NCBI GenBank assembly: GCA_021776375.1
Contig: JAJFGA010000022.1
Span: forward strand, 1 to 64,000
Direction of reading: 5' to 3'
DNA: 64,000 nucleotides
Source: Hyphococcus sp.
Lineage (GTDB): Bacteria > Pseudomonadota > Alphaproteobacteria > Caulobacterales > Parvularculaceae
Of this stretch, positions 1 through 64,000 are shown in pieces. The notes under the pieces were generated by a model. It worked only from the letters and a program-made list of their open reading frames with translations. It made no database searches and was not told where the DNA came from. Both the position numbers and the translations under genes were made by a program. The number at the start of each line of letters is the position of its first letter. Positions within the stretch are counted from its first letter, which is position 1.

Positions 1-42
1 CCTCATCCTGAGGAGGCGCGCAGCGCCGTCGCGAAGGATAGG
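1..42. repeat. Partial copy of alphaproteobacterial palindromic repeat (family A)
   Basis: The window opens with CCTCATCCTGAGGAG followed by a short GC hairpin and GTCGCGAAGGA. The same arm occurs at 2424-2468 and 48960-49003, where it is paired with an inverted arm. Here only one arm is inside the window, directly upstream of surE. This is a noncoding intergenic repeat. Confidence 0.75.
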
Positions 43-63
43 CAACAAGCGGTGACGTAAACA

Positions 64-837
64 ATGCGTATTCTGTGTTCCAACGATGACGGCATCCACG
101 CACGTGGACTTGAAAGCCTGGTGAAGATTGCGCGCGCGCTCAGCGATGATGTCTGGGTGGTGGCCCCGCAGGATGAACAATCCGGCGCGGCGCGGGCTTT
201 GACCCTCGCGCACCCGTTGCGGATCCGCAAATATGACGACCGGCGGTTTTCTGTCTCCGGCACGCCGAGCGATGCGGTGTTGATGGCGATGACTAAAGTC
301 CTCACCGACAAAAAGCCGGACCTTATTCTTTCCGGCGTTAATAACGGCCAGAATATCGCCGAAGATGTCACCGTGTCGGGTACGGTCGCTGCGGCGTTTC
401 AGGGCATGTCCATGGGCGTTCCCTCGATCGCTTTGTCTCTGGCGCGCTTCTCACGCGAAAAAGCGCGCTGGGCGTCGCCGGAAGCCCATGGCGCGCCGAT
501 CGTCGAGCAATTGTTAAAAGCTGGCTGGCCCAAAGACGTGGTCATCAACGTCAATTTCCCGGATCGTGCGCCGGAAGAGATCACCGCGGTCGAAGTCACC
601 TCCCAGGGCCATCGCGATGCGTACCAGCTTTTCGCCGAGGAGCGCAAAGATCTGCGCGGCGGAACCTATTATTGGTACGGCTATTCCGGCGAGCTTTCGA
701 ACCCGCCTGAAGGCACTGACCTCAAAGCGATCTATGAGGGCCGCATTTCGATCACGCCGCTGCATCTGGCGCTGACCCATGTCGACGCTCATGCGAGCCT
801 ATCAAAATCGCTTAATGGTTCTACGAAATCCGCCTGA
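64..837 (+). CDS. surE: 5'/3'-nucleotidase SurE
   Basis: The 257-residue protein has the usual SurE length. It begins with the signature MRILCSNDDGIHARG, in which Asp8 and Asp9 bind the divalent metal. A Ser in the DEQSGAARALT segment (about residue 40) and an Asn in SGVNNGQNIAEDV (about 92) complete the metal site. The family removes phosphate from nucleoside 5'- and 3'-monophosphates and short polyphosphates in the cytoplasm and is linked to stationary-phase survival. In many proteobacteria surE is followed by pcm (L-isoaspartate methyltransferase) and then a LysM/M23 gene; here pcm is missing and the LysM gene follows directly. Identification rests on clear motifs. Confidence 0.95.
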   Translation: MRILCSNDDGIHARGLESLVKIARALSDDVWVVAPQDEQSGAARALTLAHPLRIRKYDDRRFSVSGTPSDAVLMAMTKVLTDKKPDLILSGVNNGQNIAEDVTVSGTVAAAFQGMSMGVPSIALSLARFSREKARWASPEAHGAPIVEQLLKAGWPKDVVINVNFPDRAPEEITAVEVTSQGHRDAYQLFAEERKDLRGGTYYWYGYSGELSNPPEGTDLKAIYEGRISITPLHLALTHVDAHASLSKSLNGSTKSA

Positions 838-859
838 TTTCCCACCTATAACAAGCAAA

Positions 860-874
860 TTAACCGATTGTTAA
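860..874. promoter_or_regulatory. CtrA binding box upstream of the LysM/LytM gene
   Basis: The sequence TTAACCGATTGTTAA is a perfect TTAA-N7-TTAA, the full consensus of the cell-cycle regulator CtrA, and carries the favoured CC after the first half-site. It lies 59 bases before the start of the NlpD-like gene at 933, and a TTGACA hexamer follows at 881-886. Regulation of the cell-separation gene by CtrA is an inference from position. Confidence 0.7.
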
Positions 875-932
875 CCAAAGTTGACAAACTTCCAATCGAA
901 TCGCTTCGGCGTTTTTTTGGAAAGGGCGGGCA

Positions 933-2096
933 ATGGTTTTGCGTTCGGTAATTTTGATTTTTTCAGTGTTAGCGCTGACGGCGTGCGAGACGCATAAGAG
1001 TGCGCAGAAGAAAGCGGGGGCGGTTCGTATCGTCCAAACGCCAAGCGCCTATGCAGCGCCAACGGATCCCTATCGGCGCCAGAGCGCCCACACTACGCAA
1101 GGCGCACGGTCGGCTTATGTCGAACCGGTCGCGCTGCAGCCGGTCTCGTCGATTTATTTATCCGATGAGCAAAGAGCCCAAGCGCAACCCGTCCGATCGG
1201 CAAGGCAGATCCGGCGCGGTGAAGTTATCGTCCAGCCTGGCGACACGATCTATGCGATCGGGCGGCGTTATAGCGTGTCGCCAAAAGTGCTGATCGCCGA
1301 GAACAAATTGCGCCATCCTTATCCGCTATCAATTGGGCAAACCCTGAGACTGCCTAAAGAGGCACGCGTTGCAGATGTGCGCACGGCTAACGCCCGGCCG
1401 ACGCGCAAGGTTGTGGCGCGAGATAAGCTCCACGCAGTGCGCCCCGGCGATACTTTGTATTCTCTCTCCCGCAGCACAGGCGTGCCGGTCCAGACGATCG
1501 CTCAGGCAAACAACATCGCGCCGCCCTATACGCTAAGCCCCGGTCAGCAATTGCTGGTCCCGCAGGCGCGCGTTGAGCCCAGTCGCTATGCGGCGAACAC
1601 GCGGGCTGTGCGCGCACCGGCAAAAATCACTTCGGCGCCGCGTAATGAAAAACCGCGCAACGTCGCTGAGCTGACACAGACGGTCTCTTATACGACGAAT
1701 AAAGCAGCTACGCCTGAGAGCATGTTTGAATGGCCGGTCAGAGGCAAAGTGATCGCGTCTTATGGCGTCACTGATTTCGGCCGGCGCAATGACGGCGTCA
1801 ATATCGCAGCCCCCGCCGGCACGCCGGTGCGCGCGTCGGCGGATGGAGAAGTGGTCTATCGCGGCTCGGAGCTTGACGGGTTCGGCAATCTCTTGCTGGT
1901 TAAACATGACGGCGGCTTCGTGACCGCCTATGCGCATAATGAAGCGATGCTGGTCAAGAAAGGCGATACAATCCGCCAGGGACAAGTGATCGCCAAAGTC
2001 GGTCAGTCGGGCGCCGTCTCATCGCCGCAACTGCATTTTGAAGTGCGCCGGAATTTGAAGTCGATCGATCCGGCGACATTATTGAGCGCAAAGTAA
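933..2096 (+). CDS. NlpD/DipM-like lipoprotein: two LysM domains and degenerate LytM (M23) domain
   Basis: The 387-residue protein starts with a lipoprotein signal (LILFSVLALTAC, lipobox LTAC, Cys about 19). Two LysM peptidoglycan-binding domains lie at about 98-141 and 169-210, and a LytM/M23 domain fills about 263-385. The first zinc motif HxGxD of active LytM enzymes reads NDGVN here, so a His and an Asp ligand are absent, as in E. coli NlpD and EnvC. This points to an amidase activator or septal scaffold in the periplasm, not an endopeptidase. The GC hairpin at 2169-2196 ends the transcript. Family assignment is firm; the non-enzymatic role is inferred from the missing residues. Confidence 0.88.
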   Translation: MVLRSVILIFSVLALTACETHKSAQKKAGAVRIVQTPSAYAAPTDPYRRQSAHTTQGARSAYVEPVALQPVSSIYLSDEQRAQAQPVRSARQIRRGEVIVQPGDTIYAIGRRYSVSPKVLIAENKLRHPYPLSIGQTLRLPKEARVADVRTANARPTRKVVARDKLHAVRPGDTLYSLSRSTGVPVQTIAQANNIAPPYTLSPGQQLLVPQARVEPSRYAANTRAVRAPAKITSAPRNEKPRNVAELTQTVSYTTNKAATPESMFEWPVRGKVIASYGVTDFGRRNDGVNIAAPAGTPVRASADGEVVYRGSELDGFGNLLLVKHDGGFVTAYAHNEAMLVKKGDTIRQGQVIAKVGQSGAVSSPQLHFEVRRNLKSIDPATLLSAK

Positions 2097-2140
2097 TCAC
2101 CAAAGGACATGCGCCCGGGAGGGGGAGCCCGACGTTTTGT

Positions 2141-2212
2141 GAATAAGAAAGTAGTTGAGTATAATTTTGCGGGCCCTTCGGGGCCCGCTTTTCTTTGTTT
2201 TCGCTCGCGGCT
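2141..2212 (+). repeat. Tandem element, copy 1, containing an intrinsic terminator
   Basis: About 72 bases starting GAATAAGAAAGTAGTTG and ending TTCGCTCGCGGCT recur almost unchanged at 2281-2353. Copy 1 contains a strong terminator at 2169-2196: an 8-bp GCGGGCCC stem, TTCG loop and a TTTTCTTT tail. Confidence 0.8.
2169..2196 (+). terminator. Rho-independent terminator after the NlpD-like gene
   Basis: A perfect 8-bp stem (2169-2176 with 2181-2188) is closed by a TTCG tetraloop and followed by TTTTCTTT. It sits 73 bases after the stop codon of the NlpD-like gene. Confidence 0.85.
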
Positions 2213-2280
2213 ATTCCTCGCTTCGCGAGGGCCTGCGCGGGCGCGGCGCATAAGCGCCGGACTGCGGTCGCAGTCTGTTT

Positions 2281-2353
2281 GAAGAAGAAAGTAGTTGTGT
2301 ACAATCTTGCGGGCTCTTCGGGGGGCGCTTTTCTTTGGTTTTCGCTCGCGGCT
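2281..2353 (+). repeat. Tandem element, copy 2, with decayed terminator stem
   Basis: This is the second copy of the 2141-2212 element, 140 bases downstream. The TTCG loop and T-rich tail are kept, but the stem arms (GCGGGCTC and GGGGGCGC) no longer pair fully. It runs straight into the family A palindromic repeat. Confidence 0.78.
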
Positions 2354-2468
2354 GATCCTTCGTGACGCGAACCTTCGGTTCGCTCCTCAGGATGAGGGAT
2401 GGATTTCTTTCAACACTATACAATCCTCATCCTGAGGAGCAGTCCGTTAGGACTGCGTCGCGAAGGAC
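2354..2468. repeat. Family A palindromic repeat, complete two-arm copy
   Basis: The left arm (2354-2396) ends in CTCCTCAGGATGAGG and the right arm (2424-2468) begins CCTCATCCTGAGGAGC, so the arms are inverted around a spacer of roughly 27 bases that starts GGATTTCTTT. Each arm also has its own small hairpin (GCGAACCTTCGGTTCGC; AGTCCGTTAGGACT). The same design occurs at 48888-49003. It fills the gap between the NlpD-like gene and the 3' end of flhF and does not code. Confidence 0.82.
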
Positions 2469-2505
2469 GTTGGGCTTGTTACGTTTCAAAACATCGTCAA
2501 GACGC

Positions 2506-3603
2506 TCAGCCAAGCTGACCCGGACGGCTGGCGATGAGGCGGCGGGCGAGGAACTCCGGCGTTGCGGGCAGTATCCCTTCGGAGATAAACGGCGTCTGTG
2601 AAAAATGCGCCAGGGCCAGCTCGCTCTCAAATGCCGCACATAGTCCGGCGCCGACGCGCTTGGTGGCGTCGAACTTGGTGAGGATGCAGCGCCGCACGCC
2701 AATCTCCTTAAACGCCTGCGCCCAGTCGATATATTCGGCTGCATCACCGCTTACTGGCAGCACCAGCACCGGCTCGGCGCCGGAGGCCTCTTGGTAGCTT
2801 TTCAGCGCCGCCACGTCGCCGCCATCATAGGGGCTGACGCCGGGCGTATCGAGGATCACTGCGCCGTTGGGGCGATGGCTGCGCAAAATCTGCTGCACGT
2901 CGAGGGGCGATTCAATAATGAAATAATCAGCGCCCAAAGCCTCGCTATAGGATTTGATCTGTTCCACCGCGCCGGCGCGTCCGATATCGGCGGTCATCAT
3001 CAGCGCGGAGGCATGGCTGTCCGACGCGGAAGCGGCGAGCTTTGCCGCGCATGAGGTTTTGCCGGCGCCGGTCGGTCCGACCAGCATGATCGGCGTCGAC
3101 GGCGAGAAGTGCAAAGGCGCAAAAGAAAACGCTTCGCCAAACGCCGCTTCAAGACGATAGAGGTCTTCGTTGATGGTTGATGTCTTGGCGCCATTGACGA
3201 GCGCGGCGAGCAGTTTTTGACCGACGCCATGGGGCGATAAAATTTCCGCCATCGCCCGCACTGTCGCATCGCTCATATCAAATTGCGGCGTGTTCTTCGC
3301 GCCGGTCAGCGCGCCGCTCACCCGCGCCAGCGCGTTTTCGGAAAAACTCTGCTCCACCGATTGATTAAGCCGCGCGCCGGCCGCCATTTTGAACGGGCCT
3401 TCATCGACGGCGTCGCGAGCGGCGCCGGCAAATTGCGCCTTTGGCGCCGGCTCTGGCGCGGCGGGGGCGGCCTTGTCTGACGCGGTCACCTCAACGTCGC
3501 CGCTCGGCAGGTCGCGAACGGAGATGATGGACGCGCGGTCGCCCAGCGCACGGCGCGCCTTGCGCTTTGCCGCATCAAGGTCGGAGGCGATGAATTTCAT
3601 CAT
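2506..3603 (-). CDS. flhF: FlhF-like SRP-type GTPase
   Basis: From the tandem ATG at 3603/3600 this is about 365 residues. The N-terminus (MMKFIASDLDAAKRKARRALG) is the FlhF N domain, followed by an Ala/Pro-rich linker (about 45-75) and a C-terminal SRP54-type NG GTPase: P-loop GPTGAGKT at about 205, DTPGVSPYD (G3) and LTKFDATKRVG (G4). FlhF directs assembly and polar placement of the flagellar basal body at the inner membrane. An upstream in-frame start at 3630 lacks family support. The neighbour sciP, a regulator of flagellar and CtrA genes, fits the assignment. No other flagellar gene lies in the window. Confidence 0.85.
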   Translation of the reverse strand: MMKFIASDLDAAKRKARRALGDRASIISVRDLPSGDVEVTASDKAAPAAPEPAPKAQFAGAARDAVDEGPFKMAAGARLNQSVEQSFSENALARVSGALTGAKNTPQFDMSDATVRAMAEILSPHGVGQKLLAALVNGAKTSTINEDLYRLEAAFGEAFSFAPLHFSPSTPIMLVGPTGAGKTSCAAKLAASASDSHASALMMTADIGRAGAVEQIKSYSEALGADYFIIESPLDVQQILRSHRPNGAVILDTPGVSPYDGGDVAALKSYQEASGAEPVLVLPVSGDAAEYIDWAQAFKEIGVRRCILTKFDATKRVGAGLCAAFESELALAHFSQTPFISEGILPATPEFLARRLIASRPGQLG

Positions 3604-3772
3604 ATGTACACAAAGACCCTCAGGTCCCACACCCGCTTTAGATCATACCCAACGGGCCCAGCTTAGACCAAAAGCGCTTGGCCCGAAACGCATTTTAGCC
3701 CGGAATATCAACGCTTGCACGCTATTCAACCTGTGCGGGCGCCGGGCTCGGCGGCGGCCCAACCCCCGCGCA

Positions 3773-3806
3773 AAAAAGAACCCGCGCGGGGGATGCGCGG
3801 GTTTTT
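3773..3806 (-). terminator. Bidirectional-looking terminator downstream of sciP
   Basis: The arms 779-787 (AACCCGCGC) and 795-803 (GCGCGGGTT) of the 3 kb block pair perfectly. T-rich tracts flank both sides when read on the appropriate strand (TTTTTT after the hairpin on minus). It lies 27 bases beyond the sciP stop and would end the sciP transcript. Confidence 0.75.
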
Positions 3807-3832
3807 CGAAAAATCGAAAAGTTAGGGAGGGA

Positions 3833-4123
3833 TCAACGGTATTGTTGAACGCGGGTTGCGCGCAGGCCCGGCAGGCCAAATTGCTCAATGGCTTTTTGCC
3901 AGGACAGAAACTCTTCCACCGTCAGCGTGTAACGCTCGCAAGCTTCCTCGAGCGTCAACAGACCGCCGCGGACAGCCGCGACAACTTCCGCCTTGCGGCG
4001 GATCACCCAGCGCTTGGTGCTCGGCGGCGGCAGATCTTTTAATGTTAGCGGCGTGCCGTCTGGCCCAATCACATACGGGTCTTTTTTGACGGGTGACGCG
4101 GCAGTATTTGCAACGACAGTCAT
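3833..4123 (-). CDS. sciP: DUF1153 protein, SciP-type CtrA inhibitor
   Basis: The 96-residue product from the ATG at 4123 (a TTG at 4135 would add four residues) is almost entirely the DUF1153 domain. The conserved helix-turn-helix core reads KRWVIRRKAEVVAAVRGGLLTLEEACERY and continues with LTVEEFLSWQ. In Caulobacter the family member SciP binds CtrA and blocks its recruitment of RNA polymerase during G1, and also binds DNA directly. The short length and a near full-domain match make the family call secure; the cell-cycle role is carried over from Caulobacter. It is transcribed toward flhF, with a terminator between them. Confidence 0.9.
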   Translation of the reverse strand: MTVVANTAASPVKKDPYVIGPDGTPLTLKDLPPPSTKRWVIRRKAEVVAAVRGGLLTLEEACERYTLTVEEFLSWQKAIEQFGLPGLRATRVQQYR

Positions 4124-4613
4124 GGACGCTCTCAATCCCCTAAATACACAACGGTTACTATGAGGACTTTAGCGTGCGCGCTTTTAAAAAACGGCTAAGC
4201 AGCATGGTAAAAGCTTCTATAAGTGGTTGATTATTCGTGAAAAACACAAGCGCTAAAGATGTATCAATACAGAACAAGACTATGTTCAAAGCGCAGTTTG
4301 CTTCAATAATCGCAACACATTAGCAGGGTTTTAAATCATCACCATTGTGCGCTTCCACTTGGTGAATGTGCGTTAAGCATAGAAAAAACCTCGCGAATAT
4401 AGAAGCGCATGGACGCTTCACGCGTTTGTGTACACAACGCCGTGCGTCCCGATAGAGGACGCGGCGGCGCATATGCCCATCGACGAAGGTGTTAAAGAAC
4501 AAGCCCAGGCATGCGCCCAAACGCCTCACCGTATATAAACTTGGCGCTACGACTTGGACGATGTGGTTGCGCTTACGTTTGACGGTTGCTTGACAATTTC
4601 TGGGCATTCAATT
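4124..4613. other. Gene-free stretch between sciP and the ArsR-type regulator
   Basis: About 490 bases without a credible gene. It must hold the promoters of the divergent sciP and ArsR genes. A TTGACA at 4590-4595 with TATGTC 17 bases later (4613-4618) is a plausible promoter for the ArsR gene. A 95-codon minus-strand frame here (4320-4607) has no family resemblance. I see no full CtrA box in front of sciP. Confidence 0.5.
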
Positions 4614-4633
4614 ATGTCACTATAAAGTGACAT
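4614..4633. promoter_or_regulatory. Palindromic operator overlapping the ArsR gene start
   Basis: ATGTCACT-ATAA-AGTGACAT is a perfect inverted repeat with 8-base arms. It overlaps the proposed -10 (4613-4618) and the GTG start codon (4627), a position that would let the regulator repress its own gene. Confidence 0.6.
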
Positions 4634-4959
4634 TAAAATCCAACGCTGAAGATCAGGTCTGGAAGGCGGTTAGCGAACGCAAGCGCCGCCGGATCATCGA
4701 TGTGTTAGCCGAAGGTCCAAAATCGACCAGCGAGATTGTCGATCTGTTCCCGTCTATCGGCCGAACCGGTGTGATGAAACATATCGGCATTCTCGAAGAC
4801 GCCGATCTGATCATCGTGCGGCGCGAGGGCCGGACGCGATGGAACTATCTCAACCCAAAGCCGCTCGACCAGGTTTGTAGCGGTTGGGTCGATAAGCATG
4901 TCGCCGGCATCGCCGCGTCGGTCGCACGTCTTAAACGGCTTGCAGAAAAGGCGCAGTAA
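4627..4959 (+). CDS. ArsR-family winged-helix regulator
   Basis: The 110-residue protein has the ArsR/SmtB layout. Helices with AVSERKRRRIIDVLAEGPKSTSEIVDLF are followed by the recognition helix TGVMKHIGILEDADLI and the wing VRREGRTRWNYLNPKPL. No metal-binding Cys motif is visible, so it probably belongs to the non-metal branch that often accompanies SRPBCC (AHSA1) proteins, such as the one just downstream. The only usable start is GTG at 4627; no Shine-Dalgarno precedes it, and the likely -10 ends only about 8 bases before it, so the mRNA may be leaderless. Function of the pair is unknown. Confidence 0.85.
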   Translation: MTLKSNAEDQVWKAVSERKRRRIIDVLAEGPKSTSEIVDLFPSIGRTGVMKHIGILEDADLIIVRREGRTRWNYLNPKPLDQVCSGWVDKHVAGIAASVARLKRLAEKAQ

Positions 4960-4980
4960 CAATCCAGACAAGGGGAGGCC

Positions 4981-5442
4981 ATGTCGATGGAAACATTATC
5001 CGATAGCAAAATATTCAAATATCAGTTTGAGATATCCATTGCGCGTGAGGCTGATGCGGTGTGGTCATTGATGACCGACGAGATCAACGATTGGTGGATG
5101 AGCGACTTCCGCGCCATGGGCGAGGGGTCAGTTATGTCGCTTAGAGCTGAAATGGGCGGCGCGCTGGTTGAAACCGGCAAGAACGGTGAGAGCCTCGAAT
5201 GGTACCGTGTTCAGATGTGCGTGCCGGGCAAGTCAATTTATCTGGTTGGCTACATGGCGCCGGATTGGGGCGGGCCGACAGTCTCCATGCTTAAGCTCGC
5301 GCTGGAGCCAAAGGACGGCGCCGCCTTGCTGACGGTGTCGGATGCGCTGATGGGCAATATCACGGAAAGCTCGGTTAAGAGTGCGCAAGGGGGATGGCAA
5401 ACACTGTTTGGCGACGGGCTGAAAGCCCATGCCGAGGCGTGA
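4981..5442 (+). CDS. SRPBCC-fold (AHSA1-like) protein
   Basis: The 153-residue protein carries the START/Bet v 1-like pattern: an N-terminal strand (FKYQFEISIAREADAVWSLMTDEINDWW), a central sheet and a C-terminal helix (SSVKSAQGGWQTLFGDGLKAH). AHSA1-type proteins form a hydrophobic pocket and are commonly co-transcribed with an ArsR regulator, as here (21-base gap). The ligand is unknown. The start at 4981 follows a good ribosome site (AAGGGGAGG). Confidence 0.8.
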   Translation: MSMETLSDSKIFKYQFEISIAREADAVWSLMTDEINDWWMSDFRAMGEGSVMSLRAEMGGALVETGKNGESLEWYRVQMCVPGKSIYLVGYMAPDWGGPTVSMLKLALEPKDGAALLTVSDALMGNITESSVKSAQGGWQTLFGDGLKAHAEA

Positions 5443-5840
5443 GTGAGAGGCATCCAAATCCAGCGAATTCCTCACCCCAATAGCGGGAATGACCTTTGCG
5501 AAAATGCAACTCTAGGAGGGTAGTCTTCAAGGAATCCTATATTTGGTGAAAAGTTATCCTCACGTCTTGGGCGCGCCTTATAGTGTTTTCGAGTGATGTT
5601 TTGCCCGGCTATGTCCGGTCAAAGCTCGGAAAGGATTGGTACGGAGCTTATGGCGTTTGCGTCTATTTATAAATTTGCCAGGCTGGCGATTTGCGCGTCA
5701 GGGCCGGTCGGCGCCGGCCCGGCTCGAAAATGTGGTCCAACATTCGGCGCTAGGCCAGTAACGGCAAAGGGTTGCAAAGCGGCAATAGTCGTGCGCCAAG
5801 GCTGGTTTTCGGCCGCCGCAATCCCTATGTTCGCCGCCAA
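5443..5840. other. Gene-free stretch upstream of mnmA
   Basis: About 400 bases without a supported gene. A short hairpin, GGCCGG with GCCGGCC, lies near 5702-5719 but has no T tract. An 83-codon frame (5593-5844) ends in an ATGA overlap with mnmA yet resembles nothing and has an unusual composition, so I do not call it. Confidence 0.45.
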
Positions 5841-7022
5841 ATGAGCATAATAACCGACATATCAACGATTGACGCGCCGCGTATCGACCTTGGCGTTCCC
5901 GCTGGCGCGCGCGTTATTGTGGCGATGTCAGGCGGGGTGGACAGCTCGGTGACGGCGGCGCTCGCCAAACGCTCTGGCTACGACGTCGTCGGCGTCACAC
6001 TTCAGCTCTACGATCATGGCGTTGCGATCCAGAAAAAAGGCGCCTGCTGCGCGGGGCAGGACATTCATGACGCCCGCCGCGTCGCTGAAGCGATGGATTT
6101 TCCGCATTATGTGCTCGACTATGAGAGCCGGTTTACCGATGCGGTGATGAGTGATTTCGCCGACACCTATCTCGCCGGCGCGACGCCGATCCCGTGCATC
6201 CGCTGCAACGAACAGGTGAAGTTTAAAGACCTGTTGGGGACCGCGCGCGATCTTGGCGGCGCGTGTATGGCCACCGGTCATTATATCCGCCGCACAATCG
6301 GGCCGAACGGGCCGGAGCTGCGCCGGGCGCGCGACGCTGCAAAAGACCAGAGCTATTTCCTGTTCTCCACTACGCGCGAGCAGCTTGATTATTTGCGCTT
6401 TCCCCTCGGCGAGATGCCAAAGGAAGAGGTGCGCCGCATTGCCGGCCAGCTCGGGCTGGCAGTCGCCGACAAGCCGGACAGCCAGGACATTTGTTTCGTG
6501 CCGGAAGGCAAATACGCGGCCGTTGTTGAGCGCTTGCGCCCCGGCGCGGCTGCGGCGGGTGAGATTGTGCATATCGACGGAACGGTGATGGGCCGCCATC
6601 CGGGCGTCATTCATTATACGGTCGGCCAACGGCGCGGCCTCGGCGTTGCGACCGGCGATCCGCTTTATGTGGTGCGGCTCGATGCGTCCCGGCGCGAGGT
6701 TGTTGTCGGCCCGCGCGAAGCGTTGATGGTGTCGCGCATTGGTCTGAAAGACGTCACCTGGCTTGGCGACGGCGCCGGCGAGGACGCCGCGCGCGCGGGA
6801 ATGGAAATTGCGGTCAAGGTCCGATCAACCCGCCCGCCGGCGCCGGCGCGGCTCGCATGGGACGAAGCCAGCGCCCATGGCTGGGCTGTAGAGCTTGCCG
6901 AGCCGGAAGAAGGCGTTGCGCCGGGGCAGGCTTGTGTCTTCTATTCGCCCGAGCCGGGATTTGACCGCGTCCTCGGCGGCGGCTGGATCGCGAGCGCGCA
7001 TCCCGCGGAAATCGCCGCATGA
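5841..7022 (+). CDS. mnmA: tRNA-specific 2-thiouridylase MnmA
   Basis: The 393-residue enzyme thiolates U34 of tRNA-Lys, -Glu and -Gln in the cytoplasm. The ATP PP-loop SGGVDSS is at about 30-36. The catalytic Cys lies in CNEQVKF (about 122), the partner Cys in SQDICFV, and the family motif TVGQRRGLG follows. The C-terminal beta-barrel (about 290-393) closes the protein. An ATG 69 bases upstream is also in frame, but alignment of the PP-loop favours 5841. An extra Cys (PCIRCN) precedes the catalytic one, as is common in alphaproteobacteria. The stop overlaps the following GNAT gene by four bases. Confidence 0.95.
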
Positions 7023-7456
7023 GCGTGTTCATCCGCCCACTCGGTCCAGATGATGAGGCGCAATGGCGCGTCTTGTGGCGCGGTTATCTCGATTTTTACC
7101 AGACGGCGCTTGGTGAAGAAGTCACCGCCCTGACCTTTCGCCGGCTCTGTGAAGACCAGCGCCTGTTTGCTCGCCTGGCCGAAACAGATGCTGGCGTAGT
7201 CGGCTTTGTGCATTGTGTTTTTCACCCCGCAACATGGTCAACAACCGACTATTGCTACCTTGAAGATCTCTATGTCAGCGATGCTGCGCGCGGCGCGGGG
7301 GCCGGGCGTAAGCTGATCGAGGCGGTTTACACCGAGTGCGACAAGCGCGATTGCGCGCGCGTCTATTGGCTGACCCACAAGGATAATACGACTGCGCGGG
7401 CATTGTATGACAAGCTTGCAACGGTAAGCGACTTCGTCCAGTACCGCCGCGAGTAA
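7019..7456 (+). CDS. GNAT-family N-acetyltransferase
   Basis: The 145-residue protein is a single GNAT domain. The acetyl-CoA loop is [20 protein letters not shown] (about 84-103), followed by the late helix [12 protein letters not shown] typical of small-molecule or protein acetyltransferases. The start overlaps the mnmA stop (ATGA), implying translational coupling. The substrate cannot be read from the sequence. Confidence 0.85.
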
Positions 7457-7474
7457 AGTAGTTTGAGAAAGATT

Positions 7475-7846
7475 ATGGCGAAGAAATTGAAATATGACTG
7501 CCTGAAGTGCTCAGCCTATTGCTGCACTTATACGCATATACCGACGACCAAGACCGATATTAAACGGCTGGCGAACCATCACGGTATGACCGAAGAACAG
7601 GCCAAGAAGAAATTCACCAAGAAGGGCGATAAGGAAAATCCACGGGTCCTGCGGCACCGCGACGACGAGCATTTCGTCACCGCTTGCATGTTTCTCGATC
7701 AGGACACCCGCAATTGCACTATCTATGAAGGCCGGCCAAAGATTTGCCGCGAATTCCCGACGCAGACCCGCTGCGGCTATTACGACTTCCTGATGTGGGA
7801 GCGCGAAGTTCAAGACGATCCGGAATGGATCGCGACAACGGACTGA
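7475..7846 (+). CDS. YkgJ-family cysteine cluster protein
   Basis: From ATG at 7475 (a TTG at 7463 would add four residues) the product is 123 residues. Cysteines occur as CLKCSAYCC near the N-terminus, a middle CMFLDQDTRNC, and CREFPTQTRC near residue 95. This is the CxxCxxxCC...C pattern of the YkgJ/Fli B-like zinc- or iron-chelating cluster family (UPF0153). The function of the family is poorly defined. It lies between two acetyltransferase genes, on the same strand and close to both. Confidence 0.82.
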   Translation: MAKKLKYDCLKCSAYCCTYTHIPTTKTDIKRLANHHGMTEEQAKKKFTKKGDKENPRVLRHRDDEHFVTACMFLDQDTRNCTIYEGRPKICREFPTQTRCGYYDFLMWEREVQDDPEWIATTD

Positions 7847-7861
7847 TGCGATGGGGAACTC

Positions 7862-8311
7862 GTGACGTCCATTCGAGCATATGCGACGCAAGATGACGAC
7901 GATATTATCGCCGTGTGGGAGGCTGCCTCGCGCTTGGCGCACCCATTCCTGTCAGAAGATTTCATTGCGTCCGAGCGGACGGCGATCCGCGATATCTACC
8001 TGCCGAACACCTTAACTTTTGTCGCGGAAGATGACGGACGCGTCGTTGGTTTCACGTCACTTATGGGTGACGAAGTCGGCGCTATTTTTGTTCTGCCCGA
8101 GTTGCATGGGAAAGGACTTGGCCGCGCATTGATGGATCGTGCTGCGAAGGGTAAGGACTTTCTTGAAGTCGAAGTGTTTGAAAAAAACAACATCGGTAGG
8201 CCGTTTTACGAAAGCTACGGCTTTAAAGAGCTAAAACGTAGTGTTCATGAGGCGACCGGTGAGACACTGATCCGATTGCGCTGCTCTCTCACCGAATCGA
8301 ATAAGCCATGA
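7862..8311 (+). CDS. GNAT-family N-acetyltransferase (YjaB/PhnO-like)
   Basis: The 149-residue protein starts at GTG 7862. The GNAT core includes GFTSLMGDEVGAIFVLPELHGKG and the CoA loop HGKGLGRALMDRA, then ENNIGRPFYESYGF, which resembles the C-terminal end of YjaB-type acetyltransferases. It overlaps the next gene by four bases and probably shares its transcript. The substrate is unknown. Confidence 0.82.
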   Translation: MTSIRAYATQDDDDIIAVWEAASRLAHPFLSEDFIASERTAIRDIYLPNTLTFVAEDDGRVVGFTSLMGDEVGAIFVLPELHGKGLGRALMDRAAKGKDFLEVEVFEKNNIGRPFYESYGFKELKRSVHEATGETLIRLRCSLTESNKP

Positions 8312-9411
8312 CCGAAAGCGCTGATGTCATCGTAATTGGCGCGGGCGTTGTTGGGTTGGCCGTTGGCCGGGCGCTGGCGCGGGGAGGGCGCGATGTTATT
8401 GTCGTCGAGCGCCACGACGCCTTCGGTACGGAAACATCGGCGCGTAACTCCGAAGTCATTCACGCCGGCATCTACTATCGCCCGGGCGGGATGCGCGCGA
8501 AACTCTGCGTTCCCGGCAGGGACATGCTCTACGCCTATTGCAAAGACCACCACGTCAATCATGAAAGATGCGAAAAGCTGATTGTCGCCAATGGCGACGA
8601 AGAAGTCGCGCAGCTGTCTGCGATCCGGGCGACGGCAGAGACCAATGGCGTTGACGATCTGCAATTGCTGAGCGGCGCTGAGGCGGTGGCGATGGAGCCA
8701 GCGCTGCAATGTGACGGCGCGTTGTTTTCACCTTCCACCGGCATCATCGACAGTCATGGGTTGATGCTGGCGCTGCTTGGCGACCTTGAAAACGCCGGCG
8801 GCGCGTTGGCGTTGTCGAGCCCGATTGGCGGCGGGCGCGTTGTTGATGACGGCGTTGAGCTGGATATCGGCGGCGACGATCCGATAACGCTGCGCGCAAA
8901 AATGGTGATCAATTGCGCCGGCCTTAGCTCGGACAAAGTTGCGCATGCGATTGCCGGCATACCGGCAAAGACGATCCCGAAACTCTATTATGGCAAGGGC
9001 CAATATTTCACCTATTCCGGCAAGGCGCCGTTCTCGCGGCTGATCTATCCGATACCGGCCAAAGATAGTCAGGGTACGCACTATACGAGAGACCTCGGAG
9101 GCCAGGGCAAGCTTGGGCCGGATTTACATTATGTCAGCGCCAACGACGACTATGGTGTTGATAAGACCCGGCGCGATGTGTTCGCTACGGCCGCGCGCCG
9201 CTTCTGGCCTGATCTGGAAGCCGCCAGGCTGGTCCCCGGCTATGCCGGCATCCGGCCCAAAATCGCCGGGCCGGGAGAAGAGGGCGACTTTATTTTTTCC
9301 GATAAATCGATCCATGGGATCGACGGCTATCTCGGCCTTTACGGTATCGAATCGCCCGGCCTGACCAGCTGTCTCGCCATCGCCAAGCATGTGCGCGATC
9401 TTGTCACCTGA
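8308..9411 (+). CDS. lhgO: L-2-hydroxyglutarate oxidase-like FAD oxidoreductase
   Basis: The 367-residue flavoprotein begins with the Rossmann motif VIVIGAGVVGLAVGRAL (GxGxxG, about 9-14). It carries the LhgO/L2HGDH hallmarks TSARNSEVIHAGIYY (about 47-61), YYGKGQYF and a C-terminal GIESPGLTSCLAIA. Members oxidise L-2-hydroxyglutarate to 2-oxoglutarate and pass electrons to the membrane quinone pool. The family also contains dehydrogenases of related hydroxyacids, so the exact substrate is inferred. Its start overlaps the preceding GNAT gene. Confidence 0.82.
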   Translation: MTESADVIVIGAGVVGLAVGRALARGGRDVIVVERHDAFGTETSARNSEVIHAGIYYRPGGMRAKLCVPGRDMLYAYCKDHHVNHERCEKLIVANGDEEVAQLSAIRATAETNGVDDLQLLSGAEAVAMEPALQCDGALFSPSTGIIDSHGLMLALLGDLENAGGALALSSPIGGGRVVDDGVELDIGGDDPITLRAKMVINCAGLSSDKVAHAIAGIPAKTIPKLYYGKGQYFTYSGKAPFSRLIYPIPAKDSQGTHYTRDLGGQGKLGPDLHYVSANDDYGVDKTRRDVFATAARRFWPDLEAARLVPGYAGIRPKIAGPGEEGDFIFSDKSIHGIDGYLGLYGIESPGLTSCLAIAKHVRDLVT

Positions 9412-9417
9412 ACCGGC

Positions 9418-9446
9418 TTGCGGGCGCCCGCGAGGCCCGCTATAGA
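9418..9446 (+). promoter_or_regulatory. Probable tRNA promoter
   Basis: TTGCGG (9418-9423) and TATAGA (9441-9446) are separated by 17 bases of GC-rich sequence, about 40 bases before the tRNA. The spacing fits a housekeeping-sigma promoter; no experimental support is possible here. Confidence 0.45.
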
Positions 9447-9486
9447 GCAGCGCTTTCGGCGCTTCAAAACGCCGAACAGACCTCTT

Positions 9487-9563
9487 GGCGGGGTAGCTCA
9501 GTCGGTGAGAGCGCAGGATTCATAACCCTGAGGTCGCTGGTTCAAGTCCAGCTCCCGCTACCA
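9487..9563 (+). tRNA. tRNA-Met (CAT), elongator type
   Basis: The 77-base cloverleaf has acceptor arms GGCGGGG and TCCCGCT (with two G-U pairs), D-arm GCTC...GAGC, anticodon CAT at 9521-9523, and T-loop TTCAAGT. It ends with an encoded CCA. The first base pairs normally, and the anticodon stem lacks the three G-C pairs of initiator tRNA, so elongator Met is favoured. A CAU-type tRNA-Ile read through lysidine is possible but less like this sequence. One A-C mismatch closes the anticodon stem. Confidence 0.92.
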
Positions 9564-9571
9564 AAAACCCC

Positions 9572-10063
9572 CTATTCCCGCTTGCGATATTTTCGTTTTC
9601 TGAGGTGGCGGCTCTCCTCCTTGGTGCGATGTAGCAATTGTGCGCGGGCTTCTGCATCAAGGCTTTCTACGGCATCGAGGAAGGCCTCGTCGATCATCGC
9701 CCGCCCGCGATCGCGCGCTTCCTGCAGGTCACTGAGTGCGGTCTCGACCGCAACCCGGTCCCATTTTTCCGCGCGCAGGGCATTGTAATAAGCGCGCTGA
9801 AGGGTGTGTATTTCTTTTTTTTGGGCGCGCAGTTTAGGAATGTTGGTGCGGATCGCATGACGAAATGTGTCTCTGCTCTCTGGGGGCAACTCTTTTGCGC
9901 GCTGCATGAAGCCTCTTGGGTTGTCCATGCGGTGAAGGGGCGCTTCAAGCGTCGGCGCCAGCGGCTGATGGCTTGGCTTGATCATCCGCCCCGAGATAAA
10001 GCCGATCGCAAACACGTTCAGCGCAAGCGATGAAATCAGTGCAATGGTTATTCCCTTGCCCAT
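9572..10063 (-). CDS. Periplasmic Metal_resist (CnrX/CpxP-like) sensor protein
   Basis: The 163-residue protein has one N-terminal membrane segment or uncleaved signal (ITIALISSLALNVFAIGFISG) and a charged all-helical periplasmic region with ...RAQKKEIHTLQRAYYNALRAEKWD... . This is the Metal_resist fold seen in CnrX and in zinc-resistance-associated proteins. Several His residues (about 32, 44, 69, 84, 144, 152) could bind metal. It overlaps the anti-sigma gene by 16 bases and ends a sigma/anti-sigma/sensor operon, the same trio as CnrY-X-H of Cupriavidus. In that system CnrX releases the sigma factor when metal binds; the signal here is not known. Confidence 0.75.
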   Translation of the reverse strand: MGKGITIALISSLALNVFAIGFISGRMIKPSHQPLAPTLEAPLHRMDNPRGFMQRAKELPPESRDTFRHAIRTNIPKLRAQKKEIHTLQRAYYNALRAEKWDRVAVETALSDLQEARDRGRAMIDEAFLDAVESLDAEARAQLLHRTKEESRHLRKRKYRKRE

Positions 10064-10431
10064 TGGTCAAGCTCCTCATCTTCCAAGAGCGCCAGATCAA
10101 ACGCATCTTCTGCATAGGCGTATAGTTCATCTTCCGGCGCCAGCGCTACGCTGGAATTTGCCGTTAATGCGCCCGCCGCAAGGCCGAGCACGCTGACGCT
10201 GGCGAGAGCGGCGGCGCTGGCCAGTCGAAACCGTTCAAACAGATTGCCAATACCGGCAAGACCATCGCGGCGGTTTCGTTGCACATCGTCATAAGCGGCG
10301 AGGAGGTCGCGCTTCAAGGTAGCGGACGGTTCGGGTACGCCAGCCTCGTCGAGCATAGCGTTGAGGACCGCTTCATTCTCTGGCGCCCGATCTTCTGGGG
10401 TCCTGTCAGTTGGCGTTGGTGATTGCGTCAT
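10048..10431 (-). CDS. Single-pass membrane protein, probable anti-sigma factor
   Basis: The 127-residue protein has an acidic, Pro-rich cytoplasmic N-terminus with a helix (LKRDLLAAYDDVQRNRRDG), one hydrophobic segment (ASAAALASVSVLGLAAGAL, about 73-91) and a short acidic tail (DLALLEDEELDQW). It overlaps the ECF sigma gene by 26 bases and the sensor gene by 16. No zinc-binding HxxxCxxC motif is present, so if it is an anti-sigma factor it belongs to the CnrY-like, non-ZAS type. The function is inferred from position and topology. Confidence 0.6.
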   Translation of the reverse strand: MTQSPTPTDRTPEDRAPENEAVLNAMLDEAGVPEPSATLKRDLLAAYDDVQRNRRDGLAGIGNLFERFRLASAAALASVSVLGLAAGALTANSSVALAPEDELYAYAEDAFDLALLEDEELDQWARE

Positions 10432-11008
10432 CGCTCATCGTTCCCGTTAGATATGGTTTCATTGGCGCCAATCGGTCGCGCAAATTTCTGCGTGCACGCG
10501 CTAATAGTGATTCAACTGCGTCGACGCTGATCTCCATGATTGCTGCTGCTTCGATATTGGATAGCTCCTGAAAATGACACAGCGTAATGGCAAGCCGTTG
10601 ACGGTCCGGTAATGTAGCAAGCGCGGTGGCAATCGCAAAACTTTGCTCGTTTGCGAAATAGTCATCAGCCGGTCCGGGCGCCGGGTCGGCGTGCTCTGGC
10701 GCGGCGTCCTCTCCTATCTCGCGGCCCGATTTCCTCAGCTGGTCGAGGCAGATATTCATCGCCACCCGATAGAGCCAGGTTTCAAATTTGGCGCCTTGGG
10801 GTTTCCAGCGATGGGCGTTTTTCCATAGCCGCAGGAAGGTTTCTTGCGTGGCGTCCTCTGCGCTTGCCCGATCGCCAAGCATTCGAAAACACCCGGCATA
10901 AATTTTATCCGTATGGCGCTCAATCAAGGTCGTCGCCGCAGCCCGATCGCCGCGCCCCGCCAGGCGCACAAGCGCCTCGTCGCTATCGTCTGGTTGCGCC
11001 AATCGCAC
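10406..11008 (-). CDS. ECF-family RNA polymerase sigma factor
   Basis: The 200-residue protein has sigma region 2 (LIERHTDKIYAGCFRMLGDRASAEDATQETFLRLWK, with the DATQETFLR core at about 52-60) and region 4 (TLPDRQRLAITLCHFQELSNIEAAAIMEISVDAVESLLARARRNL). The linker is acidic. The start is GTG at 11008. It overlaps the anti-sigma candidate and lies 57 bases after the EF-hand gene, so all four genes are probably one operon. It would direct polymerase to a stress or metal regulon when released. Confidence 0.9.
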   Translation of the reverse strand: MRLAQPDDSDEALVRLAGRGDRAAATTLIERHTDKIYAGCFRMLGDRASAEDATQETFLRLWKNAHRWKPQGAKFETWLYRVAMNICLDQLRKSGREIGEDAAPEHADPAPGPADDYFANEQSFAIATALATLPDRQRLAITLCHFQELSNIEAAAIMEISVDAVESLLARARRNLRDRLAPMKPYLTGTMSDDAITNAN

Positions 11009-11065
11009 CTTCGCGCTGTTGCGGCGCCGCTGCCGGGCTTTTGGCTGCGACGCCGGTTTGAGATT

Positions 11066-11482
11066 TTAGTGTCGACCGCGGCGGCGGTGTTTTTGCCGCT
11101 CATCAGCACTCAATACGCCGTCGCCGTTCTTGTCCAGCTTTTCAAAGCGCTCTTCGGCCTTGGCGAGAAATTCGTCGTGATCGACAACGCCGTCGCCGTT
11201 CTTATCTGGGTTACGCGCGGCTTTTTTGGCCTGGTGGTAGGCTTTGAGCTCCTCACGCGACAGGGACCCGTTGCCGTCGGTATCGGCCGCAGCCATCATA
11301 CCTTCGCGGCGGGCCTTGCGAGCGTCATCGCGTGCGCCAAGCTCGGCTGCGCTGATTTCGCCATCTCCATTTGTGTCCATGCGGTCGAAATGCTTAGCGC
11401 CCTTGCCGTCACCGGCGATGGCGCTTGCCGCAACCAGACTGAGGCCGGCGCCGGCGATCAAAGCAACAATAATCTTGTTCAT
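11066..11482 (-). CDS. Secreted EF-hand calcium-binding protein
   Basis: The 138-residue protein has a cleavable signal (MNKIIVALIAGAGLSLVAASAIA) followed by four EF-hand loops: DTNGDGEISAAE, DTDGNGSLSREE, DKNGDGVVDHDE and DKNGDGVLSADE. Each carries the Asp/Asn-x-Asp-G spacing and the final Glu that bind Ca2+. The tail is basic (KHRRRGRH). A good ribosome site (AGGAG, then seven bases) fixes the start. It is the first gene of the sigma-factor operon, so it may be the calcium partner of the cascade or one of its targets; that is inference. Confidence 0.88.
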   Translation of the reverse strand: MNKIIVALIAGAGLSLVAASAIAGDGKGAKHFDRMDTNGDGEISAAELGARDDARKARREGMMAAADTDGNGSLSREELKAYHQAKKAARNPDKNGDGVVDHDEFLAKAEERFEKLDKNGDGVLSADERQKHRRRGRH

Positions 11483-11660
11483 AAATAGCTCCTGTTAAAA
11501 CTCGAGGTTATCGACCCAGCACCCCTTAAACGGCTGGGCCGGCAGATTCCGTCGGTATTTTTTGGGACATTTAGCCGGGAGCAGCGTTTAAGGCCGCGCG
11601 AAGTGCCGCGGAGGCCTGAAATCACTTGACCCCGGGGCTCAAAAGTAGAAATTCGGCCCT

Positions 11661-12662
11661 ATGTCCCAGCAATTTCTCGCCGATAGTTTTGGCCGTGCAA
11701 TCACTTACCTTCGCCTTTCGGTAACGGACCGATGCGACTTGCGCTGCACCTATTGCATGAGTGAGGCAATGACGTTCCTGCCCAAGCGCGATGTGTTGAG
11801 TCTGGAGGAGCTGGAACGTCTTTCTGTCGCATTCATCAGCCGCGGGGTCAGGAAAATCCGCCTGACCGGCGGAGAGCCGCTGGTGCGCCGCGATATCATG
11901 ACCTTGCTGAGACGGCTGTCTCGCCGGCTTGGTACGGGGTTGGATGAGATCACCCTGACCACCAACGCAACACAGCTTGCGCGCCATGCGGACGAGCTTG
12001 CGGACATTGGCGTCAAGCGCATCAATGTATCCCTCGACACGCTTGATGATGCGAAATTTAAACGGCTGACGCGCCGTGCAATGCTTGGCAAAGTGTTGAA
12101 CGGCATCGAAGCGGCGCAGGCGGCGGGTCTGAAGATAAAGATCAACACTGTGGCGCTGAAGGGCGTTAATGAAGACGAAATCCCTTCGTTAATCGACTGG
12201 GCGCATCAGCGCGGAATTGACGTGACGCTGATCGAAGTGATGCCGCTTGGCGAAATCGAAGAAGATCGTGTCGATCAATATTTGCCGTTAACGGCGGTGC
12301 GCGACGCGCTGGAGGCGCGCTGGACGCTTGAGCCGACCGCGCTGAAAACCGGGGGGCCGGCGCGCTATGTTCGGGTGGCGGAAACCGGCGGCGTGGTCGG
12401 CTTTATCTCGCCGCTAACCAATAATTTTTGCGCCGATTGCAACCGTGTGCGCATTACCTGCACCGGGAAAATATATATGTGCCTCGGTCATGACGATCAT
12501 ATTGATCTGCGTGCGGCGCTGCGTGGGCAGCAACCGGACGAGGCGCTGAACGCGGCGCTGGATGCGGCGATGGCGCGCAAACCGGAGCGCCATGACTTTG
12601 ACATCTCCTCGCGCGGCGCGGCCCCGGCGGTCACGCGGCATATGTCGATGACGGGCGGGTAG
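11661..12662 (+). CDS. moaA: GTP 3',8-cyclase MoaA
   Basis: The 333-residue radical-SAM enzyme makes the first molybdenum-cofactor intermediate (3',8-cyclo-7,8-dihydro-GTP) from GTP. The SAM cluster motif CDLRCTYC is at about 26-33. The second [4Fe-4S] site is [21 protein letters not shown] near residue 260, and the C-terminus ends in the functional Gly-Gly (MSMTGG). It is the first gene of a seven-gene cofactor operon with short gaps and overlaps. I looked for a Moco riboswitch in the leader and did not find one. Confidence 0.96.
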
Positions 12663-12666
12663 AGCG

Positions 12667-12915
12667 ATGGCGCGGATATTGTTTTTTGGCAGGCTGGCCG
12701 ATCTTGCCGGAGGGCGGGAGCGGGTATTGCATATTGGCGATAGTGTTCACAATCTGCGCGAGCTTGTCGATCTGATCGCCAAAGGCGACGACCGCCTTGG
12801 CGCGGCGCTCAGAGAAAAGTCTGTTCAGACGATCATTAATGAGCGTCTCAATTCTGGCGACGCCATTACCGATAGCGATGAGATTGCATTTCTACCACCC
12901 GTCAGCGGCGGGTAG
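12667..12915 (+). CDS. moaD: Molybdopterin synthase small subunit MoaD
   Basis: The 82-residue ubiquitin-fold sulfur carrier begins MARILFFGRLADLAGGRE and ends with the diagnostic IAFLPPVSGG. The terminal Gly is thiocarboxylated and donates sulfur inside the MoaE complex. It follows moaA by four bases. No moeB-like activating enzyme lies in the window, so activation must be encoded elsewhere. Confidence 0.94.
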   Translation: MARILFFGRLADLAGGRERVLHIGDSVHNLRELVDLIAKGDDRLGAALREKSVQTIINERLNSGDAITDSDEIAFLPPVSGG

Positions 12916-12925
12916 GGCGGGCCCC

Positions 12926-13390
12926 GTGATCCGCATCAGCACATCGACATTCGATCCCGGCAAGGAGCTTTCTGCGTTTGAGAAAAATGCGGGGGACGCC
13001 GGCGCGGTTGTCAGCTTCCTTGGCAGGGTGCGCGGCGAGGAAACAGAATCTGCGGTAAGGGCGCTATATCTGGAACACTATCCCGGCGTCACCGAACACA
13101 GACTTGGCGATGCTGAAGCCGAAGCGCATCGCCGCTGGGCTATTGATGAGCCGCTCATCATCCACCGGATTGGCGATATGAAGCCGGGCGAGCCTATCGT
13201 TTTTGTTTGCGTCAGCGCGCGTCATCGCCGTGATGCATTTGAGGCGGCGGATTTTTTAATGGACTATCTGAAGACCAAAGCGCTGTTCTGGAAAAAGGAA
13301 ATCAGACCCGGCGGCGACCAATGGATTGAACCGCGCGCGCAGGACTATAGTGATGCGGCGCGATGGAATGAACGTGATAAGGACAACTGA
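12926..13390 (+). CDS. moaE: Molybdopterin synthase catalytic subunit MoaE
   Basis: From GTG at 12926 the protein is 154 residues. Recognisable segments are GAVVSFLGRVRGEE, LEHYPGVTEH, HRIGDMKPGEPIVFVCVSARHRRDAFEAADFLMDYLKT, and the catalytic Lys pair in KALFWKKE. With MoaD it inserts two sulfurs into precursor Z to form molybdopterin. An upstream in-frame start at 12797 lies inside moaD and would add a tail unlike the family, so the GTG is preferred. Confidence 0.93.
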   Translation: MIRISTSTFDPGKELSAFEKNAGDAGAVVSFLGRVRGEETESAVRALYLEHYPGVTEHRLGDAEAEAHRRWAIDEPLIIHRIGDMKPGEPIVFVCVSARHRRDAFEAADFLMDYLKTKALFWKKEIRPGGDQWIEPRAQDYSDAARWNERDKDN

Positions 13391-13393
13391 GCG

Positions 13394-13924
13394 ATGCATG
13401 GAATTGATAAAGAACGTGAATTTAAACCGGTGCGGATTGCGGTGCTGACCGTCACCGACAGCCGCACCTATGCGAACGATACGTCGGGCGATCTGCTGGC
13501 CCAACGCGTTGAGGCGGCGGGACATGTGCTGGCCGCGCGCGACCTCGTTCCCGATGAGGTAGAAGTCATTGCTGCGACGGTTTCAAAATGGATTGCCGAC
13601 CCGGCGGTGGAGGTCGTTATCTCCACCGGCGGCACGGGGCTCACCGGACGGGACATCACACCGGAAGCGATCAGGCCGCTATTTGAAAAGGAGATCGATG
13701 GCTTTTCGGTGATCTTCCATAAGGTGAGTTTTGAAAGCGTAGGCCTGTCGACGCTGCAATCGCGAGCGACGGCGGGCGTTGCGCAAGGCACGTTTATCTT
13801 CGCGCTGCCGGGGTCAAACGGCGCCGTTAAAGATGGCTGGGACAAGATCATTTCCTACCAGCTCGATTCGCGCCATGGCCCGTGCAATATGGTGGAGCTG
13901 ATGCCGCGGCTGATGGAAAAATAA
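13394..13924 (+). CDS. moaB: Molybdenum cofactor biosynthesis protein MoaB
   Basis: The 176-residue MogA/MoaB-fold protein has the molybdopterin-binding motifs VISTGGTGLTGRDITPEAI (about 75-93) and FALPGSNGAVKDGWDKII. The family adenylates molybdopterin before metal insertion by MoeA. The gene lies three bases after moaE and four before moaC, inside the operon. Confidence 0.92.
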   Translation: MHGIDKEREFKPVRIAVLTVTDSRTYANDTSGDLLAQRVEAAGHVLAARDLVPDEVEVIAATVSKWIADPAVEVVISTGGTGLTGRDITPEAIRPLFEKEIDGFSVIFHKVSFESVGLSTLQSRATAGVAQGTFIFALPGSNGAVKDGWDKIISYQLDSRHGPCNMVELMPRLMEK

Positions 13925-13928
13925 ACAA

Positions 13929-14414
13929 ATGGCGAAGACCGACTTCACCCACTTTGACGATCAGGGCCGCGCGCGCATGGTCGATGTATCCGGCAAAGCC
14001 GATACGCTGCGCCGCGCCGTGGCTTGCGGGCGGGTGGTGTTCTCAGCCAAAGCCTATGAGATCGCCCGAAGCGGCGGCAATAAAAAGGGCGATATACGGA
14101 GCATTGCCGAGATCGCCGGCGTTATGGGCGCCAAGCGCACAAGCGATCTTATTCCGCTGTGTCATCCGCTGCCGATAACCGGCTTGTCGGTGAGCGTTGA
14201 ACCTGACGACGATGCGCACGCCTTCATCGTTACCGCCGAAGTGAAAACCACCGGCAAAACCGGGGTTGAAATGGAGGCGCTGACGGCAGTCGCAACCGCC
14301 TGCCTGACGATTTACGACATGGCCAAAGCGATCGATAAGTCGATGACCATCGGCGATATCAAGCTGGTTGAAAAATCCGGCGGCCAATCGGGAGATTTCT
14401 CGCGCGATGATTAG
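13929..14414 (+). CDS. moaC: Cyclic pyranopterin monophosphate synthase MoaC
   Basis: The 161-residue protein has the usual MoaC length and landmarks: FTHFDDQGRARMVDVSGK near the start, IPLCHPLPITG (about 76-86) with the active-site His, and TGVEMEALTAV. It converts the MoaA product into cyclic pyranopterin monophosphate. Its last eight bases overlap the moeA start. Confidence 0.95.
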   Translation: MAKTDFTHFDDQGRARMVDVSGKADTLRRAVACGRVVFSAKAYEIARSGGNKKGDIRSIAEIAGVMGAKRTSDLIPLCHPLPITGLSVSVEPDDDAHAFIVTAEVKTTGKTGVEMEALTAVATACLTIYDMAKAIDKSMTIGDIKLVEKSGGQSGDFSRDD

Positions 14415-15600
14415 CGTAGACGAGGCCATCGCCATCATCCTCGATGGCGCTCAAACACTTGATGCCGAGACTGTGTCGCTGAGCGATATCTCCGGACGGA
14501 TCCTTGCCGCCGATGTCCTTGCGCGCATTTCCCAACCGCCTTTTGCAGCCTCGGCGATGGACGGTTATGCGGTCCGCTTCTGTGATATGGCGCCGGGCGC
14601 GCAGCTGACGGTTGTCGGCGAGGCGCCGGCGGGCGCGCCCTTCGTCGGAACGATCGCCAGCGGCGAGGCGGTGCGGATTTTTACCGGCGGCGCCGTTCCC
14701 CCCGGCGCCGATCACGTCATCATGCAAGAAGACGTAACGCGCGAAAGCGAGCGCATCACCATTAATGCGCCGCAGGAAAAGCCGCGCAATATTCGTCCAG
14801 CCGGAATTGATTTTCATGAAGGCGATATCCTCGCCAAAATAGCGACGCGGCTTCACGATTATCACGGCTCGATTTTTGCGGCGGCAAATATTCCTGCGGT
14901 ATCCGTAACGCGGCGCCCAAGGGTTGCGATATTTTCAAATGGCGACGAACTGGTCGAGCCGGGGGCGACATTGGGGCCGGGCGAAATCGTCAATTCCAAT
15001 CACTATGCGCTGTCGGCCCTGGCCAAAAGCTGGGGCGGCGCGCCGGATTATCTGGGCTGCGCCGCCGACAGTGAAGACGCGATTGAAGATGTTTTTTCTC
15101 GCGCGCGCGACGCGGACATCATCATCCCCATTGGCGGCGCTTCTGTTGGCGACTACGACTATGTGAAATCTGCGTTTCATCGCGCCGGGGGTGAGGCCTG
15201 GTTTGAAAAAATTGCTGTGCGCCCCGGCAAACCGACCTGGTTTGGCAGGCTCGGAAATGCGCGTATTGTCGGTCTGCCGGGAAATCCCGCATCGGCGCTC
15301 GTGACGGCGGCGCTTTTTGTCCAGCCACTAGTGCGGCGCCTCGCCGGAACGCAAAGCGATGCGCCACATTTTTCAACCGCGGTGTTGACGCAAGAGCTAG
15401 CCGCCAACGGCGCCCGCGAGACCTATTTGCGGGCGGGCGCCGAACGGGGCGATGATGGTGTTATGCTGGTGACGCCAACGCCCAATCAGGACAGCTCGCT
15501 GCTCACCCCTTTTGCCAGCGCGAATGTATTGGTCCGGAGGAGGGTGAATGCGCCGGCTGTCGCCAGTGGCGGCGAGGTCGAGATTGTGCGGCTACGATAA
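14407..15600 (+). CDS. moeA: Molybdopterin molybdenumtransferase MoeA
   Basis: The start at 14407 overlaps moaC (ATGATTAG) and gives 397 residues, the normal MoeA length. Seen in order: SAMDGYAV (about 50-57), FTGGAVPPGADHVIMQED, GDELVEPG (about 180), PIGGASVGDYDYV, and GLPGNPASALV (about 290). It ligates molybdate to adenylylated molybdopterin. A start 13 codons upstream is possible but lies inside moaC. Confidence 0.95.
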   Translation: MISVDEAIAIILDGAQTLDAETVSLSDISGRILAADVLARISQPPFAASAMDGYAVRFCDMAPGAQLTVVGEAPAGAPFVGTIASGEAVRIFTGGAVPPGADHVIMQEDVTRESERITINAPQEKPRNIRPAGIDFHEGDILAKIATRLHDYHGSIFAAANIPAVSVTRRPRVAIFSNGDELVEPGATLGPGEIVNSNHYALSALAKSWGGAPDYLGCAADSEDAIEDVFSRARDADIIIPIGGASVGDYDYVKSAFHRAGGEAWFEKIAVRPGKPTWFGRLGNARIVGLPGNPASALVTAALFVQPLVRRLAGTQSDAPHFSTAVLTQELAANGARETYLRAGAERGDDGVMLVTPTPNQDSSLLTPFASANVLVRRRVNAPAVASGGEVEIVRLR

Positions 15601-16221
15601 ATGACGAGCGAGAAAAATCATACCACGCCTAAAGCCGATCAGGCGGCGCCGCGCATTGGGGTTATTCTGGCCGGCGGCTATGCGCGACGAATGGGCGCCG
15701 ACAAGCCCGCCGTCCTGTTGGCGGGGCGGCGTCTGATCGATCATGTGATTGACCGGCTTCATCCACAGGTAGACCGCATACTAATTGCCGGCCCCCATGA
15801 CTACGACGCGGGGCTGGCTGTCACGCCTGACCGCGGGACCGGACCGCGCGGTCCGGCTGCCGGTCTGTGGGCGGCGGCCCACTGGGTGCTGGAACATGCG
15901 CCGGACGCTGCCGGGTTTGTCACGGCGCCGGTTGACGGTCCGTTTTTACCTCCCGACCTCTATGAGAAATTAGCGGTTGGCGATGGGTGTGCAATCGCCT
16001 GTGACGAAGGCGGCGATCATCCCACATTCGCCTTCTGGCGGGCGCCGGTTTTGCTGGACAAGCTCCGCTCTGCGCCTTCAGAAATAGGGCTTGCCCTTCA
16101 CGCTCTGGCGCAGCAATGCGCCGCGCGCCGTGTCGAGTTTCCCGGGCGGCATTGTTTGATGAATATCAACGCGCCGGAAGAACTGGCAGACGCTGAAGCG
16201 TTGATGTTATCGAATGACTGA
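15601..16221 (+). CDS. mobA: Molybdenum cofactor guanylyltransferase MobA
   Basis: The 206-residue nucleotidyltransferase has the family signature GVILAGGYARRMGADKP at about 20-36 and PVDGPFLP (about 105) as the metal-binding region. It turns Mo-molybdopterin into the GMP dinucleotide form used by DMSO-reductase-family enzymes. Its ATG follows the moeA stop without a gap. With it the operon can make MGD; no molybdoenzyme or modABC gene is in the window. Confidence 0.92.
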   Translation: MTSEKNHTTPKADQAAPRIGVILAGGYARRMGADKPAVLLAGRRLIDHVIDRLHPQVDRILIAGPHDYDAGLAVTPDRGTGPRGPAAGLWAAAHWVLEHAPDAAGFVTAPVDGPFLPPDLYEKLAVGDGCAIACDEGGDHPTFAFWRAPVLLDKLRSAPSEIGLALHALAQQCAARRVEFPGRHCLMNINAPEELADAEALMLSND

Positions 16222-16270
16222 GCCTATCGCTGCGTGTCTGATTCAAAAAGTGTACGCATTACCCGTGTTG

Positions 16271-16351
16271 TCATCACCGGGCTTGTCCCGGTGATCCAGA
16301 AATTTCCCGCAAGTTGTAGCCCTGGATTGCCGGAACAAGTCCGGCAATGAC
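16271..16351. repeat. Dispersed palindromic repeat (family B), two hairpins
   Basis: Two hairpins, TCACCGGGCTTGTCCCGGTGA (16274-16294) and TTGCCGGAACAAGTCCGGCAA (16327-16347), face each other so that the whole segment is also an imperfect inverted repeat. It sits between the convergent mobA and permease genes and could stop transcription from both sides. Elements of this kind are common in alphaproteobacterial intergenic regions. Confidence 0.65.
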
Positions 16352-16413
16352 ATGAGGGATCGGTTACCGAAGCTAACTGATTAAAATGACTCAGTTCGTT
16401 TAGGGAACAGGCT

Positions 16414-17565
16414 CTAAGCCAGCGGAAAGATAAAAAACGCCAGCGCCGCCGCCGTCAGCAGGGTCGCCAGAGTAATCATTCTCACATTGGATTTCCGACG
16501 GAGATGCAGCCCCACCGGAATGAGCAGAAGATTGGCGAGCGTAATGAACACCGCATAAGCCATCGTCGGCACAAGTTCGTCGAGAGGAAAGCCGCCGCCC
16601 GCGAGCCCTCTTGCCAGAAACGGCAGCGACACCGCCATATCAATCGACAAGACAAGGCCGATATAGGCTTTGGCGATATCGGACAGCGCGACCTCGCATG
16701 TGCGTAAGAGACTGATAGCCTTTGTGGTCAACGCAAAGCCGTATTCACGTCCGGCGATCAGGCCGAGAAACACGAACGTCGTGCTCATGGGAATGGAGTT
16801 GAGCTCTTTGAAGTAGAACAGGAGCGAGGCATAGGTGAAGTCGATAATCGTTGCGGAGCGGATGTCGGATACCGCGGTCTTCGATTTCAAAATCCGCTGA
16901 ACCGGGCCGCCATTATTAGCAAAAGTGTAGGCGAGAAGCGCGACGATGGCGAACATCGCGGTAAAGCCTTCGACTGCGGTTATCTCACGTGGGAGAAAAA
17001 CAAAAATATTGGCGAAATCCTGGATCAGCCATACCGACCACAAATAACCGGTCGTCATCCATTGTAGTAACACCCAGATGGGATGGTGTTGCTGGTGCAC
17101 CGTCTTTCGAAAAAACTTCTCAAGCGTATTAGAGGCGATGAGGAAAATCCCAAGGCCGACCGCAAAGGCGAGCCCGTAGCCGATCAGGGATTTTTGCAGC
17201 ATTGAGGTCAGGCCGCCGATGGAGGCGAAGACGGTAAGGACCATGAACGAGGTTGAGACCGGAACGCCGAACCGGGTGATGATTAATAGAACCAGCGGTG
17301 GCAGCGTATGATACCATTGAACCTCAATAGCCGGATATTTTTTGGCGTTGGATAGGCGTCCAAAGGACGGGTCCCCGTCATTGATCACCCAGCCATAGGA
17401 GAACGTCACGACAAGGATGATCGCGGCGAATAGAAACAGCCAGAACCAGTGCAGGCGGTTGTTGGAGCTGATGAAGGTGCCCAGCGTCTGCAGCGCGTCA
17501 TTGCCGACAACGGCGTAGGCCGCAAACAAAAACCCGACAATGGCAAAGAGAGAAATATCGAACAC
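16414..17565 (-). CDS. PiT-like multi-pass permease (probable phosphate transporter)
   Basis: The 383-residue protein has about ten hydrophobic segments. Two features recall the inverted repeats of PiT phosphate permeases: an N-terminal VVGNDALQTLGTFISSN (about 20-36, comparable to the GANDxxNAxGT motif) and paired loops GVPVSTSFMVL (about 100) and SIPMSTTFVFLG (about 255), like the PxST motif. The match to classical PiT is distant, so the substrate is provisional. An OprP-like porin gene lies divergently upstream, which supports phosphate or another oxyanion. Confidence 0.6.
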   Translation of the reverse strand: MFDISLFAIVGFLFAAYAVVGNDALQTLGTFISSNNRLHWFWLFLFAAIILVVTFSYGWVINDGDPSFGRLSNAKKYPAIEVQWYHTLPPLVLLIITRFGVPVSTSFMVLTVFASIGGLTSMLQKSLIGYGLAFAVGLGIFLIASNTLEKFFRKTVHQQHHPIWVLLQWMTTGYLWSVWLIQDFANIFVFLPREITAVEGFTAMFAIVALLAYTFANNGGPVQRILKSKTAVSDIRSATIIDFTYASLLFYFKELNSIPMSTTFVFLGLIAGREYGFALTTKAISLLRTCEVALSDIAKAYIGLVLSIDMAVSLPFLARGLAGGGFPLDELVPTMAYAVFITLANLLLIPVGLHLRRKSNVRMITLATLLTAAALAFFIFPLA

Positions 17566-17763
17566 GGCTGGAAGAATCCTCTAAACGGAAATTTAGCGTG
17601 CCTAATATCGGCGAGTCTTGAAGGTTTTGTGACAGAGTGGCGGTTTTGGCGCAGGCGGTGCGCCTCATATCGGGCCATAGTATTGAAGTCGCGCCCGCCA
17701 GCGTGATTGCACCACGGTTCATCGGGCGCAAAACCTGCGCTTTTCGCAGTTTCGGAGTGCGGG

Positions 17764-17785
17764 TTGTCAAAAAAGTATCATAAAA
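17764..17785 (+). promoter_or_regulatory. Weak Pho-box-like direct repeat before the porin gene
   Basis: TTGTCAAAAAA and GTATCATAAAA form two 11-base units in tandem, the spacing of a PhoB site. Each unit departs from CTGTCATAAAT at one or more positions. It lies 69 bases before the porin start. Confidence 0.35.
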
Positions 17786-17853
17786 CCTTCTTCAAAGTTT
17801 CATGGTTTCACCACGGGGCGCCAAAGTCTGGGGTGTGTCAAAGGCCTTTTCGT

Positions 17854-19053
17854 ATGGTGTTTCGAGTTGCATTTTGGACGGCTGGGGCGGTTTTCCTTTC
17901 CGCTTCGCTGGCGTTGGCGGGAGAGCCTGATTTCCCTCCGGCTGCTGCGCCAGTGTTGTCCGATGTTAATGTTTTTGGCCGCGCTGTCGCAGACTATGCC
18001 ATTGCCAGCGGGGACAGTTCCGACTTCGACATCAGCGGCGGCGAGTTGCGCACAGCACGCGTCGGACTGTCCGGAAAACTATACGGCCTGGCACAGTTTA
18101 AAGCTGAATTGAGCATCGATAATGATGGCGACGTCGCGCTGACTGACGCTTATGTGGAAACCAAAATTGGCGGTCCAAAGCTTCGCGTCGGTCAGTTTAA
18201 AACACCCAATTCCTTCAACGAACAAACATCATCGAAATTTACCCTGACCCATGCGCGCCCCGCTTTTACCGATACTTTCAGCCTTGATCGCCGTGTTGGC
18301 GTCGCGGTTTTGGAGAGCCGCGACGGGTTTAGCTATGCGCTAGGGATATTCGCCCAGAATATTGAAGGCGAGGAGACCTTTGGCGGCTATGCGGTGGCCG
18401 GGCGTTTCACGCTCGCGCCGCGATTTGGCATTGATGATCTGCAAACCCATTTGGGCGTTTCTGCGCGCTATCGAAAAGGCGACAGCGATCAGCCGTTCTT
18501 CAGGTATCGCCAGCGGCCGGTCTCCCACATTCCGGGGCGCATTCTGGCGACGGAACGGTTTACACCGTCGGACGTTTTCATCGGGTTTGAAGCTGCGACC
18601 GCAAAGGGGCGCTTCTGGGCCGCCGGAGAATATGCGCTGACTTTCCCGACCTGCGATGCTTGTCCGGGCGACGTTACGCTTTCCGGCGGCTATATTGAGG
18701 CTGGTTTTATGGTGAACGGAGAACCCACGCTCAAAGGGGAGCGATTTGATCGGCCAAAGATATTCAACGGCGTAGAGGAGGGCGGGCTTGGCGCCCTGGC
18801 CTTCGCGTTGCGAGTGGACACAATCGATCTTGAAAATGCGCCCGCTTCAGGCGGCGCGTATAATTCCTATACTATCGGCGGGGATTGGTGGCCGACCGCG
18901 CGCATCCGGCTCGGCGTCAACGGCTATATTGTCGAGGCTGACCTTGGCGAGACGACGGCGGGGCTGGATGCGGCTTTTGCAGGCGCGGTATTAGCCGGAC
19001 TTCGCGACGAAACAGTCCGCGGTGTCGCGTTTCGAGCCCAGCTTGATTTCTGA
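17854..19053 (+). CDS. OprP/OprO-like outer-membrane porin
   Basis: From ATG at 17854 the protein is 399 residues, with a signal peptide (VFLSASLALAG). The next region matches the phosphate-selective porin family: FDISGGELRTARVGLSGKL, GLAQFKAELSIDNDG, VGQFKTPNSFNEQTSS and LDRRVGVAVL. It ends in the aromatic outer-membrane signature AFRAQLDF. Such porins let phosphate or polyphosphate cross the outer membrane. An ATG 147 bases upstream would add a non-signal extension and is rejected. It is divergent from a PiT-like permease. Confidence 0.8.
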   Translation: MVFRVAFWTAGAVFLSASLALAGEPDFPPAAAPVLSDVNVFGRAVADYAIASGDSSDFDISGGELRTARVGLSGKLYGLAQFKAELSIDNDGDVALTDAYVETKIGGPKLRVGQFKTPNSFNEQTSSKFTLTHARPAFTDTFSLDRRVGVAVLESRDGFSYALGIFAQNIEGEETFGGYAVAGRFTLAPRFGIDDLQTHLGVSARYRKGDSDQPFFRYRQRPVSHIPGRILATERFTPSDVFIGFEAATAKGRFWAAGEYALTFPTCDACPGDVTLSGGYIEAGFMVNGEPTLKGERFDRPKIFNGVEEGGLGALAFALRVDTIDLENAPASGGAYNSYTIGGDWWPTARIRLGVNGYIVEADLGETTAGLDAAFAGAVLAGLRDETVRGVAFRAQLDF

Positions 19054-19124
19054 GTCAAAGAGCCACGCGCAAAGCGCCGACTCTATTCGAAAATATCTAA
19101 ATACTATGGGGGAAGTCTGGTCGA

Positions 19125-19304
19125 CTACTTGGTTGAGGCGAAGACCACAGCATTGCTGCAGTTGGCCCCGAAGCATTCATCAAAAATACCGCCATTTGAT
19201 GCCTGGCCAGAAGACACAGCCATCGGAACGGCCAGCGCAATCGCAAATAGCGCGGCAACCACATATAAAAATGGGCGTCTTACACTCTGATGGGGCTCAT
19301 ACAT
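19125..19304 (-). CDS. Small secreted peptide, 59 residues
   Basis: This frame reads ATG (19304) to TAG (19125). The N-terminus MYEPHQSVRRPF is followed by a strong hydrophobic core (LYVVAALFAIALAVPMAVSS) and a likely signal-peptidase site near SSGQA. The mature part would be about 24 residues with two Cys (DECFGANCSN), which could form a disulfide. A weak ribosome site (AGG about 10 bases upstream) precedes it. About 70 bases upstream lies a promoter-like pair with an embedded Pho box. I do not recognise the family. The signal sequence and the promoter make it more than a chance frame. Confidence 0.55.
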   Translation of the reverse strand: MYEPHQSVRRPFLYVVAALFAIALAVPMAVSSGQASNGGIFDECFGANCSNAVVFASTK

Positions 19305-19373
19305 AACGCTAACCTGTTCTTTTCTTTTTATTTTCTACCGTTTTCCAGAGGCTACACACGAAATGTGACACAA

Positions 19374-19402
19374 ACTATAAAAAACTGTCATTTATCTGTC
19401 AT
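19374..19402 (-). promoter_or_regulatory. Candidate promoter of the small secreted peptide gene
   Basis: Read on the minus strand, ATGACA (19402-19397) is separated by exactly 17 bases from TATAGT (19379-19374). Transcription would begin near 19367 and give a leader of about 60 bases before the ATG at 19304. The promoter elements overlap the Pho box. Confidence 0.5.
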
Positions 19403-19406
19403 AAAT
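19385..19406. promoter_or_regulatory. Pho box (PhoB binding site)
   Basis: CTGTCATTTAT and CTGTCATAAAT are two exact 11-base units in tandem, matching the PhoB consensus of two CTGTCAT repeats at 11-base period. On the plus strand a TATAAG (19421-19426) follows; on the minus strand a promoter for the small secreted peptide overlaps the box. Which direction PhoB would activate is not settled by the sequence. Confidence 0.72.
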
Positions 19407-19874
19407 ACCCTGTGGCTGTGTATAAGTCAATAAAAAGCGCAACGGTTGCGCAAAATCCTGATAACCATTTGATAGAAATAGATAATTAGGATTTGCGGGC
19501 GGTGATTAGAGTGGCTGCGCGCCACATAAACCGCGATATTTGTGAGCAAAAACTGACCAACAGGGGCCGGTCTTTAAGCTTGGGAAAAACGGATTGCGTG
19601 CTTGAGCCGGTGATTATCCCACTTCGATGGCGAGCGCTGAATGGCGGCATATGCAAATAGGCCCTCAGGGGAACCGCAAGCATGACGACGGATCGCGTAG
19701 AACGAAGAATGCTCCCGTGGGCCGTTTGCCGGAGAGCAATGGCCCTGCCGCAATAGCGGTCTATCGCCATCGCGATGAAGGATAATTGGGTGCGTTCACA
19801 GGACAATCCGCCCGGTGGACAAGGCGCCCGCAGCGCGGTTAATGCCCATGCGTAAGCCCGTCAGGAGAGACCCG
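19407..19874. other. Gene-free stretch between the Pho box and adhC
   Basis: About 470 bases with no supported gene. Frames on both strands (minus 19486-19806; a 50-odd-codon plus frame from 19627) have no family resemblance or good ribosome site. If PhoB activates rightward, an unannotated small RNA could lie here. The adhC ribosome site AGGAGAGA is at 19863-19870. Confidence 0.4.
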
Positions 19875-20987
19875 ATGAAAACCAGAGCCGCTATCGCTTT
19901 TGCGCCCAACCGGCCGCTGGTCATCGAAGAGGTTGATCTTGAAGGCCCGAAAGCCGGCGAGGTTTTGGTCGAGATCATGGCGACCGGCATCTGTCATACC
20001 GACGCCTATACGCTTGAAGGCAAAGATTCTGAGGGCATTTTCCCGTCCATTCTTGGCCATGAAGGCGCCGGCATCGTGCGCGAGGTTGGCGCCGGCGTGA
20101 CGAGCGTTGAGCCCGGCGACCATGTCATCCCGCTCTACACAGCTGAATGCCGGCAATGCAAAACATGCCTGTCGCAGAAATCAAATCTGTGTACGTCGGT
20201 TCGAGCGACGCAAGGAAAAGGCGTCATGCCGGACGGAACCAGCCGGTTCTCGTATAAAGGCGAGAAGTTGTTTCATTATATGGGCTGTTCGACATTTTCG
20301 AACTTCACTGTGCTGCCAGAGGTATCGGTTGCGAAGATCCGCAAGGATGCGCCGTTTGACAAAGCTTGTTATATTGGCTGCGGCGTTACCACCGGCGTTG
20401 GTGCGGTGGTTTGGACCGCGGGCGTTGAGCCGGGCGCCAGCGTCGTCGTCTTCGGCCTTGGCGGTATCGGTCTGAATGTTGTTCAGGGCGCAAAACTGGT
20501 CGGCGCGGATAAGATTATTGGCGTCGATATCAATCCCCGCCGCCGCGAGATCGCCGAGCAATTCGGCATGACGCAATTCATTAACGTAAACGACGTCGGC
20601 GCCAATAATGTGGTCGAAAAAGTCGTTGAACTCACCGGCGGTGGCGCAGACTATTCATTCGATTGTACTGGCAATACTGACGTTATGCGTCAGGCGTTGG
20701 AATGTTGTCATCGCGGTTGGGGCCAATCGATCATCATTGGCGTTGCAGAAGCGGGCAAGGAAATTTCAACGCGGCCGTTCCAGCTTGTCACCGGCCGTGT
20801 CTGGAAAGGCACCGCCTTTGGCGGCGCACGCGGGCGCACCGATACGCCGAAAATTGTCGACTGGTATATGGATGATAAAATCAATATCGATGATCTCATC
20901 ACACACACCATGCCGCTGGAAGATATCAACAAGGCGTTTGATTTGATGCATGCGGGGGAAAGCATCCGCTCGGTAGTAATTTATTGA
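19875..20987 (+). CDS. adhC: S-(hydroxymethyl)glutathione dehydrogenase / class III alcohol dehydrogenase
   Basis: The 370-residue zinc enzyme oxidises S-hydroxymethylglutathione, formed from formaldehyde and glutathione, with NAD+. It shows [14 protein letters not shown] at the start, the catalytic-zinc motif [12 protein letters not shown] (about 40-51), the structural zinc cysteines [15 protein letters not shown] (about 93-107) and the NAD fold [17 protein letters not shown]. The start at 19875 follows AGGAGAGA; an upstream GTG is in frame but adds residues unlike the family. Together with fghA it forms the glutathione-dependent formaldehyde pathway. Confidence 0.95.
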
Positions 20988-20995
20988 GACTGCAA

Positions 20996-21490
20996 ATGAA
21001 AACGCGCCGTATAGAGATTACCAATGCAACTGCTGATGGCGATGTTGCTGCGGTCCAGCTGTTGTTTCGGGACTATGCGGCCTTCCTCAAAATTGATCTC
21101 TGCTTTCAAGATTTCGAAGAGGAGATGGCGACCTTTCCAAAATTCTATAAATTGCTGTTGCTCGCTCGTGTTGACGGGCTTGCCGCCGCGGCGGTGGGGT
21201 TGAAGGACCTTGGCGACGGTATTTGTGAAATGAAAAGGCTATATGCGCGGCCGAATTTTCAAGGTCTGGGCCTCGGGCGGAGGTTATGTAGCGATTTAAT
21301 CGAACAAGCGCGCAGTCTTGGGTTTCGCTATATGCGTCTTGATACGTTAAAGCGTCTAAAACCGGCGCTTTCGCTTTATCATAAATATGGATTTGTCGAG
21401 ATCGAAAAATATTACGACAACCCGGAAGACGGCGTTGTTTTTATGGAATTGGATTTGCGGGCGGAAAATGAAGACACTGTCGATAGTTAG
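20996..21490 (+). CDS. GNAT-family N-acetyltransferase
   Basis: From ATG at 20996 (TTG at 20984 also possible) the 164-residue GNAT domain shows EMKRLYARPNFQGLGLGRRLCSDLIEQA (about 76-103, CoA loop) and ALSLYHKYGFVEIEKYYDN. It resembles small acetyltransferases near PhnO/YhfO. It sits between adhC and fghA and overlaps the fghA start by 23 bases, so it is probably translated with them. Whether it has a part in formaldehyde metabolism is unknown. Confidence 0.82.
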   Translation: MKTRRIEITNATADGDVAAVQLLFRDYAAFLKIDLCFQDFEEEMATFPKFYKLLLLARVDGLAAAAVGLKDLGDGICEMKRLYARPNFQGLGLGRRLCSDLIEQARSLGFRYMRLDTLKRLKPALSLYHKYGFVEIEKYYDNPEDGVVFMELDLRAENEDTVDS

Positions 21491-22337
21491 GACCTTCGGA
21501 GGAATTCAATCCGTCTTTTCGCATGCGAGTAAAGCATGCCGCTGCGATATGCGTTTTGCAGTTTTTACGCCGCCGGAAGATATCCACGGGGTGGGGCCGT
21601 TTCCGGTTTTATACTGGCTTTCGGGTCTGACTTGTACGGAGGAGAACTTTATCTCCAAGGCTGGCGCACAACGCGTTGCGGCGGAGTTGGGTATGGTGAT
21701 TGTCGCGCCAGACACATCGCCGCGCGGTGCTGATATCAATGAGAATGACGTGCCAGACGACCCCGACGGCGCCTATGATTTTGGGCTTGGCGCCGGCTTC
21801 TATGTGGATGCGACCGAGGCGCCATGGGCAACGCATTACAATATGTATTCTTATATTACCGAAGAGCTGCCGGCGATTATCGAGAAGGAATTTCCGGTCG
21901 ATGCGGCGCGCACCGGAATTTTCGGTCACTCCATGGGCGGCCATGGCGCACTGACTATTCATTTAAAAAATCCGAGAAAATATAAATCCTGTTCGGCTTT
22001 TGCGCCAATCGTCGCGCCGACAAGCGTTCCCTGGGGTGAGAAAGCGCTTTCAAACTATCTTGGTGCGGATAAAGACAAATGGGCTAGCTATGACGCTACC
22101 GCGCTGTTGACGGACCATGGCGCCAGTGAAGCACATATTCTGATTGATCAGGGAAGAGCGGATCACTTTCTTGACACTCAGCTAAAGCCAGAAATTTTTA
22201 ATATGGCGGCAGATAAAGCCGGACAAGCGCTGACCTTGCGCATGCAGGCCGGCTACGATCATTCCTATTATTTTATCGCAACCTTTATAGAAGACCATTT
22301 GCGGTGGCATCACCGAGCGTTAATGCAAGCGGCATAA
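21468..22337 (+). CDS. fghA: S-formylglutathione hydrolase
   Basis: The 289-residue alpha/beta hydrolase splits S-formylglutathione into formate and glutathione. The sequence gives FPVLYWLSGLTCTEENFISKAGAQ (oxyanion region), the nucleophile elbow FGHSMGGHGAL at about 152 and the catalytic His in YDHSYYF near the end, which matches esterase D/FghA. The start at 21468 (within the GNAT gene) gives the family N-terminus; the longer frame from 21387 does not. Confidence 0.93.
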   Translation: MKTLSIVRTFGGIQSVFSHASKACRCDMRFAVFTPPEDIHGVGPFPVLYWLSGLTCTEENFISKAGAQRVAAELGMVIVAPDTSPRGADINENDVPDDPDGAYDFGLGAGFYVDATEAPWATHYNMYSYITEELPAIIEKEFPVDAARTGIFGHSMGGHGALTIHLKNPRKYKSCSAFAPIVAPTSVPWGEKALSNYLGADKDKWASYDATALLTDHGASEAHILIDQGRADHFLDTQLKPEIFNMAADKAGQALTLRMQAGYDHSYYFIATFIEDHLRWHHRALMQAA

Positions 22338-22366
22338 ACGGCGCTCTTAACCTATGGAGACGTACG

Positions 22367-23536
22367 TTGAGTAAAAATACAGAACTATTTGACGCCTGGA
22401 TCCGTTCGTCTTTCGTGGAGATGAATTCCGCGCTCGAAGAGGTTTATTTCGCCCGTGAAAACCGCGCCGACGTTGAGGGCGTCGGCGATGATATCAAAAA
22501 GCAAATCCTTGATGAGGGGCGTGGCTACATCATCAAGCTGGTGGCGGAAGGCAACACCGATGAAGGTTTTGGCGCCGCCTTCGACCTTCTCGGCAATCTC
22601 GGACTTTATATGGCGGCGCTGCGTCGTCACGAGATGACCAATCCTGCGCGCGAACAAAAATCACCACATCAGGAAGCCTCCGCCCTCGGCATGCATATCG
22701 CAACATCGCTTGGCGTGACGCCGCGGTTCGCCACCAGCCATCTGTCGACGCATAACAGCGCGGTTGGCGGCGTGCAGAAGAGTTTCACATCGCTTAGGGA
22801 CGAATTTCTTTTTCTCGATTACAACACTTGCGGCATTCTGGCGTTTAAACGGGCGGCGGATGCGTTGATTAGAATTTTACCACTCGGCGTCTCGCATCCG
22901 GTGACGGCTGTACTCCTGAATGATGCGGCGGACGCCTTGCGGGCCGTAAAAAAATTCAACGAAAAACTATTTGGCGAGCTGGATACGGAACGTTTCTTTT
23001 TCTGTGTGCGGCCTTACTACAAACCCTACCGGGTCGGCCGGCATGAATATCGCGGCGCCAATGCGGGTGATTTTTCGGGCATAAACGAAATTGATATGTT
23101 GCTTGGGTTGTGCCGCGCGAATGATCCTTATTATTCGCAGCTTCTGGTCGATAAGATGTTGTTCATGATGCCTGCCGATCAGGCGTCTCTGCGCGATTGT
23201 ATGTCGAAGCGACCGCTGTTGGATCAATACCTTGATTGTGTTTCCTCTGCGGGCGAGGCATGGTTTCAAACGAACGCAGCTGCATTTCTTGAAGTCTGTG
23301 CACTACATGGCGAGATTGCCGCGCAGCATCACGACCAACTGGTTGAAAAATTTATTGCCGGACCAGCGGGCGCAATCTCAGGGACGCATCTCGATCAAGT
23401 CACCGCGAGCGGTCCGCCTTTGCCAGTTTTGCTCAATGCGCTGGAAGTGCTGCGCGATTTGCGAGTCGCCGCGAACCGTAGTGATATCACGACGAGCCAC
23501 GCGCAAATTGAGCAGCTACGAGATCTGGTTTCGTAA
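22367..23536 (+). CDS. PrnB/DUF1864-like protein (indoleamine-dioxygenase superfamily candidate)
   Basis: The start is TTG at 22367, placed six to seven bases after GGAGA. The 389-residue product is soluble and mostly helical. Conserved-looking blocks are TPRFATSHLSTHNSAVGG (about 115-132), RPYYKPYRVG then HEYRGANAGDFSGINEIDMLLGLC (about 210-245) and YYSQLLVDKMLFMMP. These recall the DUF1864/PrnB family, whose best-known member (PrnB) is a heme protein that rearranges chlorotryptophan in pyrrolnitrin synthesis. The gene follows fghA with a gap of under 30 bases. The match is from memory of the family, so the function stays open. Confidence 0.5.
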   Translation: MSKNTELFDAWIRSSFVEMNSALEEVYFARENRADVEGVGDDIKKQILDEGRGYIIKLVAEGNTDEGFGAAFDLLGNLGLYMAALRRHEMTNPAREQKSPHQEASALGMHIATSLGVTPRFATSHLSTHNSAVGGVQKSFTSLRDEFLFLDYNTCGILAFKRAADALIRILPLGVSHPVTAVLLNDAADALRAVKKFNEKLFGELDTERFFFCVRPYYKPYRVGRHEYRGANAGDFSGINEIDMLLGLCRANDPYYSQLLVDKMLFMMPADQASLRDCMSKRPLLDQYLDCVSSAGEAWFQTNAAAFLEVCALHGEIAAQHHDQLVEKFIAGPAGAISGTHLDQVTASGPPLPVLLNALEVLRDLRVAANRSDITTSHAQIEQLRDLVS

Positions 23537-23582
23537 ATACCGAGTGCGGCTCGCCGGATTGTTGGTTCAAATCTGGCGGGTG

Positions 23583-24353
23583 TTAAAAATCTGCATTAAA
23601 GCCAACGCCCCACCAAAAACCTCCGGCCTGCCTTGTGCCGAGAGTGGCGTCGTCGATCACGGCGCCGCCGGCAATGTCCGAGCCGCCATAGCGCACGCCG
23701 GTATAGATCGAACCCGTATCACTTAGCGTGTAAGAGAGGTTTGCCGATGCGGTTCCATAAAGGTAGTCTGTGCCGCCGGCATCATCGAAAACATAACCAA
23801 TATATCCGTCGACATCGAAACGGGTTTTTACCGATAGAGGAAATGCGTAGGCGATATTGCCTTGGATCGTTGTCGTGTCGAGAAAAAAGTCATGATAGAG
23901 ATAGACAGATGGCGCCAGCGGGACGTCAAATGCTAAGCCTATATAAGGCTCGACCGTGTTGGCGCCCAATCCGTCACCGTCTTCTCGGAGAACGTCGAAA
24001 AAGCCGCTCGCCAGGTCAGGGAAGGCGTAATAGGTGACGCCGACATCATAGCTGATAATGTCGTTTAGAGGCGAGGAATAACCTGCAACCAGGTCGAGTT
24101 CTTCTCCTCCCGGCGTTACAACAAGGTCGTCATCGCCAATCGGCAGGTTAAACCAGCTGTTTAGATAGAAGTTACCGAAGCTGATTTTTATCGCCGGTTG
24201 TATGCTGGTCTCGGCAAATTGTACGCCGCGAAATATATAGCGTGATTCAAACGCAACTGTTGTCGATACCTCTACAGATTCAGCGGTTGCAGTACTTATT
24301 GCTGACGTTGAAGCGCAAAGTGCGGACAATGCAAACAGGGCGGCGCGGCTCAT
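23583..24353 (-). CDS. TorF-family putative porin
   Basis: The 256-residue protein has a signal peptide (ALFALSALCASTSAISTATA) and repeated amphipathic strands. It contains the TorF/TIGR02001 features VSTTVAFESRYIFRGVQFAE near the N-terminus, YDVGVTYYAFPD and PYIGLAFDV, and ends GVGFNADF with a terminal Phe. It is an outer-membrane protein of unknown cargo. The gene is convergent with the PrnB-like gene. Confidence 0.8.
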   Translation of the reverse strand: MSRAALFALSALCASTSAISTATAESVEVSTTVAFESRYIFRGVQFAETSIQPAIKISFGNFYLNSWFNLPIGDDDLVVTPGGEELDLVAGYSSPLNDIISYDVGVTYYAFPDLASGFFDVLREDGDGLGANTVEPYIGLAFDVPLAPSVYLYHDFFLDTTTIQGNIAYAFPLSVKTRFDVDGYIGYVFDDAGGTDYLYGTASANLSYTLSDTGSIYTGVRYGGSDIAGGAVIDDATLGTRQAGGFWWGVGFNADF

Positions 24354-24658
24354 TTATCTCTCCTCGTGGTTAGTAACTAAATACGCTCTATACGGAGCAA
24401 AATGTATTTTGCGATATCAGCCTTATTGAAATTGCTGCAGCGCACAAGTTTTGCGTGTGTAAAATTCATATATAATTCTATAAATACAGAAAATAGCCTA
24501 TAAATTAGCAGTTAAAGGCTATATATAAGCAGAAACATCTAATATTCTTAATATAATTTCGCGGTGCGGCAATAATATATTGCGTTGCAGCGGTGCGCAT
24601 ATTACCGTCGCTGCCGAATCACGAATTGCTGCGTAATGGGTGAAAGGTATTTACACTG
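24354..24658. other. AT-rich intergenic region upstream of the P-II gene
   Basis: About 305 AT-rich bases separate the divergent TorF-like and P-II genes. TATAAT at 24471-24476 is a good -10 hexamer. I see no clear NtrC pair or sigma-54 -24/-12 element. No gene is supported here. Confidence 0.45.
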
Positions 24659-24997
24659 ATGAAATACGTAATCGCAATTATTAAGCCTCACAAGCTTGAA
24701 GACGTTCGCGCTGCGCTGACCGGGTTCGGCGTTGAGGGTATGACGGTGAGTGACGTTAAAGGATTCGGCCGCCAGAAGGGTCATAGCGAAGTTTACCGAG
24801 GCGCCGAATATAAAGTTGATTTTGTTCCGAAGGTTAAAATCGAACTTGCTGTTGAGGCGTCGCGCGTTGCCGCCGTGGTAGAGGCGATTAGAAATTCTGC
24901 GCGCACCGACCGTATTGGTGACGGAAAGATATTTGTTCTTGAGCTGGGCGAAGCGATGCGCGTGCGTACTGGCGAAACCGACGTTGCGGCGCTTTAG
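24659..24997 (+). CDS. glnK: P-II nitrogen regulatory protein
   Basis: The 112-residue protein is a complete P-II trimer subunit. The T-loop (GRQKGHSEVYRGAEYKVDFVPK) contains the uridylylation Tyr51 (in AEYK), and the C-terminal nucleotide-binding region TDRIGDGKIFVLELGEAMRVRTGE is intact. P-II senses 2-oxoglutarate and ATP/ADP and gates AmtB. The gene is followed by amtB after 16 bases, the classical glnK-amtB order, so it is named glnK rather than glnB. Confidence 0.95.
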   Translation: MKYVIAIIKPHKLEDVRAALTGFGVEGMTVSDVKGFGRQKGHSEVYRGAEYKVDFVPKVKIELAVEASRVAAVVEAIRNSARTDRIGDGKIFVLELGEAMRVRTGETDVAAL

Positions 24998-25013
24998 TTT
25001 TTTGGGGATAGGA

Positions 25014-26315
25014 ATGATCAAGAAACAAGCCGCCTTTGCTGCAACGCTCGTCACCCTCATGTTGGCTGGCAGCGCAAATGCGCAGGATGCGCCGGTCGCA
25101 TCGGACACATCGGTTTTCGTATTCAACACGACATTATTTCTGATTTCGGGAATGGTGGTCATGTTCATGGCCGCCGGGTTTTGCATGCTTGAGGTCGGCC
25201 TCGTCCGATCAAAAAATGCAGCCACCATCTGCGTTAAAAATATCGCGCTCTATTCAATCGCAGGGATTATGGTCTGGCTGTTTGGGTATGATTTAATCTA
25301 CGGCGTTAAAGAGGGCGGCGTTATGGGCAAATTCAGTTTATTCCAAAGCTGGAAAGCCGATGACGCCGATCCGATAGGAACGGGCTACGCCGCCAGTTCG
25401 GACTGGTATTTCCAGATGGTGTTTGTGGCGACGGCGGCGTCAATTGTGTCGGGAACGCTGGCTGAGCGGGTCAAGCTATGGCCGTTCTTATTGTTTGTCG
25501 CCGTGCTGACCGGTTTCATCTATCCGATTCAAGCCGGATGGGTTTGGGGAACAGGATTTCTAGACACACGCTTTGATGATTTTGCCGGATCAACGCTGGT
25601 GCACTCAACCGGCGGCTGGGCGGCGCTCGCGGGGGCGCTAGTTTTAGGCGCGCGCAAGGGTAAATATGAAGGCGGCCGGGTGCATCCGTTTCCAGGTTCC
25701 TCCCTGCCGCTGGCGACGCTCGGCACATTTATTCTTTGGCTTGGCTGGTTCGGTTTTAATGGCGGCTCGCAACTGGCGCTCGGCACGATTGACGACGCAA
25801 TTGCGGTCGCAAAAATTTTCGTCAACACTAATATGGCCGCATGCGCTGGCGTTGTGACAGCGCTAGCCCTGACGCAGTTGCTATACAAGAAAGTTGATCT
25901 CACGATTGTGCTCAATGGCGCCATCGGCGGACTGGTGTCGATAACCGCCGAGCCGCTGCAACCGGAAATTTATCAGGCAATCCTCATCGGCGCTGTCGGC
26001 GGTGCGATTGTGACCTTCGCGGTGCCGCTCCTCGACAGGCTCAAGATTGACGATGTCGTTGGCGCGATCCCTGCGCACTTATTCTGCGGCATATGGGGAA
26101 CGCTCATTGTGCCGGTGAGCAACAAGGACGTGACATTCTTTGGCCAGCTCACGGGCGTTATCGTGATTGGCGCCTTTGTTTTTGCAGCGAGTATGTTGGC
26201 TTGGCTGGCATTGAAATTTACTGTCGGCATAAGAGCCAATGACCATGATGAACGACTAGGGCTGGACAAATCCGAGCTTGGACTTGAAGCCTATCCGGAA
26301 TTTGTATCGACGTAA
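25014..26315 (+). CDS. amtB: Ammonium transporter AmtB
   Basis: From ATG at 25014 (after GGGGATAGG) the protein is 433 residues with a cleavable signal (MLAGSANAQ) and eleven membrane segments. Signature parts are FMAAGFCMLEVGLVRSKNAA, the first pore His in STLVHSTGGWAALAGA (about 178) and the second in PAHLFCGIWG (about 340). It imports ammonium under nitrogen limitation and is closed by GlnK. An earlier ATG inside glnK would hide the signal peptide and is rejected. Confidence 0.95.
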   Translation: MIKKQAAFAATLVTLMLAGSANAQDAPVASDTSVFVFNTTLFLISGMVVMFMAAGFCMLEVGLVRSKNAATICVKNIALYSIAGIMVWLFGYDLIYGVKEGGVMGKFSLFQSWKADDADPIGTGYAASSDWYFQMVFVATAASIVSGTLAERVKLWPFLLFVAVLTGFIYPIQAGWVWGTGFLDTRFDDFAGSTLVHSTGGWAALAGALVLGARKGKYEGGRVHPFPGSSLPLATLGTFILWLGWFGFNGGSQLALGTIDDAIAVAKIFVNTNMAACAGVVTALALTQLLYKKVDLTIVLNGAIGGLVSITAEPLQPEIYQAILIGAVGGAIVTFAVPLLDRLKIDDVVGAIPAHLFCGIWGTLIVPVSNKDVTFFGQLTGVIVIGAFVFAASMLAWLALKFTVGIRANDHDERLGLDKSELGLEAYPEFVST

Positions 26316-26352
26316 GCGTAAATAGTGATGGAGAGTTTCCATAACTGAACAG

Positions 26353-27765
26353 ATGTTGAAATTCATCTCGCGTGATCGCGAGACGCCTCAAAAACGAGAT
26401 CCCGGTGCGCGCGCCCAGGATTTCGACGAAATATATAAGGCGTTCGCAAAAGACCATGCAGCTGCGCAGGCATCGCGTTGCAGCCAGTGCGGCGTGCCGT
26501 TTTGTGTCGACCATTGCCCGCTTGGCAACGACATTCCCGACTGGCTGAAGCTGGTTGCGGAAGACCGCCTGGAAGAGGCCTATGCGGTCTCGGCCGCGAC
26601 CAACAACATGCCGGAAGTGTGCGGCAGAATTTGCCCGCAGGACCGCCTTTGCGAGGGCTCCTGCGTCATCGAACAATCTGGCCACGGAACGGTGACCATT
26701 GGTTCGGTCGAGCAATATATTACCGAGACAGCATGGGAACAGGGTTGGATAAAGCCGCTCTGCCCGGCGCGAGAGCGGATGCAATCGATCGGGATTATCG
26801 GCGCGGGACCTGCTGGGCTCGCCGCAGCCGAAGAGCTGCGCCGTGATGGCTTCCAGGTAAAAGTCTATGACCGCCACGATCGCGCCGGCGGATTACTGAT
26901 CTATGGTATTCCGAATTTCAAACTTGAAAAAGAAGTGGTGACGCGGCGGACCGCCTATCTCGAACAGAGCGGCATTCAATTGGTTGCGAATTTCGAAATT
27001 GGCCGCGATGCGAGGCTCAATGATCTGCGCGCGCAACATGATGCGGTTCTGATCGCAACGGGCGTTTATAAAGCCCGTGATCTGGTTTGTCCCGGTAGCG
27101 GCAATCAAGGCGTGGTTGCGGCGCTGGATTATCTGATCGCCTCAAACCGCAAAGGACTTGGCGATGATATCCCGGATGGTGATGCGGCGACGCTCGACGC
27201 CGCCGGCAAAAAGGTTGTTGTCGTCGGCGGCGGCGACACGGCGATGGATTGCGTGCGTACAGCGGTGCGTCAGGGCGCGATATTGGTCACCTGCCTTTAT
27301 CGGCGCGACCGAAAAAACATGCCCGGCTCGGCCCGCGAGGTGAAAAACGCCGAAGAAGAGGGCGTCATTTTCGAATGGCTCGCAGCGCCCAAGGCGGTGC
27401 TTGGTGATGCAGCCCGCGCGGCGGGTTTGCGCGTTGTACGCATGGAACTGGGCGAGGCGGATGCAACCGGGCGCCGGGCGCCTGTAGAAACCTCTGGCGG
27501 CGAATGTGATTTGGACGCCGACATGGTCATCAAAGCACTCGGCTTTGAGCCGGAAGATTTGCCGCACATGTTTGGTGAGCCGGCGCTGAAAACAACCACG
27601 CGCGGCACGCTGCGGGTTAATCCCTTGACCTTGGAGACCAATCTAGCGGGCGTTTACGCTGCCGGCGATATTGTTCGCGGTGCGTCGCTGGTAGTTTGGG
27701 CAATCCGCGACGGGCGGGTCGCCGCAGCGGCCATTGCCGCGCAGTTAAAACTTTTGGCGCAATAA
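26353..27765 (+). CDS. gltD: Glutamate synthase small subunit GltD
   Basis: The 470-residue NADPH-dependent flavoprotein subunit supplies electrons to GltB. The N-terminal Fe-S cysteines are CSQCGVPFCVDHCPLGN (about 42-58) and CGRICPQDRLCEGSC (about 94-108). The FAD motif IGIIGAGPAGLAAAEEL (about 143-159) and NADPH motif VVVVGGGDTAMDCV (about 288-301) follow. The order is gltD then gltB, the reverse of E. coli. It lies 37 bases after amtB, so the four nitrogen genes may be expressed together. Confidence 0.95.
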   Translation: MLKFISRDRETPQKRDPGARAQDFDEIYKAFAKDHAAAQASRCSQCGVPFCVDHCPLGNDIPDWLKLVAEDRLEEAYAVSAATNNMPEVCGRICPQDRLCEGSCVIEQSGHGTVTIGSVEQYITETAWEQGWIKPLCPARERMQSIGIIGAGPAGLAAAEELRRDGFQVKVYDRHDRAGGLLIYGIPNFKLEKEVVTRRTAYLEQSGIQLVANFEIGRDARLNDLRAQHDAVLIATGVYKARDLVCPGSGNQGVVAALDYLIASNRKGLGDDIPDGDAATLDAAGKKVVVVGGGDTAMDCVRTAVRQGAILVTCLYRRDRKNMPGSAREVKNAEEEGVIFEWLAAPKAVLGDAARAAGLRVVRMELGEADATGRRAPVETSGGECDLDADMVIKALGFEPEDLPHMFGEPALKTTTRGTLRVNPLTLETNLAGVYAAGDIVRGASLVVWAIRDGRVAAAAIAAQLKLLAQ

Positions 27766-27798
27766 ATTGCAGCTGAATAAATGTTACAAGGCTAATGG

Positions 27799-30700
27799 AT
27801 GACAGACTTCGTGACGACATATGAAGATCGCCGTGCACGTCTTATTTCCGCCAACGCCTATGATCCGGCTTCGGAACATGACGCCTGCGGCGTTGGTCTG
27901 GTGGCGGCGCTCGATGCGCGTCCGCGCCGCGAGGTCGTAGAGATGGCGATTGCCGCGCTGAAAGCGGTGTGGCATCGCGGCGCCGTTGATGCTGACGGGA
28001 AAACTGGCGATGGCGCTGGCATTCGCCTCAATGTTCCGCAGGAATTGTTTCGGTCTTTCGTTGAACGCACCGGTCATCGGCCCGGCAAGGAAGATATCTG
28101 CGTCGGCATGGTGTTTCTGCCGAGGACCAATTTCGCAGCACAAGATGCTGCGCGGGCGATCGTTGAGTCAGAAATTTTGCGCCGTGGGTTTTACATTTAC
28201 GGCTGGCGCCAGGCGCCGGTGAATGCGGGCTGTCTTGGTGAAAAAGCCAATGCGACACGCCCCGGCATCGAGCAGATTTTGTTCTGTGACCCGAAAGGAC
28301 GCGATCAGGAAGAGCTTGATATTGCCCTATACATCGTCAGACGACGGATTGAACAACAGGCCCGCGAGCAGGGCATGCACGAGCTTTATGTATGCTCATT
28401 ATCATCGCAGGATGTTGTCTATAAGGGCATGTTCCTCGCCGAAGATATCGATGAATTCTATGAGGACCTGAAAGACAAACGCTTCGTATCGCGGGTGGCG
28501 ATCTTCCATCAGCGCTATTCGACCAACACGTTTCCGGAATGGCGCCTCGCACAACCGTTCCGCATGCTGGCCCATAATGGCGAGATTAATACGCTCAAAG
28601 GAAACATCAACTGGATGAAAAGCCATGAAATCCGGATGACGTCGGAGACCTTTGGCGAAGACGACCATTATACCAAGCCGGTTATTCAGCCCGGTTCTTC
28701 AGATTCGGCAGCACTAGATCAGGTGTTTGAACTTCTGGTGCGCGCCGGACGCACCGCGCCGATGGCCAAGACGCTGTTAATTCCTGAGGCGTGGTCAAAA
28801 CGCGGCTCGGTAATGCCGTCGCAATGGCGCGCACTGTTTGAATATAGCAATGCGGTCATGGAGCCGTGGGACGGCCCGGCGGCGATTGCCGCTTATGACG
28901 GACGCTGGGCGGTTGCGGGGCTGGACCGCAGCGGGTTGCGCCCTTTGCGCTACGCCATCACAGAGGATGGCATTCTGGCGGTCGGATCAGAGGCGGGCAT
29001 GTGTCCTTTAGAGGGCCGTAAGGTCAAAAAGCGCGGCGCGATCGGGCCCGGACGGATGATCGCCGTCGATATGGAAAAAGCCAGGCTCTATGATTCTGAT
29101 GATATTCTGAACCGCCTCGCCAATCGCTTTCCGTATAAGGAATGGTTGGAGAACATTGTAGAACTCGATCCCAAAATTGGCCCAGGTGCTGAAGATCGTT
29201 TGTTCGAAGGTGAAAATCTCGTGCGCCGTCAAGCTGGCGCCAGTTATGATATGGAGGCGCTGGAACTGATCTTGCGGCCTCTGGTCGAAGACGCCAAGGA
29301 GGCCGTCGGCTCCATGGGCGACGACACGCCAATTGCTGTTTTGTCTAATAAATACAGACCTTTGTCACATTTTTTTCGTCAGAATTTCAGCCAGGTCACC
29401 AATCCGCCGATTGACCCTTTGCGCGAGCATGGGGTGATGAGCCTGAAGACGCGATTTAAAAACCTTGGCAATATTCTGGCGATAAATAAGACGCAAACGG
29501 ACGTTTTTGTGCTGGAAAGCCCAGTTTTAACCAACGGTATGTTTGCGCGGCTCAAGGGCTTCCTCGATCAGAAAATTGTCGAAATCGATTGCACCTATGA
29601 TGCGGCGACGGCAACGGGCAATGGCGAGGCGTTGCGTGATGCATTGGCCCGTATCCGCACGGCAGCCGCAGCGGCGGTCAGGGCTGGCGCCGGGCATGTG
29701 ATTCTGACGGATGAATATCAGGGGCCGGACCGTATTGCCGTACCAATGATCCTCGCTGCCGGCGGTGTTCACGCGCATCTTACCAATGCCGGCAGTCGGT
29801 CTTATTGCTCCATCATCGTGCGCTCGGCCGAATGTATCGACTCGCATTATCTCGCTGTCCTGGTCGGCGCCGGTGCGACGGTGGTCAACCCTTATCTCGC
29901 ATTTGACAGCGTCGCCGATGCGCAATCGAAAGGGCGCTATAACGGCCGCTCGCTTAGCGATTGCGTTATCAATTATAAGGCCGGCCTTGAAGCGGGCCTG
30001 ATGAAAATCATCTCCAAGATGGGAATATCGGTGATTTCATCCTATCGCGGCGGTTGCAATTTTGAAGCGCTCGGCCTGTCGCGCACATTGGTTGGAGAAT
30101 TTTTCCCTGGCATGACCAGCCGGATTTCCGGCATCGGCCTTGCCGGGCTGGAACAGAAAACCGCAGAGCTGCACGGCGCGGCATGGCAAAGCGAAGCACC
30201 GGCGCTGCCGGTCGGCGGGTTTTTCCGCCAGCGCCGTCGGGGTGAACACCACATTGTTGAGGCCGGTTTGGTGAGTGATTTGCAAACTGCGGTGCGCAAT
30301 GACGACGCGACGGTCTATGCGCGTTATTCGGATGCGCTGAAAAAACAACCGCCATCGCAAATTCGCGATCTGTTGCGCACGCGCGCTATGGGCGATGCGG
30401 TCAGTCTTGATGATGTAGAGACGGCAAACGATGTTCGTCAGCGGTTTTTAACGCCGGGCATGTCACTTGGCGCCCTGTCGCCGGAAGCCCATGGCGCCTT
30501 GAACATCGCCATGAACCGCATCGGCGCGAAATCAGTTTCCGGAGAGGGCGGTGAAGACCCCGAACGCTACACGCCGCGGCCAAATGGCGACAACGCTAAT
30601 TCGGCGGTGAAACAAATTGCGTCCGGGCGGTTTGGTGTCACGGCGGAATATTTAAACCAGTGCCGCGAGATTGAGATTAAAGTTGCACAAGGCGCCAAGC

Positions 30701-32310
30701 CCGGCGAGGGCGGGCAGTTGCCGGGGTTCAAAGTTACCCAGTTCATCGCGCGCATGCGTCTGGCGACGCCCGGCGTGACATTGATTTCACCGCCGCCGCA
30801 TCACGATATTTATTCGATCGAGGATCTGGCGCAGCTGATTTACGATCTGAAGCAGATCAATCCGGTAGCGCGGGTCTGTGTCAAGCTGGTCTCCGCTACC
30901 GGTATTGGCGCCATCGCCGCCGGCGTCGCCAAAGCCAAAGCCGATGTGATTTTGATTTCCGGCAATGTCGGCGGCACTGGCGCCAGCGCCCAGACCTCAA
31001 TCAAGTTCGCCGGCGCGCCATGGGAGTTAGGTCTGTCGGAGGCCCATCAAGTCCTTACCCTGAACAATTTGCGCGAGCAGGTGACGCTCCGAACCGATGG
31101 CGGCATCCGCACCGGCCGCGATATAGTCGTCGCCGCGATGCTGGGCGCTGAAGAATACGGCATAGGCACGATTTCTCTCATCGCGCTTGGCTGCCTGATG
31201 GTGCGCCAGTGCCATTCAAACACTTGTCCGGTGGGGATTTGCACCCAGGATGACGCCTTGCGCGAACATTTTGCCGGCGCGCCGGACCATGTCGTTAATC
31301 TGATGACGTTCCTCGCCGAAGAAACGCGGCAGATTCTAGCTTCGCTCGGCGCCCGTTCGCTTGAAGACATTATTGGCCGCGCCGATCTTTTGGATCAGGT
31401 CTCGCGCGGCGCCGCCCATCTTGATGATCTCGATCTCAACCCGATCCTCATTCGCGCGGAAGCCGGAGAGCGCCCACGGCGGTCAACACGTAAAGGCCGA
31501 AACAGCGTTGAAGATACGCTCGACCAGCGCATCATGCCGGAAATTGCGCCCTTCCTTGAGCAGCGCGAGAAGTTGCAGCTTTCCTATCCGGTGAAAAACA
31601 CCGACCGGGCGATTGGTGCGCGGATTTCCTCCCACATCGTACGCAAGTTCAACAAAGGCGATCTTTGTGAAGGTCATTTGACCATCCGGTTAAAGGGATC
31701 GGCCGGTCAGTCCCTCGGCGCCTTTAGTGCGCATGGATTGAAGTTGATCGTCGATGGCGAGGCCAATGATTATGTTGGCAAGGGCCTTTCCGGCGCCAGT
31801 ATTGTGGTGCGTCCGGAAGCTGCGCGCGCCGGCGCGGGCGATGCGGTCATCGGCAACACCTGCCTTTACGGCGCGACGTCGGGTGCGCTGTTTGCGGCGG
31901 GCCGTGCGGGCGGGCGGTTTGCGGTTCGAAACTCCGGTGCGGTCACGGTGATTGAGGGCTGCTCGGCCAATGGCTGTGAATATATGACCGGCGGCGTTGC
32001 CGTTATTTTGGGAAGCGTCGGCGCCAATTTCGCCGCCGGGATGACCGGTGGGCGGGCATACGTTTTTGATGAGGAATCGTTATTTGAAGGCGTCGTCAAC
32101 CCGGACAGCGTCGCATGGCGGCGGTTTTCCGGCGGTGACGACCACAAGGATTGCCGTACCCTGATTGAGCGCCACTGGAGTGAGACCCGTTCGCCAAAAG
32201 CGCGCGGCCTGCTTGACGACTGGTCCAATGCTGCGACGAAGTTCTGGGTCATCGAGCCGCTCGAAACGCTCGCGCGCCAAGAGGTTGAAGACGCCGCTAA
32301 ATCTGCGTGA
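27799..32310 (+). CDS. gltB: Glutamate synthase large subunit GltB
   Basis: The 1503-residue enzyme combines an N-terminal class II glutamine amidotransferase, a central domain, an FMN-binding synthase domain and a C-terminal GXGXG beta-helix. The catalytic Cys lies in EHDACGVG at about residue 31, so a roughly 30-residue propeptide would be cleaved. The [3Fe-4S] cysteines are CHSNTCPVGIC (about 1137-1147). It makes two glutamates from glutamine and 2-oxoglutarate. The length is normal and no frameshift is seen. Confidence 0.97.
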   Translation: MTDFVTTYEDRRARLISANAYDPASEHDACGVGLVAALDARPRREVVEMAIAALKAVWHRGAVDADGKTGDGAGIRLNVPQELFRSFVERTGHRPGKEDICVGMVFLPRTNFAAQDAARAIVESEILRRGFYIYGWRQAPVNAGCLGEKANATRPGIEQILFCDPKGRDQEELDIALYIVRRRIEQQAREQGMHELYVCSLSSQDVVYKGMFLAEDIDEFYEDLKDKRFVSRVAIFHQRYSTNTFPEWRLAQPFRMLAHNGEINTLKGNINWMKSHEIRMTSETFGEDDHYTKPVIQPGSSDSAALDQVFELLVRAGRTAPMAKTLLIPEAWSKRGSVMPSQWRALFEYSNAVMEPWDGPAAIAAYDGRWAVAGLDRSGLRPLRYAITEDGILAVGSEAGMCPLEGRKVKKRGAIGPGRMIAVDMEKARLYDSDDILNRLANRFPYKEWLENIVELDPKIGPGAEDRLFEGENLVRRQAGASYDMEALELILRPLVEDAKEAVGSMGDDTPIAVLSNKYRPLSHFFRQNFSQVTNPPIDPLREHGVMSLKTRFKNLGNILAINKTQTDVFVLESPVLTNGMFARLKGFLDQKIVEIDCTYDAATATGNGEALRDALARIRTAAAAAVRAGAGHVILTDEYQGPDRIAVPMILAAGGVHAHLTNAGSRSYCSIIVRSAECIDSHYLAVLVGAGATVVNPYLAFDSVADAQSKGRYNGRSLSDCVINYKAGLEAGLMKIISKMGISVISSYRGGCNFEALGLSRTLVGEFFPGMTSRISGIGLAGLEQKTAELHGAAWQSEAPALPVGGFFRQRRRGEHHIVEAGLVSDLQTAVRNDDATVYARYSDALKKQPPSQIRDLLRTRAMGDAVSLDDVETANDVRQRFLTPGMSLGALSPEAHGALNIAMNRIGAKSVSGEGGEDPERYTPRPNGDNANSAVKQIASGRFGVTAEYLNQCREIEIKVAQGAKPGEGGQLPGFKVTQFIARMRLATPGVTLISPPPHHDIYSIEDLAQLIYDLKQINPVARVCVKLVSATGIGAIAAGVAKAKADVILISGNVGGTGASAQTSIKFAGAPWELGLSEAHQVLTLNNLREQVTLRTDGGIRTGRDIVVAAMLGAEEYGIGTISLIALGCLMVRQCHSNTCPVGICTQDDALREHFAGAPDHVVNLMTFLAEETRQILASLGARSLEDIIGRADLLDQVSRGAAHLDDLDLNPILIRAEAGERPRRSTRKGRNSVEDTLDQRIMPEIAPFLEQREKLQLSYPVKNTDRAIGARISSHIVRKFNKGDLCEGHLTIRLKGSAGQSLGAFSAHGLKLIVDGEANDYVGKGLSGASIVVRPEAARAGAGDAVIGNTCLYGATSGALFAAGRAGGRFAVRNSGAVTVIEGCSANGCEYMTGGVAVILGSVGANFAAGMTGGRAYVFDEESLFEGVVNPDSVAWRRFSGGDDHKDCRTLIERHWSETRSPKARGLLDDWSNAATKFWVIEPLETLARQEVEDAAKSA

Positions 32311-32361
32311 CTTCTACAATGAGTGTGCTAGATCGCGCCGGGATGGTGACCGCGAGTAAAC

Positions 32362-33543
32362 ATGACGAACACTGAAGAATTCTACCGTATCAAACAGTTA
32401 CCGCCTTATGTGTTTGAGGAGGTCAATGCGCTGAAGGCGAGCCTCAGAGCGAGCGGACGCGATATTATCGACCTTGGCATGGGCAATCCCGACATGCCGA
32501 CACCGCCGCATATTGTCGAGAAACTAATTGAAACGGCGCGCAATCCAAAGGCGCATCGCTATTCGGCGTCACGGGGCATCATTGGCCTGCGCCGGGCGAT
32601 GGCGCGCTATTATGAGCGGCGTTTTGGCGTTGGACTCGACCCGGAAACGGAAGTCGTCGCAACCATTGGATCGAAAGAAGGCTTTGCTAATCTCGCCCAG
32701 GCGATCACCGCGCCGGGCGACATTATTTTATCGCCAAACCCCGCTTATCCGATCCATGCCTATGGGTTCATCATCGCCGGCGGGGTCATTGAAGCGGCGC
32801 CGGCGCTGACGCCGGAGCAATACCTCGCCGGCCTCAGCGCAGCGATTGGCGCCAGCAAAAAAAGCCCGCGGGCAATGGTGATCAACTACCCGTCAAACCC
32901 AACCGCGCAAACGGTAGAGCTTGAGTTTTACAAAGACGTTGTTGCGTTGGCGCGCAAACACGACATCATAATTTTGTCGGACCTTGCCTATGGCGAGATT
33001 TATTTCGCTGCGCCGCCGCCCTCCATCCTGCAGGTTGAAGGCGCGCGTGACGTTGCCGTTGAAATCAATTCCCTTTCTAAAACCTTTGCCATGGCGGGCT
33101 GGCGGGTTGGTATGGCGGTTGGCAATGCGCGGCTGATCGCGGCGCTTGCGCGCGTTAAATCCTACCTTGATTACGGCGCTTTCACGCCTATTCAGGTGGC
33201 CGCTGTTGCGGCGCTTGATGGGCCGACGGACTGTATCGACGACATCCGCGAGACGTATCTTGGCCGCCGCGATACTGTCATTGAGCATTTTGCCATGGCC
33301 GGTTGGGATATCCCGAAGCCCGATGCGTCAATGTTCGCCTGGGCGGCAATCCCGGAGCCATATCGCAGTCTTGGCTCGGTTGAGTTTGCGAAAATGCTGA
33401 TGGAAAAGGCCGATGTCGCCGTCGCGCCGGGCCTCGGCTTTGGTGAATATGGCGATGGTCATGTGCGTATCGGTCTGGTCGAGAACCAGCAACGCATCCG
33501 CCAGGCGGCGCGCAACATTAAGCGTGCATTTCAAAATAATTAA
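32362..33543 (+). CDS. alaC: Class I/II aminotransferase, AlaC / LL-DAP aminotransferase group
   Basis: The 393-residue PLP enzyme has the core of AlaC-type alanine aminotransferases: IDLGMGNPDMPTP at about 37-49, the substrate loop SPNPAYPIHAYGF, the NYPSNPTAQTVE motif, and the Schiff-base Lys in NSLSKTFAMAGWRVG (about 239). The group also contains LL-diaminopimelate aminotransferases, so alanine specificity is inferred. It lies just after gltB, which supplies its likely amino donor, glutamate. Confidence 0.8.
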   Translation: MTNTEEFYRIKQLPPYVFEEVNALKASLRASGRDIIDLGMGNPDMPTPPHIVEKLIETARNPKAHRYSASRGIIGLRRAMARYYERRFGVGLDPETEVVATIGSKEGFANLAQAITAPGDIILSPNPAYPIHAYGFIIAGGVIEAAPALTPEQYLAGLSAAIGASKKSPRAMVINYPSNPTAQTVELEFYKDVVALARKHDIIILSDLAYGEIYFAAPPPSILQVEGARDVAVEINSLSKTFAMAGWRVGMAVGNARLIAALARVKSYLDYGAFTPIQVAAVAALDGPTDCIDDIRETYLGRRDTVIEHFAMAGWDIPKPDASMFAWAAIPEPYRSLGSVEFAKMLMEKADVAVAPGLGFGEYGDGHVRIGLVENQQRIRQAARNIKRAFQNN

Positions 33544-33682
33544 CCGCTTCTGATATGGTTTCTATACGACGGATCAGAAATTATAGTGACGCGTGCGGGC
33601 GGCGTTAGACGATTAATGCAAATTTGTTATTGCGCAATATTTTCAGTTGACGCGCCAAACATTCTGACTAAACCTCCCGACA

Positions 33683-33811
33683 ACTCATCAAGACCAGCTG
33701 AGGGACAGGCCCTGTGACGCTGGGGCAACCGCTGAAAAGCCAGACCGGCTTTGAGGAAAGGTGCCAATTCCTTCGAGACGCCGATGTATCGGATGGTCTC
33801 GAGAGATGAGT
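33683..33811 (+). ncRNA. SAM-I-like (S-box) riboswitch upstream of metX
   Basis: Helix P1 is formed by CTCATC (33684-33689) and GATGAG (33805-33810). Between them lie the S-box blocks AGCTGAGGGACAGGCCCTGTGACGC-type sequence (33697 on), GGGGCAACC (33722-33730) and GGTGCCAATTCC (33760-33771). S-box RNAs bind S-adenosylmethionine and reduce expression of methionine genes, fitting the metX-metB operon that follows. A TTGACG (33647) with TAAACC 16 bases later would start transcription near 33681, at the riboswitch edge. SAM-I is less usual than SAM-II in alphaproteobacteria; the SAM-I/IV variant class is the alternative. Confidence 0.85.
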
Positions 33812-33898
33812 CGGACGAGTGACGGTGAATTTCGTCCGATTAGGTCTCTGCGAATTGCTTTTTGAGCAACGGGTCGAGTAACGCAGAGGCGAGTGATG
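33811..33898 (+). promoter_or_regulatory. metX: Expression platform: hairpin over the metX ribosome site
   Basis: After the riboswitch, TCGGACGA pairs with TCGTCCGA (33811-33839). Then CTCTGCG (33846-33852) pairs with CGCAGAG (33882-33888), with an inner TTGCT/AGCAA stem. The second hairpin covers AGAGG at 33885-33889, the ribosome site of the ATG at 33896. There is no T tract, so control is more likely translational than by termination. Confidence 0.55.
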
Positions 33899-34888
33899 TA
33901 CGCAGCAATTCAAGAAGTACCAGGCACGCAGGCGCAAGCGGCACGTGACTTTTGCGATGTCCACATTCACCTGCCGGCGGATTTTGGGCTGGATAGTGGT
34001 GAAAGGCTGAACCGCGCCGAGTTGCGCTTGCGCATCCATGGCGACCTTGAAAAGCCTGTGGTTGCCGTTGCCGGGGGCGTTTCCGCCAGCAGGGTTGTCG
34101 CTGATACGGATACGGACAAAGGTTGGTGGAGCGATATTGTCGCGCGTGGCGGGGCTATCGATTTAGACCATTTCTGCGTCCTTGGTTTTGACTTTCTGCC
34201 TGCGGATATCGAGACCGCGCACGCGATTTCAACCGCAGACCAGGCCCGCGCGCTGGCAGTAGCGCTCACCTCATTGAACATTGAAACCCTCTTCGCTTTT
34301 GCGGGCGCGTCTTATGGCGGCATGGTCGCGCTTGCCTTTGCGGCGGCTTATCCGGCGCGTGTCAAATATCTCTCTATTGTCTCGGCGGCGGCCAAACCGC
34401 ACCCGGCGGCGACGGCGCTGCGCGGGGTGCAGCGGCGGATCATTGATTTTGCGCAGCGCGTTGGCGAGCCCCGCGAGGGCGTGCGTTTGGCGCGCCAACT
34501 GGCAATGATCAGCTATCGCACGCCGGCGGAATTTGAGACGCGGTTCAGCCACAGGCCGGGCGCCGATGTTGGCGATCCGCATGAAGTTTGCAAATATCTG
34601 ATTGCGCGCGGGCGCGCCTATCCGATGTCCGCCGAGCGTTATCTGACGCTATCGGACTCCGTCGATCGCCACTGCATTGACCCGACAAGAATCGATGCCG
34701 ACAGCCTTTTAATCGCCGTTACAAGCGATCAGCTGGCGCCGGTGGGCGACATGCGCCGACTGGCGCGCGACCTACAAACCGCAACGCTTTGCGAAATCAG
34801 TTCCCTCTATGGCCACGACGCCTTCCTGAAGGAAGCCGCCATCATTGGCCCTTTCATCAAATCTTTCCTTGAGGACCGCCTGTCATGA
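33896..34888 (+). CDS. metX: Homoserine O-acyltransferase MetX (succinyl or acetyl)
   Basis: The 330-residue alpha/beta-hydrolase-fold protein activates homoserine for methionine synthesis. The nucleophile elbow is AGASYGGMVALAFAAAYP (Ser about 139), followed by SAAAKPHPAATALRGVQRRII, typical of the MetX family, and the catalytic Asp/His in DQLAPV and YGHDAFL. Whether the donor is succinyl- or acetyl-CoA cannot be read safely. The GTG one codon upstream is less likely than ATG at 33896. The stop overlaps the metB start by four bases. Confidence 0.88.
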   Translation: MYAAIQEVPGTQAQAARDFCDVHIHLPADFGLDSGERLNRAELRLRIHGDLEKPVVAVAGGVSASRVVADTDTDKGWWSDIVARGGAIDLDHFCVLGFDFLPADIETAHAISTADQARALAVALTSLNIETLFAFAGASYGGMVALAFAAAYPARVKYLSIVSAAAKPHPAATALRGVQRRIIDFAQRVGEPREGVRLARQLAMISYRTPAEFETRFSHRPGADVGDPHEVCKYLIARGRAYPMSAERYLTLSDSVDRHCIDPTRIDADSLLIAVTSDQLAPVGDMRRLARDLQTATLCEISSLYGHDAFLKEAAIIGPFIKSFLEDRLS

Positions 34889-36153
34889 GCCAAGACCTTC
34901 ATCCCGAAACCCGGATTGCCTGCGCCGGCATATCGAGCGATACGGCCCACAACAGCGTCTCTCCGCCGCTTCATCTGTCGGCCAATTATTATTGGAACGA
35001 TCCGTGTGAAAAGCCGCAATATGATTATGCGCGCTCGGGAAACCCGACACGCGCGCAGTTGGAAGATGCGCTTGCCTCGCTTGAGGGCGCTGCAAAGGGC
35101 GTTATCACCGCTTCGGGAATGGCGGCGGTTGATCTTGTTTTCAACCTCGTCACCCCGGGCGAATGGGTTATCGCGCCGCATGATTGTTATGGCGGCACGC
35201 ATCGTTTGCTGACTGCACGAGCAAAGCGCGGGCATTTTAACGTCGCGTGGGTCGATCAGAGCGATCCTGTCGCACTTAAAGCTGCTTTTGCGCGCCGCCC
35301 GAAGCTGGTTCTGATTGAAACGCCGAGCAATCCGCTATTGCGGATCACTGATATTCGCGCGGTTGTCGCGCTCGCGGCGGATTGCGGCGCGATCACCGTC
35401 GCCGACAACACATTTTTATCGCCGGCCCTGCAGCGCCCGCTGGAGCTGGGCTGCGATATTGTGGTTCATTCGACCACAAAGTTTATCAATGGTCACAGCG
35501 ACGTGGTTGGCGGCGCGGTGCTGACGCGCGAAACAAAGCTTGGCGAGGAGCTGGCCTGGTGGGCGAACTGCACCGGCGTTACCGGTGCGCCGTTTGATAG
35601 TTTCATGACTTTGCGTGGCTTGCGCACGCTGTTCCCACGCATCGAGCGCCAGCAGGCGACGGCAGGCGAAGTGGTAGAGGCGTTAGCAAAAGACGAGCGC
35701 GTCGCGCAGATTTTCTTTCCCGGCCTCGCCTCGCATCCCGGCCATGAAATTGCCAAGGCGCAGCAACGAGGCTTTGGTTCTATGTTTTCGGTGGAATTCG
35801 CCGCTGGCGTCGATGTTCTGGAGCTGCTGCGCAGGCTGAAGATTTTCACCATTGCAGAATCTCTCGGCGGCTTTGAAAGCCTGGTATGCGTGCCGGCGGC
35901 GATGACCCATGCATCGATGACGCTGGAGGCGCGCGCTATCGCCGGTATTTCTGAGCGCCTGGTTCGGTTTTCCATCGGCCTTGAATATGGCGAGGATCTC
36001 GCGCGTGATCTGTTTCAGGCGCTGGACCACGCCTCGGTTGGCAAGCGAGGTTTGAGGGGAGGAAGTTGTTTTGAAGAAAATAAGGGCGCCCATCTGGCGG
36101 CGGCGAATGGTCCTCAAGAAATATCTTTGAAAAGCGCGCCACCGCTCTCATAA
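34885..36153 (+). CDS. metB: Cystathionine gamma-synthase-type enzyme (MetB)
   Basis: The 422-residue Cys/Met-metabolism PLP enzyme carries YARSGNPTRAQLEDALASLEG (about 50-70), the PLP Lys in HSTTKFINGHSDVVGG (about 196-211), and MTLRGLRTL. It joins activated homoserine with cysteine to make cystathionine. The last 35 or so residues (after ALDHASVGKRG) form a tail that the family lacks. MetZ (direct sulfhydrylation) is the alternative. It is co-transcribed with metX under the SAM riboswitch. Confidence 0.86.
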   Translation: MSQDLHPETRIACAGISSDTAHNSVSPPLHLSANYYWNDPCEKPQYDYARSGNPTRAQLEDALASLEGAAKGVITASGMAAVDLVFNLVTPGEWVIAPHDCYGGTHRLLTARAKRGHFNVAWVDQSDPVALKAAFARRPKLVLIETPSNPLLRITDIRAVVALAADCGAITVADNTFLSPALQRPLELGCDIVVHSTTKFINGHSDVVGGAVLTRETKLGEELAWWANCTGVTGAPFDSFMTLRGLRTLFPRIERQQATAGEVVEALAKDERVAQIFFPGLASHPGHEIAKAQQRGFGSMFSVEFAAGVDVLELLRRLKIFTIAESLGGFESLVCVPAAMTHASMTLEARAIAGISERLVRFSIGLEYGEDLARDLFQALDHASVGKRGLRGGSCFEENKGAHLAAANGPQEISLKSAPPLS

Positions 36154-36159
36154 CAGACG

Positions 36160-37308
36160 ATGATGGAAAAAATGGTTTCACCTGACGCTGCGCAAACGCT
36201 GCGTGCGGCAAAGCGGATTGTCGTCAAAGTCGGCTCAGCGATCCTCTGCGCCGATGATGGCGCCGTGCGCGCGGCGTGGTTGGCCTCGCTGGCGGACGAC
36301 GTCGCGGCGTTGCGGGGAGAAGGCTGCGAGGTGGTTATCGTTACCTCAGGTGCAATTGCGCTGGGGCGAAAGCGCCTCGGCCTCGACCGCATCCTGCAGC
36401 TCGACGAAAAACAGGCTGCCTCCGCCGCCGGACAGGCCGCGCTGGCGCAAGCCTGGCAGCGCGCCTTTGACCCCCATGATACCCATATCGCGCAGCTCTT
36501 GCTAACGCTTGACGACACCGAGAACCGACGCCGATATTTGAATGCGCGCGCAACTTTCCGCACACTGCTGGATTTAAAAGCGCTGCCGATGGTCAACGAG
36601 AACGACACCGTCGCCACCAGCGAAATCCGTTATGGCGACAATGATCGGCTCGCCGCCCATGCCGCACAGATTGTTGAAAGCGACGTGTTGATTATCCTCT
36701 CCGATGTGGATGGGCTTTATACGGCCGATCCGAGGAAAGATCCGAAAGCGAGACACATTCCGGTGGTCGAGACGATAACGCCGGAGATTGAACAATCCGC
36801 GGCTGGGCCCAACAAAGCGGCGGGTGTTGGCGCCGGCGGGATGGCGTCGAAAATCGCTGCGGCGAAGATCGCCTGCGCCAATGGGTGCGTTACGATTATT
36901 GCCGCTGGCGCGCGCCTCAATCCGATCGCGGCGATCAGGGATGGCGGCGCGGCGACGCTGTTGCGTGCAACAGGAAATCCGGAGCGCGCGCGTCGTCAAT
37001 GGATTGGCGGGCGCATCAAGCCGGCGGGATCGATTACGATAGATGTTGGCGCGGCGGCCGCGCTGGCGGGCGGCGCAAGCCTTTTGCCGGCTGGCGTCGT
37101 TGCTGTTGCCGGAGATTTCTCGCGCGGCGACGCGGTTACGATCATTGCACCGGGCGATAAAATATTAGGGCAGGGCCTGTCCGCTTATTTTTCCAACGAG
37201 ATCAGAAAAATCGCTGGACGAAGGTCAGATGAGCTGGAAGAAATCCTAGGCTATTACCGTCGTCCGGCGGTAGTTGAAAAGAACGATCTGGTTTTGCGAA
37301 CGGAGTAG
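36160..37308 (+). CDS. proB: Glutamate 5-kinase ProB
   Basis: The 382-residue enzyme phosphorylates glutamate for proline synthesis. The kinase part shows RIVVKVGSAILC (about 18-29), IVTSGAIALGRKRLG (about 62-76), NENDTVATSEIRYGDNDRLAAHAA and GAGGMASKIAAAKIA. A C-terminal PUA domain (about 285-375) completes the long bacterial form. It follows metB by six bases, and proA follows almost at once. Confidence 0.95.
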   Translation: MMEKMVSPDAAQTLRAAKRIVVKVGSAILCADDGAVRAAWLASLADDVAALRGEGCEVVIVTSGAIALGRKRLGLDRILQLDEKQAASAAGQAALAQAWQRAFDPHDTHIAQLLLTLDDTENRRRYLNARATFRTLLDLKALPMVNENDTVATSEIRYGDNDRLAAHAAQIVESDVLIILSDVDGLYTADPRKDPKARHIPVVETITPEIEQSAAGPNKAAGVGAGGMASKIAAAKIACANGCVTIIAAGARLNPIAAIRDGGAATLLRATGNPERARRQWIGGRIKPAGSITIDVGAAAALAGGASLLPAGVVAVAGDFSRGDAVTIIAPGDKILGQGLSAYFSNEIRKIAGRRSDELEEILGYYRRPAVVEKNDLVLRTE

Positions 37309-37312
37309 ACTT

Positions 37313-38593
37313 GTGAGCGCGCTCGATAAAAATATGTCCGTATCCGCCTATATGAATGATATCGGCGCCAAGGCGCGCGCCGCCGCGCGGGTCATGGCGT
37401 CGGTTTCAGGGGAGCGCAAAACCGCTGCGCTGCGAGGCGCCGCGCAACTCATCGGTGAGCGCAGGGATGATATTCTGGCGATCAACGCACAGGAAGTTGA
37501 GGCGGCGATTGGACGGGATCAAAAAGAATCCTTCGTAGACCGTATGACGCTGACGGCGGCGCGCATCGACGATATTATCAATGCGCTCGGCGACATTGCC
37601 GCGCAGGACGATCCCGTTGGCAAGGTTATCCGCAAATGGTCGCGGCCGAGCGGGCTAGACTTTGAACGCGTGCGCACGCCGATTGGCGTTATTGCGGTGA
37701 TCTATGAAAGCCGCCCGAACGTCACGGTGGACGCCGCCGCAATTGCGGTCAAAGCGGGAAATGCGGTAATTTTGCGTGGCGGATCGGAATGTATCGGCAC
37801 GTCGAAGGCGCTTTTTGATTGTTTGCAGGACGCGTTGGCCGCGAACGGCCTGCCGGAAGGTGCGGCGCAATTTGTTGAAACGCCAGATCGGGAGGCGGTT
37901 GGCGCGCTTCTTTCCGGTCTCGACGGGCAAATCGATCTGGTTATTCCGCGCGGCGGAAAATCTCTGATCGCTCGGGTGCAGTCGGAGGCGCGCGCGCCGG
38001 TTCTCTCGCATCTGGACGGGATTTGTCATGTCTACATCGATCGTGATGCAGAGCTTGGCAAAGCCGTCGATATCACGCTCAATTCCAAGATGCGCCGGAC
38101 CGGCGTTTGCGGCGCGGTTGAAACGCTGCTGATTGATCGGGCGCGGGTTGAAGAAATCTGGCCGCCAGTGGCGAGCGCCTTGCGCGAGGCTGGTTGTGAG
38201 TTGCGCGGTGATGAAACTATCCAGAAAATCGACAACGAGGTGGAGCCTGCGATCCAAGAAGATTGGGGAACGGAATATCTAGCGCCGATTCTATCCATCG
38301 CCGTGGTTGATGGCGTCGCCGGCGCGATTGCGCATATCGAGAAATTTTCATCGGCGCACACAGAAGCCGTCGTCACGGAAAACCAGAAAACGGCAGATGT
38401 TTTCCTTTCCAGCGTCGACAGCGCGATCGTTTTGCATAATGCCTCGACGCAATATGCCGATGGCGGTGAGTTTGGTCTCGGCGCCGAAATCGGCATCGCC
38501 ACGGGCCGCTTACACGCCCGCGGCCCCGTCGGCGTTGAGGAGTTGACCAGCTATAAAAATATTGTGCGGGGCAGCGGACAGATCCGACCCTGA
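37313..38593 (+). CDS. proA: Gamma-glutamyl phosphate reductase ProA
   Basis: The 426-residue NADPH enzyme reduces glutamyl phosphate to the semialdehyde. Family motifs are VRTPIGVIAVIYESRPNVT (about 120), GNAVILRGGSE, and the catalytic Cys in KMRRTGVCGAVETLLID (about 270). The GTG at 37313 follows GGAG by seven bases and is the best start; the frame from 37274 lies inside proB. Together with ProB it makes proline. Confidence 0.95.
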   Translation: MSALDKNMSVSAYMNDIGAKARAAARVMASVSGERKTAALRGAAQLIGERRDDILAINAQEVEAAIGRDQKESFVDRMTLTAARIDDIINALGDIAAQDDPVGKVIRKWSRPSGLDFERVRTPIGVIAVIYESRPNVTVDAAAIAVKAGNAVILRGGSECIGTSKALFDCLQDALAANGLPEGAAQFVETPDREAVGALLSGLDGQIDLVIPRGGKSLIARVQSEARAPVLSHLDGICHVYIDRDAELGKAVDITLNSKMRRTGVCGAVETLLIDRARVEEIWPPVASALREAGCELRGDETIQKIDNEVEPAIQEDWGTEYLAPILSIAVVDGVAGAIAHIEKFSSAHTEAVVTENQKTADVFLSSVDSAIVLHNASTQYADGGEFGLGAEIGIATGRLHARGPVGVEELTSYKNIVRGSGQIRP

Positions 38594-38759
38594 AATGTGG
38601 GAAAAACCTAAAATAGCAGAATCCGCTAATTATTGAGCGATTGAGCCCCACTGGATTGAAATAATTCCAGCAAACGTGTTTTTTATGTTGTTTATTAACC
38701 AGTTCCTGGTGTAAGCCTTTGATGCGTTGCAACACGGAGCGACGCAAAAGGAACGGTAA

Positions 38760-38903
38760 ATGCAGTCGATAATGGCGTCAGAATTGGTAGACGGGCTCAC
38801 CAGCTTTGCTTTGAGCCCCGTCATGCTGTCCGGAATTCTCCTTCTTCTTGTGGTGCTCCTTATTAGCACCAAACAGGGAGCGGCCATGGAGCCCGCGCGC
38901 TAA
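38760..38903 (+). CDS. Ile/Leu/Val-rich leader peptide of the ilv-leu operon
   Basis: The 47-codon frame starts at ATG 38760, seven bases after AAGGA (38748-38752), and ends at TAA 38901-38903. Codons 26-35 read I-L-L-L-L-V-V-L-L-I, a run of the three amino acids the operon makes. Downstream come a terminator and a competing antiterminator. The peptide acts as a sensor: a ribosome short of charged Ile, Leu or Val tRNA stalls on codons 26-35. It is too short for ordinary gene finders. Confidence 0.85.
   Translation: MQSIMASELVDGLTSFALSPVMLSGILLLLVVLLISTKQGAAMEPAR
38793..38818 (+). promoter_or_regulatory. Possible pause hairpin inside the ilv leader
   Basis: GGGCTCA (38793-38799) and TGAGCCC (38812-38818) pair perfectly around a 12-base loop. 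A hairpin here would pause polymerase until the leader ribosome arrives, as in enteric attenuators. Confidence 0.45.
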
Positions 38904-38938
38904 CGAACAGCAGCACGGACCTCGACATACCCGCTCCC
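38876..38938 (+). promoter_or_regulatory. Antiterminator of the ilv attenuator
   Basis: GGGAGCGG (38876-38883) is a perfect complement of CCGCTCCC (38931-38938), the 5' arm of the terminator. The two pairings exclude each other. The first arm lies 12 bases after the last regulatory Ile codon and 18 bases before the leader stop, so a stalled ribosome leaves it free while a finishing ribosome covers it. Confidence 0.78.
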
Positions 38939-38959
38939 GAAAGGAAGCGGGTTTTTTTA
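38929..38959 (+). terminator. Attenuator terminator before ilvD
   Basis: Arms 38929-38938 (ACCCGCTCCC) and 38943-38952 pair with one mismatch around a GAAA loop, followed by seven T residues. It ends 25 bases before ilvD and would stop transcription when branched-chain amino acids are plentiful. Confidence 0.88.
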
Positions 38960-38984
38960 TGCGACGTAGTTTGGAAATGAATGA

Positions 38985-40655
38985 ATGAGCAAGCAAACTT
39001 CAAAACGATCAGATGCGATCACCAAGGGACCGGCCAAGGCGCCGGCGCGGGCGATGTTGCGCGCTGTGGGATTTGGCGACAAAAATTTTGACCAACCTGT
39101 GGTCGCGGTCGTCAACACCTGGTCGACGATTACACCGTGCAACCTCCATCTCGGCGCGCTCGCCGAACCCGTGCGCGAGGGCGTGCGCGCTGGCGGTGCG
39201 ACGCCAGTGGATTTCAACACTATCGTGGTTTCCGACGGCATCACCATGGGGGGCGAAGGCATGCGCGCATCGCTGATCTCGCGCGAGGTGATCGCCGATT
39301 CTATCGAACTGGCGGTGCGCGGACATTCGCTTGATGCGGCGGTCATTCTGGTCGGCTGCGACAAGACCATTCCGGCCGCGGCCATGGCGCTGGCGCGCAT
39401 GGATGTTCCGGGCGTCGTGCTTTACGGCGGAACCATCATGGCCGGCCATTGCAAAGGCCGCGATATTTCCATTCAGGATGTTTTCGAAGCGGTTGGCGCC
39501 CACGCCAAAGGCGATATTTCGGACAGCGAACTTGAAGAGATCGAACGCACGGCCTGTCCCGGCGCCGGCGCCTGCGGTGGGCAGTTCACCGCCAATACGA
39601 TGGCGATGGCGTTGGCTTTTCTGGGGCTTGCGCCTATGGGCGCGGGCGATCCACCGGCGACGCACCCAGACAAAGCCGGCGAGGCTGAGCGGTGCGGGCG
39701 CCTTGCTGCGGAACTGGCGGCAAAGGGCGTCGGCGCCCGGGAATTTATAACCGAGACGTCTTTGCGTAACGCCGCGACCGCAGTTGTCGCCAGCGGCGGC
39801 TCGACCAATGCGGTGCTCCACTTACCGGCCATTGCAGCAGAAGCCGGCGTCAAATTTTCGATTGATGAATTCGACCGGCTGTCGCGCGAAACGCCGGTCA
39901 TCACTGACTTAAAACCCGGCGGACAGTTTTTGGCAAAAGACCTTTTCGCCGCCGGCGGCATGCGCCTGTTTGGCGCCCGCCTGAAAGACGGCGGCATGTT
40001 GGATGACGCGCCGACCGTGAGCGGTAATACTCTATTTGATGAGCTGAGCTCGGCGCAGGAGACGGCGGGCCAGAAAGTTGTTTCCTCCGTTAGCGAACCG
40101 TTCAAAAAAACCGGAGGTTTGCGCATTCTCTATGGCGATGTCGCGCCGGAGGGCGCGGTACTGAAAACCGCCGGCTATAGCGACGGCGCCTTTGAAGGCC
40201 GTGCACGGATTTTTGAAAGCGAGGAAGCCGCTTTTGAGGCGGTTTCCAACCGCGATATCAAAGAAGGCGATGTCGTCGTCATTCGTTATGAAGGCCCGAA
40301 AGGCGGTCCCGGCATGCGCGAGATGTTGGCGGTGACGGCGGCGGTCGCCGGGCAAGGCCTTGCCGGCAAGGTGGCGCTGATTACCGATGGGCGTTTTTCA
40401 GGCGCATCGCACGGCTTTGTCATAGGCCATGTCTCGCCGGAGGCGGCGGTTGGCGGGCCTATCGGGCTGCTTGAAGAAGGCGACCTCATCACCATTGACG
40501 CAGAAGCGCGCCGCATCGACGCCGATGTCGATTGGCGCGCACGCCGCGCCGCCTTCACGCCCAAAGCGCCAAACCGCATGGGCGGCGCCTTCGACAAATA
40601 CGCAAAACTGGTTTCCTCGGCGTCCAAGGGCGCCGTCACAATCGAGACGGACTGA
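38985..40655 (+). CDS. ilvD: Dihydroxy-acid dehydratase IlvD
   Basis: The 556-residue Fe-S enzyme catalyses the third common step of isoleucine and valine synthesis. Cluster-binding Cys are seen in [29 protein letters not shown] (about 124) and [20 protein letters not shown] (about 192-211). The start is the third of three nearby ATGs (38977, 38981, 38985); only this one is in frame with the domain. It is the first enzyme gene after the attenuator. Confidence 0.96.
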
Positions 40656-40693
40656 ACATTCAACACTCAAAGTTAGAACCAAGGACGACGACA

Positions 40694-41704
40694 ATGAAAC
40701 TTTATACCCAAGATGATGCCAACCCCGCTGCGGTAAAGTCCGGCCCCGTCGCCGTCATCGGTTATGGCAGCCAGGGCCGGGCGCATGCTTTGAACCTTAA
40801 AAACTCCGGTTGCGATGTCATCGTCGGCGTGCGTCCAGGCGGACCGAGTGCAAAACGCGCTGCGGAAGACGGGCTTGAGGTGGCGAGCATCGCACGGGCG
40901 ACGGCGAATGCGCGTCTGATTGCTATCCTGACCCCGGATATGAGCCATGAGCAGATTTTCAAGGATGAAATCGCCCCGGAGCTAAAGGACGGCGATACGC
41001 TTTTATTCGCACACGGATTTACGGTGCTTTACGAGCGTGTGAAGCCGCCGCAAGGCGTCGATGTGGTTCTGGTGGCCCCGAAAGGCCCCGGTGATCTGGT
41101 GCGCCGCGAATATGAGCGCGGTCGCGGCGTGCCGTGTCTGTTCGCCGTGCATCAGGACGCAAGCGGCAAGGCCAAGGACAGAGCGCTCGCCTATGCAAGC
41201 CTCATCGGCGGCACCGCGGCGGGCGCGATTGAAACCACTTTCCGCGAAGAAACAGAAACCGATCTCTTTGGCGAGCAGGCGGTGCTCTGCGGCGGCGCAA
41301 CGGAGCTAGTGTTAGCCGGATTCGAGACGTTGACCGACGCAGGCTATAAGCCCGAGGTCGCCTATTATGAATGTTTGCATGAGCTAAAGCTGATCGTTGA
41401 TCTTCTCTATGAAGGCGGTCTTGCGAAGATGCATGAGTTCATTTCCGAAACCGCCATTTATGGCGACCTCACATCCGGCCCGCGGATCATCAATGACGAG
41501 ACCCGCGCACGCATGCGCGAAGTGCTGGGCGATATCCAGTCAGGCAAGTTCGCGAGCGACTGGGTTGCGGAAAACCAATCGGGCAAAGCGCAATATGACA
41601 AAATGCTGGCGGCGGACCTTGCGCATCCGATTGAAAAAACCGGCAAGGAATTACGCGAGCTGATGTCGTGGCTGCAGCCCGGCGCCGAGAGCAAGAACAC
41701 TTAA
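40694..41704 (+). CDS. ilvC: Ketol-acid reductoisomerase IlvC (class I)
   Basis: The 336-residue NADPH enzyme has the short class I form. The dinucleotide fold is [22 protein letters not shown] (about 17-38). The knotted domain holds the Mg2+ ligands in [12 protein letters not shown] (about 189), and [19 protein letters not shown] follows. The start at 40694 matches the family; the longer frame from 40532 overlaps ilvD. It converts acetolactate and acetohydroxybutyrate to dihydroxyacids. Confidence 0.96.
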
Positions 41705-41737
41705 TGGATTAAGGCGCGGGTCCTTGGACCGAGCCTG

Positions 41738-43576
41738 ATGAGGCATGAGATGACGACGCTGTTAGAAAAAACTGAAGACCACACGCTTGCGCAAGCCGCG
41801 CCTGGTGCTGAGCCGGCGCCTGCGCAAAAAGCTGGCGCAGAATTGCTACTCGATGCGCTGGAAGAGCAGGGCGTGGAGGTTATTTTTGGCTATCCCGGCG
41901 GCGCAGTGCTGCCGATCTATGATGCGCTTCATCAACGTGAGACCATCCGTCATGTTATGGCCCGGCACGAACAAGGCGCGGTGCATGCAGCCGAAGGCTA
42001 TGCGCGTTCCAGCGGCAAGGTCGGCGTTGTGCTGGTGACGTCAGGACCTGGCGCGACCAATGCAGTCACCGGGCTGACCGATGCGCTGCTCGATTCCATT
42101 CCGTTGGTGTGCATCACCGGACAGGTGGCGCGCGGGCTGATCGGGACGGATGCATTTCAGGAATGCGATACAATCGGCATCACTCGGGCCTGCACAAAAC
42201 ATAACTACCTCGTTGGCGCTGCGCACGGCCTTCCGGCGATTGTGCATGAGGCGTTTCATGTGGCGCGAAACGGTCGGCCCGGTCCGGTGCTGATCGATAT
42301 CCCCAAGGACGTGCAATTTGAAAAAGCCGATTACGTAACGCGCCGCGTCGCGCGCCAACGCAACTGCATCGTTACGCCGCCAGTGCGTTCAAGTGAAATT
42401 GAGCAAGTGGTAGAGCTGATGCGCCAAGCGCGTCGGCCAGTGTTTTATACCGGCGGCGGTGTGATTAACGCAGGTGTTGAAGCCAGCGCTGCGCTCAGGG
42501 CGCTAGCGCGCGAGACCGGCTTTCCGGTCACCTCGACCTTGATGGGGCTCGGCGCTTTTCCGGCGTCGGACCCGCAATGGCTCGGCATGCTCGGCATGCA
42601 TGGCAGCTTTGAAGCCAATAACGCGATGCATGGCTGTGATTTAATGATCGCCGTCGGCGCCCGGTTTGACGATCGCGTGACCGGACGGCTCGATGCATTC
42701 TCTCCCGGTTCGCGGAAAATCCAGGTCGATATTGATCCGTCCTCGGTCAATAAAATTGTCAAGGTCGACTCTTCGATTATCGGTGATGCGGGCATTATTT
42801 TGGAAGCGCTTCTGACGCAATGGCGCGCGCGTGAGAGCATTGCTCCGACGAACCCATCGCGACTGTCTGAATGGACCGCGCAGATTCAAACATGGCGGGG
42901 AAAGAATTCATTCGCCTTCGAGACCTCTGACACAGTGATCAAACCTCAATTTGCAATTGAACGCCTCTATCAGATGACGCGCGGCAAGGATGTTTATGTA
43001 ACGACCGAAGTCGGGCAGCATCAGATGTGGGCCGCGCAGCATTTTCACTTTGACGACCCAAACCGATGGATGACTTCCGGCGGTCTCGGCACCATGGGCT
43101 ACGGCCTGCCGGCGGCGATTGGCGTGCAGGTTGCCCATCCCGATGCATTGGTGATCGATATTGCCGGCGACGCTTCTGTGCAGATGATGATGCAGGAAAT
43201 GTCGACGGCGATCCAGCATGATTTGCCGGTCAAAATTTTTATTCTGAACAATGAATATCTCGGCATGGTGCGGCAATGGCAGGAGTTGCTCCATGATGGT
43301 CGTTATTCGCATACCTATTCCGAAAGCCTGCCGGATTTCGTCAAGCTCGCTGAAGCTTATGGCGGCGTCGGGCTGCGGGTGGAAAAACCGGACGAGCTTG
43401 ATGGCGCGATTAAAGAAATGATCGCGATAGACAAGCCGGTGATTTTTGATTGCCGCGTCAGTGCTGAAGAAAATGTGTTTCCGATGATCCCTTCGGGCGC
43501 TGCGCATAATCAAATGCTGTTTGGCGGCGTATTCACTGGCGATGAAGTCAGCAAGGAAGGACGCGTGCAGGTATAA
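41738..43576 (+). CDS. ilvB: Acetolactate synthase large subunit
   Basis: The 612-residue ThDP enzyme catalyses the first common step. After an Ala/Pro-rich leader of about 35 residues come FGYPGGAVLPIYDAL, the catalytic Glu in MARHEQGAVHAAEGYAR, and the ThDP motif GDASVQMMMQEMSTA...NNEYLGMVRQWQ (about 475-505). A second ATG at 41750 is equally possible as a start. It precedes the small subunit by one base. Confidence 0.95.
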   Translation: MRHEMTTLLEKTEDHTLAQAAPGAEPAPAQKAGAELLLDALEEQGVEVIFGYPGGAVLPIYDALHQRETIRHVMARHEQGAVHAAEGYARSSGKVGVVLVTSGPGATNAVTGLTDALLDSIPLVCITGQVARGLIGTDAFQECDTIGITRACTKHNYLVGAAHGLPAIVHEAFHVARNGRPGPVLIDIPKDVQFEKADYVTRRVARQRNCIVTPPVRSSEIEQVVELMRQARRPVFYTGGGVINAGVEASAALRALARETGFPVTSTLMGLGAFPASDPQWLGMLGMHGSFEANNAMHGCDLMIAVGARFDDRVTGRLDAFSPGSRKIQVDIDPSSVNKIVKVDSSIIGDAGIILEALLTQWRARESIAPTNPSRLSEWTAQIQTWRGKNSFAFETSDTVIKPQFAIERLYQMTRGKDVYVTTEVGQHQMWAAQHFHFDDPNRWMTSGGLGTMGYGLPAAIGVQVAHPDALVIDIAGDASVQMMMQEMSTAIQHDLPVKIFILNNEYLGMVRQWQELLHDGRYSHTYSESLPDFVKLAEAYGGVGLRVEKPDELDGAIKEMIAIDKPVIFDCRVSAEENVFPMIPSGAAHNQMLFGGVFTGDEVSKEGRVQV

Positions 43577-43577
43577 A

Positions 43578-44117
43578 ATGGAAAATGCTTCCGTATATCC
43601 GGTCCAGCAAGAAGAAGCCGCCGTCGCTGAGAGCATTCTTGCAGTCATTGTCGACAATGAGCCGGGCGTCTTGTCACGGGTCATCGGACTGATCTCGGCG
43701 CGCGGGTACAATATTGAAAGCCTGACGGTAGCTGAGGTTGATGCCGAAAAGCATCGCTCGCGCATCACCGTCGTTACGCGCGGTACGCCGCAAAAAATTG
43801 AACAGATCAAAGCCCAGCTTGGCCGCCTTGTGCCAGTACGTCGGGTAATTGACATTAGCGAGGAAAGCGATGCGCTGACGCGTGAGCTGGCGCTTGTCAA
43901 AATTATCTCAACCGGAGACAAGCGCGTTGAGGCGATGCGGCTGGCTGAAATCTTTCGCGCCCGGCCGCTCGATACAACGCACACGTCGTTTATATTCGAG
44001 GTCACCGGCGCACGCGATAAGATCAACGCATTTCTGGATCTGTTGAAACCGCTGGGGCTGACGGAAGTCTCGCGTACTGGCGTTTTGTCAATCCGTCGCG
44101 GCTCGGAAGCTGAATAA
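43578..44117 (+). CDS. ilvH: Acetolactate synthase small (regulatory) subunit
   Basis: The 179-residue protein has an N-terminal ACT domain (LAVIVDNEPGVLSRVIGLISARGYNIESLTVAE, about 20-52), which binds valine for feedback control, and a C-terminal domain ending SIRRGSEAE. The ATG at 43578 follows the large-subunit stop by one base. It stabilises and regulates the large subunit. Confidence 0.95.
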   Translation: MENASVYPVQQEEAAVAESILAVIVDNEPGVLSRVIGLISARGYNIESLTVAEVDAEKHRSRITVVTRGTPQKIEQIKAQLGRLVPVRRVIDISEESDALTRELALVKIISTGDKRVEAMRLAEIFRARPLDTTHTSFIFEVTGARDKINAFLDLLKPLGLTEVSRTGVLSIRRGSEAE

Positions 44118-44224
44118 TCAAATGCCCCATCGCCGCCTAATATATCTATCCACTCGACTTAGTCCCGCGCGGAATGAAGGTTTCGCGCAAATGCGTCTAA
44201 CAGAACAAACAAAGGACTAAGACG

Positions 44225-45766
44225 ATGAGCGACGATCATGTGAGAATTTTCGACACGACCTTGCGCGATGGTGAGCAGGCGCCGGGTTTTTCGATGGCGA
44301 CGGACGCCAAACTGATTATCGCGCGGGCGCTGCGCGATCTGAATGTTGATATTATTGAGGCAGGATTTGCCGCTGCCTCGCCGGGCGATGCGGCGGCGGT
44401 ACGGGCCGTGGCGGAGGAAATTGAAGGCCCGCGCATATGCTCGCTGGCGCGCCTTAACGGCGCTGATATCGACGCGGCGGGCCGCGCGCTTGAACCTGCA
44501 AAATCAAAGCGAATTCATACCTTTATCGGGACAAGCCCACTCCACCGTGAAGCGAAGTTAAAGCTGAGCAAGGCGGAAATTCTTAGCCGTATCTCCGGTT
44601 TGGTCGCCCATGCGAAGTCGATTTGCGAGGACGTTGAATTCTCTCCCGAAGACGCGATCCGCACCGAGCGCGACTATCTGGTTGAGACGGTTCAGGCGGC
44701 GATTGAGGCGGGCGCGACGACGATAAATATTCCCGATACGGTCGGGTATACGACGCCGGAAGAAATTACCAATCTGTTCCGTTTTCTCCGCGCCAACACG
44801 CCCGGTGAGAGCGAGGTGACCTTCAGCACCCATTGTCATGACGACCTCGGCATGGCGGTCGCCAACAGTCTGGCGGCGGTGCGTGGTGGTGCTCGGCAGA
44901 TTGAGTGCGCGATCAACGGCATTGGCGAGCGGGCGGGAAATTGTTCGCTGGAAGAAGCGGTGATGGCGCTGGTGACGCGTGAGGATTATTTCGGTGTTTC
45001 AACGCAGATTGAAACCACCAAAATCTTCCCCGCCAGCGTCGCGCTTGCGCGCGTCACCCACAACCCTATTCCGCGCAACAAAGCCATCGTCGGCAAGAAT
45101 GCCTTTGCCCATGAGGCCGGCATTCACCAGCACGGCGTTCTGGCGAACAAGCGCACCTATGAAATCATGGACGCTGAAGCTGTCGGCATGCCATCCAATT
45201 CGATTGTGCTCGGTAAACATTCCGGCAAGCATGCGCTGCGCGCGCGCATTGAAGCGCTGGAGCTAAGCGCGACGCCGGAACGCCTTGATGAGCTGTTCGT
45301 CAAGTTTAAACGCCTGGCGGACGCCCAACGCGAAGTTACCGACGCCGATGTCGTGCGTCTGGTCACCGGCTCAAACAAACGCCCGGGCCGGGCCGGTCCC
45401 TGGCGATTGCGCCGGGTCGAATTGCGGGTCGAGCTGGATGAGGAAACGCCGCCCTATGCGCGCATTGGCCTGGAGCATGAAAATGGCGAGCGCCAGACGG
45501 TGACTTGCGAAGGTGAGGGGCCGTTTGACGCAGCCTTTAATGCGGTCTGCGCGATTGCCGGCGTTGAGGGGCGGATTTTGACGCTCGACATTCACCATGT
45601 CGCCGGTGCTGAAGAGGGGATAGTTCGCGCTGAAACACTGGTTGAAATTGGCGACCAGGAATATCTCGGCACAGTAAGAGAGATCGATGTCGCCCATGCA
45701 GCGGTTGGCGCGTTTGTGGTTGCGGCCAATCAGGCTGTCGCCAGCCGTAAAGTCGCGGCGGCCTGA
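44225..45766 (+). CDS. leuA: 2-isopropylmalate synthase LeuA
   Basis: The 513-residue enzyme condenses acetyl-CoA and 2-oxoisovalerate to open the leucine branch. The N-terminal TIM barrel begins IFDTTLRDGEQAPGFSM (about 8-24) and contains STHCHDDLGMAVANSLAA and NGIGERAGNCSLEE. The C-terminal LeuA dimerisation domain for leucine feedback runs from about 365 to 500. The 107-base gap before it shows no separate attenuator, so it probably depends on the ilv leader. Confidence 0.95.
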   Translation: MSDDHVRIFDTTLRDGEQAPGFSMATDAKLIIARALRDLNVDIIEAGFAAASPGDAAAVRAVAEEIEGPRICSLARLNGADIDAAGRALEPAKSKRIHTFIGTSPLHREAKLKLSKAEILSRISGLVAHAKSICEDVEFSPEDAIRTERDYLVETVQAAIEAGATTINIPDTVGYTTPEEITNLFRFLRANTPGESEVTFSTHCHDDLGMAVANSLAAVRGGARQIECAINGIGERAGNCSLEEAVMALVTREDYFGVSTQIETTKIFPASVALARVTHNPIPRNKAIVGKNAFAHEAGIHQHGVLANKRTYEIMDAEAVGMPSNSIVLGKHSGKHALRARIEALELSATPERLDELFVKFKRLADAQREVTDADVVRLVTGSNKRPGRAGPWRLRRVELRVELDEETPPYARIGLEHENGERQTVTCEGEGPFDAAFNAVCAIAGVEGRILTLDIHHVAGAEEGIVRAETLVEIGDQEYLGTVREIDVAHAAVGAFVVAANQAVASRKVAAA

Positions 45767-45769
45767 GTG

Positions 45770-47221
45770 ATGAAAAATGAAATGAGTAAAGAGATGTCGC
45801 TGCGCTCCTTGTTTGACAAACTCTGGGACAATCATGTCGTCGTCAATGAGACCCGGGAAACCCCGGCGATCCTCTATATTGACCTGCATCTCGTGCATGA
45901 GGTGACGTCGCCGCAGGCGTTTTCGGTTTTGGCGGACCGTAATTTAAACGTGCGCCGTCCCGATCTCACCATCGCAACGCTCGATCATTCAACGCCGACA
46001 TCGCCGCCAAAACCGAATGGCGAGCTTGCCTATGCGACGCCACAAGCCAAGCGGCAGGTGGACCGGCTGATTAAAAATTGCGCCCATCATAAAATTCGGT
46101 TGCTCGGCCTTGGCGATCCTCGGCGCGGTATTGTTCATGTGATTGGCCCCGAGCTTGGCTTGACCCAGCCGGGAAAAACCATTGTCTGCGGCGACAGCCA
46201 TACCTCGACCCATGGCGCCTTCGGTGCGCTCGCCTTTGGTATTGGCACCACGGAAGTCGGCCATGTGCTGGCGACGCAATGCGTCTTGCAGCGTAAACCA
46301 AAATCCATGCGGGTTACGTTCGATGGCGTATTGCCTGCGGGCGTCACCGCAAAGGATATGGCGCTGTTTATGATTGCCGAAATCGGCGCCAGCGGCGGGC
46401 AGGGCTATGCGATTGAGTTCGCGGGCGATGCGGTGCGCGCCTTGTCGATGGATGGGCGGATGACCTTGTGCAACATGTCGATTGAGGCCGGCGCCAGGTT
46501 CGGCATGATCGCGCCGGATCAAACGACGATCGATTATCTGCAAAATCGCGAACAGGCGCCGCAAGGCGCGGCGTGGGAACGTGCCGTCAGAAGCTGGCGC
46601 ACGCTGCCGAGCGATGACGGCGCCGTATTCGATAAGGAAATTGAAATTGATGCGTCGAAGATACGTCCGATGATTACCTATGGCGTGTCGCCGGATGCTG
46701 CGGCCGCGGTTGATGCGGCGCCGCCGCCTGCAGGGTCACACGCGGAACGGCTAGCGCTGGAGTATATGGAAATTGCGCCGGAACGACCCTTTTCCGCAAC
46801 CGAAGTGGACCGCGTCTTTATTGGTAGTTGTACCAATTCGCGGCTGTCTGACTTGCGTGAGGCCGCTGATATTATGCGCGGGCGCAAGGTCAAAGTCGGG
46901 GTTGTGGCGCTGATCGTGCCGGGATCTGTAGCGATAAAACGCAAGGCGGAAGCAGAAGGTCTCGATAAAATCTTTATTGCGGCGGGCGCAGAGTGGCGCG
47001 AGCCGGGCTGTTCGATGTGTATCGCCATGAATGGCGACCAGGGCGCGCCGGGCGAGCTGGTTGTGTCCACCTCAAACCGAAATTTTGTCGGTCGGCAAGG
47101 CAAAGGCGTGCGCACCGTTCTCGCCAGCCCCGCAACCGCCGCCGCTTCGGCGATCGAAGGCCGCATAGCTGATCCGCGAAATTATTACTCAAACAAGATG
47201 GAGCAGGCTGATGTCGCTTGA
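45770..47221 (+). CDS. leuC: 3-isopropylmalate dehydratase large subunit LeuC
   Basis: The 483-residue aconitase-family subunit isomerises 2- to 3-isopropylmalate. Its [4Fe-4S] cysteines are in FIGSCTNSRLSDLR (about 348) and REPGCSMCIAMNGD (about 408-421). GDSHTSTHGAFGALAFGIGTTEV is the substrate motif. Several close starts are possible (GTG 45767, ATG 45770, 45782, 45794), none with a clear ribosome site. It overlaps leuD by 11 bases. Confidence 0.94.
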   Translation: MKNEMSKEMSLRSLFDKLWDNHVVVNETRETPAILYIDLHLVHEVTSPQAFSVLADRNLNVRRPDLTIATLDHSTPTSPPKPNGELAYATPQAKRQVDRLIKNCAHHKIRLLGLGDPRRGIVHVIGPELGLTQPGKTIVCGDSHTSTHGAFGALAFGIGTTEVGHVLATQCVLQRKPKSMRVTFDGVLPAGVTAKDMALFMIAEIGASGGQGYAIEFAGDAVRALSMDGRMTLCNMSIEAGARFGMIAPDQTTIDYLQNREQAPQGAAWERAVRSWRTLPSDDGAVFDKEIEIDASKIRPMITYGVSPDAAAAVDAAPPPAGSHAERLALEYMEIAPERPFSATEVDRVFIGSCTNSRLSDLREAADIMRGRKVKVGVVALIVPGSVAIKRKAEAEGLDKIFIAAGAEWREPGCSMCIAMNGDQGAPGELVVSTSNRNFVGRQGKGVRTVLASPATAAASAIEGRIADPRNYYSNKMEQADVA

Positions 47222-47801
47222 GCCGATCCAAAAACTCATCTCGCGCACGATTGTGTTGCGCCAGGAAAATATTGATACGGATCAAATAATCCCGGCGCGG
47301 TTCCTGACGACAACCACGCGCAAAGGGCTTGGTACGTCGGTGTTTTTTGACTGGCGGTATAATGCAGAAGGCAGGTTGCGCAATGACAGCCCGCTTGATG
47401 GGTTTAATCCGGCGGAATACAAGATTTTGGTGGCTGGATCGAATTTCGGTTGCGGCTCATCGCGCGAACATGCGCCCTGGGCGCTCGCTGACTTTGGCTT
47501 TCGCGCGATCATCAGCTCAGACATTGCTGATATTTTCAAGAGTAACGCATTGAAAAATGGATTGTTGCCGCTTGAGGTCGACGACAAGACCCACCGCCGG
47601 CTTCTCGCCTCGCCCGGGGAGGAAATTTCGGTCGATCTGGTGAGCCAGACGGTGCGCTTTGGCGAGGAGGGGTGGCAGACCGTCTTCAGGGTCGATCCCT
47701 TTGCGCGGCGCTGCATGCTCGACGGCGTCGATCCGTTGGGGCATTTAATCAATCAGCTTGCAGTCATTGAGAAATATGAAGAGGACCGGCGTGGGTTTTA
47801 A
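47211..47801 (+). CDS. leuD: 3-isopropylmalate dehydratase small subunit LeuD
   Basis: The 196-residue subunit carries the swivelling domain with NIDTDQIIPARFL (about 19-31) and GSNFGCGSSREHAPWALADFGFRAIISSDIADIFK (about 78-112). It forms a complex with LeuC. It begins 11 bases inside leuC and ends 11 bases inside leuB, implying coupled translation. Confidence 0.95.
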   Translation: MSLEPIQKLISRTIVLRQENIDTDQIIPARFLTTTTRKGLGTSVFFDWRYNAEGRLRNDSPLDGFNPAEYKILVAGSNFGCGSSREHAPWALADFGFRAIISSDIADIFKSNALKNGLLPLEVDDKTHRRLLASPGEEISVDLVSQTVRFGEEGWQTVFRVDPFARRCMLDGVDPLGHLINQLAVIEKYEEDRRGF

Positions 47802-48837
47802 CATCACTTACCTGCCGGGCGACGGTGTTGGACCGGAAGTGGCGGCTGCGGCGCGAGCGGTTGCGGAAAAGGCCGCGGAAAAGTTCTCGGTTTCGCTAGC
47901 GTTTCACGAATTTCCGTTTGGCGGCGCGGCGATTGACGCCCATGACAATCCGTTTCCGCCCGTTACGAGGCGCGCCTGTACGGAGGCCGACGCGGTGTTT
48001 CTGGGCGCCGTTGGCGGGCCCAAATGGAGTGGCGTATCCTTGCGGCCTGAAGCCGGGCTTTTGGACCTGCGCAAAATGCTTGGCCTGTATGCAAACTTGC
48101 GCCCGATCCGCATCATGGCGGGGATGGAGGCGTTGTCGCCGCTAAAAGCAACGCGCGCGCGCGGCGTTGATATTTTATTCGTCCGTGAACTGACGGGCGG
48201 AATTTATTTCGGCAAGCGGGTTGAGGGCGGTGAGTATGCAAGCGATGAGTGCGTCTATTCGCGAGAGGAAGTTGAGCGCGTGGCGCGGGTCGCCTTTGAT
48301 ACGGCGCGCGCGCGTAAGGGGAGGCTTGCCTCGGTCGACAAAGCGAATGTCCTGGCGACCAGCCGGCTCTGGCGCGCGGTTGTGAATGCGCTTCATGAAA
48401 GTGATTACAGCGATGTCGAGCTTGAGCATGTGCTGGTCGATGCCATGGCTATGAAACTCATCCAACGGCCGGCGGCATTCGATGTGGTCCTGACTGAGAA
48501 CATGTTCGGCGATATATTAAGCGATGAGGCCTCGGTCATCACCGGTTCCATCGGGCTTGCGCCCTCGGCCTCGCTGGGCGGCGGCAAGGCGGGGCTCTAT
48601 GAGCCGATCCATGGCTCAGCGCCGGATATTGCCGGTGAGGACAAGGCCAATCCTGCGGGCGCGATATTGAGTGCGGCGATGATGTTTCGCCATAGCTTTG
48701 ACGCCGAGGCGCCAGCCAAAGCGATTGAGGAAGCCGTTGAGGCGGTGTTGGCGGCAGGGTTCGGCACGAGCGATATTGGCGGCGATGATGGGTGCGCGGC
48801 ATTTTCTGAGCGGGTTGTTGCGCAACTGGCGGTGTGA
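47791..48837 (+). CDS. leuB: 3-isopropylmalate dehydrogenase LeuB
   Basis: From GTG at 47791, five bases after AAGAGGA, the protein is 348 residues and opens with FNITYLPGDGVGPEV. Catalytic and NAD-binding parts are FVRELTGGIYFG, DKANVLATSRLWR, and the family signature NMFGDILSDEASVITGSIGL with GLYEPIHGSAPDIAG. It oxidises and decarboxylates isopropylmalate. An ATG at 47776 is also in frame. It ends the ilv-leu operon; ilvE is not in the window. Confidence 0.94.
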   Translation: MGFNITYLPGDGVGPEVAAAARAVAEKAAEKFSVSLAFHEFPFGGAAIDAHDNPFPPVTRRACTEADAVFLGAVGGPKWSGVSLRPEAGLLDLRKMLGLYANLRPIRIMAGMEALSPLKATRARGVDILFVRELTGGIYFGKRVEGGEYASDECVYSREEVERVARVAFDTARARKGRLASVDKANVLATSRLWRAVVNALHESDYSDVELEHVLVDAMAMKLIQRPAAFDVVLTENMFGDILSDEASVITGSIGLAPSASLGGGKAGLYEPIHGSAPDIAGEDKANPAGAILSAAMMFRHSFDAEAPAKAIEEAVEAVLAAGFGTSDIGGDDGCAAFSERVVAQLAV

Positions 48838-48887
48838 AGTGGTCGCACCTAATGAGTGTTTACTTTTCTACGGATCAAGAAATGGCC

Positions 48888-49003
48888 TATCCTTCGCGAC
48901 GTGAACCTATCGGTTCGCTCCTCAGGATGAGGGGTGGATTTTTTTGTACCATGTACAATCCCTCATCCTGAGGAGCCGTCCGCCAGGACTGCGTCACGAA
49001 GGA
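48888..49003. repeat. Family A palindromic repeat, second complete copy
   Basis: The left arm (48888-48932) ends CTCCTCAGGATGAGG and the right arm (48960-49003) begins CCTCATCCTGAGGAGC. The spacer GGTGGATTTTTTTGTACC resembles that of the copy at 2354-2468. It lies after leuB in a 357-base gap and may end the ilv-leu transcript. Confidence 0.85.
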
Positions 49004-49194
49004 CGAGACAGCTTGCCAAGATTCGACATGCGGCCAAGGCTTTAAGAATAACTCAGTATACAAATATATTGACACATTCAATACACAACAATCTGCGACG
49101 ATTTTGATCGGGTGACATTGCTTGTGGACAGGGCTACCCTGCCGCCAGAATCATGGGTGCGCATCTGCGGTCTCTTGGCATATAGGAGCAAATT

Positions 49195-50415
49195 TTGACG
49201 GTTGTCATTATCGGCGGCGGGCAAGCGGCGAGCCAGACGGCGACGAGCCTGCGTCAGGAGGGTTTCGCAGCGCCCATCACCATCCTCGCTGAGGAAGAGC
49301 GCCCGCCTTACCAGCGCCCGCCTCTGTCGAAAAAATTTCTCGAAGGTGCGCTTGAGACAGAACGGTTGTTGTTGAAGCCGGAAGAATTTTACACGCAACA
49401 CGGCATCGAGCTGCGGCTTGGCGCGCGCGCCGCATCGATCAATGTTGATGGCAAATCAGTATCACTCACCTCGGGTGAAAAGCTCGGCTACGATAAGTTG
49501 GTCATCGCTACCGGATCAACGCCGCGCAAGCTGCCTGTTCCTGGCGCTGATGCGGACGGTGTATTCTATCTGCGCAGTGCGGCGGATGCGCTCGCCCTAA
49601 AGCCGCGCCTGGGCGAGGGGAAATCTATTGCCGTCATTGGCGCCGGTTATGTCGGGCTGGAAGTTGCCGCGACAGCGCGCAAGGCGGGTGCGAATGTCAT
49701 TATCATTGAATCCGCCGACCGCGTTATGTCGCGCGTTACCGGTGAATTCTTTTCCAGTTACCTGCAGAAATATCATGCCGCCCGAGGCGCTAAATTATTG
49801 CTGAATGCAGCCGTGACGCGGCTCGAGACCGAGGGTGGCCGGCTCGTTGCCTGCACATTCGCCAATGGTGAAAAAATTGAAATCGATACGGCGATCATCG
49901 GTATCGGCGTTATGCCTTGCGCTGAAATCGCAAAAAGCGCCGGTATACTATGTGATAACGGTATTACGGTTGACGAATATTGCCGCACGAATATCGATGA
50001 CATCTTCGCCGCCGGCGACTGCGCCAATCACTACAATAGCCATTACGATATGAATTTACGCCTTGAATCCGTACACAATGCAATTGAACAGGGAAAGACG
50101 GTTGCGGCGACCATATGCGGCAAGGACAAACCCTACCGTCAGGCGCCGTGGTTTTGGTCTGACCAGTATGGTCTTAAAATCCAGTCCGTTGGCGTCGGCG
50201 CCGGGCATGATGACTATTTCATCTCCGGCGATCCGGAAGAGGATAGTTTTTCGGTGCTTTACTTCTCAGACAACCGGCTGGTTGCTGCTGACTGTGTTTG
50301 CCGGCCTGCCGATTATATGGTTGTAAGAAAGCTGCTTCAGGATCAAACGTTAATTTCCATTGACGACGTTAAAGGCGCGGAAGGGGATTTAAAGTCCCTG
50401 ATGGCGCGGCGCTAA
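49195..50415 (+). CDS. Ferredoxin reductase-like FAD/NADH oxidoreductase
   Basis: The 406-residue flavoprotein starts at TTG 49195 after AGGAG. The first Rossmann motif VVIIGGGQAASQTATSLR binds FAD, and the second (IAVIGAGYVGLEVAATARKAG, about 142-162) binds NADH. DDIFAAGDCANH closes the FAD site, and a C-terminal reductase domain (WFWSDQYGLKIQSVG) is present. The match is to rubredoxin/ferredoxin reductases of P450 and ring-hydroxylating systems (ThcD, BphA4). No partner ferredoxin or oxygenase is adjacent. Confidence 0.86.
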   Translation: MTVVIIGGGQAASQTATSLRQEGFAAPITILAEEERPPYQRPPLSKKFLEGALETERLLLKPEEFYTQHGIELRLGARAASINVDGKSVSLTSGEKLGYDKLVIATGSTPRKLPVPGADADGVFYLRSAADALALKPRLGEGKSIAVIGAGYVGLEVAATARKAGANVIIIESADRVMSRVTGEFFSSYLQKYHAARGAKLLLNAAVTRLETEGGRLVACTFANGEKIEIDTAIIGIGVMPCAEIAKSAGILCDNGITVDEYCRTNIDDIFAAGDCANHYNSHYDMNLRLESVHNAIEQGKTVAATICGKDKPYRQAPWFWSDQYGLKIQSVGVGAGHDDYFISGDPEEDSFSVLYFSDNRLVAADCVCRPADYMVVRKLLQDQTLISIDDVKGAEGDLKSLMARR

Positions 50416-50430
50416 AAGAAGGGACCATCA

Positions 50431-51903
50431 ATGACACACATTTCTCGCCGTGCGGCGCTCAAATCTTCGGCCGCGATCAGTCTTCTTACCAGCTTCGGTT
50501 GCGAGCGCGATGCGCCTTCGACGACAGATGATCTGGCAAACTTGGATGCTGTCTCGACGGCGCAAGCGGTCAAGAGCGGCAATGTGAGCGCGCTTGAGGT
50601 CGTCAACGCCGCTATCGGTCGGGCGGAAAAAATCAACCCGGCGATCAATGCGATTGTCACGCCTTATTATGACACCGCGCGGGAACAAGCCGCCGTGACG
50701 CCGGCGGGCGCATGGTTTGGCGTCCCAACCTTTATCAAAGACCTTAATAACGTTATTGGACAGCGCACGACCTATGGGTCGCGCGCGTTTGCAAACTATG
50801 TTGCGACCGAACAGTCCGCGCATATTGATGCGATATTTGCAAACGGGCTGGTTAGCCTCGGGAAAAGTGCAACACCGGAGTTTGGCCTCACCGCGACCAC
50901 CGAACCGATGCTGAGCGGTGCGACGCGAAACCCGTGGAACACTAACCATTCAACGGGTGGATCATCCGGCGGCGCCGCCGCGCTCGTTGCTGCACGTGTA
51001 ACGCCGGTCGCCCATGCCTCCGATGGCGGCGGGTCAATCCGCATTCCGGCGTCGTGCTGCGGGCTAGTGGGTCTTAAACCAAGCCGTGCACGCATGCCGG
51101 TCCCTGACGGCGACGCTGGCGCGCCGGTAAACTTGACTGCACACGGTGTTGAAAGCCGCACCGTGCGCGACACAGCCGCCTATATAGCGATGATGGAAGT
51201 GGATAATGACTTGCCCCAGATTGGGCTGGTGAGCGGACCGGTTTCTGCGCGCAAGAAAGTCGCCTTTTTTACAAAAGCGCCGACGGGTATTGCGGTCGAT
51301 CCGGAGGTTGTTTCCGTCACTGAGGCTACGGCGCGCCAGCTAGAAAGTCTCGGTCATGAGGTTGAGGAAATTGAACCGCCATTCGATTCTTCTGTCTTGC
51401 AGGATTTTTCAATCTACTGGGCGGCGCGCATCGCGTTGGTGGTTGAGAATTGGGAGCGCGTGAGCGGACAAAAGGCTGGTTACAACGCATTCGAACCTTT
51501 TACCTATGGTCTCATTGAATATTACGAGGGACGTCGCGACCTTTTGGAAACAGTGGTCGCACGCCTGATATCCTTCGAACGGGACTATCGCGCCGCATTT
51601 TCAAATTTCGATCTTTTATTGTCGCCGGTTTTGGCGACGCCCCCGCCGGAGATCGGTTATTTGTCGACGACTTATGGCTTTGATTTGATCCTTGAACGCA
51701 TCTCTGAATATGTTGCCTTTACTCAAGTTGCCAACGTCGCGGGCGCGCCGGCGATTTCGCTGCCCATAGGGATGTCGTCGAGCGGTTTGCCGATCGGCGC
51801 CCAGCTTGCCGCTGTGCCGGGCAACGAAAGGGCTATTCTGGAAGTTGCCTATGAGTTGGAAGAAGAATTTGAATGGAGCAAACGCGCGCCAGCCCTTTTA
51901 TAG
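50431..51903 (+). CDS. Exported amidase (amidase signature family)
   Basis: The 490-residue protein has the Tat-type start SRRAALKSS and a nearby Cys (SFGCERD, about 24), so it may be exported and perhaps lipidated. The amidase core has the catalytic Lys in TFIKDLNN (about 100) and the Ser-cis-Ser glycine-rich block GGSSGGAAALVAARVTPVAHASDGGGSIRIPAS (about 174-208). The substrate is unknown; GatA-like indirect aminoacylation is unlikely because of export. Confidence 0.85.
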   Translation: MTHISRRAALKSSAAISLLTSFGCERDAPSTTDDLANLDAVSTAQAVKSGNVSALEVVNAAIGRAEKINPAINAIVTPYYDTAREQAAVTPAGAWFGVPTFIKDLNNVIGQRTTYGSRAFANYVATEQSAHIDAIFANGLVSLGKSATPEFGLTATTEPMLSGATRNPWNTNHSTGGSSGGAAALVAARVTPVAHASDGGGSIRIPASCCGLVGLKPSRARMPVPDGDAGAPVNLTAHGVESRTVRDTAAYIAMMEVDNDLPQIGLVSGPVSARKKVAFFTKAPTGIAVDPEVVSVTEATARQLESLGHEVEEIEPPFDSSVLQDFSIYWAARIALVVENWERVSGQKAGYNAFEPFTYGLIEYYEGRRDLLETVVARLISFERDYRAAFSNFDLLLSPVLATPPPEIGYLSTTYGFDLILERISEYVAFTQVANVAGAPAISLPIGMSSSGLPIGAQLAAVPGNERAILEVAYELEEEFEWSKRAPALL

Positions 51904-51905
51904 TA

Positions 51906-51920
51906 CGCCAATTTTTGGCG
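51906..51920 (+). terminator. Short hairpin after the amidase gene
   Basis: CGCCAA and TTGGCG pair around TTT, two bases beyond the stop codon. There is no T tract, so it is a weak terminator at best. Confidence 0.3.
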
Positions 51921-52018
51921 CGTCAGTTCGTCACGCATTAAAGGGCTGCTCATCAACTTTATGTAAAGCCTCATTAACTATGTTGAGCGTGAGCCCCGGA
52001 AATGAAGGAGGCCAGCTC

Positions 52019-52435
52019 ATGCCAATCATGAATTGGGACCAGACGCTTGATATAGGCGTTCCAGCAATGAACGCGGATCACCGCTGCATTCTTGATGCAA
52101 TGAACGATATCTTCGATGCGCATGCGGAGGGACAGGAAGGCGATAGCATAAACCGGCTTGTGACCCGATTGGGTGGCATCTGCACCCGCCATTTCGCGGA
52201 CGAAGAAGCCTTCATGGAGAAGGTCGGCTATCCGGGCCTTAATTCTCACAAACTCATTCATAAAAAACTATTGGAAGACTTCTCAGGCCATGCGGCGGCG
52301 ATTAAAGCCGCGGGCGGCAAAGCCAATGAAGACTTCTTCGGCTTTTTGAAGCGCTGGCTCGTTGCGCATATTAGGGGCATCGACTCTAAATATGCCGATC
52401 ACTCAAATTCCAGCTTGTTGGCCGCAAACGGTTAG
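52019..52435 (+). CDS. Bacteriohemerythrin
   Basis: The 138-residue four-helix protein binds O2 through a di-iron centre. Ligands are seen in NADHRCILDAMNDIF, CTRHFADEEAFMEKVGYP, HKLIHKKLLEDF and AHIRGIDSKYADH, the normal hemerythrin set. The ATG at 52019 lies eight bases after AAGGAGG, a strong ribosome site. The frame from 51806 is longer but runs back into the amidase gene. Roles may include O2 storage or sensing. Confidence 0.93.
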   Translation: MPIMNWDQTLDIGVPAMNADHRCILDAMNDIFDAHAEGQEGDSINRLVTRLGGICTRHFADEEAFMEKVGYPGLNSHKLIHKKLLEDFSGHAAAIKAAGGKANEDFFGFLKRWLVAHIRGIDSKYADHSNSSLLAANG

Positions 52436-52991
52436 GGTGCTTCTACCCGTCAAGAAGGTTTGTGCGGTGAAAAGCGTTTTCACCGTCAACGTAAAATGTT
52501 GGTTTTCAGACGCACTTGTGGGCCCTCATAACCCGTATGCCAGTTGACTGGCGATGTTCACCTCGATTTCAATGCCAGCGCATAGCTGCCGCAACGGCGG
52601 GCGCATGCTGAAAACTTATTTCTGAGACTGGGCTTGCGCGTCCGGTGATCATCCAGTGAGATCAGCTGAAGCGGCTCTTCGGTGAGCTTACGATGAAGCT
52701 GGTTCATCGGTTCGCACACGCGGCTACCAACATCTTGGTGCAGGATTTATTTCAACCCAAAACTGTCCAGCCCGCCCTCAGTCCTGGGGCCAGCTTCGGA
52801 TTTACGTCAGAATGTGTTGGGTGCATATTGCTTTTTGCGTCTATTGAGGGCGCGCGATGTGCTGGATGTTATCTTTGGGAAAGAGGCCATATTTGTGTAT
52901 GCCCGCTACTGAGTTGCGGCGGAGAGTTGTGGGGTCGATCTTAAAGACGAGTACACATATTCTCTTGTAGCCAATTGAATTTATTAAAAAA
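52436..52991. other. Gene-free stretch between bacteriohemerythrin and dusA
   Basis: About 555 bases. A perfect inverted repeat, CGGTGAAAA-GCG-TTTTCACCG, lies at 52465-52485, 30 bases after the hemerythrin stop. Otherwise I see no gene: an 83-codon frame (52693-52944) is Cys-rich, has no ribosome site and matches nothing. The region could be decayed coding sequence, but I cannot show it. Confidence 0.45.
52465..52485. repeat. Perfect 9-bp inverted repeat after bacteriohemerythrin
   Basis: Arms CGGTGAAAA and TTTTCACCG are separated by GCG. The stem is strong enough to end transcription, although the T run is inside the stem. It could also be a protein-binding palindrome. Confidence 0.5.
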
Positions 52992-53990
52992 ATGATGAAA
53001 CATCAATCACATAGATTCTGTGTCGCACCGATGATGGACGGAACGGACCGTCATTGCCGGTACTTCCATCGACTGCTGACCAGGCGTGCGCGGCTCTATA
53101 CGGAAATGATCACTGCGGATGCGGTTATTCATGGTGAACGGGATCGCCTGCTTGGCTTTGATGCGCGAGAGCATGTCGTCGCGCTGCAGCTTGGCGGCGG
53201 CGACCCGGTAAAGCTGGCAGAGGCGGCGAGGGTTGGCGAGGCTTTTGACTATGACGAAATCAATCTCAATGTTGGCTGTCCGTCGGGCCGGGTGCAGTCG
53301 GGCGACTTTGGCGCTTGCCTGATGAAAAAGCCGGCGCTGGTCGCACGCTGTGTCGCGGCGATGCGCGATGCCGTCGATATCCCGGTTACGGTAAAATGCC
53401 GTATCGGCGTTGATGATCAGGACCCGGAGGAGAGCCTGTTCGGGTTCATAGATGCAGTCGCGCAATCAGGCTGCAATATATTTATTGTTCATGCGCGCAA
53501 AGCCTGGCTCGACGGGTTAAGCCCAAAAGAAAACCGCACCATCCCGCCGCTCGATTATGGTCTTGTGCGCCGGCTCAAGCGTGAACGGCCGGAGCTTACC
53601 GTCGTTTTGAACGGCGGCCTTGAAACGATCGCGCAATCACTCGACGCGTTAGCGCACGATGACCCTCGCGGTCTAGACGGCGTCATGCTGGGGCGCGCCG
53701 CTTATGGCACGCCTTATATATTGTCGGATGTCGACCGGGAATTTTTCGGCGATCCGGCGCCGGCGCCGCTTCGTGAGGACGTTGTGCAAGCGATGTCGGA
53801 TTATCTCAAAGCGCAATTTGTGCTGGGCGTCCGGCCGCATTCGATTACCCGCCATATGCTCGGGCTGTTTCACGGCGCGCCCGGCGCTCGCACATGGCGG
53901 CGGTTTTTGTCTGAAAACGCGCCCGCGTCACGCGACGATATTTTAGATCGCGCAGCCGACGCCATGCGCAATAGATACGCGGCGGCATAG
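52992..53990 (+). CDS. dusA: tRNA-dihydrouridine synthase DusA
   Basis: The 332-residue FMN enzyme reduces uridines 20/20a in the tRNA D-loop. It begins FCVAPMMDGTDRHCRYFHRLL. LGGGDPVKLAEAA, the catalytic Cys in NLNVGCPSGRVQSGDFGACLM (about 95) and VHARKAWLDGLSPKENRTIPPL (DusA-specific) follow. A C-terminal tRNA-binding helical domain ends it. The start ATG at 52992 is followed by a second ATG. Confidence 0.95.
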   Translation: MMKHQSHRFCVAPMMDGTDRHCRYFHRLLTRRARLYTEMITADAVIHGERDRLLGFDAREHVVALQLGGGDPVKLAEAARVGEAFDYDEINLNVGCPSGRVQSGDFGACLMKKPALVARCVAAMRDAVDIPVTVKCRIGVDDQDPEESLFGFIDAVAQSGCNIFIVHARKAWLDGLSPKENRTIPPLDYGLVRRLKRERPELTVVLNGGLETIAQSLDALAHDDPRGLDGVMLGRAAYGTPYILSDVDREFFGDPAPAPLREDVVQAMSDYLKAQFVLGVRPHSITRHMLGLFHGAPGARTWRRFLSENAPASRDDILDRAADAMRNRYAAA

Positions 53991-53992
53991 AT

Positions 53993-54829
53993 TTGGCCCT
54001 CCTTGACCTCCTCTCCGATCACGCATTTTTGCTTCTCGGCGTTATGCTGGCCGGCATTCTTGCGGGCTTCGCCGGCGGCATGTTCGGTATTGGCGGCGGC
54101 ATCATCACCGTGCCGGTTTTGTATGCGGTGTTCCAGTCTCTTGGGGTCGGTGAGGACGCCAGTCTGAAAACCGCCATCGGCACGTCGCTGAGCGTCATTG
54201 TTGTTACATCAATCCGTTCTCTGATGACCCATCACCGCGCCGGCCATGTGGATGGCGAAATGTTGCGCGCCTGGGGCCCTTGGATTGCACTTGGTTCAGC
54301 CGGCGGCGGCATCCTCGCGCGCTGGGCGCCGGTTGAGCTTTTGACCATCGTCTTCGCGGGCGGCGCGGTTTATATTGGCTATCGGCGGATCTTTCCGAAC
54401 AAACGGACGACGGCGCCGGACATAAACCTCACGCATAATCGCCTGAAGATACCACTCGGCGCGGGGACCGGGCTATTCTCCAGCCTGATGGGTCTTGGCG
54501 GCGGCGCGGTTGGCGTGTTGGTGATGACGATGGCGGGGCGGCCGATGCATCAGGCGATCGCAACCTCGGCCGGCTTCGGGATTGCTGTCGCGGTTCCGGG
54601 AGTGATCGGCTTTATAATCTCTGGCTGGGGCGCGCCGGGCCTGCCGCCGGGATCGCTCGGGTTTGTGAACGCGGCGGCGTTTGCGGCGATGGCCTCAACG
54701 GCGGCGTTCACAGCGCCCATGGGGGCCCGCCTCGCGCACCGGCTCCACGGCGAATTCCTGTCGAAGATGTTCGGGCTCTATGTCTTTCTCGCGGCGGTTG
54801 GTCTGGTTTGGGATGTTTTTCACCCATAG
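53993..54829 (+). CDS. TauE/SafE-family membrane transporter
   Basis: The 278-residue protein starts at TTG 53993, two bases after dusA. It has about eight membrane segments and two halves with the family motif: GFAGGMFGIGGGIITVPVLY (about 23-42) and FSSLMGLGGGAVGVLVMT (about 160). The family exports sulfite or organosulfonates. The substrate here is unknown. A second, unrelated-looking family member lies at 56072. Confidence 0.82.
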   Translation: MALLDLLSDHAFLLLGVMLAGILAGFAGGMFGIGGGIITVPVLYAVFQSLGVGEDASLKTAIGTSLSVIVVTSIRSLMTHHRAGHVDGEMLRAWGPWIALGSAGGGILARWAPVELLTIVFAGGAVYIGYRRIFPNKRTTAPDINLTHNRLKIPLGAGTGLFSSLMGLGGGAVGVLVMTMAGRPMHQAIATSAGFGIAVAVPGVIGFIISGWGAPGLPPGSLGFVNAAAFAAMASTAAFTAPMGARLAHRLHGEFLSKMFGLYVFLAAVGLVWDVFHP

Positions 54830-54930
54830 GCTGTTGTGCGGAATATGTTGCAACGCGGAAATTTTTTGTTTCCATCGCGCGCGCGCCCTGATAAGGTTTT
54901 TTGAGCATGAAGCAGTGAGTACTGTCGACC

Positions 54931-55899
54931 ATGGAAACGATTATTTCAGGCGTCGGCAGTTATCTGCCCGAAAATGCCGTCACCAATACTGAACTCGCCA
55001 AGCGTATAGACACCTCGGATGAATGGATCCGGTCGCGCAGCGGCATTGGCCAGCGCCACTTTGCCGCCGACGATCAGTCGACATCGGACATGGCGCGCGA
55101 GGCGGCGTGGAATGCGCTTGAACAAGCCGGCCTCAAACCAACCGATATCGGGCTGATCATTGTCGCGACGGTGACGCCGGACAAAACCTTTCCATCGACA
55201 GCCGTTTACGTTCAGCAAAAGCTCGGCGTGCCGCCCTGTATCGCGTTTGATGTGTCGGCGGCCTGCGCTGGCTTCATCTATGCGATGAACGTCGCCCATA
55301 GCTTCATCACCACGGGCCAAGTCAAACACGCGCTGATTATTGGCGCAGAGAAATTGTCGTGTTTCCTCGACTGGAATGATCGCGCCACCTGCGTCCTGTT
55401 CGGCGACGGTGCGGGCGCGGCTATATTAAGCGGCGTTCCGGCGCGCACGGCGGCGCGACCAAGGGGTGTTCTGTCAACGTACCTTGCGGCGGATGGGCGC
55501 CTTGCAAAACATCTTTATGCTGATGGCGGCCCGTCAACCACAGGTACGGTCGGCCAGGTGCGGATGAATGGCAAGGAAGTCTTCCGCAACGCGGTTCAGG
55601 AAATTGCCGGTGCGGTGTTTGAAGTCACTGAGCGCGCCAAGGTCAGCCGTCATGATATCGACTGGTTTGTTCCGCATCAGGCCAATATCCGGATCATTCA
55701 TTCCTGCGCCAAGAAGCTGGAGCTGGACGAGAGCAAAGTCATCGTCACCATCGACAAACACGCTAACACATCTTCGGCGTCGATCCCGCTGGCGCTCGAT
55801 ATCGGCATCCGCGACGGGCGGATCAAGCGCGGCGACCTTCTTGTTTTCGCCGCCCTCGGCGGCGGCCTCGCCTGGGGGTCAGCTCTGGTGCGGTATTAG
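54931..55899 (+). CDS. fabH: Beta-ketoacyl-ACP synthase III FabH
   Basis: The 322-residue condensing enzyme starts type II fatty-acid synthesis from acetyl-CoA and malonyl-ACP. The catalytic triad is seen as Cys in DVSAACAGFIYAM (about 111), His in VPHQANIRI (about 248) and Asn in HANTSSASIP (about 278). The usual plsX neighbour is absent, so this may be a second FabH or a dispersed housekeeping gene. Confidence 0.93.
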   Translation: METIISGVGSYLPENAVTNTELAKRIDTSDEWIRSRSGIGQRHFAADDQSTSDMAREAAWNALEQAGLKPTDIGLIIVATVTPDKTFPSTAVYVQQKLGVPPCIAFDVSAACAGFIYAMNVAHSFITTGQVKHALIIGAEKLSCFLDWNDRATCVLFGDGAGAAILSGVPARTAARPRGVLSTYLAADGRLAKHLYADGGPSTTGTVGQVRMNGKEVFRNAVQEIAGAVFEVTERAKVSRHDIDWFVPHQANIRIIHSCAKKLELDESKVIVTIDKHANTSSASIPLALDIGIRDGRIKRGDLLVFAALGGGLAWGSALVRY

Positions 55900-56071
55900 A
55901 GTTTTGGGTGATGAACACGAACCGCCTGAAGCTCTAGATTCATAATTGCACGCCGGCCTGCGCCAAACGCGTTTCCTATAAGAGCGAAGTCGAAGGGGCG
56001 ACTTTTCGCCCAGCGCTATAGCGGACCGCTAAGGGGTTTGTTTTTCTCGGTGTTGGCGATAAAGGAATGGC

Positions 56072-56809
56072 GTGAGCGACATTATCATCTATGCGTTAGT
56101 CGCTTTTTTTGTCGCCGGCGTGGTCAAAGGGGTTGTCGGCATCGGCATGCCCATGACGGCGATCGGCATTCTCTCCCAGATTACCGAGCCGAGGCTCGCC
56201 ATTGCTTTGGCGGTTATCCCGATTTTTGTTGCCAATTCATGGCAGTCCTATCGTAGCGGAAACGTTGTCCCGACCCTTGTTCAATATCGTTTTTTCGCAA
56301 TTTCCCTTGGTATCGCAATCTTTCTCAGCACGTTATTGGTCGCCTATGTGAAAACTGACATTCTCATAGCGACGCTCGGCGCCGTGATCGCTTTGTTCGC
56401 GGTCACAAATTTCGCTTATACGCCGGCCTATCTACCGGAAAAATATGATAGAGCGGCTCAAATTACGAGCGGCGCAATTTCCGGACTGTTTGGCGGCCTG
56501 ACGGCCATCTGGGGTCCGCCAATGGTGATTTATTTATTATCGCGCCGCGTAGAAAAAGACGAATTCATGCGCGTGAGCGGCGTGTTGCTATTCGTCGGCA
56601 GCATTCCGCTCATAGCGGGTTATCTCGTAAGCGGGATGCTTGACGGGCGGACTGCGGTACTGTCAGCTTTGATGGTCGTTCCGACATTGTCGGGGTTCGC
56701 GATTGGTGAGCGATTGCGCGGCAGCTTGAACCCGTCGTTGTTTCGCAAAGTGCTGCTCGCGGTCTTTTTGTTAATTGGGCTCAATCTGCTAAGGCGTGGT
56801 CTGTTTTAA
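56072..56809 (+). CDS. TauE/SafE-family membrane transporter
   Basis: The 245-residue protein starts at GTG 56072 and has about seven to eight membrane segments. Family motifs are VKGVVGIGMPMTAIGILS (about 18-35) and SGLFGGLTAIWGPPMVIYLLS (about 135-155), the latter of the GPPxVxY type. The substrate is unknown. The slyX gene follows after 15 bases. Confidence 0.82.
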   Translation: MSDIIIYALVAFFVAGVVKGVVGIGMPMTAIGILSQITEPRLAIALAVIPIFVANSWQSYRSGNVVPTLVQYRFFAISLGIAIFLSTLLVAYVKTDILIATLGAVIALFAVTNFAYTPAYLPEKYDRAAQITSGAISGLFGGLTAIWGPPMVIYLLSRRVEKDEFMRVSGVLLFVGSIPLIAGYLVSGMLDGRTAVLSALMVVPTLSGFAIGERLRGSLNPSLFRKVLLAVFLLIGLNLLRRGLF

Positions 56810-56824
56810 AGGTAAATTTCTGCG

Positions 56825-57043
56825 ATGAGTGAAGAAGCCATGAACGCACGCATTGAAAAGCTTGAAGAGCGGGCGGCTTTTCAGGAAGCCGCCATTGAAG
56901 AGCTGTCCGATGCAGTTACCGATCAATGGAAACTGATCGATGCATTGAAACGCGATACCCAGCGCCTTGGTGATGAACTCAAAGAGGTTGAAGGAAACCT
57001 GGCGCAGGGCGAACAGCGTGAACCGCCGCCACCGCATTATTAG
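56825..57043 (+). CDS. slyX: SlyX-family protein
   Basis: The 72-residue protein is a short coiled coil (ARIEKLEERAAFQEAAIEELSDAV...LIDALKRDTQRLGDELKEVE) ending in the SlyX-type PPPPHY. The family is widespread in proteobacteria and its function is not known. It runs convergent with the phosphomutase gene, four bases apart. Confidence 0.88.
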   Translation: MSEEAMNARIEKLEERAAFQEAAIEELSDAVTDQWKLIDALKRDTQRLGDELKEVEGNLAQGEQREPPPPHY

Positions 57044-57047
57044 AGCG

Positions 57048-58547
57048 CTAGATCTTCTGATTATAATCGCCGATTTCCGGATGCTGTTTAATTACCGCAT
57101 CCAGCTCAGCGAACATCGCTTTCATATTGTCTTGCGAGGTCGGGCTTTCGACCACGACCACAAGTTCAGGTTTGTTGGATGAGGCGCGCACCAGTCCCCA
57201 TGTGCCGTCTTCGGCGGTGATGCGCACGCCATTGATGGTGACAACATCGCGGATTTTCTGGCCGATGATCTGGCCGCCCGCCGCTTCACGGTCGACAAAA
57301 CTTTTGACGATCTTATCAACGACGCCATATTTGGTCTCGTCTGCGCAATGGGGTGACATGGTTGGTGACTGGTAGGTTTTGGCCAGTGATTTGCGCAAGT
57401 CGGAGAGTTTTTTGTCCGGATTGCGATCGAGCATTTGCAACAGTGCAATCGCAGCGATGAGACCGTCATCATAGCCGCGCCCGATTGGCTTATTAAAGAA
57501 GAAGTGCCCGGATTTTTCAAAACCCGCCAGTGCGCCCATCTCATGGCTTTTGCGTTTGATATAGGAATGGCCGGTCTTCCAGTATTCGGTCCTCGCGCCA
57601 TTCGCCTGCAATATCGGATCGGTCACGAACAGGCCGGTTGATTTCACATCAACCACGAATTGTGCATTTTTATGGAGAGCGGAGAGATCGCGCGCGAGCA
57701 GAACGCCAATCTTGTCGGCGAAAATTTCCTCGCCCTCGTCATCAACGACGCCGCAGCGGTCGCCGTCGCCGTCAAAGCCGAGCGCGACGTCAGCGCCATG
57801 TTCTTTAACCGCGTCGCGCATAGCGTGCAGCATTTCCATATCTTCCGGGTTCGGATTATAGCGCGGAAAGCTATGATCGAGGTCGGCGTCCATGGGTATG
57901 ACATCGAGCCCGAGCCGCTCCAGGGTCTCCGGCGCAAAGGCGCCGGCGGTGCCGTTGCCACAGGCGGCGATGACTTTCATTTTTCGCTTGAAAGAAACGC
58001 CCTCGACGATGTCAGCAATATAGCGCTCGCGCAGGCCCTCAACATATTTATATGCGCCGCCATCGAACTGTTTGTACTCGCCCTTCAGGACAATGTCCTT
58101 TAGCCGGCCCATTTCGTCCGGGCCGAAGGTGAGGGGACGGGCCGCGCCCATTTTAACCCCGGTCCAGCCATTTTCATTATGGCTCGCCGTGACCATGGCG
58201 ACGCAATCAATATCGAGATCGAATTGCGCGAAATAAGCGACCGGCGACAGGGCGAGACCGATATCGTTGACCTCAATACCGGCGGTCATCAGCCCGACCG
58301 TCAGCGCCTGCTTGATGGAAATTGAATAGCTGCGAAAATCATGGCCGACGACGATGCGCGGCGGCTTGCCCATCTCGCGGATCAGCGTGCCGAGGCCCTG
58401 GCCCAGCGCTTGGATGCCGAGGAGGTTTATCTCCTTTTCAAACAGCCAGCGCGCGTCATATTCGCGAAAGCCCGTCGGTTTGACGAGCGGCGTCACTTCA
58501 TAGGCGAGGGTGTTGGATTTTATGTCGGCGCGCGGGCTCGGCAGCAT
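57048..58547 (-). CDS. Phosphomannomutase/phosphoglucomutase
   Basis: From ATG at 58547 (after AAAGGACG) the protein is 499 residues; an upstream ATG at 58610 has no such site. The catalytic phospho-Ser is in TASHNENGWTGVKMG (about 118), the Mg2+ loop is DGDGDRCGVVDDEG (about 265), and a sugar-binding ESGHxF-like loop reads FEKSGHFFFN. It interconverts hexose 1- and 6-phosphates for surface polysaccharide and LPS. The AlgC-type dual specificity is inferred. Confidence 0.92.
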   Translation of the reverse strand: MLPSPRADIKSNTLAYEVTPLVKPTGFREYDARWLFEKEINLLGIQALGQGLGTLIREMGKPPRIVVGHDFRSYSISIKQALTVGLMTAGIEVNDIGLALSPVAYFAQFDLDIDCVAMVTASHNENGWTGVKMGAARPLTFGPDEMGRLKDIVLKGEYKQFDGGAYKYVEGLRERYIADIVEGVSFKRKMKVIAACGNGTAGAFAPETLERLGLDVIPMDADLDHSFPRYNPNPEDMEMLHAMRDAVKEHGADVALGFDGDGDRCGVVDDEGEEIFADKIGVLLARDLSALHKNAQFVVDVKSTGLFVTDPILQANGARTEYWKTGHSYIKRKSHEMGALAGFEKSGHFFFNKPIGRGYDDGLIAAIALLQMLDRNPDKKLSDLRKSLAKTYQSPTMSPHCADETKYGVVDKIVKSFVDREAAGGQIIGQKIRDVVTINGVRITAEDGTWGLVRASSNKPELVVVVESPTSQDNMKAMFAELDAVIKQHPEIGDYNQKI

Positions 58548-58856
58548 GTAGATCGTCCTTTGATATGGAATTGCGGCGCACTTTAGGGCCGCCCGCGCCA
58601 TATGCAACACCGGCGCCCTTGAGAAAGAATCGCGCCTAATCCCGTGACATTGTGGTGTTTTTTGACCATAGTCCGGCCTCTTGAAAACCGTCGCTCAGAC
58701 GGGAATCACAGCAGCGCGCCGTCGGGGGCCGAGACAACAGGGCAGGGGTTCATGGATTTGCCGTTTGCAATCAGCAACATCGGATTGCGCAGCCCGGCTA
58801 TCTTGACGCCACTTGCGTTGCAGAATTTCAATTCAGCTTACCAAAAAGGGTGACGA
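58548..58856. other. Gene-free stretch between the phosphomutase and CNT transporter genes
   Basis: About 310 bases separate the divergent genes and must hold both promoters. A TTGACG at 58809-58814 has no convincing partner hexamer. A 69-codon frame at 58644-58853 has no family resemblance. No operator is evident. Confidence 0.4.
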
Positions 58857-60107
58857 ATGGGCGCGAAAATTATCGAAATGCTAGAGGGCCGTTTTGTCGG
58901 CCTAATAGGCGTTGTTGTGATCATCCTGATCGCTGTCATATTTTCACGTAACCGTAGGGCCATAAACTTCAGGATTGTGTTGAGCGCCTTTAGCCTGCAA
59001 CTCGCGGTCGCCTTTTTTGTGCTTTATACGTCCATTGGCAAAAACGTTATTGGCGCAATGTCGCAAGGTGTGTCGAACATTCTTGGATACGCCAATGCCG
59101 GTATTGGCATGGTTTTCGGCGGGCTTGCCGGAGACAGTTTCGGCACTGTCTTCGCCATTCATGTCTTGCCGATCATCATTTTCTTTTCCGCACTGATGGC
59201 GGTGCTTTATCATTTGCGCGTCATGCAGGTGATTGTCGCCGGGGTTGGCGGCTTTCTACAAATCATTATCGGCACGCGTCCGGTGGAGTCCCTGAACGCT
59301 GCGGCAAATGTATTTGTCGGACAGACCGAAGCCCCGCTTGCCATCAAGCCGTTCCTTGGCCGGGTCACGGGCCCGCAATTATTCGCCATCATGGTGTCGG
59401 GCCTTGCATCTGTCGCCGGCACGGTGCTCGCCGCCTATGCGCAAATCGGCATTGAGCTCAAATACTTGCTTGCCGCCAGTTTGATGGCCGCGCCTGGCGG
59501 GTTGCTAATGGCGAAACTGATTATTCCTGATGATGACGAAGAAGATGAAAATAAACTGACCGTAGCGGCGATCACCAAGGAGCGCTCTCCTCACGCCAAT
59601 GTTGTGATGGCCGCAGCGGTCGGCGCACAGGACGGCTTGAAACTGGCGCTGACCATCGGCGCGATGTTGATCGCTTTTGTCGGGTTGATCGCGCTGGTCA
59701 ACGGTTTGCTTGGCGGCATCGGCGGGCTTATCGGCGTGGAGAACCTCTCCGCGCAAATGATCTTGGGCTGGGTTTTTGCGCCGCTGATGTATTTGTTAAG
59801 CATCCCCTGGGCTGAAGCGCAGACAGCCGGCGCCATCTTTGGCGAAAAGCTGATCTTAAATGAATTTGTCGCCTATTTCAGCCTGATTGCACAGGCCGAT
59901 ACGTTGAGCCCGAAGACAGTTGCGATCGTAACATTTGCGCTGTGTGGTTTCGCCAATGTTTCTTCAATCGCCATCCTTCTGGGTGGATTAGGCTCGCTGA
60001 TCCCGGACCGGATGGAAGAAATTGCAAAATATGGCGTATACGCAGTGTTGGCGGGATCATTATCAAATCTGATGAGCGCGGCGCTTGCCGGGTTGATTTT
60101 GCCGTGA
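58857..60107 (+). CDS. nupC: CNT-family nucleoside transporter (NupC-like)
   Basis: The 416-residue protein has the concentrative nucleoside transporter pattern. An N-terminal trio of membrane segments comes first, then [34 protein letters not shown] (about 80-115), the nucleoside-binding [13 protein letters not shown] (about 152-164) and [19 protein letters not shown] (about 360). It imports nucleosides with Na+ or H+. The start follows AAAAGGGTGACG. A secreted amidohydrolase follows. Confidence 0.92.
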
Positions 60108-60190
60108 CCTGAGGCGGTTAAGGAAACATAGGCAATGACAAAGGCGCCGCTAAGGGGCGCGCGATGAAATCGAAAAGCGGAGAGAGATTT

Positions 60191-61459
60191 ATGCGTAGGC
60201 GTTTATTTTCAGGCGTGATGGCGTGTTTGGCGGTTGCAAGCTACTCAACAGCCTCATTGGCGCAAAGCGTCGTCCTTCGGGCGGCGCGCTATGTCGATGT
60301 TGAGAGCGGTCAATATGTCAGCCCGGCGGTTATTGTTGTGGAGGATGGCAAGATCGCGGCGATTAATCCCGCAACAACGCCCGCCGAAGGAATTATTGAC
60401 CTTGGCGACATGACCTTGTTGCCGGGGTTGATGGATGCGCACACCCACCTGACCTTTGATATTTCCGGCGACTGGATGACCGATCCGGTTCGCTTTACCG
60501 CCGGAGACTACGCCCTGCGCGGCGCGGCCAATGCGAAGAAAACCCTGATGGCGGGGTTCACAACAGTGCGCGACGTTGGCTCAAAAGATTTTAGCGACGT
60601 TGCCTTGTCGCGCGCCATCGATAAGGGCTGGGTTGTCGGCCCGCATGTCATTCCCGCCGGTCACTCCCTGGGTGTTACGGGCGGCCATTGTGATGTTACC
60701 GGGTTTAAGCCCGGCGTTGTCGAGGGTGATGAGACGGTTGGTATTGCCGACGGCGCTGATGGTTTTGTGCGCGCCGTGCGTTATCAGATTAAGCATGGCG
60801 CCAAAGTGATCAAGATATGTGCGACGGCGGGCGTTTTGTCGTTTGAGGATTCGGTCGGCGCCCAACAAATGTCGCAAGAAGAGCTGCGTGCAGTGGCGGA
60901 AGAAGCGCACCGGCATGGCGTTAAAGTCGCCGCCCACGCGCATGGGACGGCGGGCATTATCGCCGCGTCTGAGGCCGGCATTGATTCCATCGAACACGGA
61001 TCAATTATCAGCGAAAAAGCCGCGAAGGTGATGAAAAAGAACGGCACATGGCTGGTGCCGACGCTTTATTTGTCGCGCTCAATCGATTGGGATTCGGTAC
61101 CGCCGGCTCTGGAAGCAAAAGGCCGTGCGGTGATGCCGCTTGCTGATGAGAGTTTTAAACTGGCGTTGCGCCGGGGGTTGAAAATTGCTTTGGGCACCGA
61201 TTCGGCGGTTTATCCGCATGGCGATAATGCCAAAGAGCTAAGCGTTCATGTTGAGCTGGGCCAATCGCCTGCCGCGGTGATCCGCAGCGCCACCAGCGCT
61301 ACGGCGGAACTGTTTGGCGTGGAAGATCGCGGCCAGATCAAAGCCGGCCTCATCGCTGATATGATTGCGGTCGATGGCGATCCGCTTAAAGATATTAGCG
61401 CGCTTGAAAATGTTGATTTCGTTATGAAGGCCGGTAAAATATATAAGCACGCTGAGTGA
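60191..61459 (+). CDS. Secreted metal-dependent amidohydrolase (imidazolonepropionase/prolidase-like)
   Basis: From ATG at 60191, seven bases after GGAGAGA, the protein is 422 residues with a signal peptide (MRRRLFSGVMACLAVASYSTASLAQ). The TIM-barrel metal sites are seen as MDAHTHLTFD (about 80), the carboxylated-Lys region GAKVIKICATAGVLS (about 203), HAHGTAGI (about 250), SIEHGSII and GTDSAVYPHG (about 335). The family includes Xaa-Pro dipeptidases and organophosphate- or amide-cleaving enzymes. It probably acts in the periplasm; the substrate is unknown. Confidence 0.87.
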   Translation: MRRRLFSGVMACLAVASYSTASLAQSVVLRAARYVDVESGQYVSPAVIVVEDGKIAAINPATTPAEGIIDLGDMTLLPGLMDAHTHLTFDISGDWMTDPVRFTAGDYALRGAANAKKTLMAGFTTVRDVGSKDFSDVALSRAIDKGWVVGPHVIPAGHSLGVTGGHCDVTGFKPGVVEGDETVGIADGADGFVRAVRYQIKHGAKVIKICATAGVLSFEDSVGAQQMSQEELRAVAEEAHRHGVKVAAHAHGTAGIIAASEAGIDSIEHGSIISEKAAKVMKKNGTWLVPTLYLSRSIDWDSVPPALEAKGRAVMPLADESFKLALRRGLKIALGTDSAVYPHGDNAKELSVHVELGQSPAAVIRSATSATAELFGVEDRGQIKAGLIADMIAVDGDPLKDISALENVDFVMKAGKIYKHAE

Positions 61460-61510
61460 TGCGCGAAGTTTGGAAACGGGGCGCGGGCAAAGCCGCGCAT
61501 CGATCACGCG

Positions 61511-62116
61511 ATGGCGACTGAAACCGTGCGGGCGCTTGTTAAAGAAATCCGCGCTTGTGATATTTGCGTCGCGGCGCCCCTGAAAACGCCGCTGCCGCAC
61601 GCCCCCCGCCCGGTTGTGCAAGCCTCGAAAACTGCGCGGCTCGGCGTCTTCGGGCAGGCGCCCGGAAATCTCGTCCATCAGACCGGTGTGCCGTTCAACG
61701 ATCCATCCGGCGAACGCTTACGCGACTGGATGGGGGTGACGCGTGAAGAGTTTTACGATGAACGCCGCATCGCCATCATCCCGATGGGGTTTTGTTTTCC
61801 GGGCTATGACGGCAAAGGCGGCGACCTGCCGCCGCGCAAGGAATGTGCGCCAGCATGGCGCGCCCGGCTGATGGAGGCGTTGCCGAATATTGAAACCGCC
61901 ATTCTCGTTGGCGGCTATGCGCAGAAATGGCATCTCGGCAATGGCGCAAAGAAAACCCTGACGGAGACGGTAGCGAATTGGCGAGACTTTACGCCGGCAT
62001 TCTTTCCAACACCGCATCCATCATGGCGCAATACCGGTTGGTTGAAGAAAAATCCGTGGTTCGAAACCGACCTCCTGCCAGTATTGAAACGGCGGGTGCG
62101 GAAGTTAGTCGGCTAA
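61511..62116 (+). CDS. Uracil-DNA-glycosylase-fold protein
   Basis: The 201-residue protein has the UDG superfamily (family 4/5-like) core. An N-terminal CDIC pair is followed by LGVFGQAPGNLVHQTGVPFNDPSGERLRDWMG (about 44-75), the water-activating region, and later TPHPSWRNTGWL (about 167-178), the HPS-like DNA-binding loop. Only two N-terminal cysteines are evident, so an iron-sulfur cluster is doubtful. It may remove uracil from DNA, but some relatives are inactive. Confidence 0.78.
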   Translation: MATETVRALVKEIRACDICVAAPLKTPLPHAPRPVVQASKTARLGVFGQAPGNLVHQTGVPFNDPSGERLRDWMGVTREEFYDERRIAIIPMGFCFPGYDGKGGDLPPRKECAPAWRARLMEALPNIETAILVGGYAQKWHLGNGAKKTLTETVANWRDFTPAFFPTPHPSWRNTGWLKKNPWFETDLLPVLKRRVRKLVG

Positions 62117-62592
62117 CGCGCTATCTTTGACTGATTTCCGGCCTTTTCGAGATTTTCAAGAATATCGCTAATCTGCGACAGCAGCTGCTGGTCTTTTCTG
62201 GTCAGGAGCGACAGCTCATCGGCGATGATTTCCAGCCGGCGGCGGCGCCCCTTTTCCATGATCCGCCGGCCCTTGTGCGTTGCATTGATGATAACGGTGC
62301 GGGCGTCTTCGCGGCTGCGGTTGCGCTTTACCAGGCCGCGCTCTTCCAGAGCGGTAACAGTCCTGGAAATGGCGGGCAGGGATACGGATTCCACCTCGGA
62401 AAGCCGCGTAACGCTAAGGGGGCCGGCATAGGTCAGGACAGAAAGCAGTGACAAACGCTCGGGACTAAGCCCACTTTCCTTATCCGCCTGACGCGCACGC
62501 CGCAGCAAATGAATAGACAAGGAATGCAACGCATTGGCCGTTCGCATGAGAGTATTATTGTCGAGGCCTTCAGGAAGCGGGGGGATTGACAT
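62113..62592 (-). CDS. MarR-family transcriptional regulator
   Basis: The 159-residue protein has the MarR winged helix: SLLSVLTYAGPLSVTRLSEVESVSLPAISRTVTALEERGLVKRNRSREDARTVIINATHKGRRIME (about 47-112), with dimer helices at both ends. It is divergent from a VOC-domain gene, and a palindrome lies between them. It probably represses itself and the VOC gene in response to a small molecule. Confidence 0.9.
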   Translation of the reverse strand: MSIPPLPEGLDNNTLMRTANALHSLSIHLLRRARQADKESGLSPERLSLLSVLTYAGPLSVTRLSEVESVSLPAISRTVTALEERGLVKRNRSREDARTVIINATHKGRRIMEKGRRRRLEIIADELSLLTRKDQQLLSQISDILENLEKAGNQSKIAR

Positions 62593-62593
62593 T

Positions 62594-62628
62594 TAGTTAA
62601 CAACGTTAATAATTAAACCTGTTAGCTA
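62594..62628. promoter_or_regulatory. Nested inverted repeats, probable MarR operator
   Basis: TAGTTAACA (62594-62602) and TGTTAGCTA (62620-62628) form an inverted repeat with one mismatch. Inside it, TTAAC-AAC-GTTAA (62597-62609) is a perfect smaller palindrome. The site begins two bases before the MarR start codon and lies just before the VOC gene, as expected of a shared operator. Confidence 0.6.
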
Positions 62629-62649
62629 CTTTATCAAGAGGAGGGCGTC

Positions 62650-63048
62650 ATGCAAGCAAAGGTTTCTTCATCTGCGCTGAAATCGATTGGCCAGATCCAT
62701 ATCAGCGTCAAGGATTTTGAACGAGCCAAGGCGTTTTATCGCGATGTTTTGGGTCTTGAGATGCTGTTTGAAGTTGCGGAACAGCGCATGGCGTTTTTTG
62801 ATTGCGGCGGGGTGAGGATTTATCTCGGCGTTCCTTCAAGTCCTGAATATGCTGCGAACTCGTTCCTCTATTATCGTGTCGATGACATCGGCGCGGCCTA
62901 TGACCGTTTACAGCGAGCCGGGGTTGAGTTTCTGCATCCGCCTCATGCGATCCACAAAACTGAAGATAGCGAGCTCTGGATGGCGGGTTTTCAGGATAGC
63001 GAAGGCAATTTCGCGCAACTCATGTGTGACAAGCCCATCGCGGCATGA
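62650..63048 (+). CDS. VOC-family (glyoxalase/bleomycin-resistance-fold) protein
   Basis: The 132-residue protein is one VOC module. It reads IGQIHISVKDFERAKAFYRDVLGLEMLFEVAEQRMAFFDCGG at the start, with a likely metal-binding His (about 12). YYRVDDIGAAYDRLQRAGVEFLHPPHAI and FQDSEGNFAQLM follow. Members are dioxygenases, lyases or drug-binding proteins. GAGGAGGG is the ribosome site. Divergence from a MarR gene suggests a role in detoxification, not proven. Confidence 0.85.
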   Translation: MQAKVSSSALKSIGQIHISVKDFERAKAFYRDVLGLEMLFEVAEQRMAFFDCGGVRIYLGVPSSPEYAANSFLYYRVDDIGAAYDRLQRAGVEFLHPPHAIHKTEDSELWMAGFQDSEGNFAQLMCDKPIAA

Positions 63049-63071
63049 CGCGCTCAAACGGGCGCCGGCTA

Positions 63072-63980
63072 TTAGCGCCGGAAGTTTCGCCAGTCGTCAA
63101 AGCGGGCGTAGATAACAAATAACGCCGACAGAACAATCAGGATAAGCAGTGCAAATTGTATTTGCGCCTCGACCGCATGCACTTCGTGCTTAGACGGACG
63201 ATCGACTTGCGTTCCGATGATTTGGACGGTTTCCTCGCCAGTCTCTCCGCCGATCACCGGGTCGCCATTCTCATCGACGCCGACCGTGACCTCGCCGTCC
63301 TTGGGCGGCGTATGCTCAGTCAAACTTTGCCCGGTTTCGATATTGGTTTCGGTCTGCGCAAGTTCTTCAACGCTATCGCGGCCGAGGGTTGCGGCGGCGG
63401 CGCCAGCGCCGCCGGCGACGGTTGCGCCTTGTGCGGTGCGACTCTCAGCAACGCTGCCGCGGCGCGGCGAGTCTTCGATCGGTGTGATGCGCGAATTTTC
63501 GCGGATGTTTTCAACATCGCGTACAATCGGCGGGTTTGCAGGCTCCAAAAACAATGCACGTTCCGCCGCGCGTCGCCGCGTCAGGCCAAACACTTCGCGC
63601 AACACGCCGCCGACAGTCGCCTTGTTCCACCAGGTCAGCGCGTCCGCCGCGCCCATCCGGTCGCCACGGTTAAGCCGTTTGCGTGCAGTAGACCCGCCAA
63701 ACGCATTCACGCCGACATTGTAAACGAAAGACACCAGCGCATCGAATTCATTTTGATTGAGAGAAACCGAGGCAAGACGATCAACAGCATCCTCGCGCGA
63801 CCTTAGATCCTTGCGCAGCAAGGTTTCGGCCTCGCGCTCGCTGATGCGCATACCCGGCTCGACATCATCGCCGGTATGCCCGTATCCAATCGTCCAGATA
63901 CCGGCAATGTCCTGATAGGCCTCCAATTCCAGGCCTTCAAAACTCTTCAGTAAACCTATGCCCCGTTCGGATATTTTCAC
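63072..63980 (-). CDS. GH24 lysozyme (phage-type) with C-terminal membrane anchor
   Basis: The 302-residue protein has an N-terminal phage-lysozyme domain (about 1-145). It shows the catalytic Glu in LLKSFEGLELEAYQD, the D/T pair in AYQDIAGIWTIGYGHT, and NEFDALVSFVYNVG. A linker of about 110 mostly polar residues follows, then one membrane segment (FALLILIVLSALFVIYA, about 275-292) and a basic tail (RFDDWRNFRR). Free phage endolysins lack this anchor. No other phage gene is nearby, so it is probably a domesticated, membrane-tethered muramidase. The start is at 63980, 20 bases from the window end. Confidence 0.82.
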   Translation of the reverse strand: MKISERGIGLLKSFEGLELEAYQDIAGIWTIGYGHTGDDVEPGMRISEREAETLLRKDLRSREDAVDRLASVSLNQNEFDALVSFVYNVGVNAFGGSTARKRLNRGDRMGAADALTWWNKATVGGVLREVFGLTRRRAAERALFLEPANPPIVRDVENIRENSRITPIEDSPRRGSVAESRTAQGATVAGGAGAAAATLGRDSVEELAQTETNIETGQSLTEHTPPKDGEVTVGVDENGDPVIGGETGEETVQIIGTQVDRPSKHEVHAVEAQIQFALLILIVLSALFVIYARFDDWRNFRR

Positions 63981-64000
63981 AGTGCTGCTCCACCCCCAAT

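Follow-up and report, generated by a model that had tools for sequence, protein, structure and literature searches.

PhoB is best known for activating genes, and 10 bases separate the Pho box from the −10 element at E. coli phoA. MgrB, a small protein whose N-terminus is inside and whose Cys pair is outside, restrains the sensor kinase PhoQ. The Pho box has been described as a 7-4-7 arrangement of CTGTCAT half-sites (PMC3131613). At E. coli phoB itself a PhoB site lies antisense at the −10 element; according to that study the bound protein obstructs the promoter, and mutations in the half-sites relieve the repression (PMC6194859). In S. meliloti, the box of orfA-pit immediately precedes the start codon, and Pi starvation represses these genes (PMC3131613, citing Bardin et al.). 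In E. coli, MgtS, a protein of 31 aa, is thought to restrain PitA (PMC10710835).

The locus described here, a gene for a predicted membrane miniprotein beside a putative permease and a porin, resembles each of the last three systems in part. Like E. coli phoB, it has PhoB half-sites antisense to the gene at the core promoter, where occlusion of RNA polymerase is proposed; unlike the E. coli site, which is weak, 5-bp spaced and just limits an induced gene (PMC6194859), the miniprotein box is of consensus quality and 6-bp spaced, and no forward box was noticed upstream of it. It shares with orfA-pit a box downstream of the usual place, a link to phosphate transport and, by our prediction, a fall in expression in starvation. 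However, in S. meliloti the transporter itself is repressed (PMC3131613), whereas here a forward repeat precedes the permease and a reversed one the miniprotein gene. As with MgtS and PitA, the target proposed for the miniprotein is a permease for phosphate, but MgtS serves Mg homeostasis (PMC10710835), the partner here is putative, and the likeness is one of proposed role.

The window, by which we mean the whole stretch of 64,000 nucleotides analysed, contains the features collected in Table 1. An unannotated 59-residue frame had been proposed as a gene in a preliminary description of this DNA, and the comparisons with relatives bear this out. The frame starts 80 bases beyond the Pho box and has AGG 9–11 bases before its ATG. 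The dN/dS ratio was 0.02–0.20 in all 10 pairs among the five closest family members, and a tblastn search of 100 genomes with the 59-residue sequence, the check suggested in that description, gave hits at E ≤ 1e-6 in 16 of them, the own genome counted, at 17 places in all; a further copy on contig 47 of the own genome came up at E 9e-4. Promoter model and reading frame together locate the family (hereafter family A) in 26 of the 28 genus genomes (Marinicaulis-like Parvularculaceae) and miss it in G002 and in G018, the latter 76% complete. The nine sequences of the window's own subgroup align without gaps over 59 columns, 23 of them invariant. Before alignment A1, one near-duplicate and three divergent loci (L030, L034, L038 and L040) were left out. 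The 59-codon frame is a true, conserved gene, and its product belongs to an unnamed, previously unannotated family of tiny, predicted membrane proteins within one bacterial family. None of the Pfam and NCBIfam models scanned matched the miniprotein; the literature on Pho-controlled small membrane proteins, covered by title and abstract, did not yield the family either, which leaves its absence from print unproven.

Table 1. Positions of the features discussed, numbered from the first letter of the window.
Feature	Position	Strand	Basis or remark
Palindrome GCGCA-N5-TGCGC	19437..19451		Probable site of a second regulator; also upstream of phoU
Gene for 59-aa single-helix membrane miniprotein (predicted)	19125..19304	-	Stop included; tblastn homologues, dN/dS, alignment, AlphaFold helix
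Pho box CTGTCAT-TTAT-CTGTCAT	19385..19402	+	Antisense to miniprotein gene; kept upstream of family members
Candidate core promoter 1: TTGACT (19430-19425), 17 bases, TATTTA (19407-19402)	19402..19430	-	TTGAC conservation
Candidate core promoter 2 (that of the preliminary description): ATGACA (19402-19397), 17 bases, TATAGT (19379-19374)	19374..19402	-	11/27 members
Multi-pass permease, PiT-like motifs (ND, P.ST twice)	16414..17565	-	Conserved neighbour; motifs
Permease forward Pho-type repeat CTGTCACAAAACCTTCAA (17635-17618), −10 TATTAG (17607-17602) ten bases on	17602..17635	-	Aligned rows
Degenerate forward Pho-type repeat TTGTCAAAAAAGTATCAT before porin start	17764..17781	+	By eye, weaker evidence
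OprO/OprP-like porin	17854..19053	+	Frame opens at 17707; signal peptide from ATG 17854 by inspection

The window holds a single match to CTGTCATN4CTGTCAT at ≤3 mismatches, and that match, at 19385–19402, has none. That no others occur is unsurprising, since chance predicts 2.6 at this threshold. In the 3.1-Mb draft genome this is the sole Pho box with 0 mismatches, against an expectation from base composition of 0.015 per genome (3e-4 per window), and a chance origin was rejected on these grounds. At ≤2 mismatches the Pho pattern occurs at 15 places in the draft genome and the reversed pattern at 3. Across the 28 genus genomes there are 78 places at ≤1 mismatch to CTGTCATN4CTGTCAY, compared with 13 for the control. 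Seventeen sites are exact, and 16 of these lie in promoters of family A or of a second family, B (see below), all 16 being reversed relative to the gene; this classification is of exact sites. The consensus of 26 aligned members, reverse-complemented, is CTGTCATATAACTGTCAT, and it matches the familiar E. coli Pho box consensus at 18/18 positions. In the search for box conservation the best box within 300 bases upstream of each member was taken, and because the search selects the best box its scores are no evidence by themselves; four weak tblastn hits in which neither the module nor the family motif was seen by eye (L029, L042, L043 and L044) had been left out. Two CTGTCAT-type half-sites at an 11-bp period are what is expected of a direct PhoB target, and the own genome encodes PhoB (TIGR02154, E 5.5e-105). 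The earlier claim of a direct-repeat site of PhoB type upstream of the frame is confirmed by the exact match and by its retention in relatives, among which loss of the frame where the box is kept was looked for and not seen.

As to the promoter, the preliminary description had placed ATGACA-17-TATAGT over the box. This pair is present, with its −35 element inside the box and the box ending 5 bases before its −10, but there is an alternative immediately upstream of it, TTGACT-17-TATTTA (candidate 1), and a scan of 27 members (L030, L038 and L040 left out) did not decide between the two. The TTGAC of candidate 1 is kept in 26 members and reads TTGAA in the remaining one, and TTGA is found 28–35 bases before the box in 27/27, although the −10 of this candidate in the window, TATTTA, is weak. 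ATGACA-17-TATnnn is kept in 11 members, all of 59–62 aa and ten of them at permease/porin loci; L021, L024 and L026 adjoin the permease yet do not have it. A −10 score of at least 4 of 6 was reached by 14/27 members for candidate 1 and 15/27 for candidate 2, whereas a combined −35 and −10 score of at least 9 was reached by 18 and 12, respectively. Whichever promoter is used, in the 27 members examined the Pho box overlaps the core promoter and is reversed relative to the gene.

A gene activated by PhoB would be expected to have a forward box with the −10 element about 10 bases after it; the miniprotein box is reversed and lies inside the core promoter. Because this is the geometry of repressing sites, at E. 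coli phoB and elsewhere, we predict with moderate confidence that phosphorylated PhoB represses the miniprotein gene in phosphate starvation. The gene had been put forward as phosphate-starvation-induced, which this geometry does not support. One alternative is that PhoB activates the gene in starvation from ATGACA-17-TATAGT. We give this model a small probability. In its favour, that pair is kept in the 11 members noted above, mostly at permease/porin loci, and co-expression with a permease and porin that are themselves predicted to be Pho-induced would be natural. However, besides being reversed, the box leaves 5 bases to the −10, as compared with 10 for the permease repeat in the window. 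Furthermore, 12 of the other 16 members score below 4 of 6 at that −10 although these 16 retain the box and, with a single exception, TTGAC.

The main rival to PhoB is a CenR-like or UzcR-like regulator of the OmpR family, also reading an 11-bp direct repeat, which would own TGACA-N6-TGACA, so that the module would belong to an envelope regulon instead of a Pho regulon. CenR of R. sphaeroides is reported to bind TGA-N8-TGA before envelope genes, the sites of repressed targets lying between the −35 element and the transcription start site (PMC9275681), and the box sequence satisfies TGA-N8-TGA on the strand of the gene. The promoter module described below, moreover, lies before genes for small membrane and secreted proteins, two of them of UrcA type and in other genera, and UrcA is given as a UzcR target in Caulobacter (PMC8963506). 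We nevertheless consider an owner of this kind unlikely. In contrast to the CenR sites (PMC9275681), the consensus here extends beyond TGA to a full Pho box, and the genes at the locus, for a permease and an OprP porin, come with Pho-type repeats in forward orientation. The 900 bases upstream of tolQ contained no TGAC-N7-TGAC at the 24 loci scanned, some of them incomplete, and two had TGAC-N7-TGAG, but CenR sites are degenerate and the test is a weak one. UzcR as owner of the repeats was rejected, since its published site, CATTAC-N6-TTAA, has a different half-site (PMC8963506).

The same frame had been described as encoding a secreted peptide with a 24-residue Cys-containing mature part. A profile built from 27 members also finds five shorter homologues of 44–50 aa, which score 33–40 bits against a maximum of 17.8 bits among 960 shuffled sequences; four further candidates of 46–48 aa are borderline at 17–20 bits. 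The five clear homologues stop 2–10 residues after the hydrophobic stretch and the four borderline ones 1 residue after it. Because the short homologues end there, what is common to the family is the helix, not the Cys part, and the helix region carries Y, P and A from the invariant columns across the family. AlphaFold places a helix at residues 9–31 of the miniprotein (mean pLDDT 58, modest confidence). We read the product as a predicted single-pass membrane miniprotein, since there is so little after the helix in the five clear homologues, and its N-terminus is probably inside because basic residues precede the helix. That the hydrophobic stretch is instead a cleaved signal peptide, releasing a Cys-pair peptide that might serve, for example, as a signal, seems quite improbable. 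The Cys-containing part is largely invariant in the window's own subgroup, with GGIFDECF and a second Cys present in 9/9, and cleavage is conceivable where a helix gives way to small residues. However, the Cys-containing part is missing in the homologues of 44–50 aa, and about 20–33 residues precede the helix in distant members (by eye). The claim of secretion is, on this evidence, doubtful. The predicted membrane miniprotein resembles MgrB in its small size, its probable N-in orientation and its Cys pair, but some members have no Cys part, and a link to the sensor kinase PhoR would be putative.

The neighbours had been named as a PiT-like permease and an OprP-like porin. The second assignment stands: the porin frame (17707–19053) matches Porin_O_P PF07396 with E 5.9e-29 and 101.9 bits, the cut-off being 20.9. 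The permease is PiT-like by its short motifs, but it matched no Pfam model (PHO4, PF01384, included), no NCBIfam model and no PDB sequence, and hhalign gave no match to E. coli PitA; its AlphaFold model, with a pLDDT of 35, was useless, and the label PiT is unproven. Upstream of the permease runs the repeat TGTCA(C/T)AAA...CTTTCAA, whose first half-site, TGTCA, is present in 9/9 aligned rows (L101 left out) and whose second is degenerate. In the window this gene fits the activated layout, its forward repeat being separated by ten bases from a −10. The three genes, for permease, OprP-type porin and miniprotein, lie side by side in 9/9 named relatives, the porin being a remnant in L102. Because four of these nine loci have neither adhC nor mobA within the fetched stretch, the trio is kept independently of these genes. 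Within the 3-kb loci of 34 genus members, 13 miniprotein genes are near the permease or porin, 15 near an M19 dipeptidase (assigned by PF01244, one of the 15 being a 22-aa match at the locus end) and 6 near neither. The own porin-pst operon has forward repeats, CTGTCATCGAACTGAAATGCCATTGTCAT; of five relatives, 4 show related sequence there, and in the fifth the start was misplaced. By sequence, the neighbourhood looks phosphate-related. Transcription from the box rightward into 19427–19874 was rejected as an alternative: DNA similarity there reaches just the closer relatives among 9 loci, the Pho box and miniprotein gene persisting in distant relatives where it is gone, and no Rfam match up to E 0.1 was found in 16300–21000. 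The pst operon of the own genome (contig 42, 34000–45000) opens with a second OprP-type porin (PF07396), closes with a second phoU and has three forward Pho-type half-sites at an 11-bp period in its promoter. Within the window, 22304–23536 encodes a full-length PrnB-type protein (PF08933, 570 bits).

We propose the following scheme, to which as a whole we assign a probability of about 0.45. A promoter of sigma-70 type would drive the miniprotein gene, and a consensus PhoB operator lying reversed across it would allow phosphorylated PhoB to block RNA polymerase once phosphate is exhausted. The permease and the OprP-type porin would be switched on in starvation through their own Pho-type repeats, which are in forward orientation. 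The miniprotein would be produced while phosphate is plentiful and withdrawn once the cells starve; while present, it would bind and restrain a membrane partner, which in the permease-linked subgroup could be the adjacent permease, with MgtS-PitA as the model. A permease-specific role cannot hold for all members, because 15/34 adjoin the M19 dipeptidase and would need a different partner. Restraint on a membrane partner is the most economical role and in our judgement the likeliest, and we suggest the general label membrane miniprotein regulator. The family is, in any case, a located and previously unannotated one, tied to porin and permease.

The promoter has a recurrent architecture. In 26 aligned upstream regions GCGCA-N5-TGCGC is followed after about 6–9 bases by TTGAC, an AT-rich −10 and then ATGACAG-TTAT-ATGACAG, often with a second GCGCA pair between TTGAC and the −10. 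A sequence-only model of this module (R1) found 48 distinct places in the genus at E ≤ 1e-3, tallied by hand with 4 opposite-strand duplicates removed: 34 before miniproteins, 13 before family B and 1 within a coding region that by eye resembles the end of mutS. The training set of R1 contained 24 of the 34 family A members found, and the 24 non-training places comprise 10 of family A, 13 of family B and the coding region (hand tally). Family B is an unnamed protein of about 116–130 aa with an apparent signal peptide and the motif WAVDVRVKSR...YTVIF.DGEPIAL (L103–L116, L119). It was found in 18/28 genus genomes and not in the own draft genome, and the members scanned had no Pfam match over cut-off and no NCBIfam match. 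Two to four tandem reversed Pho half-sites are seen by eye around the −35 and −10 elements of its promoters.

The module occurs in 44/62 genomes and 8/9 genera of Parvularculaceae. Among 17 places read in other genera, 8 precede single-helix miniproteins, 7 precede proteins resembling family B by eye and 2 precede UrcA-type proteins. One of the 8 miniproteins had been used to build the profile, two are clear matches to it (28 bits) and four fail the controls (0.1–11 bits). Because of these four, several of the 8 genes may be unrelated and have just the type of promoter in common. The UrcA-type proteins (L270 and L272, TIGR04433, the latter barely at cut-off) are from another genus.

The GCGCA-N5-TGCGC element is the probable site of a second regulator. 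Upstream of phoU it is exact in 17/20 genomes and within 1 mismatch in 19/20, as compared with 45/4000 shuffles, which preserve single-base composition only; the set is 30 loci minus 10 (six second copies and four with an unplaceable start). The own phoU, checked separately, has the element with one mismatch. In the phoR-phoU gap (L203 and the 20 phoU loci), a single pattern, GACAAGA-N3-TGTCA, is found in 18/20. Exact copies of GCGCA-N5-TGCGC number 30–40 per genome in six genomes, against 7–30 for the reversed pattern, G013 being weak at 40 versus 30. In G004, 20 of 34 sites, all outside the miniprotein and phoU loci, were inspected, and 7 of the 20 are intergenic by a simple longest-frame call. 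Because the genes beside these intergenic sites are mixed, the element is not confined to genes for phosphate, and with the six-genome counts this led us to reject a phosphate-specific factor.

One could envision, more speculatively, a Pho-off regulon in Parvularculaceae. Dozens of unnamed membrane miniproteins and small secreted proteins would have a single compact kind of promoter module in common, with reversed, sometimes four-fold tandem PhoB operators of consensus quality that shut them off in starvation, a regulator of GCGCA-N5-TGCGC would also mark phoU promoters, and the permease-linked miniproteins would be counter-regulated restraints on phosphate uptake. We hold this broader picture to be doubtful but possible. 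If it is true, the Pho regulon gains a conserved off arm across a bacterial family, and a ready set of promoters exists for testing how the orientation of an operator decides whether a response regulator activates or represses. A cluster of TGCGCA-like repeats was also seen by eye at about 1400–1470 of L244, between a lipoprotein-like and a prepilin-peptidase-like gene.
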